NCBI GenBank assembly: GCA_017542305.1
Contig: JAFXXK010000018.1
Location: 1-53,730 of the forward strand
Source: a bacterium
GTDB lineage: Bacteria; Cyanobacteriota; Vampirovibrionia; Gastranaerophilales; Gastranaerophilaceae
DNA length: 53,730 nucleotides
Direction: 5' to 3'
A program made the position numbers and the translations under genes. Under the pieces are notes generated by a model. It worked only from the letters and a program-made list of their open reading frames with translations, did not search any database and had not been told where the DNA came from. Positions within the stretch are counted from its first letter, which is position 1; each line of letters starts with the position of its first letter. Of the stretch, positions 1 to 53,730 are shown piece by piece.

Positions 1-192
1 GTTCGACAGATTGTCCTTCATTGATGACAGAGCATTTGTTATTTTATTCTTTATGCCCTGAACTTCTTCCGGATTAACCGTTTTTTCTTCATAAGGCTTT
101 TTGTGAAGATAAAATGCACCTACAGGAGTTTTTCCCGTCTGTTGATATGCTGTTTGATTCTGTGAATTATTTGTGTTCTGCTGTGTAAACAT
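1..192 (-). CDS. Hypothetical protein, N-terminal part (runs off left edge)
   Basis: Open frame of 64 codons without a stop, reading leftwards out of the window. It begins MFTQQNTNNSQNQT, with a ribosome site (AGAAAGGA) just upstream of the ATG at 192. The start is Gln/Asn/Thr-rich and low in complexity, followed by a charged stretch (HKKPYEEKTVNPEEV). I do not recognise the family. It lies 20 bp downstream of the terminase-small-subunit-like gene on the same strand, so it is probably part of the same phage-type transcription unit; a structural or packaging role is only a guess. Confidence 0.6.
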   Translation of the reverse strand, partial: MFTQQNTNNSQNQTAYQQTGKTPVGAFYLHKKPYEEKTVNPEEVQGIKNKITNALSSMKDNLSN

Positions 193-212
193 TTTGTATT
201 TCCTTTCTGTTT

Positions 213-647
213 TTATAAATTTTCTTTTCCGAATTTTTTCATGGCAGCCAAATACGCATCCCTGATTTCAAAGAAATCTTCGCTGAGCGGCTCTTGCCTG
301 TCTTTCATGTCCGTAATATTTTTTGCAACAAAAATTGTATACGTAGGGTTGTAAAAACCCCTCATAGCCAAATCGTTGAGCATGTCTTTCTGAAGTTCAC
401 GACACTGTATATAAGCATGCTCAAATTCCGGATGCTCTTTACACCAATCTGTCAAAGTTTGAGTACACACCCCGACGGATACGGCAAATTTTTCGAATGT
501 AGGCAGCGGGTTCGCCCTCTCTACGGTTTTCGTCTTTTCACCGTTTTTATCCGTCGTTATTTCATACTTTTCCTCTGTATGTGCAATATCAAAAAATTTC
601 AACATCTGCTTACAATATGCTTTCTTGTATTTGAATTTTTTCATCAT
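213..647 (-). CDS. Phage terminase small subunit-like DNA-binding protein
   Basis: 144 aa. The central part has the layout of small terminase-like proteins: a helix-turn-helix (PTFEKFAVSVGVCTQTLTDW, about residues 48-67), then KEHPEFEHAYIQCRELQ, then YNPTYTIFVAKN and a basic/acidic end (MKDRQEP). In phages this subunit recognises viral DNA for packaging by the large terminase. The large subunit is not visible and may lie left of the window. The start could be either of two adjacent ATGs after GGGAAAGG. It sits between a zinc-ribbon protein and an unknown protein, all on the minus strand. Assignment is from motif recognition only. Confidence 0.6.
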   Translation of the reverse strand: MMKKFKYKKAYCKQMLKFFDIAHTEEKYEITTDKNGEKTKTVERANPLPTFEKFAVSVGVCTQTLTDWCKEHPEFEHAYIQCRELQKDMLNDLAMRGFYNPTYTIFVAKNITDMKDRQEPLSEDFFEIRDAYLAAMKKFGKENL

Positions 648-656
648 ACCTTTCCC

Positions 657-1049
657 TTACAGTTGATTTATATTGTATGTTTTTGTTTCGACCTCACCCA
701 AAACTTCCGCCTCATTATTGAAATTCCGCCTCAACTGAAGGTAAATCGGATTCCCGGAATAATCCTTCTTCCCGGACATTTTGAAATCTCCGTAATGATA
801 ATTTTGGTTGGATTTCGTACCATGCTTTTCCTGCTTAAGTTTTTTCAAAATTTTCTCAAAAGAACTCTCTGCATTTTTTCCGGAAAAAGTTCTTATCTGT
901 AACTTTCCCTCCGTCATACGAAAGTCTAAAAGCCTGTATTGTCCGCAATTCGGACATATTCCAAACTCTATTCTTCTGTAAAAATCCGGTTTATTTGACA
1001 ACACACGATAATAGCCGCCGCTAAACCGGCGGTTGCAACAAGCTAACAT
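657..1049 (-). CDS. Small zinc-ribbon-like hypothetical protein (phage-associated)
   Basis: 130 aa, basic. A CPNCGQYR knuckle at about residues 33-40 resembles half of a zinc ribbon; only C4-C5 (LACC) lies upstream as a possible further metal ligand. The C-terminal half is charged (KKLKQEKHGTK) without a recognisable fold. A strong ribosome site (GGGGAGGGAGG) precedes the ATG. It is followed 9 bp later by the terminase-like gene, so the two are probably co-transcribed. Function unknown; nucleic-acid binding is a reasonable guess for a basic phage protein with a Cys knuckle. Confidence 0.5.
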   Translation of the reverse strand: MLACCNRRFSGGYYRVLSNKPDFYRRIEFGICPNCGQYRLLDFRMTEGKLQIRTFSGKNAESSFEKILKKLKQEKHGTKSNQNYHYGDFKMSGKKDYSGNPIYLQLRRNFNNEAEVLGEVETKTYNINQL

Positions 1050-1349
1050 AAAATGCCTCCCTCCCCGTATTATGGAGCTTCAGACTTAAATACTGCATCG
1101 GATTTACTCTAAGCCTACCGCTTCATCGGGCTATTCTCATTATTATCACTTATTTAATTTTCCTCAACCCTTTTTGGCGTAATCATAACAAATCTTAGTG
1201 TTATTATTTGTTAAGAACCCTAAAAACCCGCTGACTGTACGAAATTTTTGAATTGTAAATTCATCCGAAATATGGGTTTTCAAATTTTAATCTTCGCGAT
1301 ATAGTTTATATGCTGGCTTTTGAAACTTAAAAAGAAACGGAAGGATTAT
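1050..1349. other. Intergenic region between divergent phage-type genes
   Basis: About 300 bp with no convincing ORF. It should hold the promoters for the leftward packaging-like genes and the rightward small membrane protein. The clearest structure is an 8-bp inverted repeat, TAACAAAT (1186-1193) and ATTTGTTA (1206-1213), separated by 12 bp. This could be an operator for the nearby HTH repressor. No strong -35/-10 pair was found. Confidence 0.35.
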
Positions 1350-1640
1350 ATGAAAAGATTTAATTTACTTATTTCTGATGCCAAAGACTTTATGGCTAAC
1401 GAGGTTAACAGGTTATTCGTTTGGGTCTTAATACTTAATATCGGACTTCTCTGCTGGCAGCATTTTGAAATTATCAGCCTCAAAAAACACCAAAAGGAAC
1501 AAATTGAAACATTAAATACAGAAATTCAGACTCTCAGAAAAAGAATCGACTACAGATATTTTAATATTACAAGAACAATGGAAGATATGTACGGAATAAA
1601 AGTTGATACCCACACCGGAGAAATTAAACATAACCTTTAA
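1350..1640 (+). CDS. Small membrane-anchored coiled-coil protein
   Basis: 96 aa from the ATG at 1350, chosen because GGAAGG lies just upstream; an earlier in-frame codon has no ribosome site. One hydrophobic segment (FVWVLILNIGLLCW, about residues 24-37) is followed by a charged heptad-like stretch (KKHQKEQIETLNTEIQTLRK), predicted as coiled coil. The topology recalls small phage or FtsB-like proteins, but no family is recognised. Its stop overlaps the stop of the convergent repressor gene by four bases, which is typical of compact phage or mobile DNA. Confidence 0.55.
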   Translation: MKRFNLLISDAKDFMANEVNRLFVWVLILNIGLLCWQHFEIISLKKHQKEQIETLNTEIQTLRKRIDYRYFNITRTMEDMYGIKVDTHTGEIKHNL

Positions 1641-2107
1641 TTACCATATAATAAATAATCTATTGTTACACTGAAATTCTGCTTAATCCTGTTTAAAATA
1701 CTTATATCCGCTTCTTTTTTACCCGTTACAACAGATATGTAATGTCTTTCCGAAATATCCAAAAGCTTCGCCATCTCTCTGTCCAATAAATTATGCTTCG
1801 CCTGCAATGCGGATAATCTCTTTCCAAAACTTTCCGATTTTTCAAATACGGTTACATCATTACGCCTCACACCCGAATTTGTATCCGGATTAAAAAACAT
1901 CTCACCCTCACCCGAATACAGCCAATATGCATTTACATTGCAGATTAAAACTAACGATTCAATGAGTTTTCCGGATGGTTTTTGCTCACCTGATTCGTAA
2001 CGCAGATATGTAGGCTGCGGAATGTTAAGTTTTTTTGCGAATGCATAACCGCTTAATCCATAAGTGTTTCTGACTTCTATTAACCTTTTTCTGAAATTAT
2101 TATTCAT
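1637..2107 (-). CDS. XRE-family regulator with two HTH domains (prophage repressor-like)
   Basis: 156 aa. The N-terminal HTH (about 5-65) has FAKKLNIPQPTYLRYESGEQ, a classical Cro/C1-type recognition helix. A second, weaker HTH-like unit (about 92-155) has MAKLLDISERHYISVVTGKK. No LexA-type peptidase domain is present, so this is not a RecA-cleaved CI. It is divergent from the LuxR-type gene at 2299, an arrangement like a lysogeny switch. Inference: repressor of the element at the left edge. Confidence 0.75.
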   Translation of the reverse strand: MNNNFRKRLIEVRNTYGLSGYAFAKKLNIPQPTYLRYESGEQKPSGKLIESLVLICNVNAYWLYSGEGEMFFNPDTNSGVRRNDVTVFEKSESFGKRLSALQAKHNLLDREMAKLLDISERHYISVVTGKKEADISILNRIKQNFSVTIDYLLYGN

Positions 2108-2298
2108 TTTGGTATTGCTTTATTATTCGTTTTCGTATACAGTATAACTACACTACTCGCGGATGAAATCTGTTAATATCTTACTGCTCTCTGCAATTGT
2201 AGCTTAAAATCAAAAAAGTGGCAAGTAGAAATTTAGCTATATTTTTTCTGCGTGAAAAACCGGATTTTATAAGGAGTGAAATTTTCATAAAGGAGATT
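2108..2298. promoter_or_regulatory. Divergent promoter/operator region of the HTH genes
   Basis: 191 bp between the repressor-like gene and the LuxR-type gene. It contains the palindromic GTATAC in the context CGTATACAGTATAAC around 2135-2148, which also reads as TATACT on the minus strand. This is a plausible -10 for the repressor overlapping its own operator. The assignment is by position and symmetry only. Confidence 0.3.
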
Positions 2299-2505
2299 AT
2301 GATGAACAAAAGAATTTTGACCAAAAGGGAGAAAGACATTCTCGCACTCAAAATCAAAGGGCTGGGGGATAAAGAAATCGCAAAAGTGCTTTCTATAAGC
2401 TACTCAACCGTCCGTACCCACTTAGACAAAGCCAGATACAAATACAACTGCCCAACCACCCTGATGCTGATATTGAGAGCTAAATCCGAACTGAGAGCAA
2501 GTTAA
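2299..2505 (+). CDS. Small LuxR/GerE-type HTH protein
   Basis: About 68 aa from the ATG at 2299 (AGGAG 5-9 bases upstream); a longer in-frame extension to 2218 has no ribosome site. Nearly the whole protein is one LuxR-type DNA-binding domain: LTKREKDILALKIKGLGDKE, then IAKVLSISYSTVRTHLDKAR. There is no receiver or ligand domain, so it resembles stand-alone phage or ICE regulators. It is followed 11 bp later by another small gene on the same strand. Target unknown. Confidence 0.7.
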   Translation: MMNKRILTKREKDILALKIKGLGDKEIAKVLSISYSTVRTHLDKARYKYNCPTTLMLILRAKSELRAS

Positions 2506-2516
2506 GGAGCCGTAAA

Positions 2517-2777
2517 ATGAAAAGAAAAACAAAAGCAATCCCGGTAAGAATACTTGCGGATATTATTGACGTTCATAAAAATACGCTGAACTCCTGGCTG
2601 TGCCACTACAGCCTGACAAAATATTTTTTCACCATTTATACAAATAAAGGCTGCGAAAACATGTTTGTAATAAATAAGGACTCCGTTAATGCATTACGAA
2701 AATATCTTTCCGTCAAAAAGAGAAAATATCTCGCATATTTTGATGCCAGAATAGACCTTATCAATAAGTATTGCTAA
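2517..2777 (+). CDS. Small basic hypothetical protein, possible HTH
   Basis: 86 aa, very basic, with AAGGAG upstream of ATG 2517. The N-terminal part (VRILADIIDVHKNTLNSWL) has the spacing of a helix-turn-helix, as in excisionase/MerR-like small regulators. The rest has no match I recognise. It is co-directional with the LuxR-type gene and ends only 2 bp from the end of convergent flgC. It is therefore the last recognisable gene of the left-edge element. Confidence 0.5.
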   Translation: MKRKTKAIPVRILADIIDVHKNTLNSWLCHYSLTKYFFTIYTNKGCENMFVINKDSVNALRKYLSVKKRKYLAYFDARIDLINKYC

Positions 2778-2779
2778 AA

Positions 2780-3223
2780 TTATCTGCCAATTTCAATTGC
2801 CTTTTGCGCCATTGATTTGCTGATGTTTACAAGAGCAAGGTTTGCTTCATAAGCTCTTTGAGCCAATATTGCATCGGCAATTTCTATTGACGGATTTACG
2901 TTTGAAGCTCTTATGTATCCGTTTGCATCAGCATCAGGATGTCCGGGTTTGTATATTTTATCCCCTAATGTCGGATCTTCTACAGTTCCGTTAAATGCAA
3001 CGCCGCCTTGCAGATACGGTAATGTTCCTATGCCGAATACGGTTTCTTTCATCTCGTTCATCAAACCGTGAAAAGATATATCCTCTGTTGCATTAAGAAT
3101 AGGAATTTTTCTGACATAATTCGGGGTGTCAACGTTCGCAATGTTTTTTGTATGAACGTCGAGCCTGTATCCGTGTACTCTTAATGCGTTACCGCCTATA
3201 TCTATTGATTCAAGTATGCCCAT
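2780..3223 (-). CDS. flgC: Flagellar basal-body rod protein FlgC
   Basis: 147 aa, full length for FlgC (about 130-150). The N-terminal rod signature NIANVDTPNYVRK (about 28-40) and the C-terminal helix YEANLALVNISKSMAQKAIE match the family. FlgC forms part of the proximal rod that crosses the periplasm. AAGGT lies before the ATG. It is the last gene of a four-gene minus-strand group with flgB and two FlgF/FlgG-type genes. fliE, which often follows flgBC, is not here; a prophage-like gene lies 2 bp away in convergent orientation. Confidence 0.93.
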   Translation of the reverse strand: MGILESIDIGGNALRVHGYRLDVHTKNIANVDTPNYVRKIPILNATEDISFHGLMNEMKETVFGIGTLPYLQGGVAFNGTVEDPTLGDKIYKPGHPDADANGYIRASNVNPSIEIADAILAQRAYEANLALVNISKSMAQKAIEIGR

Positions 3224-3243
3224 AGTTATTACCTTATTTAACC

Positions 3244-3591
3244 TTATTTACCTACATTTATTACGGTTTTCATTTCCGTAATAATGTTCGACATTCTTCT
3301 TGTTGCCATATTGTATATCAATGCGTTATTCTGGATTTCCAGCAACTCTTTATCGGGACGAATTTCTTCCTGATGATGCTCTTCAATAAGTGCCGACGGA
3401 CCCAGTTTTCGTGACAATTTGGTTTCCAACGGACTGTTTAGAGAACTCAGATAATCCGAAAAATTTACATCTTTTCTTACATATCCGGGGGTATGAATAT
3501 TCGCCAGATTATCACCCAAAGCCATCTGTCTTTGGGATACCAAATCCAACATTAATTCTACTTTACCCATACTGTTTGACGGTGTATACAT
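3244..3591 (-). CDS. flgB: Flagellar basal-body rod protein FlgB
   Basis: 115 aa, slightly short but normal for FlgB. The motif NLANIHTPGYVRK (about 28-40) is the conserved rod-protein signature, and the C-terminal region (NALIYNMATRRMSNIITEMKT) forms the expected amphipathic helix. FlgB builds the proximal rod with FlgC, exported by the flagellar type III apparatus. GAGAGG precedes the ATG by about 8 bases. It lies 20 bp upstream of flgC, and the pair is almost certainly co-transcribed. Confidence 0.92.
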   Translation of the reverse strand: MYTPSNSMGKVELMLDLVSQRQMALGDNLANIHTPGYVRKDVNFSDYLSSLNSPLETKLSRKLGPSALIEEHHQEEIRPDKELLEIQNNALIYNMATRRMSNIITEMKTVINVGK

Positions 3592-3608
3592 ATATTACTA
3601 CCTCTCAA

Positions 3609-4328
3609 TTATGATTCTCTTATGTTGATAGACTTGTTATACATATCATCTACCACCTTCATCATTTTTGTACTTGCCAGCATTGAAGCATTAAGTCTGA
3701 GCATATCCGTTACAGAGCCGAATACACTCACATTTGAATTTTCAATCTGATTTTGAACGATTCTGTCATGATCTTTAATCATTCTCGGTTCGCCCGATTC
3801 ATCTGTCGGTCTTAGCTTATTGTTGTCGCACAAATCAAGCCCTTCGGGATTATCAAATACGACAAGGGGAATTGTACCGAGTTTTTTACCCTTGTTATCA
3901 CCCTTGTTATACGCAAAAACCTCTCCGTTAGGTTTAATTTCAAATCTGTACGCAGTTGACGGGATTTTTATTCCGTTACCTACAACCCAGTTGTCGGAAG
4001 TTACGAGATAACCGCCTTTACCCTGCTTGAATGCTCCGTCACGGGTATAAGCAACTTCTCCTCTTTCATTGAATACCGGAATATATCCTGCACCGTCAAT
4101 TGCAACATCATAAGGATTACTTGTAATCTGCAATGAACCCTGCTGGTAATCCATTCTTATTTCACCGGTAAGATAGCCGTCAGCACTGAGCAATTGTTCA
4201 AACCGAACACTCTTGTATCCTTTTGTGTTCATATTTGAAAGATTATTCGCAACATAACCCAGCCTCTCCCACTGGTTAAGCGCATTGTTTGAACTCTTTC
4301 TGATAATACCCTGTAAATTGTGCATCAT
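3609..4328 (-). CDS. Flagellar hook-basal body protein, FlgF/FlgG family
   Basis: 239 aa. The N-terminal rod motif ANNLSNMNTKGYKSVRFEQL is typical of distal-rod/hook proteins, followed by the mid-domain signature YDVAIDGAGYIPV...YTRDGAFK (FlgG: DLAIdG.GFF...YTRdGsF). The C-terminal helix (VTDMLRLNASMLASTKMMK) replaces the usual RAYE-containing helix and is divergent. It probably forms the distal rod. It is 13 bp from the related gene upstream and 17 bp from flgB. I cannot decide between FlgF and FlgG. Confidence 0.85.
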   Translation of the reverse strand: MMHNLQGIIRKSSNNALNQWERLGYVANNLSNMNTKGYKSVRFEQLLSADGYLTGEIRMDYQQGSLQITSNPYDVAIDGAGYIPVFNERGEVAYTRDGAFKQGKGGYLVTSDNWVVGNGIKIPSTAYRFEIKPNGEVFAYNKGDNKGKKLGTIPLVVFDNPEGLDLCDNNKLRPTDESGEPRMIKDHDRIVQNQIENSNVSVFGSVTDMLRLNASMLASTKMMKVVDDMYNKSINIRES

Positions 4329-4341
4329 TTTAAACTATCTC

Positions 4342-5040
4342 CTATGATGTTTGTCCCAATTGACTTATAACTTTTTGCAAATTCTGATTCTGGATAAGGA
4401 ACATTTGTCTGTTTGCCTCGAAATTTCTCATTATCGGCATCATTTCCATAAATTCCTGTGCCATCGCTACATTTGAAAATTCGCAATAACCCTGTTTGAT
4501 GTTTGTTTCATCAACAAGCAGTCCCCTGGAATCGACCACTCCCAGAGTTGCAACAGGAACCAGAACTCTCTTTTTATCATCGAATACTTGTATTCTTCCG
4601 TTCGCTTCTATTTTAATCTTTTGTAAATCATCAGGTACAAACGGTAATTTTATCGGCAGCCCCGATTCCGAAAGCACTTTATCATTTTCAAGCGTCAGAA
4701 GATTTCCGTTTTTATCCAGCTTAAATCTTCCGTCACGGGTTAATTTTATTCCGTTATCCGTTCCTATCTGGAAATAACCTTTGGTAGCTATCGCCAAATC
4801 CAGCGGATTTTCGGTCATAGTAATACGCCCGACTTTATCATCGGTTGTCGTGGATACCCCATGTACCCCGATGTATTCCGTAAATGAAGATACTACGGCT
4901 TCCTGCCTCTGGTATCCAACCTTATCAAAACCGACTACATTGTTGTTATGAATATTAATCAGTTCGGTCTGAACCTGCATTGCCTTTAATGGGGTTCTTA
5001 TTCCGTCCCGAAAATATTGTATTCCGCCGTTTAACTGCAT
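4342..5040 (-). CDS. Flagellar hook-basal body protein, FlgF/FlgG family
   Basis: 232 aa, first gene of the flagellar group. PLDLAIATKGYFQIG and LTRDGRFKLDKNGNL match the FlgG/FlgF core domain, and the C-terminal helix MMPIMRNFEANRQMFLIQNQ matches the conserved rod/hook C-terminus. The N-terminal motif is altered (IHNNNVVGFDKVGYQRQ in place of ANNLAN..T.GFK), which is unusual. It likely sits in the rod next to its paralogue. No FlgE, FlgD or FlgJ gene is in the window, so the rest of the flagellar set must lie elsewhere. Confidence 0.83.
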   Translation of the reverse strand: MQLNGGIQYFRDGIRTPLKAMQVQTELINIHNNNVVGFDKVGYQRQEAVVSSFTEYIGVHGVSTTTDDKVGRITMTENPLDLAIATKGYFQIGTDNGIKLTRDGRFKLDKNGNLLTLENDKVLSESGLPIKLPFVPDDLQKIKIEANGRIQVFDDKKRVLVPVATLGVVDSRGLLVDETNIKQGYCEFSNVAMAQEFMEMMPIMRNFEANRQMFLIQNQNLQKVISQLGQTS

Positions 5041-5163
5041 AATTCTACCTCTACTTACTCACATCTTATAACGGATACTTACATGATGGGTTTAATAATT
5101 TTGAATAAAATCCTCCGTTCAGATGAGATTTCAGAACTTATTTAATGATTCTTTCAAAAAAGT

Positions 5164-5202
5164 CAACAAAAAAATTACCGGTTACTAAAAAGTAACCGGT
5201 AA
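5164..5202 (-). terminator. Rho-independent terminator of the small gene at 5223-5516
   Basis: Perfect 11-bp stem (5175-5185 with 5192-5202) and a 6-base loop. On the minus strand it is followed by a run of seven T (complement of A at 5168-5174). It ends the small unknown gene and separates it from the flagellar group. Confidence 0.8.
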
Positions 5203-5222
5203 TAAACTTTAACCTGCAAATT

Positions 5223-5516
5223 TTACATCATAACCGCCCATTGCCTGCATTGTTTTGTATATTCCCGCCATTCCGGTGTGTCGTGCAGTCGTCTGGTCAG
5301 CGTTTCTATGTAATGTTTTTCTTCTTTGCTTAGCTGTGGCATATAAGATGGCAGAGTTCCTGCCGGATTTGTCTTATTACACTCATATTCCCTTGCAAAT
5401 ACGGACCCCCAAAAATCCTGATATTCATCCAATAATCCTTCAATAGCCTTGGGCGGCTCCGGCATCTCTGCAGTCAAAGAGTTTTTCATAACATTACCAC
5501 ACTTCATTCCACACAT
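5223..5516 (-). CDS. Hypothetical protein with N-terminal Cys cluster
   Basis: 97 aa from the ATG at 5516, chosen because GAAAGG lies 8 bases upstream; a GTG nine bases further out overlaps that site. It starts MCGMKCGNVM, so two cysteines sit in a CGMKC knuckle, then an acidic/Pro-rich stretch and a Trp/Tyr-containing C-terminus (DTPEWREYTKQCRQW). It has its own terminator and is probably monocistronic. I do not recognise the family. Confidence 0.55.
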   Translation of the reverse strand: MCGMKCGNVMKNSLTAEMPEPPKAIEGLLDEYQDFWGSVFAREYECNKTNPAGTLPSYMPQLSKEEKHYIETLTRRLHDTPEWREYTKQCRQWAVMM

Positions 5517-5696
5517 AATACACACCTTTCATTTTAGCTTAATTTACGCTACCAACCACATATATATAAACAAAAAATTTTTTCTCCAAATTCACGAAAA
5601 CAATAAATCTATACAATATGTTACATTTGTAGCAAATAACAGGTATTACAACAATTATTATTTTTTTCTTAAGAATATGAAAAATTTTTATGTCCA

Positions 5697-5705
5697 TGTT
5701 AAAAT
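5697..5705 (+). promoter_or_regulatory. Extended -10 promoter element of secA
   Basis: TGT followed by TAAAAT (5700-5705) lies about 24 bases before the secA ribosome site. There is no TTGACA-like -35 at standard distance. The same TGTTAAAAT string precedes two other genes in this window (14518 and 23316), which supports it as a real promoter element. Confidence 0.45.
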
Positions 5706-5745
5706 ATCCTCATAGAAAACCGAAATTTGGAGAGGCAATTTAATA

Positions 5746-8382
5746 ATGATAAGTTTATTAATGAAGTTATTGGGAGACCCCAATGAACGTAAAATAAAGA
5801 ACATAATGGGGATAATCGACCATATTAATGCATTGGAACCACAGTTTGCAGCAATGACAGATGAGGAATTAAGAGCTAAAACAGATGAGTTTAAAGGGAT
5901 TTTGGCTCAGCGTCCGACATCCGAAGATTTTAAAACTGACAGAAAATTGGAAAAAGAAGCCCTTGATAAACTTTTACCGGAAGCTTTCGCTACCGTAAGA
6001 GAAGCCGGCAAGAGAGTTCTGAATATGCGGCATTTTGACGTACAGCTTATTGGCGGATATTTCCTGCATAACGGTCATATTGCAGAGATGAGAACCGGTG
6101 AAGGTAAAACTCTTGTTGCGACATTACCGGCATACCTGAATGCACTTACCGGCAAAGGGGTGCATGTCATTACCGTTAACGATTACCTTGCAAAACGTGA
6201 CAGCGAATGGATGGGTAAAATATATAAATTTTTAGGCTTATCGGTTGGTGTTATTCTCTCCGGCGGACGTTCTATGGAAGATTTTGCAGCTAAAAAAGCC
6301 GCCTATGATTGCGATATTACATACGGGACAAACAATGAATTCGGGTTTGATTATTTGAGAGATAACATGGCTCAAAGTAAAGATTCACTTGTCCAAAGAC
6401 CTTATAATTATGCAATCATAGATGAAGTTGACAGTATTTTAATAGACGAAGCGAGAACTCCGCTTATCATAAGCGGCAGGTTGGAAAAATCCGCAGAAAC
6501 ATATCAGATGATGGCAACCGTAGCTCCGCAATTAAAGAAAGATATTGATTACGAAGTTGACGAAAAAAATAAGAATATTATCTTGACGGAAGAAGGTATA
6601 GACAGAGCTCAGGAAATTATCGGGGTCAAAGATTTATTTGACCTAAACACTCAGTATGCACATCACTTATTGCAGGCGCTGAAAGCAAAAGAGCTTTTTG
6701 TAAAAGATACCGATTATGTTGTTCGTAATAATGAAGTAATGATTGTTGATGAATTTACGGGACGTTTGATGGAGGGCAGACGTTGGTCTGACGGATTACA
6801 TCAGGCAGTCGAAGCAAAAGAAGGCGTAAAAATTCAGGATGAAACTCAAACTTTAGCAAGCATTACTTTCCAAAACTTATTCAGACTTTATCCGAAATTA
6901 TCAGGGATGACGGGTACTGCAATGACGGAAGAAGCCGAATTCGGTAAAATTTATAACCTTGAAGTAACCGCCATTCCGACAAATAAACCTGATATAAGAA
7001 TAAATTATCCTGATGTTATTTACAAGAACGAACGTGCAAAATTTAATGCGGTAGTTCAGGATATTATTGAACAAAACAAATTGGGAAGACCCGTTCTGGT
7101 CGGTACAATAAGTATTGAAAAGTCAGAATACGTTTCATATTTATTACAGCAATTGGGCATAAAACATAACGTACTGAATGCGAAACACCACGAGAAAGAA
7201 GCTTACATAATTGCTCAGGCAGGTCGTGTGGGTGCAGTTACAATTGCTACCAATATGGCAGGTCGCGGTACCGATATTCTCTTAGGTGGTAATGCGGAAT
7301 ATTTGGCAAAAGAAAAACTTGACGAATTGGGTATTTCACCGGATGATCCGACATACGAATCCAAGAAAGCTCAACTGTTGGAAGAAGCTATTGCCATCAC
7401 GCAAAAAGAACACGCAAAAGTTGTTGAAGTCGGAGGCTTGCATGTAATAGGTACCGAACGTCATGAATCCCGCCGCATTGATAATCAGTTAAGAGGTCGT
7501 GCAGCTCGTCAGGGCGACCCTGGTTCTACAAGATTCTTCTTATCTTTGGAAGATAACTTAATGAGGATATTCGGCGGAGATAAAATTACTTCATTAATGA
7601 ATGCACTTAATGTTGATGAAAATATGGCAATCGAACATCCGCTTATCACAAGACAAATTCAATCCGCACAAAAGAAAGTGGAAACTTACCACTTTGACAT
7701 AAGAAAGAATGTCCTGGAATATGACGACGTTATGAATATCCAGCGTGAAAAGTTCTATGCTCAGAGAAGAAAAGTTTTATTCGGCAAGGATTTAAGTTCT
7801 GATGTTTATTACATGATAGAAAAAGAAACAGACCGACTTTTAAGAAGCTATATTGCACCAGAACAAAGTCCTGATGAATATGTATTTGAAGATTTACAGA
7901 CAATGATAAAAGAAATTCACTCGGTATTCCCTCCGCTGACAGGTTTTGGAATTTCCGACGTACAGGGCAAAAGATTTGATATAATATATGACAACCTGAA
8001 AAATCTTGCTATTCAGTCATATAAAGATCACGAATCAGAAGTTGTAGCTTTTTATAATGAAGTTTTATCTCAATATGAAGCAAACTTTGTTCCGCAGACA
8101 CCGTTCAGCAGTGATAACGTTGTAAGAAATCTTGAAAGAGATATTCTGCTCAGAGTTGTTGACAATAAATGGATAGACCACCTTCACAATATTGATATGC
8201 TCAGAGAAGGTATCGGACTCAGAGCATACGGACAAAAAGATCCGCTGCTCGAATACAAACGTGAAGCTTATGAATTGTTTAACAAAATGATGTACGAAAT
8301 TCAGGGTGATACTGTAAAACACCTGTTCAGAACAAAATTCGGTATTCAGGTTATGGATGAACCGCCTACGGATATTGCATAA
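5746..8382 (+). CDS. secA: Protein translocase ATPase SecA
   Basis: 878 aa. SecA drives preproteins through SecYEG using ATP. Walker A is MRTGEGKTL (about 104-112), with DEVDSILIDEARTPL (about 228-242), the preprotein cross-linking region, and the second helicase lobe with ATNMAGRGTDI and RRIDNQLRGRAARQGDPGST (about 577-596). The C-terminus stops at DEPPTDIA, so the Cys-rich zinc tail seen in many SecA proteins is absent. GGAGAGG sits 10 bases before the ATG. It is monocistronic by spacing (100 bp to the next gene). Identification is secure. Confidence 0.98.
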   Translation: MISLLMKLLGDPNERKIKNIMGIIDHINALEPQFAAMTDEELRAKTDEFKGILAQRPTSEDFKTDRKLEKEALDKLLPEAFATVREAGKRVLNMRHFDVQLIGGYFLHNGHIAEMRTGEGKTLVATLPAYLNALTGKGVHVITVNDYLAKRDSEWMGKIYKFLGLSVGVILSGGRSMEDFAAKKAAYDCDITYGTNNEFGFDYLRDNMAQSKDSLVQRPYNYAIIDEVDSILIDEARTPLIISGRLEKSAETYQMMATVAPQLKKDIDYEVDEKNKNIILTEEGIDRAQEIIGVKDLFDLNTQYAHHLLQALKAKELFVKDTDYVVRNNEVMIVDEFTGRLMEGRRWSDGLHQAVEAKEGVKIQDETQTLASITFQNLFRLYPKLSGMTGTAMTEEAEFGKIYNLEVTAIPTNKPDIRINYPDVIYKNERAKFNAVVQDIIEQNKLGRPVLVGTISIEKSEYVSYLLQQLGIKHNVLNAKHHEKEAYIIAQAGRVGAVTIATNMAGRGTDILLGGNAEYLAKEKLDELGISPDDPTYESKKAQLLEEAIAITQKEHAKVVEVGGLHVIGTERHESRRIDNQLRGRAARQGDPGSTRFFLSLEDNLMRIFGGDKITSLMNALNVDENMAIEHPLITRQIQSAQKKVETYHFDIRKNVLEYDDVMNIQREKFYAQRRKVLFGKDLSSDVYYMIEKETDRLLRSYIAPEQSPDEYVFEDLQTMIKEIHSVFPPLTGFGISDVQGKRFDIIYDNLKNLAIQSYKDHESEVVAFYNEVLSQYEANFVPQTPFSSDNVVRNLERDILLRVVDNKWIDHLHNIDMLREGIGLRAYGQKDPLLEYKREAYELFNKMMYEIQGDTVKHLFRTKFGIQVMDEPPTDIA

Positions 8383-8482
8383 CAAGTATTCGTTAAAATA
8401 ATTTTGTTAATATTTGTTAATATATCATCATAAACAGTCAATTAAATATATTCACACTGCTTAAAAATTATGCAGGCAGAAT

Positions 8483-9385
8483 ATGGCTTTAGACGTTACC
8501 CAAAATTTAACAAATAATGAATATAGTTTAAAGACTCAGACTCAGGCTGTTGCGGCAGGATCTGCAATCGGTATGTCCGCTACGGCATATACGCTTATGG
8601 ATACCTTAAAACCCGTTACACCAGATATTGCAAAAGGTATGGCATACTCTATGAAAAGGCTGCTGCCGGAAGTTGACACATTACAAAATACAGTAAAATC
8701 GGCAGAAGCTATCCTTGAAAAATCGGGATTAAGAAGGAAGGGTGTAAAAATACATTATGTTGATGATTCGGTCAAGAGTTTGACTCATCTTAGAGAAGTT
8801 TTACGCCAAACTTTTAAAAACAGTTCATTTAAAAATACAAAAATCGCAAACTATTATGAGATATTCAAAGCGGGAGCAAATGCTGCGTTTTGTTCGGAAG
8901 CAAACGAAGTTATTATAAGCACAAAGAATTTATACTCATCGGTTTATCATGAACTAGGACATGCAATGAACGCTAACGGAAACATATTTACCAAATTGCT
9001 TCAGAAAGCAAGATGTATTACTCCTATGGGAATTTCTCTTGCAGCTCCCATAATTTTGGCGGTAGGTTTATTACATAAACCGAGTAACAGACCAAATGAA
9101 GAAAAATCGAATAAAGAAAAAACTTTGGATTTTATCTCTAAGAATGCCTGTGTATTAACATTAGCTTCTTATATTCCAATGCTGGCAGAGGAAGGATTAG
9201 CAAGCATAAGAGGATTAAAACATGCAAAGAAATATGTTAGCAGCTCTGTATATAAAAATCTGAAACGCAATTATACTTATGCGTGGGGAACATACGCTTT
9301 GGCTGCGGGAATAGCAGCTGTATGCGTAGATGTAGGTATCGCCGTAGCTAATAAGATAAAAAATAAAAATTCTTCAAAACAATAA
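8483..9385 (+). CDS. Membrane protein with HExxH zinc-protease-like motif
   Basis: 300 aa. VYHELGHAMNANGN (about 155-168) contains HELGH, the zinc-binding helix of metallopeptidases. Hydrophobic segments near 183-196 (GISLAAPIILAVGLL), 220-237 and 268-290 suggest a membrane-embedded C-terminal half. The N-terminal part (GSAIGMSATAYTLMDTL) may also touch the membrane. A distal third zinc ligand is not obvious, though E242 (AEEGLAS) is a candidate. The ribosome site is weak (AGGCAG). No family recognised; activity is inferred from the motif only. Confidence 0.6.
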   Translation: MALDVTQNLTNNEYSLKTQTQAVAAGSAIGMSATAYTLMDTLKPVTPDIAKGMAYSMKRLLPEVDTLQNTVKSAEAILEKSGLRRKGVKIHYVDDSVKSLTHLREVLRQTFKNSSFKNTKIANYYEIFKAGANAAFCSEANEVIISTKNLYSSVYHELGHAMNANGNIFTKLLQKARCITPMGISLAAPIILAVGLLHKPSNRPNEEKSNKEKTLDFISKNACVLTLASYIPMLAEEGLASIRGLKHAKKYVSSSVYKNLKRNYTYAWGTYALAAGIAAVCVDVGIAVANKIKNKNSSKQ

Positions 9386-9396
9386 AATTTGTTAAT

Positions 9397-9437
9397 TTAT
9401 CTGTTACAAAAACAATGCATGATAACAGATAATTTTT
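9397..9437 (+). terminator. Terminator after the HELGH membrane protein gene
   Basis: Inverted repeat of 10 bp, TTATCTGTTA (9397-9406) and TAACAGATAA (9423-9432), followed by TTTTT. The 16-base loop is long, so efficiency is uncertain. Confidence 0.5.
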
Positions 9438-9482
9438 GTTTATATTACAATATACATGTATTTATATAAAGGTAGGTGTAAT

Positions 9483-9926
9483 ATGTCAGAGTATTTATTA
9501 GTAGCAGAAAATGTTATGTTCAAAAACGATAAACTTACTTGCATTAACGTTTTTGACAAATTTACTACAGTCGCAATGCCGGCTGAGTTCAGATTTGATA
9601 TGGCTATTTTGTGCGGACCAAACTGGTCTGTAGGGGAACACAAATTAGCGGTAAAAGCTGTTGCAAGCAACGGAAAAGAAGTTCCTCTCGGAGATTTAAC
9701 CGTTAATATTCCTAATGAAGATTTTGTTTACAATGCGTACGCAAATGACTACAAAATTTTAATGGATTACAGCGTATCAAGTTTAACCATTGTCGTTACT
9801 GATAACGGTAAAGATGTTATTTCAAGAAAATATCCTGTTGTATCAATGCTGGTTCCTCAGCAGCAAGCAGCTAAACCTGAATCAACAGAAGAAACAAAAG
9901 AAAACAAATCAAAGAAAAAGAAATAA
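9483..9926 (+). CDS. Conserved hypothetical beta-rich cytosolic protein (DUF6941-like)
   Basis: 147 aa from the ATG at 9483 (GGTAGG upstream); an in-frame codon at 9456 lacks a ribosome site. The sequence alternates hydrophobic strands (LVAENVMF, LTCINVFDKF, FDMAILCG, LTIVVTD) and suggests a small beta-sandwich. The pattern 'xxxENVMFxNDKLTCINVFDKF' reminds me of the DUF6941 family, but I cannot confirm this. The C-terminal tail is Lys/Glu-rich and disordered (ESTEETKENKSKKKK). It ends at a strong terminator and is probably monocistronic. Function unknown. Confidence 0.55.
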   Translation: MSEYLLVAENVMFKNDKLTCINVFDKFTTVAMPAEFRFDMAILCGPNWSVGEHKLAVKAVASNGKEVPLGDLTVNIPNEDFVYNAYANDYKILMDYSVSSLTIVVTDNGKDVISRKYPVVSMLVPQQQAAKPESTEETKENKSKKKK

Positions 9927-9942
9927 GCTTTTTTCAATAGAA

Positions 9943-9977
9943 AATATCGGTATGTTATATAACATACCGATATTTTT
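9943..9977 (+). terminator. Strong intrinsic terminator
   Basis: Near-perfect 16-bp inverted repeat AATATCGGTATGTTAT / ATAACATACCGATATT (9943-9974), followed by TTT. It closes the gene ending at 9926. Confidence 0.8.
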
Positions 9978-10052
9978 ATTGTCTTTATATTAAGACATTT
10001 CCCGATTAAGGATTTTTTAAATGTTATTAAAGTATCATTCAAAAATTAACTC

Positions 10053-10063
10053 TGTGCTATAAT
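10053..10063 (+). promoter_or_regulatory. Promoter -10 (TGTGC TATAAT)
   Basis: A consensus TATAAT at 10058-10063 preceded by TGTGC, 44 bases before the ATG at 10107. The same 11-base string occurs at 37248-37258 before rfbC. No clear -35 is seen. Confidence 0.5.
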
Positions 10064-10106
10064 AATTTACGGGTTTATTTTTAGACTATTTTAAAGGGTT
10101 TCAAGT

Positions 10107-10775
10107 ATGCGAAAATTTTTGGTTTTTATCATATTATCATTTTTTTATGTTAATGCATGCGTTATGGCAACCCCTTATTCGATAGGAAAATCACTTGAAG
10201 ATAAATATAATACTAAAAAAGATTATTTTGATTATTCCGTTGTTTTAAACGAATACCCGAAGGATTACTACTACACAACCGTAAAAATCAGCAAATCAAA
10301 AGAACGTATCCTGATAATTACGGATAAAGTAACTGATGATAAAATATCATTCCACGGTTTATTTTACTATTTTGCCAAAAACGGATTTGTATACCCGTTG
10401 GGGCTTATCGAAAGCGAAAAACCGCTATCTAAATCAAGACATTACCTCTATATGAATGACGGAAACAAAGATATAAGATTTTATTTATCCGATAAAAAAC
10501 TTGAAATCATAAAACCAAAATTAGCAGGATTTGGCGAAAAAACAAATAACATAGAGTTTGTCACTATTGAAAGTGCAGATAAATTCGCAGGTGACTTTGG
10601 CGAACCCGCAGGAGATGACATAAAAAAGGTTGTTATAGACGGTTTTTACTTTGAATACCACAAACCGCAATACAAAAGGGAATATATCAAAAACCTTATG
10701 CAAAAATGTATAAAAGACGGGGTACAAACGCAAGTTCAGATGTATTGCTGCGTTGTTAATAAACTGCACCCGTAA
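10107..10775 (+). CDS. Secreted/periplasmic hypothetical protein
   Basis: 222 aa with an N-terminal signal peptide: MRKFLVFIILSFFYVNACVMA, likely cleaved after VMA. The mature part is rich in Lys, Tyr and Asp, with predicted beta strands (YYTTVKISKSKERILIITDK). A C-terminal region YIKNLMQKCIKDGVQTQVQM ends with several Cys. No family recognised. It ends 8 bp from a convergent small membrane-anchored gene. Probably an exported protein of unknown role. Confidence 0.6.
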   Translation: MRKFLVFIILSFFYVNACVMATPYSIGKSLEDKYNTKKDYFDYSVVLNEYPKDYYYTTVKISKSKERILIITDKVTDDKISFHGLFYYFAKNGFVYPLGLIESEKPLSKSRHYLYMNDGNKDIRFYLSDKKLEIIKPKLAGFGEKTNNIEFVTIESADKFAGDFGEPAGDDIKKVVIDGFYFEYHKPQYKREYIKNLMQKCIKDGVQTQVQMYCCVVNKLHP

Positions 10776-10783
10776 ATATTCAG

Positions 10784-11092
10784 CTAATCTGCACAGAACT
10801 TCCCCGAACCATCATTCAGAGGATCCTTATCCTGACCTTTTTGATAATATTCTTCTATCAACTTAATTTCATATTTTGAACAAAATATATTTTGTCCCAA
10901 GTTTGCCCGTTCAAAACATTTTTTTGTTACCCCGCTCTGTTGTAAGGTTCTTGGGAAACAATCCTGTGTATATACAGGCTCAACAATACCATCAACTCTC
11001 CTGCCCTCTCTTAATCCGTTTACAGAGAATAATTTATAACCGCATACAACTAATATAAAAATTATTATTACAACTAAACTTCTATTATGCAT
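10784..11092 (-). CDS. Small exported or membrane-anchored hypothetical protein
   Basis: 102 aa. The N-terminal segment (SLVVIIIFILVVCGYKLFSV, about 5-24) is a single TM or uncleaved signal. The remainder contains four Cys (CFPR, CFER, CSKY, CAD at the end), which could form disulfides outside the cytoplasm. There is no lipobox in the proper context. The family is not recognised. It is convergent with another secreted-protein gene, and both may be envelope proteins. Confidence 0.5.
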   Translation of the reverse strand: MHNRSLVVIIIFILVVCGYKLFSVNGLREGRRVDGIVEPVYTQDCFPRTLQQSGVTKKCFERANLGQNIFCSKYEIKLIEEYYQKGQDKDPLNDGSGKFCAD

Positions 11093-11351
11093 AGTAATAT
11101 TTTATCATAATAAAAACTTACTTTAAATTTAAACAGGAAATACCTTATTAATTTTTGTAACTATTTTAGGCAAAAATGCTTTATATAATTTAATCTCGTG
11201 ATAAAATTTGAAAGTGAACTACAAGGGGCAATTTTTGAAAATCCTGTCTATGTGTGTTTATTAAAAAAGCTAAGCAATCAAAAGAGTTTTGATTGCGAAT
11301 TTTGGCATGGAAAAGATAATTAAAAATATATAGAAAAAAGGAGAAAAATTT
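11093..11351 (+). promoter_or_regulatory. Leader region of the RTX-like gene with -10 and hairpin
   Basis: About 260 bp with no gene. TATAAT occurs at 11184-11189. Downstream, GCAATCAAAA (11274-11283) and TTTTGATTGC (11287-11296) form a perfect 10-bp hairpin with a 3-base loop inside the presumed 5' UTR, 55 bases before the ATG. No T-run follows, so a control or stability element is more likely than a terminator. Confidence 0.45.
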
Positions 11352-13496
11352 ATGGTAACAACAAAGAAGATTACAAAGAAAGGAACTTACAAAATCAACA
11401 TTAACAGTAAGTCCAAAGACATGGTTTACACCATCAGTAACGCAAAGATTGTAAAAGGTGTACATTTCAACATGACAATTGATTCCTCTAAATTTGATGA
11501 TTGTTTTATGGAAAAAAGCGGAAACAATCTGATGATATACTCATATTCAGATAACGGTAAATTAGTTACAACACAAATTACCAACTATTACAAATATTAT
11601 CCGAAAAATAAAACTATCTTAAAAACAACTTACGGTAGCACGACCAAAGTAATTACTCCGGATGTTGTCAAATCTGCGGCAGCATATTATGATTCTACAA
11701 ACGGATACTACAACAACTTAAATTCAGCGAAGGCATATGTTTTAGGTAAAAAAGGCAAAAATTACTATGATATACAAGCTGTTAGAGATGGTGAAACAAT
11801 CTATGATTTGGGCGGTAACGACACCTATAATATTGATCCTCACAGTGAAAACACCATAACCATAACAGATTTTGCAGGTAATGATAAATACCACTTAGGG
11901 TATGAAACCTATGCTACGGTCCTTGATGCAAAAGGCAATGATAGTTACAACTTCTATAAAAACTATACCTCAAATATTACAGATAACGCCGGTAACGACA
12001 AGTATAAAATCTTTTATAACTATAGCATCACAACTATTACTGATAAAGCAGGTAATGATGCATATGCAATAGATTGTAACGACGATGATGTAGTTATAAC
12101 AGATAACAAAGGTAACGATAAATATAATATAACTTATATGTGGGATTATGTTAATATTACAGACAAGGCAGGTAATGATAAATATAATGCCGTAAACGCT
12201 TATTATGATCTGACTATTACCGATAACAAGGGTAATGACAGTTATTCAGTACTGTACGCTGATGATGATGTATATATTACGGATAAAGCAGGTAATGATA
12301 AATATAAAATTACTGCCGTTGATGAAGAACTTAAAATAGAAGACTTTAAAGGTAAAGACATATACAACATAAAAGACGGATGCGACTATACCTACATTTA
12401 TGATTATGCCGGTGCAGATACATATAATATCTCTAACCAAACTGAATATATGTATATCTATGACGGAAAAGCAGATGGCGTAAAAACAAGCGGCAACGAT
12501 AAATATAATCTGAGCCAAATTTATTCCGGAAATGTATACGATTACTACGGCAACGATAAATATAATATCAGCTACAATGAATATATGGATATCAAGGATT
12601 ATCACGGTAGTGATGTATATAATTTCAACCAGTCATACGGATATGTTTATGACTATGGCACAGCTGAAAAAGTGGGCAAAAAGACGGATAAAACTTTGGC
12701 AAATGATAAGTATAACATAACGCGTTCTCAAGTTACCGTAAATGATAAATCAGGAAATGATGTCTACAAGTTCAACTATGCTTATGGCAATAATTATTAT
12801 TCATATGTTAAGGATGATGCAGGAAAAGATACCTACGTTGCAAACAAAACTAATCTTAATGTTGCTGATTATGGTTCTTCAAGCGATAGTTATACTTTCA
12901 CTAACTCAAACGGTTATACCTGGGATCAAGGCGGAACAGATACCTATAAAATTACATCCTCACAGGTGACTATTGAAGATGCAAGTGCTTCCAAAAAAGA
13001 CAGCTATACCGTCAATGCTCTCAATAGCAAAGCATATATTAAAGATGGCGGCGGAAGCGGGGATATGCTGACAATTACATCAGCTAGTAAAGGTAATCTC
13101 ATATTCTTGGCAGATTATAGCAAGAATGCTTATGAAGGAAATGGTGAAGTACATTCCGGCTCACTGTTTGTCTTTGATAAAACAAAAGGCGGATATATTG
13201 AAGTCATAGACTTCTTCAAGAAGGGTGATGAGAATTACCTTACATACGGTACAGACGGCAAAGCAACAAAAGGCACCGGCTACATTGAATCTGTAAAAGC
13301 AGGAAAAACAGCCCTTAACAACACTATATCCTCTTATATAACACAATCTCATATTAATAATTGGGCAGGAGAGGTCAGCGCTTGGCTGAATAATGAAGAA
13401 CACTCATACTCAAGTATTGAATCTTTGGTTCAAAACGGATCAGAAGCTGATATTAAAAACTTCATTGCTTACTGTACACAAGAAGGTATTAAGTAG
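11352..13496 (+). CDS. Large RTX-like repeat protein, likely secreted and Ca-binding
   Basis: 714 aa, no signal peptide, acidic. Residues about 150-560 contain some 20 degenerate units of roughly 17-26 aa built on [AK]GNDxYxI...IxD, for example AGNDKYNI and KGNDSYSV. This resembles hemolysin-type calcium-binding repeats (GGxGxDxL) but with Tyr at the hydrophobic position and much longer spacing. The last about 150 aa (from GGGSGDMLTITS) carry non-repetitive strands and an aliphatic/Ser-rich tail, as in type I secretion substrates. AAGGAGA precedes the ATG. No ABC/HlyD exporter is in the window. Adhesin, S-layer or toxin roles are all possible. Confidence 0.7.
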   Translation: MVTTKKITKKGTYKININSKSKDMVYTISNAKIVKGVHFNMTIDSSKFDDCFMEKSGNNLMIYSYSDNGKLVTTQITNYYKYYPKNKTILKTTYGSTTKVITPDVVKSAAAYYDSTNGYYNNLNSAKAYVLGKKGKNYYDIQAVRDGETIYDLGGNDTYNIDPHSENTITITDFAGNDKYHLGYETYATVLDAKGNDSYNFYKNYTSNITDNAGNDKYKIFYNYSITTITDKAGNDAYAIDCNDDDVVITDNKGNDKYNITYMWDYVNITDKAGNDKYNAVNAYYDLTITDNKGNDSYSVLYADDDVYITDKAGNDKYKITAVDEELKIEDFKGKDIYNIKDGCDYTYIYDYAGADTYNISNQTEYMYIYDGKADGVKTSGNDKYNLSQIYSGNVYDYYGNDKYNISYNEYMDIKDYHGSDVYNFNQSYGYVYDYGTAEKVGKKTDKTLANDKYNITRSQVTVNDKSGNDVYKFNYAYGNNYYSYVKDDAGKDTYVANKTNLNVADYGSSSDSYTFTNSNGYTWDQGGTDTYKITSSQVTIEDASASKKDSYTVNALNSKAYIKDGGGSGDMLTITSASKGNLIFLADYSKNAYEGNGEVHSGSLFVFDKTKGGYIEVIDFFKKGDENYLTYGTDGKATKGTGYIESVKAGKTALNNTISSYITQSHINNWAGEVSAWLNNEEHSYSSIESLVQNGSEADIKNFIAYCTQEGIK

Positions 13497-13517
13497 AGCA
13501 TGAAATTTAAAACTACG

Positions 13518-13553
13518 AAGAAGGCGGCGTATTTGCGCCGTCTTCTTTTTTTA
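13518..13553 (+). terminator. Terminator of the RTX-like gene
   Basis: 12-bp GC-rich stem (13518-13529 with 13536-13547, one G-T pair) and a 6-base loop, followed directly by a T-run. Confidence 0.88.
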
Positions 13554-13604
13554 TTGTGTTGCTCAAATAATGTGGAATGGTTGGCTAATGAAATCCGGTT
13601 ACAA

Positions 13605-14105
13605 TTACTTTTTTAACAGAGGATTTATTTTTATTTTTTCTTTTATTTCATTTATCATATTGATAGGCATATACATTTTTTGATATCCGAAAAAGTCTGT
13701 TAAAATTTGTTCTCCTTTTCTCATATTTTTAATCAAATAATCAAGATAAATATTAACTCCCTCGTTTATAAAGCGCTTTCCTCTTAAGAAATGCAGTATA
13801 TGGGTATTTCTTGCGGCAACAGACTGAATATTAGGTGTATCAAGCCCACGGTTTAAACAATGCTCAAGCTCGATTTGGTCGGCAAGTTGTCCAAAATGTT
13901 TGTATAACTTTTGCTCATGATTTCTGATATATAAAACTTTTACACCGTTTTGGGTATCTTTTAAATTGACATAACCTATCTCTTTACCATTTAAACCGTC
14001 ACAAACATTATAATTTGTAATAAACTCGAGTTCGTCATCGATATATAGAACTTTTTTTGATATAGATACAGGTATTTCTCTTTGGTTTTCTATCGAATAA
14101 ATCAT
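13605..14105 (-). CDS. Conserved-looking hypothetical protein
   Basis: 166 aa if it starts at the ATG at 14105 (MIYSIENQREIPV). The frame stays open to 14312, but that extension runs through a partial tRNA copy and looks non-coding. It has an N-terminal beta-rich part (KKVLYIDDELEFITNYNV), a His-containing middle (IRNHEQKLYKHFGQLADQIELEHC) and a helical basic C-terminus. I do not recognise the family. No good ribosome site is visible. It stands alone between the RTX-like gene and tRNA-Met. Confidence 0.45.
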   Translation of the reverse strand: MIYSIENQREIPVSISKKVLYIDDELEFITNYNVCDGLNGKEIGYVNLKDTQNGVKVLYIRNHEQKLYKHFGQLADQIELEHCLNRGLDTPNIQSVAARNTHILHFLRGKRFINEGVNIYLDYLIKNMRKGEQILTDFFGYQKMYMPINMINEIKEKIKINPLLKK

Positions 14106-14177
14106 ACTAACTAAAAACAGGCAAAAAATATTTTTTGCTATTGCTATATAAAATGCTCCGAACGCAGTTCCCCGCTC

Positions 14178-14258
14178 TCGAACTCTCGACCTCACGGACT
14201 CTGCCGAGTACAAACGATTAAGTATCGTTTGTACGAGAGGGTGACGTGCGCTCAAAGA
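14178..14258 (-). repeat. Partial duplicate of the tRNA-Met gene with an inserted hairpin
   Basis: The 20 bases at 14178-14197 are identical to 14360-14379 inside tRNA-Met (T arm, variable loop and 3' anticodon stem). Next comes a perfect 11-bp inverted repeat (14208-14218 with 14224-14234, loop 5), and then GTGCGCTC (14246-14253), which matches the tRNA D/anticodon side. It cannot fold into a tRNA. It may be a remnant of integration at the tRNA gene or a recombination scar. Confidence 0.6.
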
Positions 14259-14344
14259 GAAAAATGTGAATATCTGAACATTTTTCGATTTGGTTGTGTA
14301 ACAACTGTGCACGGCGAATTACTCGTGAGGTACACAACAAAAAA

Positions 14345-14418
14345 TAGCAAGGGAGAGATTCGAACTCTCGACCTCACGGGTATGAGCCGTGCGCTCTCAC
14401 CAGCTGAGCTACCTTGCC
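14345..14418 (-). tRNA. tRNA-Met (anticodon CAT, elongator type)
   Basis: 74 bases folding as a complete cloverleaf: acceptor GGCAAGG/CCTTGCT (first pair G-U), D stem GCTC/GAGC, anticodon stem CACGG/CCGTG with loop CTCATAC, T stem GAGAG/CTCTC with loop TTCGAAT. CCA is not encoded. The G1-U72 pair excludes an initiator. A tRNA-Ile with modified CAU is the alternative that sequence alone cannot exclude. Confidence 0.93.
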
Positions 14419-14517
14419 ATTCATTAAATTTATTTAATTGTCGCGGTTTTACCCGCAAGATTAATTTTTGCACAAAGAAAAATTTTTTTCAAGCCTTTTA
14501 TAATAATAAAGTTTTTA

Positions 14518-14526
14518 TGTTAAAAT
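14518..14526 (+). promoter_or_regulatory. Extended -10 element (TGTTAAAAT) before the lipoprotein gene
   Basis: Same string as before secA and the PBP gene. Initiation about 7 bases downstream would give a very short leader just covering the AAAGGAG ribosome site (14532-14538). A TATAAT at 14499-14504 is the alternative. Confidence 0.35.
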
Positions 14527-14545
14527 TCAGAAAAGGAGTTTTTGT

Positions 14546-14974
14546 ATGAGGAATCTCTTATTAATTATGATGTTAATGGTTTGTCTCAGCGGTTGTAGTC
14601 TTAATACCGGCGGATTCAGTCCATCTGTCTTAAATCAAAAAACTCTCAAATACTATTGTCCTGAAAGTCAGAATCACTCTTCATACACTATTAATGAGCT
14701 ATACGTCCCGTCGGATAACTGTGAATCTCAAAAGAATTTCTTCTGGAAAATTATTAATTCTGAAGGTTATGAGAAATGCCTAATAAAAAACGAAAAGTTA
14801 AAAGTTCGATACGATGCAGGTGAATGCGAAAAAGTTATTCTCCATAAACACGTTGTAAGGGGAGGTAAATGCTCCATAGAAGTTACTGAAAAAACAAATA
14901 AGATTATATCAACAGCCTGTGCCGGGATTAATCCTGACAGGGCAATGCGGCAGGTTAAAGATCTATACAGATAA
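14546..14974 (+). CDS. Small lipoprotein of unknown function
   Basis: 142 aa. The signal peptide MRNLLLIMMLMVCLSGCSL carries a lipobox (LSGC, Cys at 17), so it is probably lipidated and anchored to a membrane. The mature part has eight further Cys in scattered positions (YCPES, NCESQ, KCLIK, ECEK, KCSIE, ACAG), suggesting disulfides. No domain recognised. AAAGGAG precedes the ATG. It converges with bcp 1 bp later. Confidence 0.65.
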   Translation: MRNLLLIMMLMVCLSGCSLNTGGFSPSVLNQKTLKYYCPESQNHSSYTINELYVPSDNCESQKNFFWKIINSEGYEKCLIKNEKLKVRYDAGECEKVILHKHVVRGGKCSIEVTEKTNKIISTACAGINPDRAMRQVKDLYR

Positions 14975-14975
14975 T

Positions 14976-15419
14976 TTATATGAGCGCATTAAGGACTTCT
15001 TCAACATGTCCTTTTACTTTAACTTTACGCCATTCTTTTTCAATTTCACCGTTTCCGTTGAGAATAAATGTTGAACGAATAATGCCGAAATATTTTTTGC
15101 CGTACATAGATTTTTCGCCCCACGCTCCGAATTTCTCAGCAAGATTATGCTCGGGGTCAGAAAGCAAAATAAAGTTTAAGCTTTGCTTTTCCTGAAATTT
15201 TTTATGGCTGGCTATACTATCCGGACTAACACCTATAACAGTTGCTTTGGTAGTAAGGCGGTTATAATTATCCCTGAAGTCGCAAGCCTCCTGAGTACAT
15301 CCGGAAGTATTATCTTTCGGGTAGAAATATAATACGACTTTTTGACCTTTAAAATCATCTGTCAAAGAATACTCTTTTTCATTACCGTCAGCATCAATAC
15401 CAAGTAATTTAATCGTCAT
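14976..15419 (-). CDS. bcp: Thioredoxin-dependent peroxiredoxin, Bcp/PrxQ type
   Basis: 147 aa, normal length. It reduces hydroperoxides via a peroxidatic Cys in FYPKDNTSGCTQEACDFRD: Cys41 (SGCT) is peroxidatic and Cys46 (EAC) is the resolving residue five positions on, the 2-Cys PrxQ arrangement. The final part (FGIIRSTFILNGNGEIEKEW) is the usual peroxiredoxin core strand. The ATG overlaps the stop of der by one base (TAATG), so the two genes form an operon. In an anaerobe this gives oxygen or peroxide tolerance. Confidence 0.94.
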   Translation of the reverse strand: MTIKLLGIDADGNEKEYSLTDDFKGQKVVLYFYPKDNTSGCTQEACDFRDNYNRLTTKATVIGVSPDSIASHKKFQEKQSLNFILLSDPEHNLAEKFGAWGEKSMYGKKYFGIIRSTFILNGNGEIEKEWRKVKVKGHVEEVLNALI

Positions 15420-16762
15420 TATTTTTTACCCTCTTTCTCACTTCGTTCCCTTACCGAAATACGAATAGGAGTACCGAAGAACCCAAAAGCCTCACGCAGT
15501 TTGTTTTCGATATATCTTTTATAATGGTCTTTCAGCAGATTAACATTGTTCGCAAAAAGAACAAATGTCGGAGGCTGGACTCCTGCCTGAGTTGCATAAA
15601 GAAGTTTCAGCCTTTTGCCTTTTATGGTTGTAGGCGGATTAAGAGCATAAAGTTCTTTCACTACTTTATTAAGCAGACCTGTTGAGACCCTCTTTGTAGC
15701 CTGCTCATATACGAAATCAGCCTGATCATAGATGTTGTGTAAGCGCTGCTTAGTTTTTGCACTTATATAAATTTTAGGGGCAAACTCTAAAAACGGAATT
15801 TCAAGTGCTAATTTTTTATCAAACTCGTTAATAGTATTTGATTTCTTATCTTCAATCAAATCCCATTTATTAATAGCAATAATTAAACCTTTTCCCGATT
15901 CAACAATTATTGATGAAATCTTTTTATCCTGATCTGAAACTCCCTGAGTAGCATCAAGTACGAGCAATGCGACATCACAATCTCTTATTGAGCGAATAGC
16001 TCTGTCAACCGCAAACTTCTCTACCCCGTAGTCAACCTTTGATTTCTTTCTTATACCTGCGGTATCAACGATTATATATTCTTTATCCTTATAAGAAACC
16101 AGACTGTCTATACTGTCCCTTGTTGTTCCCGATACATCTGAAACAATAACTCTGTTCTCATTAAGAAGCGCATTAACAATAGAAGATTTTCCGGCATTCG
16201 GACGTCCTACTATTGCAATTCTGATTGTATGAGCATCTTCAGTTTCCTGTTCTTCTTCTCTTTCAAAATCTTCTGTAATTAAGTCGAGCAAATCGCCGAC
16301 ACCACCGCTGCCGTGTAATGCGGAAATTCCGAGCGGTTCGCCCAGAGCAAGTGAATAAAAATCATTTACCATCATATAAGACTCAGGATTATCAAGTTTA
16401 TTTACCGCTAAGAATACCGGCTTATCGGTTTGACGTAAAATATTTGCAATGTCGTAATCTACAGGGTTAACACCGTCTTTCCCGTCAACAAGAAAAACAA
16501 TTTTATCTGCTTCTTCGCAAGCTATTTTAGCCTGATCAAAAATTGACAACATAATATCGTCTTCATCACCCGGAACAATACCTCCGGTATCAATTACCGT
16601 AAAAACTTTATTCTGCCATTCGACATCAAAATAAATTCTGTCACGGGTAACACCCGGCAAATCATCAACTATTGAATTTCTTGAACCCACAAGACGATTT
16701 ACGAATGTTGATTTACCTACATTCGGGCGTCCGACTATTGCTACTATTGGTTTTCTGCTCAT
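15419..16762 (-). CDS. der: Ribosome assembly GTPase Der (EngA)
   Basis: 447 aa from the ATG at 16762 (MSRKPIVAIVG); an upstream in-frame ATG would add nine residues (MACLCYINI) atypical of the family. It has two tandem G domains, each with a P-loop (GRPNVGKST and GRPNAGKSS), switch II DTGG / DTAG and NKxD (NKLD, NKWD), followed by the C-terminal KH-like domain (residues about 350-447). Der acts in 50S subunit maturation. No strong ribosome site is seen. bcp is translationally coupled downstream. Confidence 0.97.
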   Translation of the reverse strand: MSRKPIVAIVGRPNVGKSTFVNRLVGSRNSIVDDLPGVTRDRIYFDVEWQNKVFTVIDTGGIVPGDEDDIMLSIFDQAKIACEEADKIVFLVDGKDGVNPVDYDIANILRQTDKPVFLAVNKLDNPESYMMVNDFYSLALGEPLGISALHGSGGVGDLLDLITEDFEREEEQETEDAHTIRIAIVGRPNAGKSSIVNALLNENRVIVSDVSGTTRDSIDSLVSYKDKEYIIVDTAGIRKKSKVDYGVEKFAVDRAIRSIRDCDVALLVLDATQGVSDQDKKISSIIVESGKGLIIAINKWDLIEDKKSNTINEFDKKLALEIPFLEFAPKIYISAKTKQRLHNIYDQADFVYEQATKRVSTGLLNKVVKELYALNPPTTIKGKRLKLLYATQAGVQPPTFVLFANNVNLLKDHYKRYIENKLREAFGFFGTPIRISVRERSEKEGKK

Positions 16763-16789
16763 AATGTTAATGTAACATAAACATGCCAA

Positions 16790-16819
16790 AAAAGAACCCC
16801 CGGTTCATAACTTCGGGGG
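16790..16819 (-). terminator. Terminator between the small gene at 16920 and der
   Basis: CCCCCG (16797-16802) pairs with CGGGGG (16814-16819). On the minus strand the hairpin is followed by TTCTTTTTT. It insulates der from the upstream minus-strand gene. Confidence 0.7.
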
Positions 16820-16919
16820 CTCATACAACTAAAAATCTTTTATATCACCGGATTAATAAACCCGGTATAAGTAAAAATCTCTTAATTTTACCTCTTATAT
16901 GTTATTTAATATTTTGATT

Positions 16920-17336
16920 TTAAAATCCGAACTCCTCTCTGTTTTTAACTGTATACATATCCCTTGCGGAAAACATTTCATCTGCTCTGCAATAAATTTC
17001 ATCTAATTGTTGATCAAGCGAATTAAGTCTGCTGTAATAACCCATTAATGTACTCAAAGCCTGAGGATTATTTTCGGCATCATCAATTTGAGCCTCTAAT
17101 TCATCTGCAATTGCAGCAATAATTTCATCGGGAGTATCAGTAGCTTCGCAAGATAAGCCTACATCCTCAGCCAGACTTTTAATATCATTACTGACCTTAA
17201 GTTCACTTTGATTCATTGATTCTTTCAATTCTTTAATTTTGTCCTCCGATTCTTCTGTGATTACGTTTGTCGATTCAAATGCGGTTTTTGCAACACTAAA
17301 AGATGCTGCGTGTGCTGCATTGGTTTCTGTGGTCAT
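16920..17336 (-). CDS. Acidic helical hypothetical protein
   Basis: 138 aa from the ATG at 17336 (GAGAGGAG upstream; the longer in-frame start at 17360 has none). It is strongly acidic and helical with coiled-coil potential (EDKIKELKESMNQSELKV; ELEAQIDDAENNPQALSTLM; LDQQLDEIYCRADEMF). No TM or signal. Size and composition resemble secretion chaperones or type III-like small proteins, but no family is recognised. It ends in its own terminator upstream of der. Confidence 0.55.
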   Translation of the reverse strand: MTTETNAAHAASFSVAKTAFESTNVITEESEDKIKELKESMNQSELKVSNDIKSLAEDVGLSCEATDTPDEIIAAIADELEAQIDDAENNPQALSTLMGYYSRLNSLDQQLDEIYCRADEMFSARDMYTVKNREEFGF

Positions 17337-17427
17337 AAAATAAATACTCCTCTCTGACATGGGTTTGAACTATTCAAAACCTCTTACATATTCTTTATAC
17401 GGACGGAAAATCTCAAACTTTAGTATA

Positions 17428-17511
17428 TGTAACAAAAGTTTTACAATGACTGCCCGAGAACGCAGCATACAGCGTAACAGATTTGACATATTGGTTATTT
17501 ACAGATACGAT
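17428..17511 (+). promoter_or_regulatory. Promoter and possible operator of the redox/hydrogenase operon
   Basis: TTGACA (17483-17488), a 17-base spacer and TACGAT (17506-17511) form a good sigma-70-type promoter about 70 bases before the first gene. Upstream lies an inverted repeat TGTAA (17428-17432) / TTACA (17441-17445) with an 8-base spacer. It resembles, but does not match, the Rex consensus TTGTnAAnnnnTTnACAA because the half-sites are about two bases too far apart. Autoregulation by Rex is therefore possible but unproven. Confidence 0.55.
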
Positions 17512-17588
17512 TATGTTAGAGTACAGGAATATTTTATAAATTAAAATACATATAAATTAATAGAAATTTTTAACAAGGAGAATAAAAA

Positions 17589-18800
17589 ATGTTATGGTTT
17601 AAATGTCCGCCGAAAATATATTTTAAAAGAGGTTCAGTTGATTTGGCGCTAAGAGAACTTAAAGGGAAAAGGCGTGCATTTATAGTAACAGACAGATATT
17701 TGTTCAATTCCGGTGCAGTCAATGTGATTACGAATATTCTTGAAGATATAAAAACAGATTACCAGATATTTTTTGATATAAAACCAGATCCGGCTAAGCA
17801 GACCATTTATCAGGCTCTGGACATTGTCAGACCATATGAACCGGATGTGATTATTGCGTTAGGCGGCGGTTCACCTATGGATGCAGCAAAACTTATATGG
17901 TTGTTGTACGAACAACCTGACATCAATTTGGAAAATATGCCCCGGAAATATATGGAAATTGATGACAATGCAAGCAGGATACCTGAATTAGGACAAAAGG
18001 CAATGATGGTATGTATTCCAACTACATCGGGAACGGGTTCTGAGGTTTCTCCGTCTATAATTGTCAAAGATGAAGAAAGAAATATAAATTATGCCGTTAT
18101 AGATTATGCATTAACTCCAAATATGGCTATAATTGATCCGAATTTTGTAGATAGTATGCCGCAAGGTTTGACTGCAACTTCCGGTATGGATGCATTAATT
18201 CATGCCATTGAAGCATATTCTTCAAAAATGTCTACAAACTTTGTAAATTCCAATGCTCTTGAAGCTGTTAAATTAGTATTCAAGTATCTCGGACGTTCTC
18301 ACAGAGACGGAAAGAATGACCCTGAAGCAAGGGAAAAAATGCACTATGCCGCTACTATTGCGGGTATGGCATTTGCAAATTCATATATCAGCTTGTGTCA
18401 TACAATGGCTCACAAACTTGGGTCAATGTATAACTTACCATTGGGTGTTACCAATGCATTATTAATTCGTCAGATAATAAAATATAAAATCACCCATGAT
18501 AATGCGGAATCAAAGTTTGCACAAAGATATGGGCAAATTGCTGATGAACTTGGTTTAGGCGGAGATAATGATATTGAAAAATCAGAATTTCTTATAGGGG
18601 AAATAGAAAACCTTATTTCGGAATTAATGTTACCCAGATCCCTGAAATATTTTGGAATAAAGGAAGAAAATTTCAATAATAAAGTTGATGAATTAACCCA
18701 AAATGCGTATGAAACATTCCATACGGAATCTAATCCGCACATGCCTAGTCCTCAGGACATAAAACAGATATATATGGATGCTTACCACGGAGTTTATTAG
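17589..18800 (+). CDS. Iron-dependent alcohol dehydrogenase (AdhE C-terminal-like)
   Basis: 403 aa. It interconverts aldehydes and alcohols with NAD(H). GGGSPMDAAK (about 95-104) is the nucleotide-binding loop of group III ADHs, TTSGTGSE follows, and the metal site is supplied by D in PNMAIIDPN and His in MDALIHAIEAYSS and HTMAHKLG. The opening WFKCPPKIYFKRGSV is close to the ADH half of bifunctional AdhE, but no aldehyde-dehydrogenase half is present. ACAAGGAG precedes the ATG. First gene of a six-gene operon with Rex and hydrogenase-type proteins; it likely disposes of reductant. Confidence 0.92.
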   Translation: MLWFKCPPKIYFKRGSVDLALRELKGKRRAFIVTDRYLFNSGAVNVITNILEDIKTDYQIFFDIKPDPAKQTIYQALDIVRPYEPDVIIALGGGSPMDAAKLIWLLYEQPDINLENMPRKYMEIDDNASRIPELGQKAMMVCIPTTSGTGSEVSPSIIVKDEERNINYAVIDYALTPNMAIIDPNFVDSMPQGLTATSGMDALIHAIEAYSSKMSTNFVNSNALEAVKLVFKYLGRSHRDGKNDPEAREKMHYAATIAGMAFANSYISLCHTMAHKLGSMYNLPLGVTNALLIRQIIKYKITHDNAESKFAQRYGQIADELGLGGDNDIEKSEFLIGEIENLISELMLPRSLKYFGIKEENFNNKVDELTQNAYETFHTESNPHMPSPQDIKQIYMDAYHGVY

Positions 18801-18804
18801 AATA

Positions 18805-19422
18805 ATGGATATTCCCGAAAAAGTAATTGACAGATTATCTTTATATCACTTTATATTAGAGGACTTCGACTCGGATGAGAAATATATTTCGAGTTCTAAA
18901 ATTGCAGAACTCTTACGAATTGACAATTCTCAGGTAAGAAAAGACATAAAATATCTTGATAACTCCGGCAAATGCAGAGTAGGATATGACATAAAACACC
19001 TGAAACAAGCCATTGAAAAGTGTCTTGGTTTTGAGCATAAAAGAGAAGCTTATATTATTGGCGCCGGGAATTTAGGTTCTGCACTGGTAAAATATGACAG
19101 TTTTACGAATTACGGACTGAATATCGTTGCAATGTTTGATAACGACAGCAAAAAAATCGGGCAAAATATAAACGGTAAACCGGTTTATGATATAGCATCA
19201 ATTAACGAAATGATAAAAAAATCAGAAGTTGAAATTGCTATATTAACAGTTCCCAAGAAATACGCAAAGGGAATAGCAAAAATTATTTCTGAAGCAGGAA
19301 TAAAATATATATGGAATTTTACCCCTTGTATATTGGATGTACCAAAAGAAATTCAGGTATGGAACGAAAACTTAATAGGAAGTTTTTTACAATTTACAAA
19401 CAAAGAAGATGAGGATAAATAA
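18805..19422 (+). CDS. rex: Redox-sensing transcriptional repressor Rex
   Basis: 205 aa from the ATG at 18805 (GGAG upstream); a longer in-frame start overlapping the previous gene is less likely. The N-terminal winged helix (about 1-75) has SSKIAELLRIDNSQVRKDI, and the Rossmann domain begins YIIGAGNLGSALVKY with acidic FDNDSKKIG, as in Rex. Rex binds DNA when NADH is low and releases when NADH rises. It lies directly after the alcohol dehydrogenase (5-bp gap) and before the [2Fe-2S] protein, so it probably controls its own operon. Confidence 0.95.
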   Translation: MDIPEKVIDRLSLYHFILEDFDSDEKYISSSKIAELLRIDNSQVRKDIKYLDNSGKCRVGYDIKHLKQAIEKCLGFEHKREAYIIGAGNLGSALVKYDSFTNYGLNIVAMFDNDSKKIGQNINGKPVYDIASINEMIKKSEVEIAILTVPKKYAKGIAKIISEAGIKYIWNFTPCILDVPKEIQVWNENLIGSFLQFTNKEDEDK

Positions 19423-19423
19423 A

Positions 19424-19654
19424 ATGACGAAAGAAATAAAAGTGTGTATGGGAAGTGCATGTTTTGCAAAAGGAAATCAGGATAATCTGGAATATCTAAA
19501 AGAATATATTGAAGAAAATAATCTTGATACAGAAATATCAATAATTGGTTCTCTCTGTGAGAACAAGTGTTCTGAAGGTCCGAGAATTATAGTGGACGGT
19601 ACGGAATATAAAAAAATTACAAGAGAACAAATATCTGAAATATTAAGGAGTTAA
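19424..19654 (+). CDS. Thioredoxin-like [2Fe-2S] ferredoxin (NuoE C-terminal type)
   Basis: 76 aa from the ATG at 19424 (GAGG upstream). The four-Cys pattern of NuoE/HydC-type thioredoxin-fold ferredoxins is present: CMGSAC near the N-terminus (residues 8 and 13) and CENKC further on. It is a stand-alone domain without the NuoE helical N-terminus. It likely passes electrons to or from the hydrogenase-like protein encoded 2 bp downstream. A second copy ends the operon at 22552-22815. Confidence 0.88.
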   Translation: MTKEIKVCMGSACFAKGNQDNLEYLKEYIEENNLDTEISIIGSLCENKCSEGPRIIVDGTEYKKITREQISEILRS

Positions 19655-19656
19655 CT

Positions 19657-21381
19657 ATGGAAAAACGGTATCCGGTCTATACATTAAAAAACGAATGTAA
19701 TGATTGCTATAAATGCATCAGGGAATGCCATATAAAAGCTATAAGAATACATGAAGGAAGTGCCTCCGTTATAAATGATAAATGTATAGCCTGCGGGCAT
19801 TGCGTTACAATATGCCCTGCCGGAGCAAAAAGAGTTCGCAATGATATTGATACCGTAAAAACCCTCTTTATTGCTGGAAAAGAAGTATATGTATCCCTTG
19901 CTCCGAGCTGGGCGGGGGTATATGATATCCCAAAAGAAAAAATGATAGCCGTACTAAAAAAACTCGGCTTTACCGGAGTAAGTGAAACCGCACTCGGCGC
20001 ACAAGAAGTATCAATAAAAACCGCTAAAATACTTAACGAAAGCTCTGCCGGACTTTATATATCTTCAGCCTGCCCCGTTATTGATGACTATGTAAGATTA
20101 TATAAACCCGATTTTGCGAAATACATAACTCCCGTAGCTTCACCTGCATTAACTCATGCAAAACTATTAAAAAAAATGCTCGGAGATAATATTGAAGTGG
20201 TATTTATCGGACCATGCGTCGCAAAGAAAAATGAAGCAGATTCACATCCCGATTTAATGGCGGCAGCATTAACTTTCGATGAATTAAATTATTGGATAAA
20301 AGAAGAATTTATTGATATTGAGAAAACAGAAGTTGATGAAACCTGCAAATTTGTGCCTGAAAATGCTTATGAAGGAGCTTTATACCCGTTGGAAGGCGGT
20401 ATGAATGAAACAATTAAACAGGTCGGCATAGATAAAAACGATGTAACTTTTATCAGCGTAAGCTCAATATCTTCCTTTGATAAAGCCTTAAAAAATATTA
20501 ATCCTGAAAAAATTGAAAACAAAATTTTTGTAGAAGCCTTAGGATGTCTTGGCGGATGTATAAACGGACCCTGCCTGTCAAGCGAAAAATCACGAATACT
20601 GATTACTTCGGACATATATGCAAATACACAATACAGAAATCCAGTACCGAAAGAACCCCGAGTTGTTGTCGATAAAGAATATATTCCGCAGCCTGTCGAA
20701 AAAGTTGAGTACACTATTGAGCAGGTAACAAAAGCATTAAAGAAAATCAGCAAACATTCGGAGGAAGATGAGTTAAATTGCAGCGGATGCGGATATGTAA
20801 GCTGCAGGGAATTTGTAAACGCACTTATTGCGGGTGATGCAGAACCTTCAATGTGTGTTTCATACATGAGAAAAATAGCGGTCAGAAAAGCTGCGGCAAT
20901 GCTTCGTTGTATGCCGTCCGCAGTTGTTATAGTTGATTCAAATTCTGAAATTGTAGAAGCAAATGACTCGTTTATGCACATGTTCTGCGGTAATATGTAC
21001 GATATATTTGCATCACGACAAGATGGATTAACCGGAGCTGCTTTAGACAGAATTGTTCCATTCAGCGAACTCTTTACCTCTGCACTAAGCACCGGTAAAG
21101 ATATTCATCAGGAACATTATGCAATAAAAGACAAGTTATACGACATAAGTATTTTTACAATTGAAGACGGAGAACTCGTCGGAGCTGTTATTTCGGATGT
21201 AACAAAATCCGAAATGGACAGAAGCAAAATTGCACGCAAAGCCAGAGAGGTAATCACTAAAAATATTGCAACCGTTCAGGAAATAGCAAGTCTTCTTGGT
21301 GAACACATGGTAGAAACCGAACTTCTTCTTAATTCGATTGCAGAAGGTTTTGACTCTAATGTTAAAGAGGATAAGGAATAA
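19657..21381 (+). CDS. Sensory-type [FeFe] hydrogenase with C-terminal PAS domain (HydS-like)
   Basis: 574 aa. Two [4Fe-4S] motifs (C14-C17-C20-C24 and C43-C46-C49-C53) precede the H-cluster domain: P1 is SSAC139P, P2 is GPC187VAKK, P3 is EALGC297LGGC301. In catalytic enzymes P1 reads TSCCP; here the first Cys, the proton-transfer residue, is Ala. This is typical of sensory group C/D enzymes. Next come a four-Cys cluster (C375SGC378GYVSC383 and C about 401) and a PAS domain (about 415-520). No HydEFG maturases are in the window. Likely reports H2 or redox state to the downstream phosphatase. Confidence 0.9.
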   Translation: MEKRYPVYTLKNECNDCYKCIRECHIKAIRIHEGSASVINDKCIACGHCVTICPAGAKRVRNDIDTVKTLFIAGKEVYVSLAPSWAGVYDIPKEKMIAVLKKLGFTGVSETALGAQEVSIKTAKILNESSAGLYISSACPVIDDYVRLYKPDFAKYITPVASPALTHAKLLKKMLGDNIEVVFIGPCVAKKNEADSHPDLMAAALTFDELNYWIKEEFIDIEKTEVDETCKFVPENAYEGALYPLEGGMNETIKQVGIDKNDVTFISVSSISSFDKALKNINPEKIENKIFVEALGCLGGCINGPCLSSEKSRILITSDIYANTQYRNPVPKEPRVVVDKEYIPQPVEKVEYTIEQVTKALKKISKHSEEDELNCSGCGYVSCREFVNALIAGDAEPSMCVSYMRKIAVRKAAAMLRCMPSAVVIVDSNSEIVEANDSFMHMFCGNMYDIFASRQDGLTGAALDRIVPFSELFTSALSTGKDIHQEHYAIKDKLYDISIFTIEDGELVGAVISDVTKSEMDRSKIARKAREVITKNIATVQEIASLLGEHMVETELLLNSIAEGFDSNVKEDKE

Positions 21382-21383
21382 GA

Positions 21384-22541
21384 ATGTTTATTGATATAAG
21401 CTGCGCACAAAAGAAAAAATATAACCAGAATGCTTTCGGCGATTATTTTGTTTCGGGCAGATTTCCCGATATGAACAGAGTTGTGGCAGTTCTGTCTGAC
21501 GGTTTAGGCAGCGGAATAAAAGCTAATATTCTTGCATGTATGACATCAACGATGCTGCTCAAGTTTATGGAGAACAATTCTGATATAGAAAAATCCTGCG
21601 AAATAATAATGAACTCATTACCCGTCTGCAAAGTCAGAGGAATCAGCTATTCAACATTTTCCGCCATAGATTGCTACGATGACGGAAAAGCAACAATTGT
21701 AGAAGAAGGAAACCCCGATTTTATATGGATAAGAAATATGGAGGTTCTAAAGCCCGAATACCAAATCATAGAATCTAAAACTTTTAAAAACAGAAAAATG
21801 AAAGTATATTCTATAAAACTTGAAAAAAACGACAGAATAGTATTCTGCTCTGATGGTGCTACGCAGGTAGCTATGGGAACAAAGGGGTATCCGCTTGGTC
21901 TTGAGAGAAAAGGACTAATAAAAATCATTTTAAAAAAATTAGAACAAGAACCCGAAATATCATCAAATGATTTAAGCGATTTTCTTGTAAAACAGATAGA
22001 AATGATTGCCCCAAACAAAGAATTAAAAGATGACACTTCAATTATGTCGCTGTATTGCAGAGATCCGAGAGAAGCTCTGATATTTACGGGGCCGCCATAT
22101 CACCAGGAGAAAGACTCCTATTATGCTACCGCATTTAAGGAATTTAAAGGGAAAAAAGCTATATCCGGCGGAACGACTGCAAACATAATATCCAGAGAAT
22201 TAAATATTCCGGTTACTGCGGAGTTATCTCTTAACTCGGGAAAACTTCCCGGACTGTCAAAGATGGAGGGGGTTGATTTGGTTACGGAAGGAATTCTGAC
22301 ATTAACGAAAACGTTAGAATATCTTGAAAGCGGAAAACCCGAAAAAGATGCCGCCGAAACATTGATGAAATTCATGCTGGACAGTGACTGCATAAACTTT
22401 CTCGTTGGCGCACAGATGAACAAGGCTCATTATGACCCGAATCTGCCGGTTGAAATCGAAATTCGGAAAAATATAATAAAGCAAATTGCTAAAGTTCTCG
22501 AAGAAAAATATTTAAAAAAAGTAAAAGTACAATTTGTATGA
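21384..22541 (+). CDS. SpoIIE/PP2C-family serine phosphatase of the hydrogenase operon
   Basis: 385 aa. The PP2C fold is shown by LSDGLGSGIKANI (about 33-45), FCSDGATQVAMG (about 154-165) and the late metal motif DDTSIMSL (about 216-223). The C-terminal 150 aa contain KAISGGTTANIISREL, a segment I associate with SpoIIE-like proteins located beside [FeFe] hydrogenases. It starts 2 bp after the hydrogenase gene. Inference: it is the output of the PAS/H-cluster sensor, dephosphorylating an unknown (perhaps anti-sigma-antagonist-like) partner that is not in the window. Confidence 0.87.
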   Translation: MFIDISCAQKKKYNQNAFGDYFVSGRFPDMNRVVAVLSDGLGSGIKANILACMTSTMLLKFMENNSDIEKSCEIIMNSLPVCKVRGISYSTFSAIDCYDDGKATIVEEGNPDFIWIRNMEVLKPEYQIIESKTFKNRKMKVYSIKLEKNDRIVFCSDGATQVAMGTKGYPLGLERKGLIKIILKKLEQEPEISSNDLSDFLVKQIEMIAPNKELKDDTSIMSLYCRDPREALIFTGPPYHQEKDSYYATAFKEFKGKKAISGGTTANIISRELNIPVTAELSLNSGKLPGLSKMEGVDLVTEGILTLTKTLEYLESGKPEKDAAETLMKFMLDSDCINFLVGAQMNKAHYDPNLPVEIEIRKNIIKQIAKVLEEKYLKKVKVQFV

Positions 22542-22551
22542 GGTAATAAAA

Positions 22552-22815
22552 ATGGAAAAACTAGTAGTGAAAGTATGTTTAGGAACAACATGTTTTGTAA
22601 TGGGCGGTTCAAATTTACAGGAACTGAGTGAACTCGTTCCCCAAAAATATGGCGACAAAGTTGAAGTTACCGGCAGCCCTTGCCTGGGATTATGCTCTAT
22701 CAAAATGGAATATGCAAAAGCACCTTATGTAAAAGTAGGTAATGAAGTTGTTGAAGATGCAACCGTAGAAAAAGTTATAGCTGCAATAGAAAAACATATA
22801 AATAATAAAAATTAG
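22552..22815 (+). CDS. Second thioredoxin-like [2Fe-2S] ferredoxin
   Basis: 87 aa from the ATG at 22552 (GAGG upstream). Cys pattern CLGTTC at 9 and 14, then SPCLGLC further on, the same NuoE-C-terminal/HydC fold as the protein at 19424, but with a longer tail. It is 10 bp from the phosphatase gene and ends the operon in a terminator. It may supply electrons to the hydrogenase-like sensor or couple it to NADH oxidation together with another flavoprotein. Confidence 0.88.
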   Translation: MEKLVVKVCLGTTCFVMGGSNLQELSELVPQKYGDKVEVTGSPCLGLCSIKMEYAKAPYVKVGNEVVEDATVEKVIAAIEKHINNKN

Positions 22816-22849
22816 GTGACTATATACTTTAAATTACCTAATTTTATTC
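22808..22849. terminator. Bidirectional terminator after the redox operon
   Basis: AAAATTAGGT (22808-22817) pairs perfectly with ACCTAATTTT (22836-22845), loop 18 bases. It includes the stop codon of the last ferredoxin gene and lies between convergent genes. Confidence 0.6.
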
Positions 22850-22868
22850 CACTTACATAAGATAATAA

Positions 22869-23261
22869 TTATTTTTTCATGTATTCATCAAAGCTTTTGG
22901 TAGTTATCTTGTAACCGCATCCTTCATGCAATTTTGCTGGATAAAATATTTTTTTTGCCGGATAATTTTTACACATTCTTAAACGATGCTTATAATCCGA
23001 ACACAATCCGTCTTCCGTAACAAGCTTACATGCAAATATCAAATTTCCCTGTTCATCTTTTCCTTTTATGTAAAACCTTTTATACGACGGAAATAAAAAC
23101 TGCATAATTTTAAATTCTTTTTCCGTATAAGTATCAACACTATACATATAATTACAGCATTTACCGCATTTTTTACATTCACCGGTAATCTCGTATTTAA
23201 CTTTTTTCGGAACAAAATTTGATAAAAATTCATTCCACGCAGAGTATATAAAATCAAACAT
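22869..23261 (-). CDS. YkgJ-family Cys-cluster protein
   Basis: 130 aa. The Cys spacing C-x2-C-x2-CC (CKKCGKCC, about 29-36), then C78, C88 and C98-KNYP, matches YkgJ-type putative zinc- or iron-chelating proteins (YPxxC.....C.YP arrangement). Charged and cytosolic, without a TM. The family is of uncertain function; some members sit near Fe-S or flagellar genes. Here it is convergent with the hydrogenase operon, so a metal-centre role is tempting but not shown. Confidence 0.8.
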   Translation of the reverse strand: MFDFIYSAWNEFLSNFVPKKVKYEITGECKKCGKCCNYMYSVDTYTEKEFKIMQFLFPSYKRFYIKGKDEQGNLIFACKLVTEDGLCSDYKHRLRMCKNYPAKKIFYPAKLHEGCGYKITTKSFDEYMKK

Positions 23262-23315
23262 ATTAATATCATATCATAAATTTGCTATTAGCTTGCTTTT
23301 ATACTAAAATATATC

Positions 23316-23324
23316 TGTTAAAAT
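23316..23324 (+). promoter_or_regulatory. Extended -10 element before the PBP gene
   Basis: TGT followed by TAAAAT (23319-23324), 18 bases before the ATG, identical to the secA element. TTGCTT at 23293 could be a weak -35 with a long (20-base) spacer. Confidence 0.4.
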
Positions 23325-23341
23325 ATAAGGTACTAAGTATT

Positions 23342-25537
23342 ATGGCAAGAATAAGAAGACAAGATTTATATGATGACAATAGGGATCGCAGAAATTCGGG
23401 CGGAAAACCAACCGTAGAGCAAAAAGCCAGACAGGTCAAAAAGAGACCGAATCCTTTTTGGTCCAATTTACGCTCATTGATAATTTTTGTTATAGCATGC
23501 TCTTTGGCAGCAGTTGCAGCATTTGAACTTTACTTGTCATCCCTAACTCCGATTAAAAATCTTGAAAGCTTTAAACCAAACATAGTTACCCAATTTTATT
23601 CTCATGACGGACAGATAATAAAAACATTTACAGCATATTCTTCAGAAAAAATTGATATTACGGATGTCCCGGAAGATTTAATACACGCAATAATCGCAAC
23701 AGAAGATAAAAACTTCTATTCCCACCACGGATATGACCTTACGGGTCTTGCTCGTTCTACAGTACAGAATGTAATTGCAGGGCATGTCGTTCAGGGTGCA
23801 AGTACAATAACCCAGCAGCTTGCAAGAATACTATTTTTATCAAACGAAAAAACTTTTGACAGAAAGATAAAAGAAATAATTATTGCATCAAGAATTGAAA
23901 AAACAATTCCAAAAGATAAAATTCTTGAAATGTACCTTAATAACGTATATCTGGGTTCGGGAGCCTATGGGGTCGAAAGTGCCGCCAAAACATACTTTAA
24001 CAAGAGTTTAAATAAATGTACCCTCTCTGAATTAGCATTAATTGCAGGGTTGCCGCAGGCACCGTCCGTATATTCGCCATTCAATAACAAAAAACTTGCA
24101 CAACAACGCCGCAATCAGGTTTTGCTGCGTATGTATAAAATGCACTATATAACAAAAGAACAATACGAAAAAGAGAAAGAAACCCCTGTAAAATTAACTT
24201 CAGTACCAAAATTTTATACAACAAACAAAGCTCCTTATTTTACGGATTATGTAATGAATGAACTTGCGAAGATGGGCTTTGATGAAACAGATATTTCGCA
24301 AGGCGGATATAAAATTATTACAACACTGGATTATAAAACTCAGGAAAAACTTAATGAAGCAATTCTGAAGAACATGAGAGCATACGGACTGACAAAGAAG
24401 AATCATCAGGCTGCAGTATTCTCATTCTCACCTATAGACGGCAGAATTATTGCATACGCAGGAGGAAAAGACTATACGGAATCACAATATGACCGTGTTC
24501 AGGCAATAAGACCTGCCGGTTCTGCATTTAAACCGTTTGTATATGCAACTGCCCTGGAACACGATATGTCCCCTAATGACTTAATAGAAGATAAACCGAT
24601 TACAATAGGTGACTGGTCACCAAAGAATTACGGTTCGAATTACAGAGGAAAAATTCCTATGTATATGGCTCTGACAATATCTTCAAACGTATGTGCCGTC
24701 AGACTTATACAGATGGTAGGTATTCGTGCTGTTATTCAAACAGCACGCACACTCGGGATTACAACTCCTTTGGAATTTGATTATACTATTGCACTTGGTT
24801 CAAACGGGAGTAAATTGTTTGAACTTACAAGAGCTTATGGTGCATTTGCAAACGGCGGATATGTCGTTCAGCCTTTTGCCATAGAAAGAATAGAAACATC
24901 AAGGGGCAAAGTTGTATATAGAGCGCCAAAAGCAAAAGCTTCAAGACAATTAAGCATGAAAACAGCTGCCGAGATGACAGCAATGCTTAAATCGGTTGTA
25001 AAACACGGAACAGGACGAGGGGCAGATATAGGAGTTCCCTGTGCAGGTAAAACAGGTACTACCGATAACTATAAAGACGCAAGCTTTGTAGGCTATACCC
25101 CGACTGTTGTTACCGGAGTCTGGGTTGGTAACGATGACAACACAACAACAAAATCTATTCAGGGTGGTAATGTTCCTGCAAGAATTTGGCACGATGTTAT
25201 GATTACAGCAGTAGAACAATTCGGAAAATCAGATTTTAATTATCCTGAAATAGAATTAAAAGCTTCGGGCGCATCCAAACAGGAAGATGAAAATGCAGAT
25301 GAAACTCCTGCCGAAACTAACGAAACAGGTGGACAGGTAACAAGTGCTCCCGTTGAACACATAACCCCGGCAACAAACCCGAAAGAAGCTATTCAAAACT
25401 TCAAAAAGCAACAGGAACACCAACATCAGACAACTGCACCTGTACCTGCAAATCCGGCACCAACTCCGGCAGCGCCAGCACCGGCTCCTGCAACTACAGC
25501 ACCTATACCTATGGCAGTTCCGGAGAGTGTAAGATAA
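23342..25537 (+). CDS. Class A penicillin-binding protein (PBP1A type)
   Basis: 731 aa from the ATG at 23342 (AAGG upstream). A cytoplasmic basic tail and one TM (about 45-67) lead to the GT51 transglycosylase domain with EDKNFYSHHGYD and GASTITQQLAR. The transpeptidase domain follows, with active-site SAFK (SxxK), SSN (SxN) and KTGTT. The last about 100 aa are Pro/Ala/Thr-rich and disordered. It polymerises and cross-links peptidoglycan at the outer face of the membrane. Its stop overlaps the start of the RNase HIII gene by one base (TAATG). Confidence 0.95.
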   Translation: MARIRRQDLYDDNRDRRNSGGKPTVEQKARQVKKRPNPFWSNLRSLIIFVIACSLAAVAAFELYLSSLTPIKNLESFKPNIVTQFYSHDGQIIKTFTAYSSEKIDITDVPEDLIHAIIATEDKNFYSHHGYDLTGLARSTVQNVIAGHVVQGASTITQQLARILFLSNEKTFDRKIKEIIIASRIEKTIPKDKILEMYLNNVYLGSGAYGVESAAKTYFNKSLNKCTLSELALIAGLPQAPSVYSPFNNKKLAQQRRNQVLLRMYKMHYITKEQYEKEKETPVKLTSVPKFYTTNKAPYFTDYVMNELAKMGFDETDISQGGYKIITTLDYKTQEKLNEAILKNMRAYGLTKKNHQAAVFSFSPIDGRIIAYAGGKDYTESQYDRVQAIRPAGSAFKPFVYATALEHDMSPNDLIEDKPITIGDWSPKNYGSNYRGKIPMYMALTISSNVCAVRLIQMVGIRAVIQTARTLGITTPLEFDYTIALGSNGSKLFELTRAYGAFANGGYVVQPFAIERIETSRGKVVYRAPKAKASRQLSMKTAAEMTAMLKSVVKHGTGRGADIGVPCAGKTGTTDNYKDASFVGYTPTVVTGVWVGNDDNTTTKSIQGGNVPARIWHDVMITAVEQFGKSDFNYPEIELKASGASKQEDENADETPAETNETGGQVTSAPVEHITPATNPKEAIQNFKKQQEHQHQTTAPVPANPAPTPAAPAPAPATTAPIPMAVPESVR

Positions 25538-26166
25538 TGGGGTACATTACACATATAGGAACTGATGAATCCGGTAAAGGGGATTTCTTCGGACCGCTTG
25601 TTATTGCCGGAGCTATGGTTGATGAAGCTTCCGCTCAAATACTTATTGATGCAGGAATTAAAGACAGTAAAAAGATTACCGATAAAAAAATCTTGTCATT
25701 AGAACCTGTCATAAAACAACATTCGGCTTTTTCGGTAGTCGTTATTTCTAACGGAAGATACAACGAATTGTACGCAAAAATAAAAAATTTGAACAAACTT
25801 CTTGCGTGGGGACATGCAAGGGTTATCGAGAACATTTTGGAAAAAGAGAATTGCGAATACGCATTATCCGATAAGTTTGGAGATGAAAGCCTTATTAAAT
25901 CCGCCCTGATGGAAAAAGGTAAAAGTATAAGGTTAGAGCAAATGGTCAGAGCCGAAAGCGATATTGCTGTGGCGGCAGCCTCAGTTTTAGCAAGAGCGGC
26001 TTTCGTTCATAAAATGGATGAAATGCAGAAAACTTATGGTATATCTTTTCCAAAAGGCTGCGCACCTCAGGTAAAGCTTGCAGCAAAAGAATTTATTGAT
26101 AAATATGGCAAATCGAGATTAGCAGAAGTTTGTAAAACTCATTTTAAAACCTATAATGAAGTTTAG
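25537..26166 (+). CDS. rnhC: Ribonuclease HIII, catalytic domain only
   Basis: 209 aa. GTDESGKGDFFGPLVIAG (about 8-25) is the HIII signature with the first catalytic Asp and Glu. DSKK, the later acidic residue in LSDKFGDES and RAESDIAVAAASVLAR complete the site. It cleaves RNA in RNA-DNA hybrids. Typical RNase HIII proteins have an N-terminal TBP-like substrate domain of about 80-90 aa; here it is missing, and the ATG overlaps the PBP stop with GGAGAG upstream, so the short form appears genuine. Confidence 0.88.
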   Translation: MGYITHIGTDESGKGDFFGPLVIAGAMVDEASAQILIDAGIKDSKKITDKKILSLEPVIKQHSAFSVVVISNGRYNELYAKIKNLNKLLAWGHARVIENILEKENCEYALSDKFGDESLIKSALMEKGKSIRLEQMVRAESDIAVAAASVLARAAFVHKMDEMQKTYGISFPKGCAPQVKLAAKEFIDKYGKSRLAEVCKTHFKTYNEV

Positions 26167-26169
26167 AAC

Positions 26170-26209
26170 AACAAAAAAGCGAAACCCGTTAAAGTTTCGC
26201 TTTTTTGTT
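26170..26209. terminator. Bidirectional terminator between rnhC and the phosphorylase gene
   Basis: About 14-bp stem (CAAAAAAGCGAAAC with GTTTCGCTTTTTTG) and an 8-base loop. The A-rich and T-rich flanks make it work in both directions between the convergent genes. Confidence 0.85.
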
Positions 26210-26224
26210 ATTTTGATTATTTAA

Positions 26225-27916
26225 TTATTTGATATTAGAGAATGTCCAAGCATCAAATGTCGGAGCTTCTGCTATCTTCATTTCTTTTCTTTCTTCACCT
26301 GCTGTTGCATCGTTATGAGCTATCGGCTGATACAATCTGTTATAATATTCGATAACCATACGATCTGAGTTGAAGTATGCTTCAGAAGTTCTGATAGCCT
26401 GACGCATTAATCTTGCCCATTCTTCTTTATTTTCATAGTATGTAGGAATAATTTCATTTTCCAGAATATTCATTACGCATTCATGGTCTTTCCAATGTCT
26501 TTCTTCCCAAGGCATTTCAGTATCCAATTCAGGATATTCAACAGTATAACCGTTAATACCATGGAATGTACCTTCAACAGTCCAACCGTCAAAGATAGAC
26601 AAGTGCAAAGTACCGTTCATATTAGCAGACATGCCGGAAGTACCTGAAGCTTCGAAAGGTCTTAAAGGCGTATTCAACCATATATCAGAACCTCTCTTCA
26701 GCATACCTGATAACTGAAGTTCGTAACCCGGAAGAACAACAACATTATGCATACTGTGAGATCTGTTCAGCAATTTGTTGAACATTTCTTTGCCCATAAC
26801 ATCATCCGGATGGAATTTGCCGGCAAAAATAATCTGAACTTTATCTTCGTCAAGCAATTTAGTAATTCTGTCTTTATCCATTAAGATTAACCATGCACGT
26901 TTGTAATCGGCAAATCTTCTTGCCCAAGTAATAGTTAATACATCAGGATTAAATCTCTTACCGGCTACGTTTGCAACGTAATCGAACAACTCAACTTTCA
27001 TCTGACGTTTAACATCAAGCAATTCCTGCGGAGTTTTTGCAAACATAATTCTTTCATCTTGCCAATAATGCAGATTTACGGCATTTGTAATAGCTCTGAT
27101 TGGGCATCTGCCTTCAACCCATTCCCACATCTTGTTAGAAACAAGACCATGAAGCTGAGATACAGCATTGGCCAATCTGCTCATTCTCAATGCAGCAACA
27201 GTCAATGAGAAGTTTTCACCGCCGAGAGATACTGCAGTTTCTCTGCTTGCACCAGCGAAGAAGCCACCCTCAAGCAAGGTATCTACCCAATGAACTTCAT
27301 TACCTGCAGCAACAGGAGTATGAGTTGTAAATACTGTATGACGTTTAACTTCTTCAAGATCACCGTTATACTGTCTTAACAATTCAAAAGCGGCAGGAAG
27401 TGCATGCCCTTCGTTCATATGGATAACATCAAATTTATATCCGACAGCCTGAAGTATTCTTACACCTGCAACACCGAGAACGGTCTCCTGAGCAATTCTT
27501 ATTTTTTCATTTCCGTCATAAAGCTTATGGGAAATGCTTCTTGCCCAATCGCTGTTACCATCAATATCAGTAGTCAGCAAATAGACCGGACAAGTTCCAA
27601 ACAGTTCGGGTTTTACCAATAAAGCCTTTACTTTAACTTTTTCACCAAAAATATCAACTTCAGTTGATACATTTATATCCTGTAAGAAATCATAATATTT
27701 TCTGATATAAGCGACTTCAACCTGACCGTCATGAGCGATACGCTGATCGTAATAACCGTAAGACCAAAGCATTGTAACACCAACCATAGGCATCTGCAAA
27801 TATCCTGCAGATAACATATGAGAACCTGCTAAAAATCCTAAACCTCCCGAATATGTCTTTAAAGATTGATCAATGGCGATTTCCATTGAAAAATAAGCTA
27901 CATTTGGTAATGACAT
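26225..27916 (-). CDS. glgP: Alpha-glucan phosphorylase homologue with altered PLP site
   Basis: 563 aa from the ATG at 27916 (AAAGGG upstream); an upstream in-frame codon would add a non-family N-terminus. The sequence follows short (Thermotoga-type) glucan phosphorylases: VAYFSMEIAI, YSGGLGFLAGSH, FAGKFHPDD and FEASGTSGM. The family releases glucose-1-phosphate from glycogen using PLP held by a Lys in EASGTSGMK. Here that residue is Ser430 (codon 26627-26629): EASGTSGMSANMNG. Either PLP is bound differently or the protein no longer phosphorolyses. It is monocistronic. Confidence 0.86.
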   Translation of the reverse strand: MSLPNVAYFSMEIAIDQSLKTYSGGLGFLAGSHMLSAGYLQMPMVGVTMLWSYGYYDQRIAHDGQVEVAYIRKYYDFLQDINVSTEVDIFGEKVKVKALLVKPELFGTCPVYLLTTDIDGNSDWARSISHKLYDGNEKIRIAQETVLGVAGVRILQAVGYKFDVIHMNEGHALPAAFELLRQYNGDLEEVKRHTVFTTHTPVAAGNEVHWVDTLLEGGFFAGASRETAVSLGGENFSLTVAALRMSRLANAVSQLHGLVSNKMWEWVEGRCPIRAITNAVNLHYWQDERIMFAKTPQELLDVKRQMKVELFDYVANVAGKRFNPDVLTITWARRFADYKRAWLILMDKDRITKLLDEDKVQIIFAGKFHPDDVMGKEMFNKLLNRSHSMHNVVVLPGYELQLSGMLKRGSDIWLNTPLRPFEASGTSGMSANMNGTLHLSIFDGWTVEGTFHGINGYTVEYPELDTEMPWEERHWKDHECVMNILENEIIPTYYENKEEWARLMRQAIRTSEAYFNSDRMVIEYYNRLYQPIAHNDATAGEERKEMKIAEAPTFDAWTFSNIK

Positions 27917-28227
27917 ATATAAACCCTTTCTTCTTTTTACAATTAAACTTACACCACCAAAAAGGGGTACAATATATTCTAACACAATATTCATGAATAA
28001 TAAAGCGCTAAACACAAAAATATTAACTAATTCTCTAGGATTAATTATTAATAATTATCAATAGTATGCACACGACTTCATTTTAGCCGTATTCTGCATA
28101 TTTAAAAACAAAAAACAAATGTTACAATTTCTTAACAATAGAGGTTTAAAAATTAAAGTTTTCAAATAATACAGCCGTAATAGTGGGTAAGAATAAGTAA
28201 CGAAATTAAAAAGGAAAGGCAAAAACA
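27917..28227. promoter_or_regulatory. Divergent intergenic region, phosphorylase / 790-aa protein
   Basis: 311 bp without a gene. On the minus strand TGTTAGAAT (27984-27976) is an extended -10 candidate for the phosphorylase. For the rightward gene no convincing -35/-10 pair was found; the ribosome site AAAGGAAAGG is clear. No hairpin of note. Confidence 0.35.
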
Positions 28228-30600
28228 ATGGGATTGGCAGCATCACAAGCCAGATTACTATCAATTACGTCTCGTATGTCGGACAACGAATTACGTTCGC
28301 AGTTGATTAGCAACGCAAAAATGCGCTTGACCACTGACTCGGCAAGAGTCAGCGATGAATATATTGCTGCATTGAATCAGACTCAGTTAATGTTCCAAAA
28401 CTTCGATCCTAACGGTAATGAAATGTATCAGGCCTTGACCTTTACTTCATTAACAGCATACAGTGCATACAATAATCAATACGGAATCGTTAATAATTCA
28501 GGTGAACTTATTGTTTCCGCAACCGATGCGGCAAACTTCCAGACTGCAAACGGTGATTTGGAAAAATTCCTTGAAAAATACGGACTTAAACAAACCACGG
28601 ATTATTTTGATACATTAGGTACATCTCAGGAATACAACGAATGGGGTGTCGGTTACTACGATAATAATGGGGTTTGGCAAAAATTTGAAACAGATCCTGA
28701 TGAACTTCAAGCTATGTATGAGGCAGAAGTTGATTCTAAAGGAGTTCACCACTACGGGAAACTGGATTCCATAAACTCTCTTGAATATGGTGATTATGAA
28801 ATATTAGTTGAACAATACAATGCTAAAAAGGACAATTATAAAACCAAATTAGATCAGACAATGAAAAATTACCTTAAAGGTGACAATGTCCTTACTTCAC
28901 CATATAAGCAATTCTTGGTTGATGCAGGACAAGAAGGTTTCAATACATTGAAACCCAGCCAAAAATTTGATGAATATTACGAAAAAGTTTTGGCATTCTG
29001 TGATGGAAACGGAGACTATGATTTCAACGAACTTTTAAAAGCATTCAAAAAATTTGCGGTAATATTCGGCTTTGATGAAAGTGGGAATATAAGACGTGGT
29101 GACTCGACTGGTTTATTACAATGTCAACATATTGACCCTAATGATCCATGTCCGGAATTAGCAGAAAAACAGAATGACCCGTTAGAAGCAATATTAAAAG
29201 AAAATATACAGATTGCCGGAAGCGTAAGCGGTACTAATATAACTATAAATGCTTATACCCCCAGTGCCGTAACATATTATTTTGAATTTGATGAAAACGG
29301 AAATCCTACCGGAAACACCTGGGGAAATCCTAACACTACAGGTTATTTAACCGTTCCCGGTTCCGGAACGACAGACTATAACGGTTATGGTATGGCAAAT
29401 TATGTATCCGGAGGCAACGCAGGAGCAGGAGAACAAAATGTAACCTTATTACCGGGTGCCGGCCCATCAAATCCGAACAATCCGAATTACACATATAAAC
29501 CTGCATACTCATATCGTGGCTCTGACGGTCAAATTCACTATACCTACCAAGGTGCAGATGATTGGGCTGAGGCTCAAAGTTGCGGTGCGACTTTATGTTC
29601 AAACCCCGCAATCTATAAAACAACAATGACAATAACCCCGGAAGTCAAAAATGCAGCATTAAGATACTTGTGGGAATCACTCAGAAACAGTGCATTAGAT
29701 AATATGTCCACAAAACCTTTTGAAGAAAACTGCGCTGAAATTTTAGCAGCAAAACAAGAATATATAGATGCCGCAAAAAAACTCGCAAGATTCATTTACG
29801 GCGAAGGTAACGGTGACACTGTTGTTGACGAAATAGTAGCTGCGTACTGGGATATAAATATGTTGGATTATTTAGATGACCCAAGCTGGGTTTTATCTAC
29901 AAATGATTCAGATGCTATGGTACTCGGTGAAGTAGATACCGACGGGGATGGAGCACCGGATAAAGAAATTATGCAATTCGGTGATATTGATACTACCCAC
30001 TTTAATCCATTCTACTACAGATTTCCTACGACAACACTTCTTTCGGATGAAGCACCTATCAACGATTTAGGTGATAGCGGCTCTGAATACCACGTCAACT
30101 ATCAGGTTGTAAAAGATATATTCTTACTTGACTGTATGTTAGAACACTATGGCGAACCAAAATACACCTGGATTGATCAGAATGACAAAAACGAAGACGG
30201 TCAGGCTAAAGCAACCTGGTATTCAAACTTATTTGCCAGAATGCAGCAGGGTTACACTACTCTTGGTGAAGGCTTGGCTAACAACCGTGAATGGTTACAG
30301 TTTGCATTTGAAAGCGGACTTGTACATATGGAACAGGTAAACAAATCTTCTGAATGGGTTTCTACAATGTATTCAAACTGCAGCGCAATTACAGAAAGTA
30401 CCGTTGATGTTGATATCACGGTTGCAGAAGCTAAATACAACAGAGAAATGGCAAAAATTCAGGCAAAAGACAAACAATACGATGCTGAATTAAAGAATGT
30501 TGAAACCGAACACGAATCTTTAAAACAAGAATACGAATCGATAAAAGAAGTTATATCGAAAAACATAGACAGAAACTACAAGATGTTCCAAAACGCATAA
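28228..30600 (+). CDS. Large lineage-type protein, MGLAASQARLL family
   Basis: 790 aa. The N-terminus MGLAASQARLLSITSRMSDN followed by a helix (LRSQLISNAKMRLTTDSARV) is of a type I associate with several gut Gastranaerophilales proteins, though I cannot verify this. The middle is acidic, Asn/Gly/Tyr-rich, with a DTDGDGAPD calcium-loop-like motif (about 571-579). The final 60 aa are a strong coiled coil (AKYNREMAKIQAKDKQYDAE) ending KNIDRNYKMFQNA. Helical ends and a variable middle recall exported filament or flagellar-type proteins; no signal peptide is present. Function unknown. Confidence 0.6.
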   Translation: MGLAASQARLLSITSRMSDNELRSQLISNAKMRLTTDSARVSDEYIAALNQTQLMFQNFDPNGNEMYQALTFTSLTAYSAYNNQYGIVNNSGELIVSATDAANFQTANGDLEKFLEKYGLKQTTDYFDTLGTSQEYNEWGVGYYDNNGVWQKFETDPDELQAMYEAEVDSKGVHHYGKLDSINSLEYGDYEILVEQYNAKKDNYKTKLDQTMKNYLKGDNVLTSPYKQFLVDAGQEGFNTLKPSQKFDEYYEKVLAFCDGNGDYDFNELLKAFKKFAVIFGFDESGNIRRGDSTGLLQCQHIDPNDPCPELAEKQNDPLEAILKENIQIAGSVSGTNITINAYTPSAVTYYFEFDENGNPTGNTWGNPNTTGYLTVPGSGTTDYNGYGMANYVSGGNAGAGEQNVTLLPGAGPSNPNNPNYTYKPAYSYRGSDGQIHYTYQGADDWAEAQSCGATLCSNPAIYKTTMTITPEVKNAALRYLWESLRNSALDNMSTKPFEENCAEILAAKQEYIDAAKKLARFIYGEGNGDTVVDEIVAAYWDINMLDYLDDPSWVLSTNDSDAMVLGEVDTDGDGAPDKEIMQFGDIDTTHFNPFYYRFPTTTLLSDEAPINDLGDSGSEYHVNYQVVKDIFLLDCMLEHYGEPKYTWIDQNDKNEDGQAKATWYSNLFARMQQGYTTLGEGLANNREWLQFAFESGLVHMEQVNKSSEWVSTMYSNCSAITESTVDVDITVAEAKYNREMAKIQAKDKQYDAELKNVETEHESLKQEYESIKEVISKNIDRNYKMFQNA

Positions 30601-30632
30601 AAAAGCGGTCATAAGACCGCTTTTTTTTTATT
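30601..30632 (+). terminator. Terminator after the 790-aa protein gene
   Basis: AAAAGCGGTC pairs with GACCGCTTTT around a 4-base loop (30601-30624), followed by a run of T. It also faces the convergent oxidoreductase gene. Confidence 0.88.
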
Positions 30633-30641
30633 ATTAAATTA

Positions 30642-32015
30642 TTATCTTCCGCAAATAACTCTTGCAACATGAACGCCTGATGCCGATGCCTGAATTAACC
30701 CTCTGGTAACTCCCGCACCGTCGCCAATTGCAAACAGGTTTTTAACCCCTTCGGTTTCGAGTTCATTAGTTAATTTAACTCTTGCCGAATAGAACTTAAC
30801 TTCGATACCGTAAAGCAGAGTATATCTTGAAGCAGTTCCCGGAGCAATCTTATCGAGTGCATATAGCATTTCGATAATACTTGTCATCTGTCTGTAAGGG
30901 ATAACCAAACTCAAATCACCTGGGGTTGCACAGGTAAGAGTCGGGGTCAAAATACTTGCTTTAATTCTTTCGGGAGTTGAACGTCTGCCGTCGAGCAAGT
31001 CGCCAAATCTCTGAACCAAAATACCGCCTGCGAGCATATTTGCAAGACTTGCGATATGCTGACCGTATTGGATAGGTTCTTTGAACGGTTCGGTAAATCT
31101 TTCACTTACAAGAAGCGCAAAGTTTGTGTTATTTGTTGTTTTTTCGGCATAACTGTGTCCGTTAACAGTTGCTATTCCGTTGTAATTTTCCTGAACAACT
31201 TCGCCGTTCGGATTCATACAGAAGGTTCTTACTTCATCTCCGAAAGTCGGAGAATGATAAATAAGTTTTGATTCGTATAATTTTGAAGTAATCGGTTCAA
31301 AAACAGGGGCGGGAAGTTCAACACGAACACCGACATCGACCGCATTATTTACCATACCGATTTTATTTTGGCTAAATTCTTTTGTTAACCAGTCAGCGCC
31401 TTCTCTACCGGGAGCAATAATTGTATATTCGGCTCTTATTTCCTGACCGTTGTCTAGAATAAGACCTTTAACCTGTTCACATTCAACAATCAAATTCTTT
31501 GCTGTTGCATTGTTTACGATGGTAATTCTTTCATCAAGATAATCCTGCATGTTCTTCAGGACATCCAAACTTCTTTCTGTTCCGAGGTGTCTGACAGGAG
31601 AATATACGAGTTTTAGTTCTGCTAACGCTGCCTCTCTTTCAAGTTCACGGAAAACATTCATATCCGTACCGAAAACTTCTTCTGTAGCACCAAATTTGAG
31701 GTATAATTCATCGGAATATTTGATTAAATCTTCTACATCTTTTCTTGACATATAATCAAGCATATTTCCGCCAACGTCGGGGGTAAGAGTTAACTTTCCA
31801 TCGGAAAATGCGCCGGCTCCGCCCCAGCCGCATAACAAACCGCATTTTTTACATGAAGGGCATTTTTCCAAACCTTCTCTTAACAGACATTTTCTTTTTT
31901 CAATCTTTTCGCCTTTTTCTATTAAGACAACTTTCCACTCGGGTTTCAGTTTCATTATTTCTAAAGCCGCAAAAATCCCTGCAGGGCCTGCTCCAACTAT
32001 AGCTACGTTATACAT
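30642..32015 (-). CDS. FAD-dependent oxidoreductase (COG2509-like)
   Basis: 457 aa. VAIVGAGPAGIFAALEI (about 4-20) is the dinucleotide-binding fold. A Cys-rich insert KCPSCKKCGLLCGWGGAGAF (about 51-70) and a second GAG/GDG motif near the C-terminus (LFAIGDGAGVTRGLIQAS) are typical of the uncharacterised FAD dehydrogenase family. The four cysteines might carry a metal or disulfide. GAGG precedes the ATG. Substrate unknown. It is divergent from the HEAT-queC operon and appears to be a single-gene unit. Confidence 0.83.
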   Translation of the reverse strand: MYNVAIVGAGPAGIFAALEIMKLKPEWKVVLIEKGEKIEKRKCLLREGLEKCPSCKKCGLLCGWGGAGAFSDGKLTLTPDVGGNMLDYMSRKDVEDLIKYSDELYLKFGATEEVFGTDMNVFRELEREAALAELKLVYSPVRHLGTERSLDVLKNMQDYLDERITIVNNATAKNLIVECEQVKGLILDNGQEIRAEYTIIAPGREGADWLTKEFSQNKIGMVNNAVDVGVRVELPAPVFEPITSKLYESKLIYHSPTFGDEVRTFCMNPNGEVVQENYNGIATVNGHSYAEKTTNNTNFALLVSERFTEPFKEPIQYGQHIASLANMLAGGILVQRFGDLLDGRRSTPERIKASILTPTLTCATPGDLSLVIPYRQMTSIIEMLYALDKIAPGTASRYTLLYGIEVKFYSARVKLTNELETEGVKNLFAIGDGAGVTRGLIQASASGVHVARVICGR

Positions 32016-32084
32016 CGTTATATCCTCTTTTTATTTAATCAACCGACTAAGTATAACCCGAACAAAAATAAAAAGCAAACATTC

Positions 32085-32113
32085 TTGCCATTTCCTCGTG
32101 TATATGGTATATT
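32085..32113 (+). promoter_or_regulatory. Promoter of the HEAT-queC-DUF366-SPOR operon
   Basis: TTGCCA (32085-32090), exactly 17 bases, then TATATT (32108-32113) preceded by TGG (extended -10). Start of transcription is predicted near 32120, leaving a short leader with AGGAATCGGGGG. Confidence 0.65.
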
Positions 32114-32136
32114 TCCTTTAGGAATCGGGGGCTTTA

Positions 32137-33093
32137 GTGGACGAGATTAATTTGGATTTGGAATCAATTGCGAAAAAATGCGGACTATATGACTCCGAGG
32201 ATATTGAGTTGATTATCAGGAATATTCAGGCTCTTGATGAAAGTTATGAACGTGATAATCTTGTCCTTATATACAATTTTTTGCTCAACGAGTGCAAAGA
32301 CCCGAAAATTTTACCTGAGATTATCCGCTGCGAAGACAGAATAAGGGACAAGTCCACCCTTCCGATTTTAGTTGACATTCTGCTCTGGAAAACTACGGGG
32401 AATGACGATGTTAACAAAGACGATTTTGTCAATACAAGGGTAATGTGTGCCAAAGCTATAGCCAATTTGAAAGATACTTCGGCGGTTAATGCACTTTTAT
32501 ACTGCCTTAACAACAAAGACGAGCATTACAAAGTAAGATTTGCCTGTGCCGATGCACTCGGAAAAATCGGGGACAAATATGCTGTCGCACCTTTGATAGA
32601 AGTAGTTAAAGATGAAAGTGAAAAATCGTTATACATAAGAGAATCGGCAGCATCGGCACTCGGTATGCTCGGAGATATAAGGGCTGTAGATCCTCTTGTA
32701 AATATTCTGGAAACAAAAAACGGTTTAATAGATAAATTCACATTCCTGAAAGAAAGAGTGCTGGAAGCATTAGGAAAACTACGAGTCGGGGATAACGAAA
32801 GGGTTTTTAATGCCGTAAAAAATTCACTGATGGACGATTCTCCACAAATCAGAATCAATGCCATTGAAGCCATAATGGATTCGGATAACCCTAAAGCATA
32901 CGAAACGATAAAGCCCTGTCTTAAAGACAGAGATGACGAAGTAAAAAGGAATGCGCTCATTGCACTTTATAATTTAGCAGGCAGAGAAATTCTTGATGAA
33001 GTTATTAATTCGGATGAATACGGAGATTTTGTAAAAACGGAAGCCGTATCACTTATAGATGAATATGAAACTGACGGGGATGAAGAAGAATGA
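32137..33093 (+). CDS. HEAT-repeat (PBS lyase-like) protein
   Basis: 318 aa, starting with GTG (32137). At least four HEAT-like repeats of about 30-35 aa are visible, e.g. VRFACADALGKIGDKYAVAP, IRESAASALGMLGDIRAVDP, IRINAIEAIMDSDNPKAYET and VKRNALIALYNLAGREI. Such repeats make a solenoid for protein binding; in cyanobacteria related proteins include phycobilin lyases, but no bilin-lyase features are claimed here. The stop overlaps the start of queC by four bases, so they are coupled. Partner unknown. Confidence 0.8.
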   Translation: MDEINLDLESIAKKCGLYDSEDIELIIRNIQALDESYERDNLVLIYNFLLNECKDPKILPEIIRCEDRIRDKSTLPILVDILLWKTTGNDDVNKDDFVNTRVMCAKAIANLKDTSAVNALLYCLNNKDEHYKVRFACADALGKIGDKYAVAPLIEVVKDESEKSLYIRESAASALGMLGDIRAVDPLVNILETKNGLIDKFTFLKERVLEALGKLRVGDNERVFNAVKNSLMDDSPQIRINAIEAIMDSDNPKAYETIKPCLKDRDDEVKRNALIALYNLAGREILDEVINSDEYGDFVKTEAVSLIDEYETDGDEEE

Positions 33094-33755
33094 ACAAATC
33101 AATAATATTGTTATCCGGAGGGTTGGATTCCCTTGTTTGTCTTGGGTTATGCAAAGAAGAATATAACGTTGAACTCGCCCTGACATTTAATTACGGGCAA
33201 AAATCAGCAGAAAAAGAAATAGCGGCAGCAGCCGAATTATGCAAATATTACGGTATAACACATAAGATTATAAAATTAGACTGGCTAAAAGAGATGACCC
33301 ATAATGCATTAACCGGCAACAACGAGCTTCCGCACGGGCTTGATAATCCGGAGGCATCTGCAAAAGCCGTATGGGTACCGAACCGCAACGGACTTTTCCT
33401 CAATATAGCAGGAGCTTTCGCCGATGCCGAAAACTATACTCATATAATTATCGGGGCAAACAAAGAGGAAGCTGCAACATTTCCCGATAACACAAAAGAA
33501 TTTGCGGAGAGTATAAATACTGAGTTTCAGTATTCAACACAGGCAAAACCGCAGGTTTTAGTCCCCTTGATAAATTACGATAAAAATGATATAGTAAGGT
33601 TGGCGTTAGAAAAGGAAATGCCTCTTGAATTAGTCCAAAGCTGTTATGACACAGGAAGCGGACACTGCGGCAAATGTGAGTCCTGCTGCAGACTAAAAAA
33701 TGCATTAAAAAACAACGGCGCAGCAAAGTATCTAAAACAACTATTTAACGAATAA
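33090..33755 (+). CDS. queC: 7-cyano-7-deazaguanine synthase QueC
   Basis: 221 aa. The ATP-pyrophosphatase loop LLSGGLDSLVCL (about 7-18) and the zinc site CYDTGSGHCGKCESC (Cys at about 191, 199, 202, 205) are both intact. QueC converts 7-carboxy-7-deazaguanine to preQ0 for queuosine in tRNA. GHCGKC with the following Arg is the normal C-terminal layout. QueD/QueE/QueF are not adjacent; the next gene is DUF366. Overlaps the HEAT gene by four bases. Confidence 0.96.
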   Translation: MNKSIILLSGGLDSLVCLGLCKEEYNVELALTFNYGQKSAEKEIAAAAELCKYYGITHKIIKLDWLKEMTHNALTGNNELPHGLDNPEASAKAVWVPNRNGLFLNIAGAFADAENYTHIIIGANKEEAATFPDNTKEFAESINTEFQYSTQAKPQVLVPLINYDKNDIVRLALEKEMPLELVQSCYDTGSGHCGKCESCCRLKNALKNNGAAKYLKQLFNE

Positions 33756-33756
33756 T

Positions 33757-34311
33757 ATGCAGACAAAATTTATAGAACAAGAAATAAAATATGAAGGTTT
33801 TCAGTTAGCACCGCATTGGATATACAAAAACTTTAAAATTCAGGGCGATGCAACCGTTGCATTTATCGGAGAATGCGACGTAAAACTTAACGAAATGGTT
33901 GACATTGAAGATGTTATAAACAACGAACCGATATACAGCAAATCTATGCTCAGTTTTATTTCGGAGCAGTTCAACATAGGACTTGTAGAAGGTGTTTTAA
34001 GACAACGACTTATGATTTGCACCATTAAAGAAGCACTTGAAAAAAGAGGGTTTAAGATAAAAAGAAACGGTGATGATTTATTCTTCAACGATAAAAAATT
34101 AACCGTTTCTATAGCGACAAAATCAACAACCTCCGTACTTATACATACGGGTATAAATATCATATCATCAGGAGCACCCGTCAAAGCTTCAGGGTTAACC
34201 GAAGATTTGGGTGTTACTGATATAAAAGAATTTGCACTTGAAGTTTTGAATAATTACTCGGAAGAACTTCATGATATAATACAGGCAAGTACAAAAGTTA
34301 GAGGAGTCTGA
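33757..34311 (+). CDS. DUF366 family protein
   Basis: 184 aa. LAPHWIYKNFKIQGDATVAFIGECDV (residues about 17-42) fits my memory of DUF366. The family is uncharacterised; its place directly after queC (1-bp gap) suggests a link to deazaguanine metabolism or to preQ0 use. Conserved-looking acidic residues (GECDVKLNEMVDIED) and a Ser/Thr-rich strand (SIATKSTTSVLIHTGINI) could form an active site. No TM or signal. Function not known. Confidence 0.75.
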   Translation: MQTKFIEQEIKYEGFQLAPHWIYKNFKIQGDATVAFIGECDVKLNEMVDIEDVINNEPIYSKSMLSFISEQFNIGLVEGVLRQRLMICTIKEALEKRGFKIKRNGDDLFFNDKKLTVSIATKSTTSVLIHTGINIISSGAPVKASGLTEDLGVTDIKEFALEVLNNYSEELHDIIQASTKVRGV

Positions 34312-34315
34312 ATCT

Positions 34316-35083
34316 ATGAGAATGGAAAACGGAAATCCGGTCGGTCCGCAAAGCGAAAGGCTTGCATATCAGGATTTTAAAGCAAATCAGTCCAAAAAAC
34401 GCAAAAAACAAAATATAATGATGTTTTTATCTATATTTGCGGTATTACTGCTTATATTTTTAGGTGTTGCGAAATTAATGTCGCCTGATATTGATATTTC
34501 TCTTGGTGATGATTCTTCAAGAAATTCTCAGGCGGAAGATGAATACCGCAGAGGTGTTGACAGCAGACTAAAAATGCTTCAGCAGGATGACGAAATGAAT
34601 TTAACCGAACACGATGAAACAGAGGAAACCGTTGAAGAAGACGGTGTGGTAAAAGTTCCGCATAATCTGACAGACCGTTCGTTCAAACCGTTAGAAGATG
34701 AAGAACCTGTTATGACTGCAAAAAGTGATGAAACAACAACTCCTGCAGAAACCAAAAACAATAATTCCGGAAATCCTATTTCACCGGACAGCGCACCGAC
34801 ATCACTAAAAAATAATGCGGCACATAATGTAGCCGTAGCACCGACTACAATGCAGACGACTAAAACATACAAAGTTTATGTCGGTATGTACAGCACTCAA
34901 TCACAGGCAGAAGTTGCCAGAGGAATTTTACAGGAAGCAGGTATGGGCTTAACTCCGCATATTAAACAGGCAGCAGGCGGATATACCTTGCAAGTCGGAG
35001 CGTTCAGCAGCAAAGAATCAGCAACAAATCTGTCTAACAAATTGCTAATCAACAATTATCCCGCAAGAGTTGTTTCAGATTAG
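34316..35083 (+). CDS. SPOR-domain membrane protein
   Basis: 255 aa. Cytoplasmic basic N-terminus, one TM (MFLSIFAVLLLIFLGVAKLM, about 36-55), a long acidic disordered linker, and a C-terminal SPOR domain (about 183-253: KVYVGMYSTQSQAEVARGIL ... YTLQVGAFSSKESATNLSNK). SPOR domains bind denuded peptidoglycan at the division septum. Last gene of the queC operon. The role in cell envelope or division is from the domain alone. Confidence 0.87.
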   Translation: MRMENGNPVGPQSERLAYQDFKANQSKKRKKQNIMMFLSIFAVLLLIFLGVAKLMSPDIDISLGDDSSRNSQAEDEYRRGVDSRLKMLQQDDEMNLTEHDETEETVEEDGVVKVPHNLTDRSFKPLEDEEPVMTAKSDETTTPAETKNNNSGNPISPDSAPTSLKNNAAHNVAVAPTTMQTTKTYKVYVGMYSTQSQAEVARGILQEAGMGLTPHIKQAAGGYTLQVGAFSSKESATNLSNKLLINNYPARVVSD

Positions 35084-35227
35084 GCTTTTTATAAATTTTT
35101 TGGATTTGTCAAGAGGCGGACGAAGTCCGCTTCTACAAAGGCTTCGCTCGTGGCAAGTGAAAGGTTTTCCGCAATTAAACTCTTACTCACCCACTTACCT
35201 ACTAATTTACTTACTTTTCTACAAAAA
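35084..35227. other. Intergenic stretch with a GC-rich hairpin
   Basis: GCGGAC GAA GTCCGC (35116-35130) makes a tight hairpin between convergent genes, followed by GGCTTCGCTCGTGG-type sequence that looks like a small interspersed repeat. It is more GC-rich than its surroundings. It may serve as a terminator for one or both flanking genes although no T-run follows. Confidence 0.45.
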
Positions 35228-36172
35228 TTACATCTCGGATAATTTCTTTTCGAAATATTCAATGGTTTTGGCTAAACCATCTCTTATATCAACTTTTGGT
35301 TCCCAGCCGAGTTCTTTTTTGGCAAGAGAGATATCAGGCTTTCTTTGTGTCGGGTCATCTCCGGGGAGTGGTCGATATACGATTTTCGATTTTGAACCAG
35401 TTAATTCAATAATAAGTTTTGCAAAATCAAGAATTGTTCTTTCGCTGGGGTTACCTAAATTTACAGGTCCGATAAATCCCTGCGGATTATTCATCATTTT
35501 TATCATACCATCGATTAAATCGGATACATAACAGAATGAACGGGTCTGCATTCCGTCACCATAAATGGTTATATCCTCGTTTTTAAGTGCCTGTATTATA
35601 AAATTAGATACCACACGACCGTCATTAGGCGCCATATTAGGTCCGTAGGTGTTAAAAATACGGATAATTCTGGTATCTACATGGTTTTGTCTGTGATAGT
35701 CCATCATTATTGTTTCGGCACAACGTTTACCCTCATCATAACAGCTTCTTATCCCGATAGGGTTAACATTCCCCCAATAAGATTCCGTTTGCGGATGAAC
35801 TTTCGGGTCACCGTAAACTTCCGATGTTGAAGCCTGAAGAATAGTTGCCTTACATCTTTTTGCAAGACCGAGCATATTAGTAACCCCGATAACGGAGGTT
35901 TTAATCGTCTTTATTGGATTATACTGGTAATGCGGCGGACTTGCGGGACACGCAAGGTTATAAATCTGATCAACTTCTGCAAAATAGTCTTTCGTAATAT
36001 CATGTCTTACCAATTCAAAATGATTATTCCCTATAAGGTGTCTAATATTGTCTTTCGAACCAGTAAAGAAATTATCCAAACAGATAACATCATTCCCGTC
36101 ATTCAGAAGTTTTTCGCATAAGTGGCTTCCTATAAACCCGGCACCGCCTGTTACCAATATTCTTTTAGACAT
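35228..36172 (-). CDS. UDP-glucuronate decarboxylase (UDP-xylose synthase) type SDR
   Basis: 314 aa from the ATG at 36172 (AAGGAG eight bases upstream). Rossmann start [17 protein letters not shown], catalytic Tyr in SCYDEGKR, and the UXS-type segments [20 protein letters not shown] and [17 protein letters not shown]. It likely makes UDP-xylose from UDP-glucuronate for a surface polysaccharide. The start lies inside the last codons of galE (8-base overlap), so it is coupled to that gene. UDP-glucose dehydrogenase is not in the window. Confidence 0.88.
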
Positions 36173-37169
36173 GAGCATTCTCCTTTGACTGTAAACGACA
36201 TTCCCATTTATATGCACTGCTTATACTATTTTCTATATTTCGCTCGGGCTGCCATTTTAAAATACTTTTTGCTTTGCCTGCATCCGCATACAATTTTGCA
36301 GGATCTCCGGGACGGCGTTCGACAACCTCAACCGGAATTTTTTTATTCAAAACCTGCTCACAAACATTAAATACGGTTTTTACGCTGTCACCCTTTTCCG
36401 TTCCGAGATTAAATACATCTGATTTGTTTTCCCTGTTCAGATATTCTAACGCTAAACGGTGTGCCTGAGCCAAATCTTCGACATTTACATAATCTCTGAT
36501 ACATGTTCCGTCGGGTGTATCATAATCATCCCCGAATATTTTAAAAGTTTGCCCTGTTCCAAATGTCGATTTCAGAATATTCGGAATAAGGTGGGTTTCA
36601 GGGTCATGCCATTCCCCGACTCTCGAAAGCTTATCACATCCAGCAACATTAAAGTATCTGAGCTTAATTGATTTCAAACCGTAGGCAGCATCAAAATCCT
36701 TCATCATGCGTTCTATCATAAGTTTTGATGCCCCGTATGCGTTTATCGGGTTTTGCGGATGTTTTTCGTCTATCGGCGTATATTCCGGTTCGCCATACGT
36801 TGCACAGGTTGAGGAAAATACTATTTTCTTAACATCATGATTAATCATCGATTCCAGCAGATTTAATGTACCAAAAGTATTATTTCTGTAATATTTTAAC
36901 GGGTTAACAACCGATTCGCCGACAAGAGAAAATGCGGCAAAATGCACCACCACATCTATATCATAGGTTTCAAAAACTTTATTAATATCGTCAATATTTC
37001 TTAAATCACCTTTTAGGAATTTTATATTTCCGATTTGCTTCAGGGTTTCTATTGTTTCAATATGCCCGGTTTCAAGATTATCAAAAACTACAATATCATA
37101 TCCTGCATCAAGCAGATTTATAACTGTATGGCTGCCAATATAACCCGCACCTCCGGTTACTAATATCAT
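36165..37169 (-). CDS. galE: UDP-glucose 4-epimerase
   Basis: 334 aa. [17 protein letters not shown], the Ser-Thr-Cys active-site segment [13 protein letters not shown] and the catalytic Tyr in NAYGASKLM are typical of GalE, as are RYFNVAGCD and [14 protein letters not shown]. It interconverts UDP-glucose and UDP-galactose, feeding the Glf mutase encoded at 43903. It is divergent from rfbC across a 120-bp promoter region. Length is normal. Confidence 0.95.
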
Positions 37170-37247
37170 GCCAAGCCCTCCTGTTAAATTAATAATATAC
37201 TAAATACATTAATAGTAAAAGTTTTGTTACATTAATTTATTAAAATT

Positions 37248-37258
37248 TGTGCTATAAT
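37248..37258 (+). promoter_or_regulatory. Promoter -10 of the rfbCBDA operon
   Basis: TGTGC followed by consensus TATAAT (37253-37258), 31 bases before the rfbC ATG. The identical 11-mer lies at 10053. A TTGTTA at 37224 is too far (23 bases) to be a standard -35. Confidence 0.55.
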
Positions 37259-37289
37259 TATTAGGGTAAGAACATGAGCTGAGGAGTTT

Positions 37290-37841
37290 ATGCCATTTGA
37301 ATTTGAACAACAAAGTATAAAAGAAGTTATCCTTGTAAAACCAAAAATTTTCAAAGATGACAGAGGCTTTTTTATGGAATCATATAAGAAATCCGAATTT
37401 GAAAAACACGGTATATCAGAGGATTTCCTTCAGGATAATCATTCCTATTCGGGAAAACACGTTTTAAGAGGTCTGCATTATCAAAAAACTCCACACGAAC
37501 AGGCAAAACTTGTCAGATGCTCCAAAGGCAGAATCTATGATGTTGCAGTCGATTTACGTCCGAACTCACCGACATTTAAACAATATGTAAAAGTCGAATT
37601 ATCTTCTGACAACTGTCACATGTTATATATTCCAAAAGGTTTTGCACATGGCTTTGTCGTTTTATCGGAAGAAGCTGAATTATTGTATAAAGCGGGTAAG
37701 GAATATGCACCGAATGCAGATGCCGGTATTATTTGGAATGATCCCGATATAAATATTGAATGGGATATAGATTTCACACCCGTATTATCAGATAAAGACA
37801 AATCTTTGCCAAAATTAAGAGAGGTAATCAGCGAATTATGA
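37290..37841 (+). CDS. rfbC: dTDP-4-dehydrorhamnose 3,5-epimerase
   Basis: 183 aa, normal length. The cupin core carries LRGLHYQ (catalytic His), GRIYDVAVDLR and IPKGFAHGFVVLS, and ends in the usual WNDPDINIEWD. It converts the 4-keto-6-deoxyglucose form to 4-keto-rhamnose. GAGGAG precedes the ATG. Stop overlaps the rfbB start by 4 bases. First of four genes for dTDP-L-rhamnose. Confidence 0.97.
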   Translation: MPFEFEQQSIKEVILVKPKIFKDDRGFFMESYKKSEFEKHGISEDFLQDNHSYSGKHVLRGLHYQKTPHEQAKLVRCSKGRIYDVAVDLRPNSPTFKQYVKVELSSDNCHMLYIPKGFAHGFVVLSEEAELLYKAGKEYAPNADAGIIWNDPDINIEWDIDFTPVLSDKDKSLPKLREVISEL

Positions 37842-38812
37842 CAACATTACTCGTAACAGGCGGTGCAGGATTTATCGGCAGCTGCTTTGTAAGACATATT
37901 TTAAATAAATATTCCGATTATAAAGTTATAAACCTTGATGCTTTAACTTATTGCGGAAATTTGGAAAATTTAAAAGATGTTGAAAATAATCCGAATTATA
38001 AATTTGTACACGGTAATATCTGCGATAAAAAACTTGTCAGAGAACTGATTTCGGAAAGCGATTTTGTAATTAATTTTGCGGCAGAATCTCACGTTGACAA
38101 TTCAATTAACAGTCCTGAAATATTCATAGAAACCAATGTCCATGGAACATTGAATCTGTTACAAGCGGCAAAAGAGCTGGGAGTGGAACGTTATTTACAG
38201 GTTTCAACCGACGAAGTATACGGAACATTAGGGAAAGACGGTTATTTTTATGAAACAACACCGCTTGCGCCAAACAGTCCGTATTCTGCAAGCAAAGCCG
38301 GCGCCGATATGCTGGTACGAGCATATTATGAAACATACAAATTACCGACACTAATTACGAGATGCTCAAATAATTACGGTCCGTACCAATATCCGGAAAA
38401 ACTTATTCCGTTTTTCATATCCAAACTGTTAAAAGGAGAAAAAGTACCCGTTTACGGCGACGGACTAAACGTGAGGGACTGGCTTTATGTTTATGACCAT
38501 TGTAATGCAATAGACACCGTATTACATAACGGAAAAGTCGGAGAGGTTTACAATATCGGCGGACACAACGAGAAAACTAATCTCGAAATTACACACTTAA
38601 TTTTGAATGCAATGGGAAAAGATGAATCCTATATAGAACATGTAACGGACAGATTAGGACACGACAGACGATATGCTATTTCAAATGACAAAATAACGAA
38701 TGAATTGGGTTGGAAACCGTCAATAACTTTTGAAGAAGGAATAAAACTTACTATTGAATGGTATCTGAACAATCAGGAATGGATAAAGCATATTGAGGAG
38801 AAACGAAGTTAA
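37838..38812 (+). CDS. rfbB: dTDP-glucose 4,6-dehydratase
   Basis: 324 aa. [17 protein letters not shown] binds NAD; STDEVYG and the catalytic Tyr in YSASKAGADML, together with TRCSNNYGPYQYPEKLIP and DWLYVYDH, are diagnostic for RfbB. It makes the 4-keto-6-deoxy intermediate from dTDP-glucose. It sits between rfbC and rfbD with one-base overlap to rfbD. Confidence 0.97.
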   Translation: MTTLLVTGGAGFIGSCFVRHILNKYSDYKVINLDALTYCGNLENLKDVENNPNYKFVHGNICDKKLVRELISESDFVINFAAESHVDNSINSPEIFIETNVHGTLNLLQAAKELGVERYLQVSTDEVYGTLGKDGYFYETTPLAPNSPYSASKAGADMLVRAYYETYKLPTLITRCSNNYGPYQYPEKLIPFFISKLLKGEKVPVYGDGLNVRDWLYVYDHCNAIDTVLHNGKVGEVYNIGGHNEKTNLEITHLILNAMGKDESYIEHVTDRLGHDRRYAISNDKITNELGWKPSITFEEGIKLTIEWYLNNQEWIKHIEEKRS

Positions 38813-39633
38813 TGAAAATTCTTGTAACAGGAGCAAACGGAATGTTGGGGCAGGACTTATGCCCGATATTGGAAGATGAAGGACATGAAGTTATTGAAAC
38901 CGACATTGCTTCTCTCGATATAACCGATTACAGTCAGGTTGAAAGTGTTCTGTCATCATCAAAACCTGATGTTGTCATTCATTGTGCGGCATATACAAAT
39001 GTTGACGGCGCCGAAGCTGATTTTGAAACCGCACAAAAAATCAATGTTACGGGAACTGAAAATATTGCGAAAGTCTGCGGCAAGGAAGACATCACTCTTG
39101 TATATATTTCAACGGACTATGTATTTGACGGCACTTCCGATAAGCCATATACTCCAAAAGATAAACCAAATCCGATAAATAACTACGGAAAAACAAAACT
39201 CGGAGGCGAAAAAGCCGTTCAAAAATACTGCAAAAAATATTATATAGCAAGGACTTCATGGTTATACGGCATACACGGGAAAAACTTTGTGGAAACAATG
39301 TTATCCTTAGCAGATAAGCCCGAATTAAATGTCGTTGATGATCAAACAGGCTGCCCTACCTGGACAGTTGAATTATGTTTCGGTTTAATAAAACTTATTA
39401 AAGAAAAACCGTACGGAATATACCACGTTTGCGGAAGCGGACACACTACATGGTATGATTTTGCCAAGAAAATTTTTGAATATTCCGATTTGAAAGTTAA
39501 CCTGAAACCATGCACGACAGACAAGTTTCCACGACCTGCAAGGCGTCCCGAGTACAGCGTAATGGCAAATGACAATATATGCAGAAAATGGCAGAGCGCA
39601 TTAAAAGATTATCTTAACTTGAGAAACATATAG
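38812..39633 (+). CDS. rfbD: dTDP-4-dehydrorhamnose reductase
   Basis: 273 aa. VTGANGMLGQDLCPIL, the STDYVFDGT segment, catalytic NNYGKTKLGGE and RTSWLYGIHGKNFV are the usual RfbD motifs. It reduces the final keto group to give dTDP-L-rhamnose with NAD(P)H. The start overlaps the stop of rfbB (TAATG). Followed by a 43-bp gap to rfbA. Confidence 0.97.
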   Translation: MKILVTGANGMLGQDLCPILEDEGHEVIETDIASLDITDYSQVESVLSSSKPDVVIHCAAYTNVDGAEADFETAQKINVTGTENIAKVCGKEDITLVYISTDYVFDGTSDKPYTPKDKPNPINNYGKTKLGGEKAVQKYCKKYYIARTSWLYGIHGKNFVETMLSLADKPELNVVDDQTGCPTWTVELCFGLIKLIKEKPYGIYHVCGSGHTTWYDFAKKIFEYSDLKVNLKPCTTDKFPRPARRPEYSVMANDNICRKWQSALKDYLNLRNI

Positions 39634-39676
39634 ATAAAATTTATTTGTGATAACATAAATAAAAAAGGAGAACAGA

Positions 39677-40555
39677 ATGAAAGGTATTGTATTAGCAGGC
39701 GGTGCAGGCACCAGACTTTATCCGAGTACGTTAACAATTTCGAAGCAGTTATTGCCTGTGTATGACAAACCAATGATATATCACCCGATTTCTGTACTAA
39801 TGCTTGCAGGTATCAGAGATATTCTGATAATTTCAACACCCGTAGATTTACCGAATTTCAGAAAATTACTCAAAGACGGCTCTCAATTCGGGGTAAACTT
39901 CTCTTATGCAGAACAGGCAAAACCTGAAGGTATTGCTCAGGCATTTGTTCTTGCGGAAGACTTTCTCGCAGGTGATTCTGCCGCTTTGATATTGGGTGAC
40001 AATATTTTCTACGGCTCAGGCTTTTCCGGTATGCTGAAAAATTCCATTGATCAAATATCTGAAAAAGGCGGAGCTGCTGTTTTTGCATATTCGGTAAAAG
40101 ATCCGGAAAGATTTGGAGTAGTGGAAGTTAATGAAAACAACAAGGCCGTTTCTATTGAAGAAAAACCTCAATTTCCAAAATCAAACCTGGCGGTAACCGG
40201 TTTATATTTTTATGACAGCCGGGTAAGCGAATATGTGAAAACCCTTAAACCTTCCGCAAGAGGTGAGTTTGAAATTACGGATTTGAATAAAATTTATCTG
40301 GAGCAAGGCAATCTTAATGTAAATATCTTAGGCAGAGGCTTTGCATGGCTTGATACAGGAACACACCGTTCATTAATGCAGGCAAGTCAATATATTCAGA
40401 CAATTGAAGAAAATCAGGGGATAAAAATTGCCTGTCTGGAAGAAATAGCTCTACGAAAAGGATTTATTGATTCTGAAAGCATTTTGAAAAATATTCAAAA
40501 ATATCCTGATAACGAATATTACAGTTATGTAAGAAAAGTAATAAAAGATTTATAA
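39677..40555 (+). CDS. rfbA: Glucose-1-phosphate thymidylyltransferase
   Basis: 292 aa. The nucleotide-binding signature [20 protein letters not shown] is at the very start, ILGDNIFYG and GLYFYD follow, and [13 protein letters not shown] is the family C-terminal motif. It forms dTDP-glucose, the entry step to the rhamnose pathway. AAAAGGAG precedes the ATG. It ends at a terminator, closing the operon. Confidence 0.97.
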
Positions 40556-40557
40556 AA

Positions 40558-40588
40558 AAAGTCCCGAATTAACGGGACTTTTTATTTT
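40558..40588 (+). terminator. Terminator of the rfbCBDA operon
   Basis: AAAGTCCCG pairs with CGGGACTTT (40558-40566 and 40573-40581) around a 6-base loop, followed by TTATTTT. The A-rich left flank lets it also act on the convergent gene. Confidence 0.85.
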
Positions 40589-40601
40589 ACTTTTTATTAT
40601 A

Positions 40602-42245
40602 TTATCTTTGTTGCGGTCTTGGTCTTTCCGGCAATGTAATGTTATGTTCTCGGGCATAATTTTGAATAGCATCATCACCCTGATCAATCACCTCTTGAGG
40701 TATTCCTAAATTTATTAATGTTTGTCTTTGTTCAGGTGTTATTTGAGGAGTAGTCCATGTTGGTAATTCATCTCTTATTGTTGGGGGTGTAGACCAAGTC
40801 ATAAAAGCAGAGTCTGTCGTCGGCGCAGAACTTGTTGTAGGTGCCGAACTTGTCGTTGGCGCTGAGCTTGTTGTAGGCGCAGAACTTGTCGTCGGCGCTG
40901 AGCTTGTTGTCGGTGCCGAACTTGTTGTAGGTGCCGAACTTGTTGTAGGTGCTGAACTTGTTGTAGGTGCCGAGCTTGTTGGCGGATTTTGTGTCGGGAA
41001 TGTCAATTCAGTACCTTGTACCGGTTCTTTTCCGTCATTTAAAGCTACAAGTTCACCAATTCTCTGATATATCTGAGCATAAGACGGGTTTTGAACACCG
41101 CAGTCTTTCAGATTTTGTTTTGCCAAATTCCACCAGCTGTCACTTCGTGTCAGAGTTCTGTTTTCCGTTATTCCCTCAAATTGTGAAACATCAGCTCTGT
41201 CTTTTGTTGTCTGAACATATATTCTTTCTTCCTCAGCTTTATCAACTTCATAAGCTTCGGGTTTAACTTTATCCTTTATACTGTCGGGAACATTAATTTT
41301 CTGACTTAGTCTGAACCATTTACGGTTAGCAGCAGCCCTGTTCGCATTGACAAATTCTTCATATTCGGGAGTACCTTTTTCAAAACCGAGTCTTCTTGCG
41401 GTTGCTTCAAATGATTCTCCGTTTTTCGCATACAGACCTCTGTTAGCGGGAGGCTGATGTTGCTGAGTTGTTTCAGTTGTACCTGAAGTTTCAGTTGTTC
41501 CTGTAGTTTCTGCAGTTCCGGTTGTTTCCGTTGTTCCAGTTGTTTCCGAAGTTTCGGCGGTTTGTGGAGTCGGTCTGTAATTCAGAGGAACAGGCGGCAT
41601 CAGGTTTTCTGTTTCAACAACAGGTTCAGCACCCGGCATAGTAGTTGTCTTTTTAATCGGCATATTATTCCCGCGGCTGCCCTCTGTGTATTCGGGATAT
41701 TCAAATTCCTCAACTTTGGTTTGTTCGTTGGTTATCTTTGTTTCTCGTTTGGTAATTCTGCCATGAGCATCAACCGTATCAGTTTCGGCACCTTTGGTAA
41801 CCGTTTTGGTACCATCATCATTTTGTTTAGTAACGACTTCAACGTCATCTATAAATTCATGTAGTTCGGTAAATTGAGGATGCTCAGGATCTGTATTATC
41901 ATAAACCATAAATGTCGACGGATTTGTATCGGATTCAGCCTTTAATGTTACAATCAGCTTTTCCTGATCTGCACCCATAGTAACTATTGATTCAATATTA
42001 TCTTTAACCTCCGCCAATTCCGGATGATTTTGCACAAACTGTTGTGTTTGCTCCTCCGAAAATTCGGATGCTTGCTGCAAAACATTAACTTCGGTTTGAT
42101 CCAAAACCCCATTGTTTGGATTTGTATCGGTCTGCCTGAAGAAAAACGCCTGTGTATTGTTGTTCTGAATCTGATTGAATCTCAAGCCCGGGGTATGCAA
42201 TTGCTGCAAATACCGCTGGATAAATCCGCCTACATTGTGAACCAT
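40602..42245 (-). CDS. Thr/Ser-rich repeat protein with LysM-like segments
   Basis: 547 aa, no signal peptide. Order: N-terminal helical part with an EF-hand-like but irregular loop (DTNPNNGVLDQTE, about 40-52); acidic beta-rich region; a TETTGT-type low-complexity block (about 230-261); two LysM-like units (SFEATARRLGFEKG... and LTRSDSWWNLAKQNL...ELTFP); then about nine SSAPTT hexapeptides; and a Pro-rich tail. AAAGGAG precedes the ATG. It may bind peptidoglycan or glycan and be exported by an unusual route. Function unknown. Confidence 0.6.
   Translation of the reverse strand: MVHNVGGFIQRYLQQLHTPGLRFNQIQNNNTQAFFFRQTDTNPNNGVLDQTEVNVLQQASEFSEEQTQQFVQNHPELAEVKDNIESIVTMGADQEKLIVTLKAESDTNPSTFMVYDNTDPEHPQFTELHEFIDDVEVVTKQNDDGTKTVTKGAETDTVDAHGRITKRETKITNEQTKVEEFEYPEYTEGSRGNNMPIKKTTTMPGAEPVVETENLMPPVPLNYRPTPQTAETSETTGTTETTGTAETTGTTETSGTTETTQQHQPPANRGLYAKNGESFEATARRLGFEKGTPEYEEFVNANRAAANRKWFRLSQKINVPDSIKDKVKPEAYEVDKAEEERIYVQTTKDRADVSQFEGITENRTLTRSDSWWNLAKQNLKDCGVQNPSYAQIYQRIGELVALNDGKEPVQGTELTFPTQNPPTSSAPTTSSAPTTSSAPTTSSAPTTSSAPTTSSAPTTSSAPTTSSAPTTSSAPTTDSAFMTWSTPPTIRDELPTWTTPQITPEQRQTLINLGIPQEVIDQGDDAIQNYAREHNITLPERPRPQQR
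40818..40980 (-). repeat. Tandem 18-bp repeat encoding SSAPTT units
   Basis: About nine consecutive, nearly identical 18-bp units (plus-strand form GGTGCCGAACTTGTTGTA, with silent variation at third positions). All stay in frame, so copy changes would alter the length of the Thr/Ser/Pro linker without breaking the gene. Confidence 0.88.
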
Positions 42246-42391
42246 ATTCTCTTACTCCTTTAAAAATTACAGTATTACAGAAATATTTATCGGATACTTA
42301 AAAAAAAACTTTATAATATCAGAACTAATTGTTACATTCTTTTACAGTAGGGATAGAAAATTTTTCATTTTTAATGTTTTATAGTTATGTA

Positions 42392-43906
42392 ATGAATCTC
42401 AAAATAACATGCCCGATATTAGGGAAACAGGTCTCTTATACAGGACAAAACAACAATATACGGAAAAACACCGGCAATATTTCAACGAATTGCCATAGTT
42501 TTGGACTGCAAAATCATACTCCTGCCAATTATTATTATGGCATGAACTATGCAATACCGCCGTTGAGAGTTAATACAGGGAAATTAAAAAACAGTCAACC
42601 GAACTTTACCGGATACTACGGCGACCCGCAGCCGCTAAAAAAATTGTTCTGGATAAATACAAACCGAAACGATATATATGAAGATAATTGGACAAAAGAG
42701 AGAATTTATTCAACGGGATTTCACAAATGGGTTAATGCTTTCCCTGCAGAATTTCTTATAAGAACACCCGAACAGACAATTCAATCATTATGTACTATTA
42801 CAAAAAAAGATTTAGGGTATCCGGAAATACCTGACTATATTCCGTCACCGGATTACGGAGACAAATGGGGAAGATTTGCGAACTATATAGAAATTAATCC
42901 CCGACTTATATCAAGATATGACGGAGATACCGTATCGGAAGGCTTGCTGGAAGTAATGAAGCTGTTGCCGGCAATACCGCCAACCGCAGGGAAAGGCGCT
43001 AATTGTATTATTTTATCACAGCTATATCCGTCATTATGGGGTGACGGGACATTGGAAGATGAATGTTTATATTGCACAAATCTCCATGCCGGAATAAGCA
43101 AAAATCTGACGTCTCCGGCACTATACGGCAAAATGGGTGCAGATGAACAGGTCAAAGCTTTTAACGATATGGCACACTTACTGGGATTTAAAACAGGAAT
43201 AAGAATGCCGCTATCCGCCGGTCAATTAAGAGTTCAGGGTCGGGAGTTTAATTGGCTGACAGAAGAAAAAGCCTATATTGATGCGTGCATTTGGGCGGTT
43301 GAGTTAGGATTTGATGCGATATATTTTGACAGCGGAAAACACATCTTGGATAGAGACGGCTATATCGGAATAGGGGATTTGCCAAATCCTGAACAGTTTG
43401 CATATATTACAAATCAAATAAGAGTTCAGACCGGTAGAACCGATTTGGCATTTATCGGAGAAAAAAGTAACGATAATCCGCATTTCAAAGATATAGGTTT
43501 AACGGCAGGTACCGATTGGGGAAAAGCTGATAATATTTTCAGCGTAAAACACGAATCCGTAAAACAGGCTGGGAACAGAGAATATGCAGCAGGACCTGAA
43601 GTATCAAATGATAATGATAACGGTGAATTACATTTTGAGGACAGATTAAATCGTTTAAATTCCTGCCTTTGGGGTTTTGAAAACAAGTATGACAGATTAC
43701 CGTCTTATATGCAAATTCATGATATATTCCCGCTCTCGCCATACATAAATACCCACGAAAGTATGATGCACGTTAAAAAATTAAAAGGCTCGGATGCCTG
43801 GACAGAATGTGAGCAGCATTGGGCAGGAGTTTTTAACACCTCAGATGAAGCTCGACAATACACCCAAAATGTATATCACAGTTTTGAAAATGCTATAAGA
43901 AATTAA
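42392..43906 (+). CDS. Divergent GH13 (alpha-amylase)-like protein
   Basis: 504 aa if started at MNLKITCPIL; in-frame starts upstream (42374, TTG 42329) cannot be excluded and no ribosome site is clear. A TIM-barrel order of motifs is seen: LGFKTGIRM, then GFDAIYFDSGKHI (compare GH13 region II, D as nucleophile and KH), then LAFIGEKSN (Glu acid/base) and MQIHDIF (HD of region IV). This suggests an alpha-glucan-active hydrolase or transferase, but overall similarity is weak. N-terminal SQPNFTGYYG has the x-Phe-x-[Ala/Gly] motif. Converges with glf (3-4 base overlap). Confidence 0.6.
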   Translation: MNLKITCPILGKQVSYTGQNNNIRKNTGNISTNCHSFGLQNHTPANYYYGMNYAIPPLRVNTGKLKNSQPNFTGYYGDPQPLKKLFWINTNRNDIYEDNWTKERIYSTGFHKWVNAFPAEFLIRTPEQTIQSLCTITKKDLGYPEIPDYIPSPDYGDKWGRFANYIEINPRLISRYDGDTVSEGLLEVMKLLPAIPPTAGKGANCIILSQLYPSLWGDGTLEDECLYCTNLHAGISKNLTSPALYGKMGADEQVKAFNDMAHLLGFKTGIRMPLSAGQLRVQGREFNWLTEEKAYIDACIWAVELGFDAIYFDSGKHILDRDGYIGIGDLPNPEQFAYITNQIRVQTGRTDLAFIGEKSNDNPHFKDIGLTAGTDWGKADNIFSVKHESVKQAGNREYAAGPEVSNDNDNGELHFEDRLNRLNSCLWGFENKYDRLPSYMQIHDIFPLSPYINTHESMMHVKKLKGSDAWTECEQHWAGVFNTSDEARQYTQNVYHSFENAIRN

Positions 43907-45021
43907 TTCGTTTTGGTAATTTCTTCAAACAATTCCAAAGCTCTTAAAATAGCCTTATCCATATCATAGTACATGTAATCTCCCAAACGACCCAGGAAAT
44001 ATACATTGTGCAAAGATTTTGCATCTTCAAAATATTTTTTATACAATTCGGTATTTTCATTTGTCGGGATAGGATAATATCTTTCATTTTTCCCGGGTTC
44101 AAAGCTTTCAGAGTATTCTTTTGCGATAACAGTTTTGTCTGACCTGTCGTTCAGGTAATATTTATACTCATGTATTCTTGTAAAATCATAATTGCACGGG
44201 TAATTAACAACAGCATTAGACTGATAATGCTCCATATTATGAGTTTCTAATTTAAAATTAACGCTTCTGTATTGAAGTTGTCCGTATTTATAATCAAAGA
44301 ATTCATCAATAGAACCTGTATAGAAAATTCGCTTAAAATTGCCATACTTCACATCATTATAAGAAGTATTCAAGCGAACTTCTATATTTGGTAAATCCAA
44401 CATCCTCTCAATGGTTTTAGTATAACCTTCCAGAGGAATCCCCTGAAATCTGTCCTGAGAATATCTGTTGTCCTTACTCAGATAAACCGGTATTCTTGAT
44501 GTTACGGCATCATCAACTTCTTTCGGTGTAATTCCCCACTGCTTAATTGTGTAATATAAAAAGATTTTTTCATATACATAATTTGCCAAAAATTTTAAAT
44601 CATCATCATCCTGTTTTAAAAATTCCAAAATCGGAACTTTTGCGTTCAGCTGAAAAACATCAAGCAATTTTTCTTCCAATTTAACCGCAAAAGTCGATGG
44701 AAAAACGTCATATAAGGTATTAAAATTAAAAGGAATATGGGTTTCAATACCGTTTAAAACCCCAAGAACCTTGTGCATATATGTATTAAAATCCGTAAAC
44801 TGCCGTATATAATTCCAAACTTTTTCGGATTTTGTATGGAACACATGAGATCCGTATTTGTGAATCATAATCCCGTTTTCATCTCTGTAATCAAAGCAAT
44901 TTCCGGCAATATGAGATTTTTTATCAATTACCAAAACCTCTTCACCGAGCTTGTCAGCCAATAAATTGGCAATTGTTGCGCCTGAAAACCCTGAACCTAC
45001 AACTAAATTTTTTTCACTCAT
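43903..45021 (-). CDS. glf: UDP-galactopyranose mutase
   Basis: 372 aa from the ATG at 45021 (GGAGAG upstream). VVGSGFSGATIANLLA is the FAD loop; NCFDYRDENGIMIHKYGSHVFHT, YTIKQWG and RIPVYLSKDNRYSQDRFQG are diagnostic. It converts UDP-galactopyranose to UDP-galactofuranose, pointing to Galf in a surface glycan. It follows the TPR gene on the same strand by 68 bp; galE at 36165 can supply its substrate. Confidence 0.96.
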   Translation of the reverse strand: MSEKNLVVGSGFSGATIANLLADKLGEEVLVIDKKSHIAGNCFDYRDENGIMIHKYGSHVFHTKSEKVWNYIRQFTDFNTYMHKVLGVLNGIETHIPFNFNTLYDVFPSTFAVKLEEKLLDVFQLNAKVPILEFLKQDDDDLKFLANYVYEKIFLYYTIKQWGITPKEVDDAVTSRIPVYLSKDNRYSQDRFQGIPLEGYTKTIERMLDLPNIEVRLNTSYNDVKYGNFKRIFYTGSIDEFFDYKYGQLQYRSVNFKLETHNMEHYQSNAVVNYPCNYDFTRIHEYKYYLNDRSDKTVIAKEYSESFEPGKNERYYPIPTNENTELYKKYFEDAKSLHNVYFLGRLGDYMYYDMDKAILRALELFEEITKTN

Positions 45022-45089
45022 TTGAATCTCTCCGTCTTGTATGGAATAAACACTTTTGTTACAATCATAATACCACAAAAAACAATATT

Positions 45090-46166
45090 TTAGAACTGAA
45101 TATTTTGTTTATTTTTCTCAAAATTCTTTATATGATTATACCTGTTACGACAATTTCCGTCACTGTCATGCAAATCATACCTTTTCTTATCACAATGTTT
45201 GTCATAATAGTCTTTGGCATTGGCTTTTGATTTATTAAAATATTCTTCAGCTTTAGCGGAATTATGTTTTGCTTTTTCTATTTTTGCCTTTTCCCAATAA
45301 GCAATATATCCGGTGTCGCAGCATTTATTCAAAATTTTATCAGCAATTTCTTCAGCTTCCGCATACTGTTTTTTATGGATTAAAATATCTATTTTATTGG
45401 ACAACAAATAAGACGAAGTACTGTTAAATTTCAACCCTCTTTCGGTATGGATTTCGGCATTTTTCCAGTCTTTAACATCTATTTCAAGACTTGAAATATT
45501 CACAAGTGCAGCTACACTGTCCGGATAAAATTCAAGATATTTTTTATATGCGGCAATTGCTTCCCGATTTCTTTCCATTTCCGCCAAAATGAACCCTTTT
45601 GCAAAATATCCGTCTGCGGCTTTCGGTTTTACTTCAATATATCTGTTTATATAATCAAGCGCTTTTGAATAATTCTCATATTCATAAGTATTTATATATG
45701 CCATTTTATAAAGAGAATATGAATCTTTAGGATTCAATTCCAAGACTCTGTTAAAATATCTCACAGCTTTTTCAAAATCTTCAAGTTCATAATACACAAA
45801 TCCGACATTTACAAGAGTAGCGGTATCATCAGGGTGTATGTCGAGTTCTCTGTTATACAATATTATCGCTTCGTTATACAACTTGTTTTTATATCTTTTT
45901 GAATAATTGTTATCTCGAGCATCCATGAATTTATTATGAGCAATATTGAAATCTATCCAAGTTAATTTTGGATTTAATTTTTTTGAAGCTGCCAATGCCC
46001 AATTTGACCAAACATAGACTTTATTCTTGGATAACATCATCCCAAAACGCATAAGGTCATTACCCTTTTTCTTTTGCCAAACAGGATTGGAAACCATTAT
46101 AAACAAATTCAAAAATAACAAACAAACTAATGTTATCGTTAATATCGCAATATATCTTTTTTCCAT
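45090..46166 (-). CDS. Membrane-anchored TPR protein
   Basis: 358 aa. One N-terminal TM (IAILTITLVCLLFLNLFIMV, about 6-25), then at least five TPR-like helical pairs between about 92 and 310, e.g. ATLVNVGFVYYELEDFEKAV, DSYSLYKMAYINTYEYENYS and ADGYFAKGFILAEMERNREA. The end is basic with Cys. TPRs mediate protein assembly; the domain probably faces outside or the periplasm. AAAGGAA precedes the ATG. It lies beside glf, so a role in envelope assembly is plausible. Confidence 0.8.
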   Translation of the reverse strand: MEKRYIAILTITLVCLLFLNLFIMVSNPVWQKKKGNDLMRFGMMLSKNKVYVWSNWALAASKKLNPKLTWIDFNIAHNKFMDARDNNYSKRYKNKLYNEAIILYNRELDIHPDDTATLVNVGFVYYELEDFEKAVRYFNRVLELNPKDSYSLYKMAYINTYEYENYSKALDYINRYIEVKPKAADGYFAKGFILAEMERNREAIAAYKKYLEFYPDSVAALVNISSLEIDVKDWKNAEIHTERGLKFNSTSSYLLSNKIDILIHKKQYAEAEEIADKILNKCCDTGYIAYWEKAKIEKAKHNSAKAEEYFNKSKANAKDYYDKHCDKKRYDLHDSDGNCRNRYNHIKNFEKNKQNIQF

Positions 46167-46240
46167 ATCATTTCCTTTGCCGTACTTTATTTTATACCTT
46201 TTTTAAAATTATGGCAAATGTTTTCAATTAATTTAAAAAC

Positions 46241-46269
46241 TTGCCAAAACTCGCAAAAAGTTGTATTAT
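46241..46269 (+). promoter_or_regulatory. Promoter of the lipoprotein/pilin-like pair
   Basis: TTGCCA (46241-46246), 17 bases, TATTAT (46264-46269). Same -35 hexamer as at 32085. Predicted start near 46276, just before the GGGGGTG ribosome site at 46284. Confidence 0.6.
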
Positions 46270-46294
46270 ATCAAAATATATTCGGGGGTGTTAT

Positions 46295-46906
46295 ATGAGA
46301 AAAAGAAGTCTCTTTGCATTATTTGTAATCACATCAATTTTTATGTCGTTATGCTGCGTAGGATGCGGAATACAAAACCGTTCGTCTAAAAAGCTGCCTC
46401 CGCAGTCTTATGATGAATGGGTAAAACAAAACGGCACACCACCTGTCGCAGCGAAAAAGACTGCCTCTGCGCCAAAAGCCAAAACAAACAATCGACCACA
46501 ACAACCGACAGGGCCTTTATACGGACAGGAAATTCCTGCTGCCATATATGATAATACTATGCCTGAAGATAAGTTCTCAGGACTTATTCGCGGAAACAAA
46601 AAGGTTGTATTTTTCTCCTATGCGGACTGCAGTATCGGAAGAAGATACAACAGCGAAATATCCGATATTTTAGGACAGAATAATTTATATAACAATTACT
46701 ACTACATGCCGGATTTACATAGCAACGGCTCTTCAACAATGGTAGTCTGCAAAAAACCGGGCACTGCGGATTGCGTAGAGAATTTCTTATACCAGAATTG
46801 TTCGGGACAGGTTTGTATTATTAATCCTAAGCAAAGACGTGTGGTATATGTATCACATGAAAAAAGAGATTTAGCAGAACAATTAATATCATTAAAAGAT
46901 TGGTAA
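46295..46906 (+). CDS. Lipoprotein with thioredoxin-like domain
   Basis: 203 aa from the ATG at 46295 (GGGGGTG upstream). Signal peptide with lipobox CCVGCG, so probably lipidated. A Pro/Ala/Lys linker (about 30-80) is followed by a domain whose strands (KKVVFFSYADCSIGRRYNSE, YYMPDLHS, QVCIINPKQRRVVYVS) suggest a thioredoxin-like fold. The usual CxxC is reduced to a single Cys (ADCSIG), so redox activity is uncertain. It precedes the membrane/pilin-like gene by 15 bp. Confidence 0.6.
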   Translation: MRKRSLFALFVITSIFMSLCCVGCGIQNRSSKKLPPQSYDEWVKQNGTPPVAAKKTASAPKAKTNNRPQQPTGPLYGQEIPAAIYDNTMPEDKFSGLIRGNKKVVFFSYADCSIGRRYNSEISDILGQNNLYNNYYYMPDLHSNGSSTMVVCKKPGTADCVENFLYQNCSGQVCIINPKQRRVVYVSHEKRDLAEQLISLKDW

Positions 46907-46921
46907 TAAGGACAGAAAAAT

Positions 46922-47758
46922 ATGGAAAACAATATTCTTGATAACAACGAAACAAATTCATCCGGTTCCGGGAGAGATGCATCAATACCGAGAGAAATCC
47001 GACGCTTCAACTGGGGTGCTTTTTTCTTCACATGGATTTGGGGACTGTTTAATAACTCTTTCTTAACCTTAATAAATTTAGGATACAACGTATTGGTTGT
47101 AATTCTGGCATTCTTTGCCGGTATAATTGCAGGTATAGCAGGAGTATCGGATGCGGCATTCGGACTATTGTTACTTGTGATACAAGTTTTGGTAGGTTTA
47201 GGCGATCTGATTTTAAGAATTTGGTTTGGGGCAAGAGGAAATGTTTGGGCATGGCGTAATAAACGCTGGAAAGATACCGCTCATTTCAACGATATTCAAA
47301 GAATATGGGCAATTGTCAGCCTTGTATTTATGCTGTTATATGTATTTGCATTTGTAGGAATTATTGCTGCTATGGCAATTCCTACTCTTATGACAAGCAC
47401 AAGTTCCGCCAAAAACAGAGTTGTTATGCTCAGATCAGTTAACAGCATAAATCAGGCAGCCCTTATGAATGAGGCTTTAGAAAACAAATGTATTATGACT
47501 TCTTCAGGATTGGCAAAATGTTTCGGAGCCAGAATGACGGGTAATATATCCGGTAATACAATAACCGAAAGCTATGGTACAGAATTTTCTTTTTACGGTG
47601 ACGGCAGATGCCGCAACAAAAACACCTGTTATGTTCTGATAGATGTAAAACGTGCAGGCGGAACAGATTCTGCTAAACTTCATTTGTATTCTGACAGAGG
47701 CTATATAAAGGTTAATGATGAAGATTTGAGAACATTAACCGCAAAATACCGCAAATAA
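46922..47758 (+). CDS. DUF2628-like membrane domain fused to a pilin-like domain
   Basis: 278 aa. Residues about 28-125 have NWGAFFFTWIWGLFNNSF, two hydrophobic segments and GNVWAWRNKRWKD, as in DUF2628-type inner-membrane proteins. Then comes a TM (SLVFMLLYVFAFVGIIAAMAIPTLM, split across about 132-157) whose GIIAAMAIP end closely resembles the pilin N-terminal helix (GIlAAiAiP), followed by a Cys-containing soluble domain (about 160-278) like a type IV pilin head. No prepilin peptidase cleavage site is near, so it is not a normal pilin. GGACAG precedes the ATG. Confidence 0.65.
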   Translation: MENNILDNNETNSSGSGRDASIPREIRRFNWGAFFFTWIWGLFNNSFLTLINLGYNVLVVILAFFAGIIAGIAGVSDAAFGLLLLVIQVLVGLGDLILRIWFGARGNVWAWRNKRWKDTAHFNDIQRIWAIVSLVFMLLYVFAFVGIIAAMAIPTLMTSTSSAKNRVVMLRSVNSINQAALMNEALENKCIMTSSGLAKCFGARMTGNISGNTITESYGTEFSFYGDGRCRNKNTCYVLIDVKRAGGTDSAKLHLYSDRGYIKVNDEDLRTLTAKYRK

Positions 47759-47810
47759 ATTAATCGAAATTATTGTTCCGGTTTCTTTACGCAGAATGAT
47801 GTTGGATTAA

Positions 47811-47843
47811 CAGATATGTCCGGATTTGACATATCTGTTTTTT
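47811..47843 (+). terminator. Terminator after the pilin-like gene
   Basis: CAGATATGTC pairs with GACATATCTG (47811-47820 and 47828-47837), loop 7 bases, then TTTTTT. Confidence 0.85.
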
Positions 47844-47884
47844 ATAATACCCATGTCAGATGTAAAAAAGAACAAAGGTACACA

Positions 47885-47941
47885 ATGTCATTTTTGCTCG
47901 TATGTTTAATTTTATATTTTGTATTTTATAATGATGATTAA
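47885..47941 (+). CDS. Possible 18-residue hydrophobic peptide
   Basis: ATG with AAAGG five to nine bases upstream opens MSFLLVCLILYFVFYNDD and stops. A very small membrane peptide is possible, but such ORFs occur by chance in AT-rich DNA. It lies just after a terminator; no promoter with correct spacing was found. Confidence 0.2.
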   Translation: MSFLLVCLILYFVFYNDD

Positions 47942-47961
47942 AAAAAATAGGAAGTTATAAA

Positions 47962-48042
47962 ATGCATTTTTACAAGTGTAAAATAACAGTCGCTTTGAGA
48001 AGAAAGAACATAAATTTTGATAAATTAAATTTATGCAAATAA
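47962..48042 (+). CDS. Possible 26-residue basic peptide
   Basis: AGGAAG 8 bases before an ATG starts MHFYKCKITVALRRKNINF and ends at 48042. It is basic with two Cys. Adjacent to the tiny hydrophobic ORF, the pair could be a micro-operon, but coding is unproven. Confidence 0.2.
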   Translation: MHFYKCKITVALRRKNINFDKLNLCK

Positions 48043-48056
48043 ATTACACACCATAT

Positions 48057-49064
48057 TTATTCTAATCCAAACAAATACTGAAGCATTTTATACAAATATT
48101 CTTTGTTGTATCTGCCATTAATAACAACATCTGCAGAGTTAGGATTGAATGGTATAAGTTTTTTCATATACTCATTTGATGCCGCTAAATCTTTTTGAGA
48201 TTGTTCTTTTGCTGTTCCTAGTTGCGAAGCCCGAGATATAAATCTTTCTGTTCTTACATTTTCCGGAATTTGCATTCTTATAATTAAATCTGCTAAATTT
48301 TCAATCTCTGGAAATTGAGTTTGTAAACCATCTATAAATATATATTTCGAAGCTTCTACTTTTTCAGCTTTTGGATGTGTAATTCCTTTTACAAAATCTA
48401 AAACAGGTGCAAATATATCAGTTCCTGATTTTAAATCTGCAATATCTGTTTCCAATTGTTCAACATTAATTCTGTGAGAATTATTAGCTAAATTATCCTT
48501 AAAAACAGCTTCAAGGCTTGTATCTTTTTTCCCTGTATATGCTTTGTAAAAAGGTGAGTTAAAAAAATTTTTTTTAGCTGATATATTATTTGGAATTATG
48601 TCGGGAGTTAAAATTGATGCCCAGTTATACCACTCATCATTTTTAGATTTATATATAGTTGGATTAATATTTATATTTTTGTTATCAAAAGAATATTTTT
48701 CTTTAACAGAATTAATCCAAGATTTTAAAACTCCAAAAGGTGATAATTCTTCGTAGTGTTCCCAAAATCTTTGCTGAGTATCAGCAACTGATAAATCTCT
48801 ATCTTCAACTTTTTTAATAGTAGTTTCTACAGACATTTTATATCCTGATAAAAATTTTTTGGGGTTATTATGTTTGTTTACTTCTACCCAGTCAATAATA
48901 TCTGAACCCAAAGTGAATTCTACGATATCATTTTTTTCTCCGAGAGTTTTTATTTTTTCTGTTAGTTCTAGAATTTGTTTTGGTTTAAGAAGTTCTTGTT
49001 TTCCTGATATTAAAATATTTGCAGAAAACACTGTATTATTGCTTCCGCTATTGGATATGTTCAT
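48057..49064 (-). CDS. Uridine kinase-like protein lacking the P-loop
   Basis: 335 aa. Residues about 197-325 follow uridine kinase/phosphoribulokinase C-terminal parts: NVEQLETDIADLKSGTDIFAP, ASKYIFIDGLQTQFPEIENLADLIIRMQIPENVRTERFISR in outline, and NPNSADVVING. However, no Walker A is found in its N-terminal 190 aa, so by itself it should not bind ATP as a kinase. NNTVFSANILIS shows the x-Phe-x-Ala start motif. Its ATG overlaps the stop of the nucleotidyltransferase gene (TAATG), so the two are coupled. More AT-rich codon use than the neighbouring genes. Confidence 0.65.
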   Translation of the reverse strand: MNISNSGSNNTVFSANILISGKQELLKPKQILELTEKIKTLGEKNDIVEFTLGSDIIDWVEVNKHNNPKKFLSGYKMSVETTIKKVEDRDLSVADTQQRFWEHYEELSPFGVLKSWINSVKEKYSFDNKNININPTIYKSKNDEWYNWASILTPDIIPNNISAKKNFFNSPFYKAYTGKKDTSLEAVFKDNLANNSHRINVEQLETDIADLKSGTDIFAPVLDFVKGITHPKAEKVEASKYIFIDGLQTQFPEIENLADLIIRMQIPENVRTERFISRASQLGTAKEQSQKDLAASNEYMKKLIPFNPNSADVVINGRYNKEYLYKMLQYLFGLE

Positions 49065-49621
49065 TATAGAGCCTTTCCTAGTTTATTTTTTAATTCCTGT
49101 AAATGTGCATCTATAAAATGTTTTACCGGTTCAGGAACAAGCCCTGTAATACTTCTGTCATTTGCAATGTTGTTGCGGACTTTTGTTGCGGATATGCTGT
49201 TGGTTTTGTCATTTTCAGGAAATATTATTGTTTTTAAATTACTGTTTACTCTTTTGTTAAAATTTGCCAAGTTTTGCTCGAATTCAAATTCACAACCATC
49301 TCTTGCCCCACGAAGAATAAAATCTATATTATGTTCTTTTGCATATTCACCTGTATATCCGTCATAATAATCAACTTTTACATTAGGCAATTCTTTAACA
49401 GATTCTTTTATAAGATTAACCCTTACATCAAATGGCAAAAATTCATTCTTTGGCGTACCCATAACAGGTTTTGCAGGCATTATTATTAGTTCATCAAAAA
49501 GTTGAGAACCTATTTCTGCCATTTTTTTATGACTTACAGTAAAAGGATCAAATCGTCCTACCATTATACCCTTTGCCATAAATTCAGGATTATATACTTT
49601 ACTATAATTATAAATTTGCAT
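49064..49621 (-). CDS. Nucleotidyltransferase of the CoaD/NadD type
   Basis: 185 aa. GRFDPFTVSHKKMAEIG (about 22-38) is the alpha/beta phosphodiesterase signature in which TVSH replaces the classical HxGH, and ISATKVRNNIAND (about 143-155) is the ISxTxxR motif. Such enzymes add AMP or CMP to phosphorylated substrates (pantetheine phosphate, NMN). It is longer than CoaD at its N-terminus (MQIYNYSKVYNPEFMAKG), again with a Phe-x-Ala motif. Neighbours with kinase halves suggest a salvage route. Confidence 0.75.
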   Translation of the reverse strand: MQIYNYSKVYNPEFMAKGIMVGRFDPFTVSHKKMAEIGSQLFDELIIMPAKPVMGTPKNEFLPFDVRVNLIKESVKELPNVKVDYYDGYTGEYAKEHNIDFILRGARDGCEFEFEQNLANFNKRVNSNLKTIIFPENDKTNSISATKVRNNIANDRSITGLVPEPVKHFIDAHLQELKNKLGKAL

Positions 49622-49700
49622 ATATTTAATTAAAAACTCTAAAAATTTTTTTTGCTATTTATAATTAGCAAAAAATTTTTTTTGACGTTTTAAAACATAT

Positions 49701-51008
49701 ATGAAAGTAGATACAAGTTCAATTATTGTAAGTGCAAAACATAATTGCAGAGATAAAGTAAGAAAATATATTGCTGGTAAACATCCGGTTGTAATTGCCA
49801 TTCAGGGTATGCCTGCTTCAGGAAAAACAACATTTTTAAATAATGTGAGTGAATTCTTGACGCAAAATCACATTCCTCATTCTGTTATTCATTCGGATAA
49901 TTATATAAAAGATTTTTCAGAGCTAATGTCGCAAGATAAAACATACAGAGTTGGTATTTTGGATATATTTAAGCAAAATAATATGTTTGTCAACAGCAAA
50001 TCAAAGCCTGATAAACCTCATGGATTTATGGTTAAGAATATAATTACAAGCAGTACTCCTAATGTTGAGATATTAGAACATGAAATAAAAGCAAAAAAAA
50101 TGGGTGATAAACTTACATTTGATACTAAGTCTGTGTTAAAAAAATTAAAACAAGCAAGACAAGAAAAATTAGATTATTTAAATTTATCTGTTTTATTTAT
50201 GCATGACTACAGTGTTGCCGGTAAGTCTTTTACACCGGACGAATTACATTATCCGCATATTGTATCAAAACTTATGGAGTATATGCCAAAATCTGTATTA
50301 AATATCATTCGAGAGATAGAAGCTATTGCAAGTGAAGGTACGCAAGTATATATTTCGAGTGGGAATAAAAAAAATCAATTTAATTTACTTTCATTAGCAA
50401 AAGGAACTTACACCGCAGGTGGTATGGATAAAAAAACACAAATGCCCGTAGAATACTTTACGGATAATTCCCTTGTTAGTCAATATGTTGAACTTCCGTT
50501 TATATTCACAAACAAAAATTCAAAAAAATTCGGATTATACTTAGACTTAGCAAAATTGTCAAAAAGGGAATTGAAGAAAAGAATTGCAACAGAAAAAGAT
50601 TATGAGTTATTACAAAATACTATAGATAAATCAAAATATGAATCTGATGTAATGACTATTCAGTACCAAATACCGTTTTTGCTTCCAATCTCACAACGAA
50701 AAAAAATATACGATTTAAAAAAATTAGCGAGAATATACAATATAGATATTTCGGAAAATTTTCACAATATAGAAAATGTAACACATAGTGACATTTCAAT
50801 GAGACAGTTTTTTAACATGAATTCTAAGGGTGAACGTCATGTAATATCTCCAAGAAAAACACACAATTTCAGATATTGTATATCCGGAACATCTTTTGCC
50901 CCGCCACAAGCAATTTCAGAAGATATTAAACTTAATGAAATTGCAAGAAAAGAAGTAATAAAAAATTATAACTTATATTCAAAATTAATTGAATATTCAC
51001 AAATTTGA
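49701..51008 (+). CDS. P-loop kinase-like protein (uridine kinase or zeta-toxin-like)
   Basis: 435 aa. HPVVIAIQGMPASGKTTFLN has a Walker A, and VIHSDNYIKDF resembles the DDFY/D-N-Y site of uridine kinase. After about residue 110 the fold is not recognisable: KSVLKKLKQARQEKLDYLNL, YISSGNKKNQFN, then a charged end. It lacks the C-terminal kinase lid found in the divergent gene at 48057, making the two look complementary. A zeta-type kinase toxin is the alternative. AT-rich codon use; start MKVDTSS from the ATG at 49701. Confidence 0.62.
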   Translation: MKVDTSSIIVSAKHNCRDKVRKYIAGKHPVVIAIQGMPASGKTTFLNNVSEFLTQNHIPHSVIHSDNYIKDFSELMSQDKTYRVGILDIFKQNNMFVNSKSKPDKPHGFMVKNIITSSTPNVEILEHEIKAKKMGDKLTFDTKSVLKKLKQARQEKLDYLNLSVLFMHDYSVAGKSFTPDELHYPHIVSKLMEYMPKSVLNIIREIEAIASEGTQVYISSGNKKNQFNLLSLAKGTYTAGGMDKKTQMPVEYFTDNSLVSQYVELPFIFTNKNSKKFGLYLDLAKLSKRELKKRIATEKDYELLQNTIDKSKYESDVMTIQYQIPFLLPISQRKKIYDLKKLARIYNIDISENFHNIENVTHSDISMRQFFNMNSKGERHVISPRKTHNFRYCISGTSFAPPQAISEDIKLNEIARKEVIKNYNLYSKLIEYSQI

Positions 51009-51310
51009 TATACACGTCATCAAAGAGAAATTTTTCAAATTACCTATTTTTGTCCTATTATGTAATTTAGGTTTTGTCTATATTGGAGGCAAATATTTAC
51101 CCCTTCAAAAGTCTTTTTGCGGACATTTTTGTTACCGAAATCGAACATTTCGGACATTTTGAGTCAACCGTTTTCCGACCTCAATAAATCGGCAAAGGCT
51201 GGATTGCTTCGGGCTTTTACCCTCGCAATGACGAAAACTACTTCCGACCAAATGTCCTGTTAAAAGGCAACAAGTGTAACGATATTGAACCTTGGTAAAA
51301 ATCCAACACA
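51009..51310. repeat. Interspersed repeat region (RHCEGKSPKQS-type element)
   Basis: The stretch around 51179-51238 contains GATTGCTTCGGGCTTTTACC and CCTCGCAATGACG; its minus-strand reading gives RHCEGKSPKQSS, a peptide string familiar from short intergenic repeats in many bacterial genomes (compare VIASEAKQS-type). It is a non-coding element, more GC-rich than the surroundings. The rest of the 300 bp holds no gene. Confidence 0.6.
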
Positions 51311-51338
51311 AAAAAAGCTGCCTTACGACAGCTTTTTT
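51311..51338. terminator. Bidirectional terminator downstream of tRNA-fMet
   Basis: AAAAAAGCTG pairs with CAGCTTTTTT (51311-51320 and 51329-51338), loop 8 bases. It can end transcription in either direction, including the minus-strand tRNA. Confidence 0.75.
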
Positions 51339-51344
51339 GATAAA

Positions 51345-51421
<77 letters not shown>

Positions 51422-51569
51422 ATAAAAATTGAATAATCTGATACTTAATTATTAAACGCTAAAAATGAAAAATCAACCCCTAATTTCGGAATTAAAATTT
51501 AATTACGAAAAATCAATTCACATGAAAAAACAGAAGACAGTTCCCATCTTGTTATTTATATTTAACAAA

Positions 51570-51735
51570 AAAATAAGCGGAAGACGGGACTTCTCTTGAA
51601 ATTTTTGCTATAAACGGGTCTTGCTTGCCCATATCATAAACTCCGTTTATTCATGGTCAAGGCATCGCCCTCTGCAAAAATTCCGCCGAACCCTGACCAA
51701 GCTCCGTGTACATTCGCATGCAGGTTGATTATAAT
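51570..51735 (-). ncRNA. Candidate structured small RNA (6S-like size)
   Basis: Minus-strand TATAAT (51734-51729) should start transcription near 51720. The transcript (about 150-165 bases) can form GGTCAGGG/CCTTGACC, ATAAACGG/CCGTTTAT and a closing AATTTTTGC/GCAAAAATT stem plus GCGGAA/TTCCGC, and ends at CCGCTTATTTTTTT (T-run to 51570). No ORF. Size and closed-stem layout recall 6S RNA, but I found no diagnostic consensus; SRP RNA, tmRNA and RNase P RNA do not fit. Confidence 0.5.
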
Positions 51736-52123
51736 TATCAGTACTAATGATTATTTTCATGGGGCGGGTTGAGAAAAACGAACCCGTTAATTTGGATTAT
51801 GATTAATCGAAAAACTATGTTTTTCAAAAAATATTTTTTACGTTAACACATTAACTCTGTTTTAATCACATTTCAAGTCCCTTTGAGTGCGCTTAATAAT
51901 TTTTAGTAAATTTGTTTAAAAACGCTGTATGCCAAACACACACTATAATAGAGGCTATTTTTCTAAAATTTTGAGAGCCGGAAAGTATTGATTTTTCGTT
52001 CAAAATTTTAAACAAGTTTAGGAAGAAATGTTAAATAGTCAATCTATCAATCAAAAAAGTGCTATTTAAAATGCAAAAGTCCATAGAAAAAATGCAAAAT
52101 TTTAAAAAATCTACATCGAATAA
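51736..52123. other. AT-rich intergenic stretch before the ATPase gene
   Basis: About 390 bp with no convincing ORF. It holds a hairpin CGGGTT...AACCCG around 51765-51788 upstream of the candidate RNA and long A/T runs. Promoters for the rightward ATPase gene should be here but none is distinct. Confidence 0.4.
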
Positions 52124-53479
52124 ATGAGCAATAAAAAGTCAATATATGCTAAATTTCTAAATAGAATGAAAAGATATGCCATCAAAAAACTTATAACATG
52201 GAAAGAGAGCCAAAACAGAAAACCCCTCATAATAAGAGGTGCAAGACAGGTTGGCAAAACTTGGCTTATGAAAGAATTTGGCAAAACTCAATATAAGAAA
52301 ACCATTTATATAAACTTTGAAGATAACGATTTAATGCGTGAGCATTTTTCAAAAGATTTGAATACAAGTCGTATTATTGAGGGTTTAGAACTTGAACATT
52401 CTAAAATTGATGCCGATAATACGCTGATTATTCTTGATGAAATCCAAGAATGTCCTAAGGCTTTAACGGCTTTAAAATATTTTTATGAAAATAATCCACA
52501 ATATCATATTGTTGCGGCGGGGAGTTTATTAGGTGTAGCACTGCACGAAAATATTTCATTCCCTGTCGGGAAAGTAGATTTCTTGGATTTATATCCGCTA
52601 TCCTTTTTGGAATTTTTGGAAGCAATTGGGGAAGAAAATTTTGTAAAATTATTAGAAAATCCCGCTTCAGATAACATAAAAACATTTAAACCTAAATATA
52701 TTGAATGGCTTAAAAAATATTACTATATTGGCGGAATGCCTGAAGTTGTAAATGACTTTATCAAAAATAATGACTTTCAAAAAGCAAGAAAAATACAGGA
52801 AAGTATTTTAAGTGCTTATACAAGTGATTTTTCAAAACATATTTCTTCAACAGGCAAATTAAAGATTGATTTGCTTTGGGAATCTATTCCAAATCAATTA
52901 ACACAAGAAAGCAAGAAGTTTGTTTATAAAAAAATTAAGCAGAGTGCAAGAGCGGATGAATTTGAAGAAGCTTTATCTTGGCTTATAAATTGTGGGCTTG
53001 TTTATAAAATCAACCGTATAACAAAACCTGCTTTACCGATTAAAGCTTATGAAGATACTAAAGCATTTAAACTGTTTATTTTGGATGTTGGATTGCTTTG
53101 TGCATTGAGTAAACTTCCGGCAAGAACTTTAATTGACGGAGACAAAATTTTTACCGAATTTAACGGATCATTAGCAGAACAATACGTTTTGCAACAGCTA
53201 AAAACTCTTGAAGATATGGAAGTTGCTTATTGGATAAGCAAATCAGGAAATGCAGAAATTGACTTTGTAATACAAACCGATGGATATGTAATCCCTGTTG
53301 AAGTAAAAGCAACAACTAATTTACAGGCAAAATCGCTAAAAGTTTACAGAGAAAAATTTGAACCGGAAATAAGTATAAGAACAAGTCTTGCTGATTTTGA
53401 AATAAATAACGGACTCTACAATATTCCGCTATTTATGGCAGGAAAGTTTGATGAAATTTTGAATCCTAATGAGGTATAA
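52124..53479 (+). CDS. AAA ATPase with DUF4143 domain
   Basis: 451 aa. Walker A is RGARQVGKTWLMKEFG (about 39-54), Walker B LIILDEIQECP (about 103-113), sensor-like VAAGSLLGVALHE, and the C-terminal DUF4143 region (ARADEFEEALSWLINCGLVY ... EQYVLQQLKT) ends in a PD-(D/E)xK-like GNAEIDFVIQTDGYVIPVEVKA segment. Proteins of this family are widespread, often mobile, of unclear role. No strong ribosome site; MKRYAIKKL (52166) is an alternative start. Codon use is AT-rich. Confidence 0.85.
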   Translation: MSNKKSIYAKFLNRMKRYAIKKLITWKESQNRKPLIIRGARQVGKTWLMKEFGKTQYKKTIYINFEDNDLMREHFSKDLNTSRIIEGLELEHSKIDADNTLIILDEIQECPKALTALKYFYENNPQYHIVAAGSLLGVALHENISFPVGKVDFLDLYPLSFLEFLEAIGEENFVKLLENPASDNIKTFKPKYIEWLKKYYYIGGMPEVVNDFIKNNDFQKARKIQESILSAYTSDFSKHISSTGKLKIDLLWESIPNQLTQESKKFVYKKIKQSARADEFEEALSWLINCGLVYKINRITKPALPIKAYEDTKAFKLFILDVGLLCALSKLPARTLIDGDKIFTEFNGSLAEQYVLQQLKTLEDMEVAYWISKSGNAEIDFVIQTDGYVIPVEVKATTNLQAKSLKVYREKFEPEISIRTSLADFEINNGLYNIPLFMAGKFDEILNPNEV

Positions 53480-53481
53480 GA

Positions 53482-53730
53482 ATGGCAAGAAAGAAATATG
53501 AAGTATCAGAAGAAATTTTGCAAAGAGGTATATTAACTAATCCTGATAAAATTGGTAAATATACTTATTATAATATTGGTAATACAATGATAGGATCTTT
53601 AAGGGATAATAATTTAATACCCAATAAAGATTATAAAAATGAAGATAGAAAGCCTGATGGACTAATTGTAGATAATACTAAAAGAGTAATCGCTGTAATC
53701 GAAAATAAAAATCTTGCTAAGTATAAAACA
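53482..53730 (+). CDS. N-terminal part of nuclease/methylase-like protein (cut by window end)
   Basis: 83 codons, open to the window edge. GAGG lies upstream of the ATG, 2 bp after the ATPase stop. The segment RKPDGLIVDNTKRVIAVIENK has the spacing of a PD-(D/E)xK nuclease site (PD ... ExK), as in the N-terminal region of type I/IIG restriction-modification proteins. The rest is outside the window, so identity remains open. Confidence 0.55.
   Translation, partial: MARKKYEVSEEILQRGILTNPDKIGKYTYYNIGNTMIGSLRDNNLIPNKDYKNEDRKPDGLIVDNTKRVIAVIENKNLAKYKT

Follow-up and report, generated by a model that had tools for sequence, protein, structure and literature searches.

A putative hydrogen- and NADH-sensing operon, probably acquired and lacking its usual output enzymes, in a Gastranaerophilales genome

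The window, that is, the whole stretch of 53,730 nucleotides analyzed here, contains a 6-gene operon that we consider likely to be a two-input sensor of H2 and NADH, of the kind represented by the hydS locus of the rumen bacterium Ruminococcus albus and the hfs locus of Thermoanaerobacterium, to have been acquired and to have lost the output enzymes at this site, and to exert its effect elsewhere in the genome. The gene set itself is of a known kind; what is unusual is this particular copy, which looks acquired and is devoid of the usual fermentation enzymes. The first-pass annotation had instead singled out the presence of AdhE and rex within a sensory operon as the uncommon part, which is not supported, because both R. 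albus 7 and relatives of the window carry them and published work has already addressed how hfsB and adhE are linked in regulation (PMC5707799). It had also overlooked the absent group B hydrogenase, the apparent horizontal acquisition and the truncated resident Rex.

Organization of the operon

Six open reading frames (ORFs) are arranged head to tail on the + strand (17589–22815), with intergenic gaps of 4, 1, 2, 2, and 10 bp when homology- or ATG-based starts are used. They encode an AdhE-derived alcohol dehydrogenase (ADH) half of 403 aa (17589–18800; Pfam Fe-ADH), a full-length Rex redox-sensing repressor (18805–19422, start set by homology, the ORF being also open from 18778; Put_DNA-bind_N and CoA_binding), ferredoxin 1 (19424–19654, internal ATG at 19424, the ORF being also open from 19409), HydS (19657–21381; Fe_hyd_lg_C and FeS), a PP2C/SpoIIE serine phosphatase (21384–22541; SpoIIE) and ferredoxin 2 (22552–22815). 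Both ferredoxins are small thioredoxin-like [2Fe-2S] proteins with 4 Cys residues (2Fe-2S_thioredx). The ORFs and Pfam matches agree with the 6 co-directional, close-packed genes, including 2 thioredoxin-like ferredoxins, described in the first-pass annotation; the span of 17428–22815 given there covers the operon, but its first approximately 160 bp are non-coding.

HydS is a putative group C sensory hydrogenase

HydS comprises 2 N-terminal [4Fe-4S] motifs, an H-cluster domain, a C-terminal Cx2Cx4Cx16C motif and a PAS region. Alignment to group A structures placed its P1, P2 and P3 motifs at SSACP (Ala138), GPC (Gly185) and EALGC (Leu295), so that the previously reported Ala at the proton-transfer Cys of P1 was recovered. 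With respect to the features described for group C (PMC8163306), the cluster-binding Cys residues of the H-cluster domain are kept and the C299 position is not conserved, the N-terminus matches Fer4, and the C-terminal motif corresponds to C375, C378, C383, and C400. A PAS domain, also proposed earlier, is detectable with PAS_8 (E 7e-4) and PAS_9 (E 2e-3), but both matches fall below the Pfam curated cut-offs. The PAS matches of R. albus HydS are about as weak. The structure model of HydS (mean pLDDT 57) was too poor in the PAS region and was left out of the conclusions.

In the phylogenetic tree, which held no group D reference and hence does not separate groups C and D, HydS falls into a clade with the HydS proteins of R. 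albus 7, Monoglobus and Acetoanaerobium (support 100/99). Groups A and B lie outside this clade, and the group A sequences form their own clade (100/100) without HydS. The tree thus rules out placement among catalytic group A enzymes and supports the earlier suggestion that the H-cluster protein is sensory. Consistently, HydS scores 74.9 bits with the NCBIfam group A profile (cut-off 405.95) and 178 bits with the group B1 monomeric profile TIGR04105 (cut-off 450). The characteristics of group D (M2e) do not fit either, as HydS has a PAS region, albeit weakly matched, and Gly185 rather than Ser/Thr at the M353 position. Judging by its sequence features, HydS is a putative sensory [FeFe]-hydrogenase of group C (M2f), the group to which R. 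albus HydS has been assigned (PMC6776011), and displays all group C features considered. By published description, group C TmHydS of Thermotoga maritima shares with it Ala at C299, Gly at M353 and the PAS domain (PMC10055695), but has Ser where HydS of the window has Leu at M497. Group D TamHydS of Thermoanaerobacter mathranii shares the 2 N-terminal [4Fe-4S] motifs, Cx2Cx4Cx16C, the non-conserved C299 and Leu at M497 (PMC8163306), but lacks PAS and has Ser at M353, where HydS of the window has PAS and Gly, respectively. Neither HydG nor HydF was found over the cut-off in the assembly of the window, which is 78% complete; HydG is present in 89 of the 97 family genomes.

The phosphatase and conservation of the gene neighborhood

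The phosphatase has a PP2C fold with the metal-binding Asp residues (SDG, DG, DD) and, as noticed before, an extra C-terminal domain, extending approximately 160 residues beyond the PP2C domain. This unnamed domain is also found in the SpoIIE phosphatase of R. albus; no Pfam domain matched it up to E 5, and all PDB sequence matches had E values of 0.053 or above. A search beyond the window revealed genes for a STAS protein and for a PP2C-HATPase protein on contig C10 of the same genome, and nothing was found that ties either of them to the phosphatase of the window.

HydS is present in 68 of the 97 genomes sampled from the family of the window (Gastranaerophilales), and the full adhE-rex-fd-hydS-spoIIE-fd-hydB order occurs in several lineages. 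Among the family loci with enough flanking sequence, HydS is followed by SpoIIE in 63/63 and preceded by ferredoxin 1 in 62/64, which indicates that the association is not due to chance; ferredoxin 2 is linked in 55/62, a group B hydrogenase in 51/58, Rex in 11/61 on the same strand and 3/61 divergently, AdhE in 9/53, and a divergent HydA in 6/53 loci. Thus, the linkage expected in related genomes was recovered, and the assignment of the phosphatase as a partner gene of the sensor is supported. Among the literature matches listed, we found no description of a HydS/Rex operon for Gastranaerophilales. The distribution of HydS indicates that the H2-sensing and ethanol-control module of Clostridia is widespread among non-photosynthetic gut relatives of cyanobacteria, adjoining different electron sinks depending on the genus, namely AdhE, group B hydrogenase or group A hydrogenase.

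Probable acquisition of the operon and loss of its output enzymes

At the DNA level, the operon is 73% to 76% identical to the loci of genomes G034, G093, G012, and G039, versus 66% to 67% within its own genus, whereas the nearby glgP favors the own genus (83% to 85% versus 78% in G034 and G093). HydS and the phosphatase group with other genera, and a single clade of the window and its genus-mates was rejected (AU test p 1e-33; the group was set by genus code, but the test was run after the HydS tree had been viewed), suggesting that the unit was probably acquired from another lineage. An old duplication followed by differential loss could instead explain the pattern; the termite metagenome-assembled genome L075 carries 2 HydS. 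The resident Rex, adjoining coaX, is 133 aa long and lacks the winged helix, compared to 204 aa in 3 genus-mates.

The local output enzymes are gone or eroded. The 53-bp gap (22816–22868) between ferredoxin 2 and a convergent genus-type gene is the site of the group B hydrogenase gene in most relatives, and no such gene follows the operon here; a group B hydrogenase and a group A6 hydrogenase are encoded elsewhere in the genome, on contigs C14 and C6, respectively. The ADH matches only positions 456–866 of the AdhE profile (490 bits, cut-off 951), without the ALDH half of a bifunctional AdhE, no remnant of which was found in the upstream region (17361–17588, + strand). Relative to the iron ligands of FucO (D196, H200, H263, and H277), the ADH keeps D201, H205, and H271, but the fourth His, in the PHG motif, is replaced by Leu285. 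With only the ADH half present, the fourth ligand lost and a branch length of 1.27, where the median is 0.054, the earlier proposition that the ADH removes reductant is doubtful. As for a second truncated ADH among the relatives, none of the candidates stood: L090, L071, and L057 look short but carry a frame-broken full AdhE (tested for L090 and L057), L087 encodes a different Fe-ADH, and the remaining short ADHs have their starts at, or close to, the end of a contig.

Proposed function and alternative explanations

HydS may read H2 at a slow H-cluster and signal its state, by way of the additional [4Fe-4S] cluster and PAS, to the PP2C phosphatase encoded alongside. By dephosphorylating a regulator, such as a STAS protein, the phosphatase would set the expression of electron sinks, while Rex would read NADH/NAD in parallel. 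The operon would have come from another Gastranaerophilales lineage, displacing the resident HydS, with the resident Rex losing its DNA-binding domain. Given that the output enzymes are lost or eroded, with AdhE reduced to a diverged ADH half and the group B hydrogenase gone, the sensor most likely acts in trans, possibly on the hydrogenases encoded on contigs C14 and C6. A tentative and rather doubtful extension is that the ADH half is a regulatory pseudo-enzyme, binding NAD(H) without a complete iron site, in the service of an H2/NADH-sensing complex; the sensor unit to which it belongs would have moved from one lineage to another, taken the place of the resident Rex and HydS and discarded its output enzymes.

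A reading of HydS as an active hydrogenase of low rate, supplied by the 2 small ferredoxins, and of the operon as a unit of ethanol/H2 metabolism instead of a sensor is unlikely. The ferredoxin genes do flank HydS, the sensory TmHydS and TamHydS keep some H2 turnover (PMC10055695, PMC8163306), and relatives co-encode a group B hydrogenase and, less often, AdhE. However, the HydS clade is separate from groups A and B, with Ala at the proton-transfer position, Gly at M353 and a PAS region, and the phosphatase gene is alongside in 63/63 loci. Furthermore, neither metabolic partner is intact in the window, yet the HydS encoded there is still 79% to 87% identical to those of 41 loci of relatives, with SpoIIE being equally conserved.

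The same losses, namely of the ALDH half, the group B hydrogenase, the Rex-operator-like site of the relatives and an ADH metal ligand, would also fit a decaying remnant whose function is gone and which is being lost in this species, but this is very improbable: all 6 ORFs are open, the ADH contains 0 stop codons, compared to a mean of 11.5 in neutral simulation, its identity by codon position is 0.73–0.74/0.83–0.84/0.42–0.48, and HydS and the phosphatase are as strongly conserved as between other relatives. Nor do we give much credence to an assembly chimera as the source of the apparent foreign origin, truncation and missing hydB. The genome is a draft of 27 contigs, 78% complete, and both boundaries lie between genes; nevertheless, genus-type genes flank the operon on both sides within one contig, the right-hand one 53 bp from the last gene, and the start of the ADH coincides precisely with the AdhE linker and is preceded by an AAGGAG sequence. 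Moreover, 58 of the 224 positions that are otherwise invariant have changed in the ADH, and a false join would not give rise to such changes. If the sensor has indeed been parted from its output, the window represents a natural case in which the action of HydS and the phosphatase beyond their own operon can be tested. Control by H2 in rumen bacteria is relevant to methane formation.

Rex and its possible operator

Rex has a winged-helix N-terminus and a Rossmann NAD-binding domain, with Pfam and NCBIfam matches over the cut-off and a consistent alignment. Upstream of the operon, matches to either of the two 18-bp operator forms tried had at least 5 mismatches. The clostridial site TTGTTAA-N4-TTAACAA was not enriched upstream of the operonic adhE (3 of 28 distinct sequences of relatives with ≤3 mismatches, versus 4.1 resampled). 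TTGTGA-N6-TCACAA, which we take to be a form of the Rex operator and which was picked after viewing the sequences, occurs there with ≤3 mismatches in 25 of the 28 sequences, versus 3.5 resampled. Genome-wide, this form was not more common than the control in 5 of 6 genomes, the genome of the window having 4 sites versus 1; 3 of these 4 were inspected, and none precedes an obvious hydrogen gene. In each of 2 genus-mates, 1 of 3 sites lies before adhE, at 107 and 124 bp.

Comparison with known systems

The hydS locus of R. albus 7 on pRUMAL01 (NC_014824.1) has the order rex-adhE-phosphotransferase-fd-fd-HydS-SpoIIE-B1 hydrogenase on one strand and shares with the window rex, (2Fe-2S) ferredoxins, HydS with PAS and a SpoIIE phosphatase that likewise carries the C-terminal domain. 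Unlike the window, it has a full adhE (905 aa) and keeps the B1-type [FeFe]-hydrogenase; rex comes first and both ferredoxins precede HydS, with none after the phosphatase, whereas the window has one on each side. Its HydS, 32% identical to that of the window, retains Cys in P1 (SSCCH). For the APH-like phosphotransferase, a search of the ORFs of 116 loci, including 2 from the genome of the window, gave no match. Growth together with an H2 consumer lowered expression of the R. albus cluster 111-fold, and expression was higher at high H2 (PMC6776011).

The hfsABCD locus of Thermoanaerobacterium saccharolyticum and T. thermosaccharolyticum, compared from the published accounts, resembles the operon in its PAS-bearing sensory hydrogenase HfsB, serine phosphatase HfsC, regulatory link to adhE and a predicted upstream Rex site (PMC5707799, PMC11837493, PMC5886521), but in T. 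saccharolyticum adhE lies elsewhere (Tsac_0416 versus Tsac_1550) and the ferredoxin-linked hydrogenase HfsD is kept. Deletion of hfsA or hfsB increases adhE transcripts and ethanol, whereas deletion of hfsC in T. saccharolyticum leaves adhE expression unchanged (PMC5707799). These accounts do not point to a single direction of control, with loss of hfsB raising adhE and the R. albus cluster being higher at high H2.

Gene content and phylogenetic position of the sensory hydrogenase

The six-gene operon recognized in the first-pass annotation was confirmed, in both gene order and domains, by open reading frames and by Pfam and NCBIfam assignments. It spans 17589–22815 on the forward strand, with intergenic gaps of 4, 1, 2, 2 and 10 bp when starts are chosen by homology, and encodes an iron-containing alcohol dehydrogenase (ADH), Rex, a thioredoxin-like 2Fe-2S ferredoxin (Fd1), an [FeFe]-hydrogenase (HydS) bearing two 4Fe-4S motifs at its N-terminus, one more FeS motif and a weakly matched PAS domain, a SpoIIE-type PP2C phosphatase and a second ferredoxin of the same type (Fd2). 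We conclude that an already known type of H2/NADH-sensing operon is present here in reduced form and was probably acquired, and that its oddity lies in lost outputs and a diverged ADH half rather than in the presence of adhE and rex. Gastranaerophilales are non-photosynthetic relatives of cyanobacteria, and no description of such a HydS/Rex operon for this order was found in the part of the literature listings searched. Elsewhere in the window, a 714-aa protein (11352–13496, forward strand) carries many GNDKY- and TITDNAGND-type repeats.

The H-cluster motifs of HydS (P1, SSACP; P2, GPC; P3, EALGC) and its C-terminal motif, C375-x2-C-x4-C-x16-C400, fit the description of groups C and D in PMC8163306, and the PAS match together with Gly at the M353 position points to group C rather than D. 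Alanine at the C299 position is shared with TmHydS; of the sensory enzymes, about 43% have Ala at this position and 17% have Cys (PMC10055695). Since this position varies among relatives (Thr in L064, Cys in L069), with Cys also in the HydS of R. albus, Ala is typical but not defining. The sensory assignment was upheld by a careful tree of 42 hydrogenase rows, in which long branches meet where groups join (tool warning): the window protein fell into a single clade of 29 HydS rows (100/99), including those of R. albus 7, Monoglobus and Acetoanaerobium, apart from the clade of four group A rows (100/100). Seven group B rows from the family formed their own clade (100/99), and R. albus HydA2 and its Monoglobus counterpart adjoined HydS with weak support (84/49).

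Relationship to known systems

The HydS of R. albus 7, encoded on pRUMAL01, came up in a protein search of plasmids; it shares 32% identity with the window protein across 97% of the query length. At that locus, the annotation places Rex, adhE, a phosphotransferase and two ferredoxins before HydS, and a SpoIIE phosphatase and a 4Fe-4S protein after it, the last scoring over the B1 hydrogenase cut-off. The genes of this locus reportedly form one transcript (Zheng et al. 2014). PMC6776011 describes a cluster of eight genes in R. albus that includes a ferredoxin-only hydrogenase, classed A1, a bifunctional alcohol/aldehyde dehydrogenase and a group C sensory hydrogenase. In co-culture with an H2 consumer, this cluster was 111-fold lower. 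In PMC5707799, strains deleted for hfsA or hfsB yielded about 1.8 times as much ethanol and had two to three times the adhE transcript level, whereas deletion of hfsC or hfsD, both required for the high-ethanol state, had no such effect. Thus, the adhE-rex-HydS link is not new, and the view that adhE and rex are the uncommon part of the operon is not borne out, the R. albus 7 locus having both. The reports differ in the direction of control.

Conservation of the operon in Gastranaerophilales

A HydS homologue (E at or below 1e-100) is present in 68 of the 97 family genomes sampled, including the window genome. Among the 67 other loci, counted where enough flank was available, a conserved-neighbourhood search recovered linkage of the sensory core, with SpoIIE (63/63) and Fd1 (62/64) beside HydS and Fd2 at the locus (55/62), followed downstream by a group B hydrogenase in 51/58. 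Rex lies upstream on the same strand in only 11/61 loci (divergent in 3/61), full AdhE upstream in 9/53 and both together in 8/53; AdhE plus Rex is therefore a minority pattern, the usual companion being the group B hydrogenase. In a class-wide sample of 117 genomes, all 34 matches belonged to the window's family, and 63 non-matching genomes lay outside the listing. In some genera (L095, L096, L097, L099, L101, L107), a group A hydrogenase gene set is divergent from the sensor operon (6/53 loci), another electron sink next to the same sensor. Sensor-linked genes vary by genus, yet all relate to electron disposal. Gastranaerophilales-type loci also occur in records titled Acinetobacter, Heliobacteriaceae, Desulfovibrio and Elusimicrobia (L061, L068, L069, L075, L080), which are probably mislabelled bins.

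Probable horizontal origin and DISPLACEMENT

From rex to Fd2, the DNA shares 73–76% identity with G034, G093, G012 and G039, four genomes from outside the genus, and from Fd1 or HydS onward 66–67% with three own-genus genomes, whose HydS operons lack rex. The nearby glgP, by contrast, is 83–85% identical to the own genus versus 78% to G034 and G093, and the right-hand neighbours of the operon share 76–83% protein identity with genus-mates. For HydS plus phosphatase, a single clade of the window and its genus-mates was rejected (quick tree of 22 rows; p 1e-33). An old duplication followed by differential loss could give the operon the same foreign look, and one termite MAG (L075) does hold two HydS copies; two copies were, however, found in none of the 68 HydS-bearing family genomes, and acquisition is the probable reading. 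The incoming rex may have left the resident Rex dispensable as a DNA-binding protein: the coaX-adjacent Rex is full-length (204–235 aa) in genus-mates G001, G071 and G041 and in G010 and G006 from other genera, and the window genome's own copy (contig C6, L169, 4128–4529) has only 133 aa, comprising the NAD-binding part without the winged helix.

Reduction of the outputs

Operonic AdhE of relatives has about 880 aa. The window ADH starts exactly at the AdhE linker methionine (RREN-M); no trace of the ALDH half was found anywhere in the window, and an AdhE profile search of the whole 78%-complete assembly matched only this ADH half. Across 37 relatives' AdhE rows (32 distinct), 224 positions are constant, and the window ADH departs at 58 of them, compared with 0–3 changes among 228–231 positions for seven other rows in a leave-one-out control. 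One of the 58 concerns metal binding: relative to the FucO iron ligands D196, H200, H263 and H277 (PMC10324492), D201, H205 and H271 are kept and the fourth is Leu285, whose TTG codon is two changes away from His. The branch length is 1.27 versus a median of 0.054, and a starred fork (97/89) unites the window ADH with 12 operon-encoded AdhE and a single stand-alone AdhE, the placement of long rows being unsure (tool warning). Codon-position identities to four relatives of 0.73–0.74, 0.83–0.84 and 0.42–0.48 speak against a plain pseudogene, as does the absence of stops, random change to the same divergence giving a mean of 11.5 stops and at least one in each of 200 runs. The group B hydrogenase is absent after Fd2, as in 7/58 family loci with enough flank.

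Putative Rex sites upstream of adhE

TTGTGA-N6-TCACAA occurs upstream of relatives' adhE in 9 of 28 distinct sequences with up to two mismatches (0.3 expected) and in 25 of 28 with up to three (3.5 expected), and with one mismatch 107 and 124 bp before stand-alone adhE in two genus-mates; the best match upstream of the window operon has 5 mismatches. Given the relatedness of the sequences, the choice of this form after inspecting them and genome-wide counts no higher than the control in 5/6 genomes, these Rex-operator-like sites count as support rather than proof. Rex sites have been predicted for hfsABCD and adhE of T. saccharolyticum (PMC5886521). A conserved block, AATTAAGGAATTTAATCACAATT, lies about 40 bp before relatives' operonic adhE (e.g., L034, L035, L047, L062), in 21/28 sequences with up to three mismatches, and is absent from the window (best match, 9 mismatches).

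Maturation and possible phosphatase partners

The window genome (1.70 Mb, 27 contigs, 78% complete) encodes two further [FeFe]-hydrogenases: the enzyme on contig C6 scores over the NCBIfam threshold for group A6, that on C14 over the one for group B1. The C14 enzyme clusters with genus-mate G001 and with G073 (100/100) and shares 90% identity with its counterpart in genus-mate G071. HydG and HydF gave no match above cut-off in this assembly, probably reflecting its incompleteness, since 89 of the 97 family genomes have HydG. The phosphatase C-terminal domain (22059–22538, forward strand), without a Pfam family, is shared with the R. albus and Monoglobus HydS-linked phosphatases and may be a new domain of proteins partnering HydS. 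On contig C10 (L168, 4692–7333), a STAS protein adjoins a 775-aa PP2C-HATPase protein, possibly a self-contained partner-switching pair that could have a common target with the window phosphatase.
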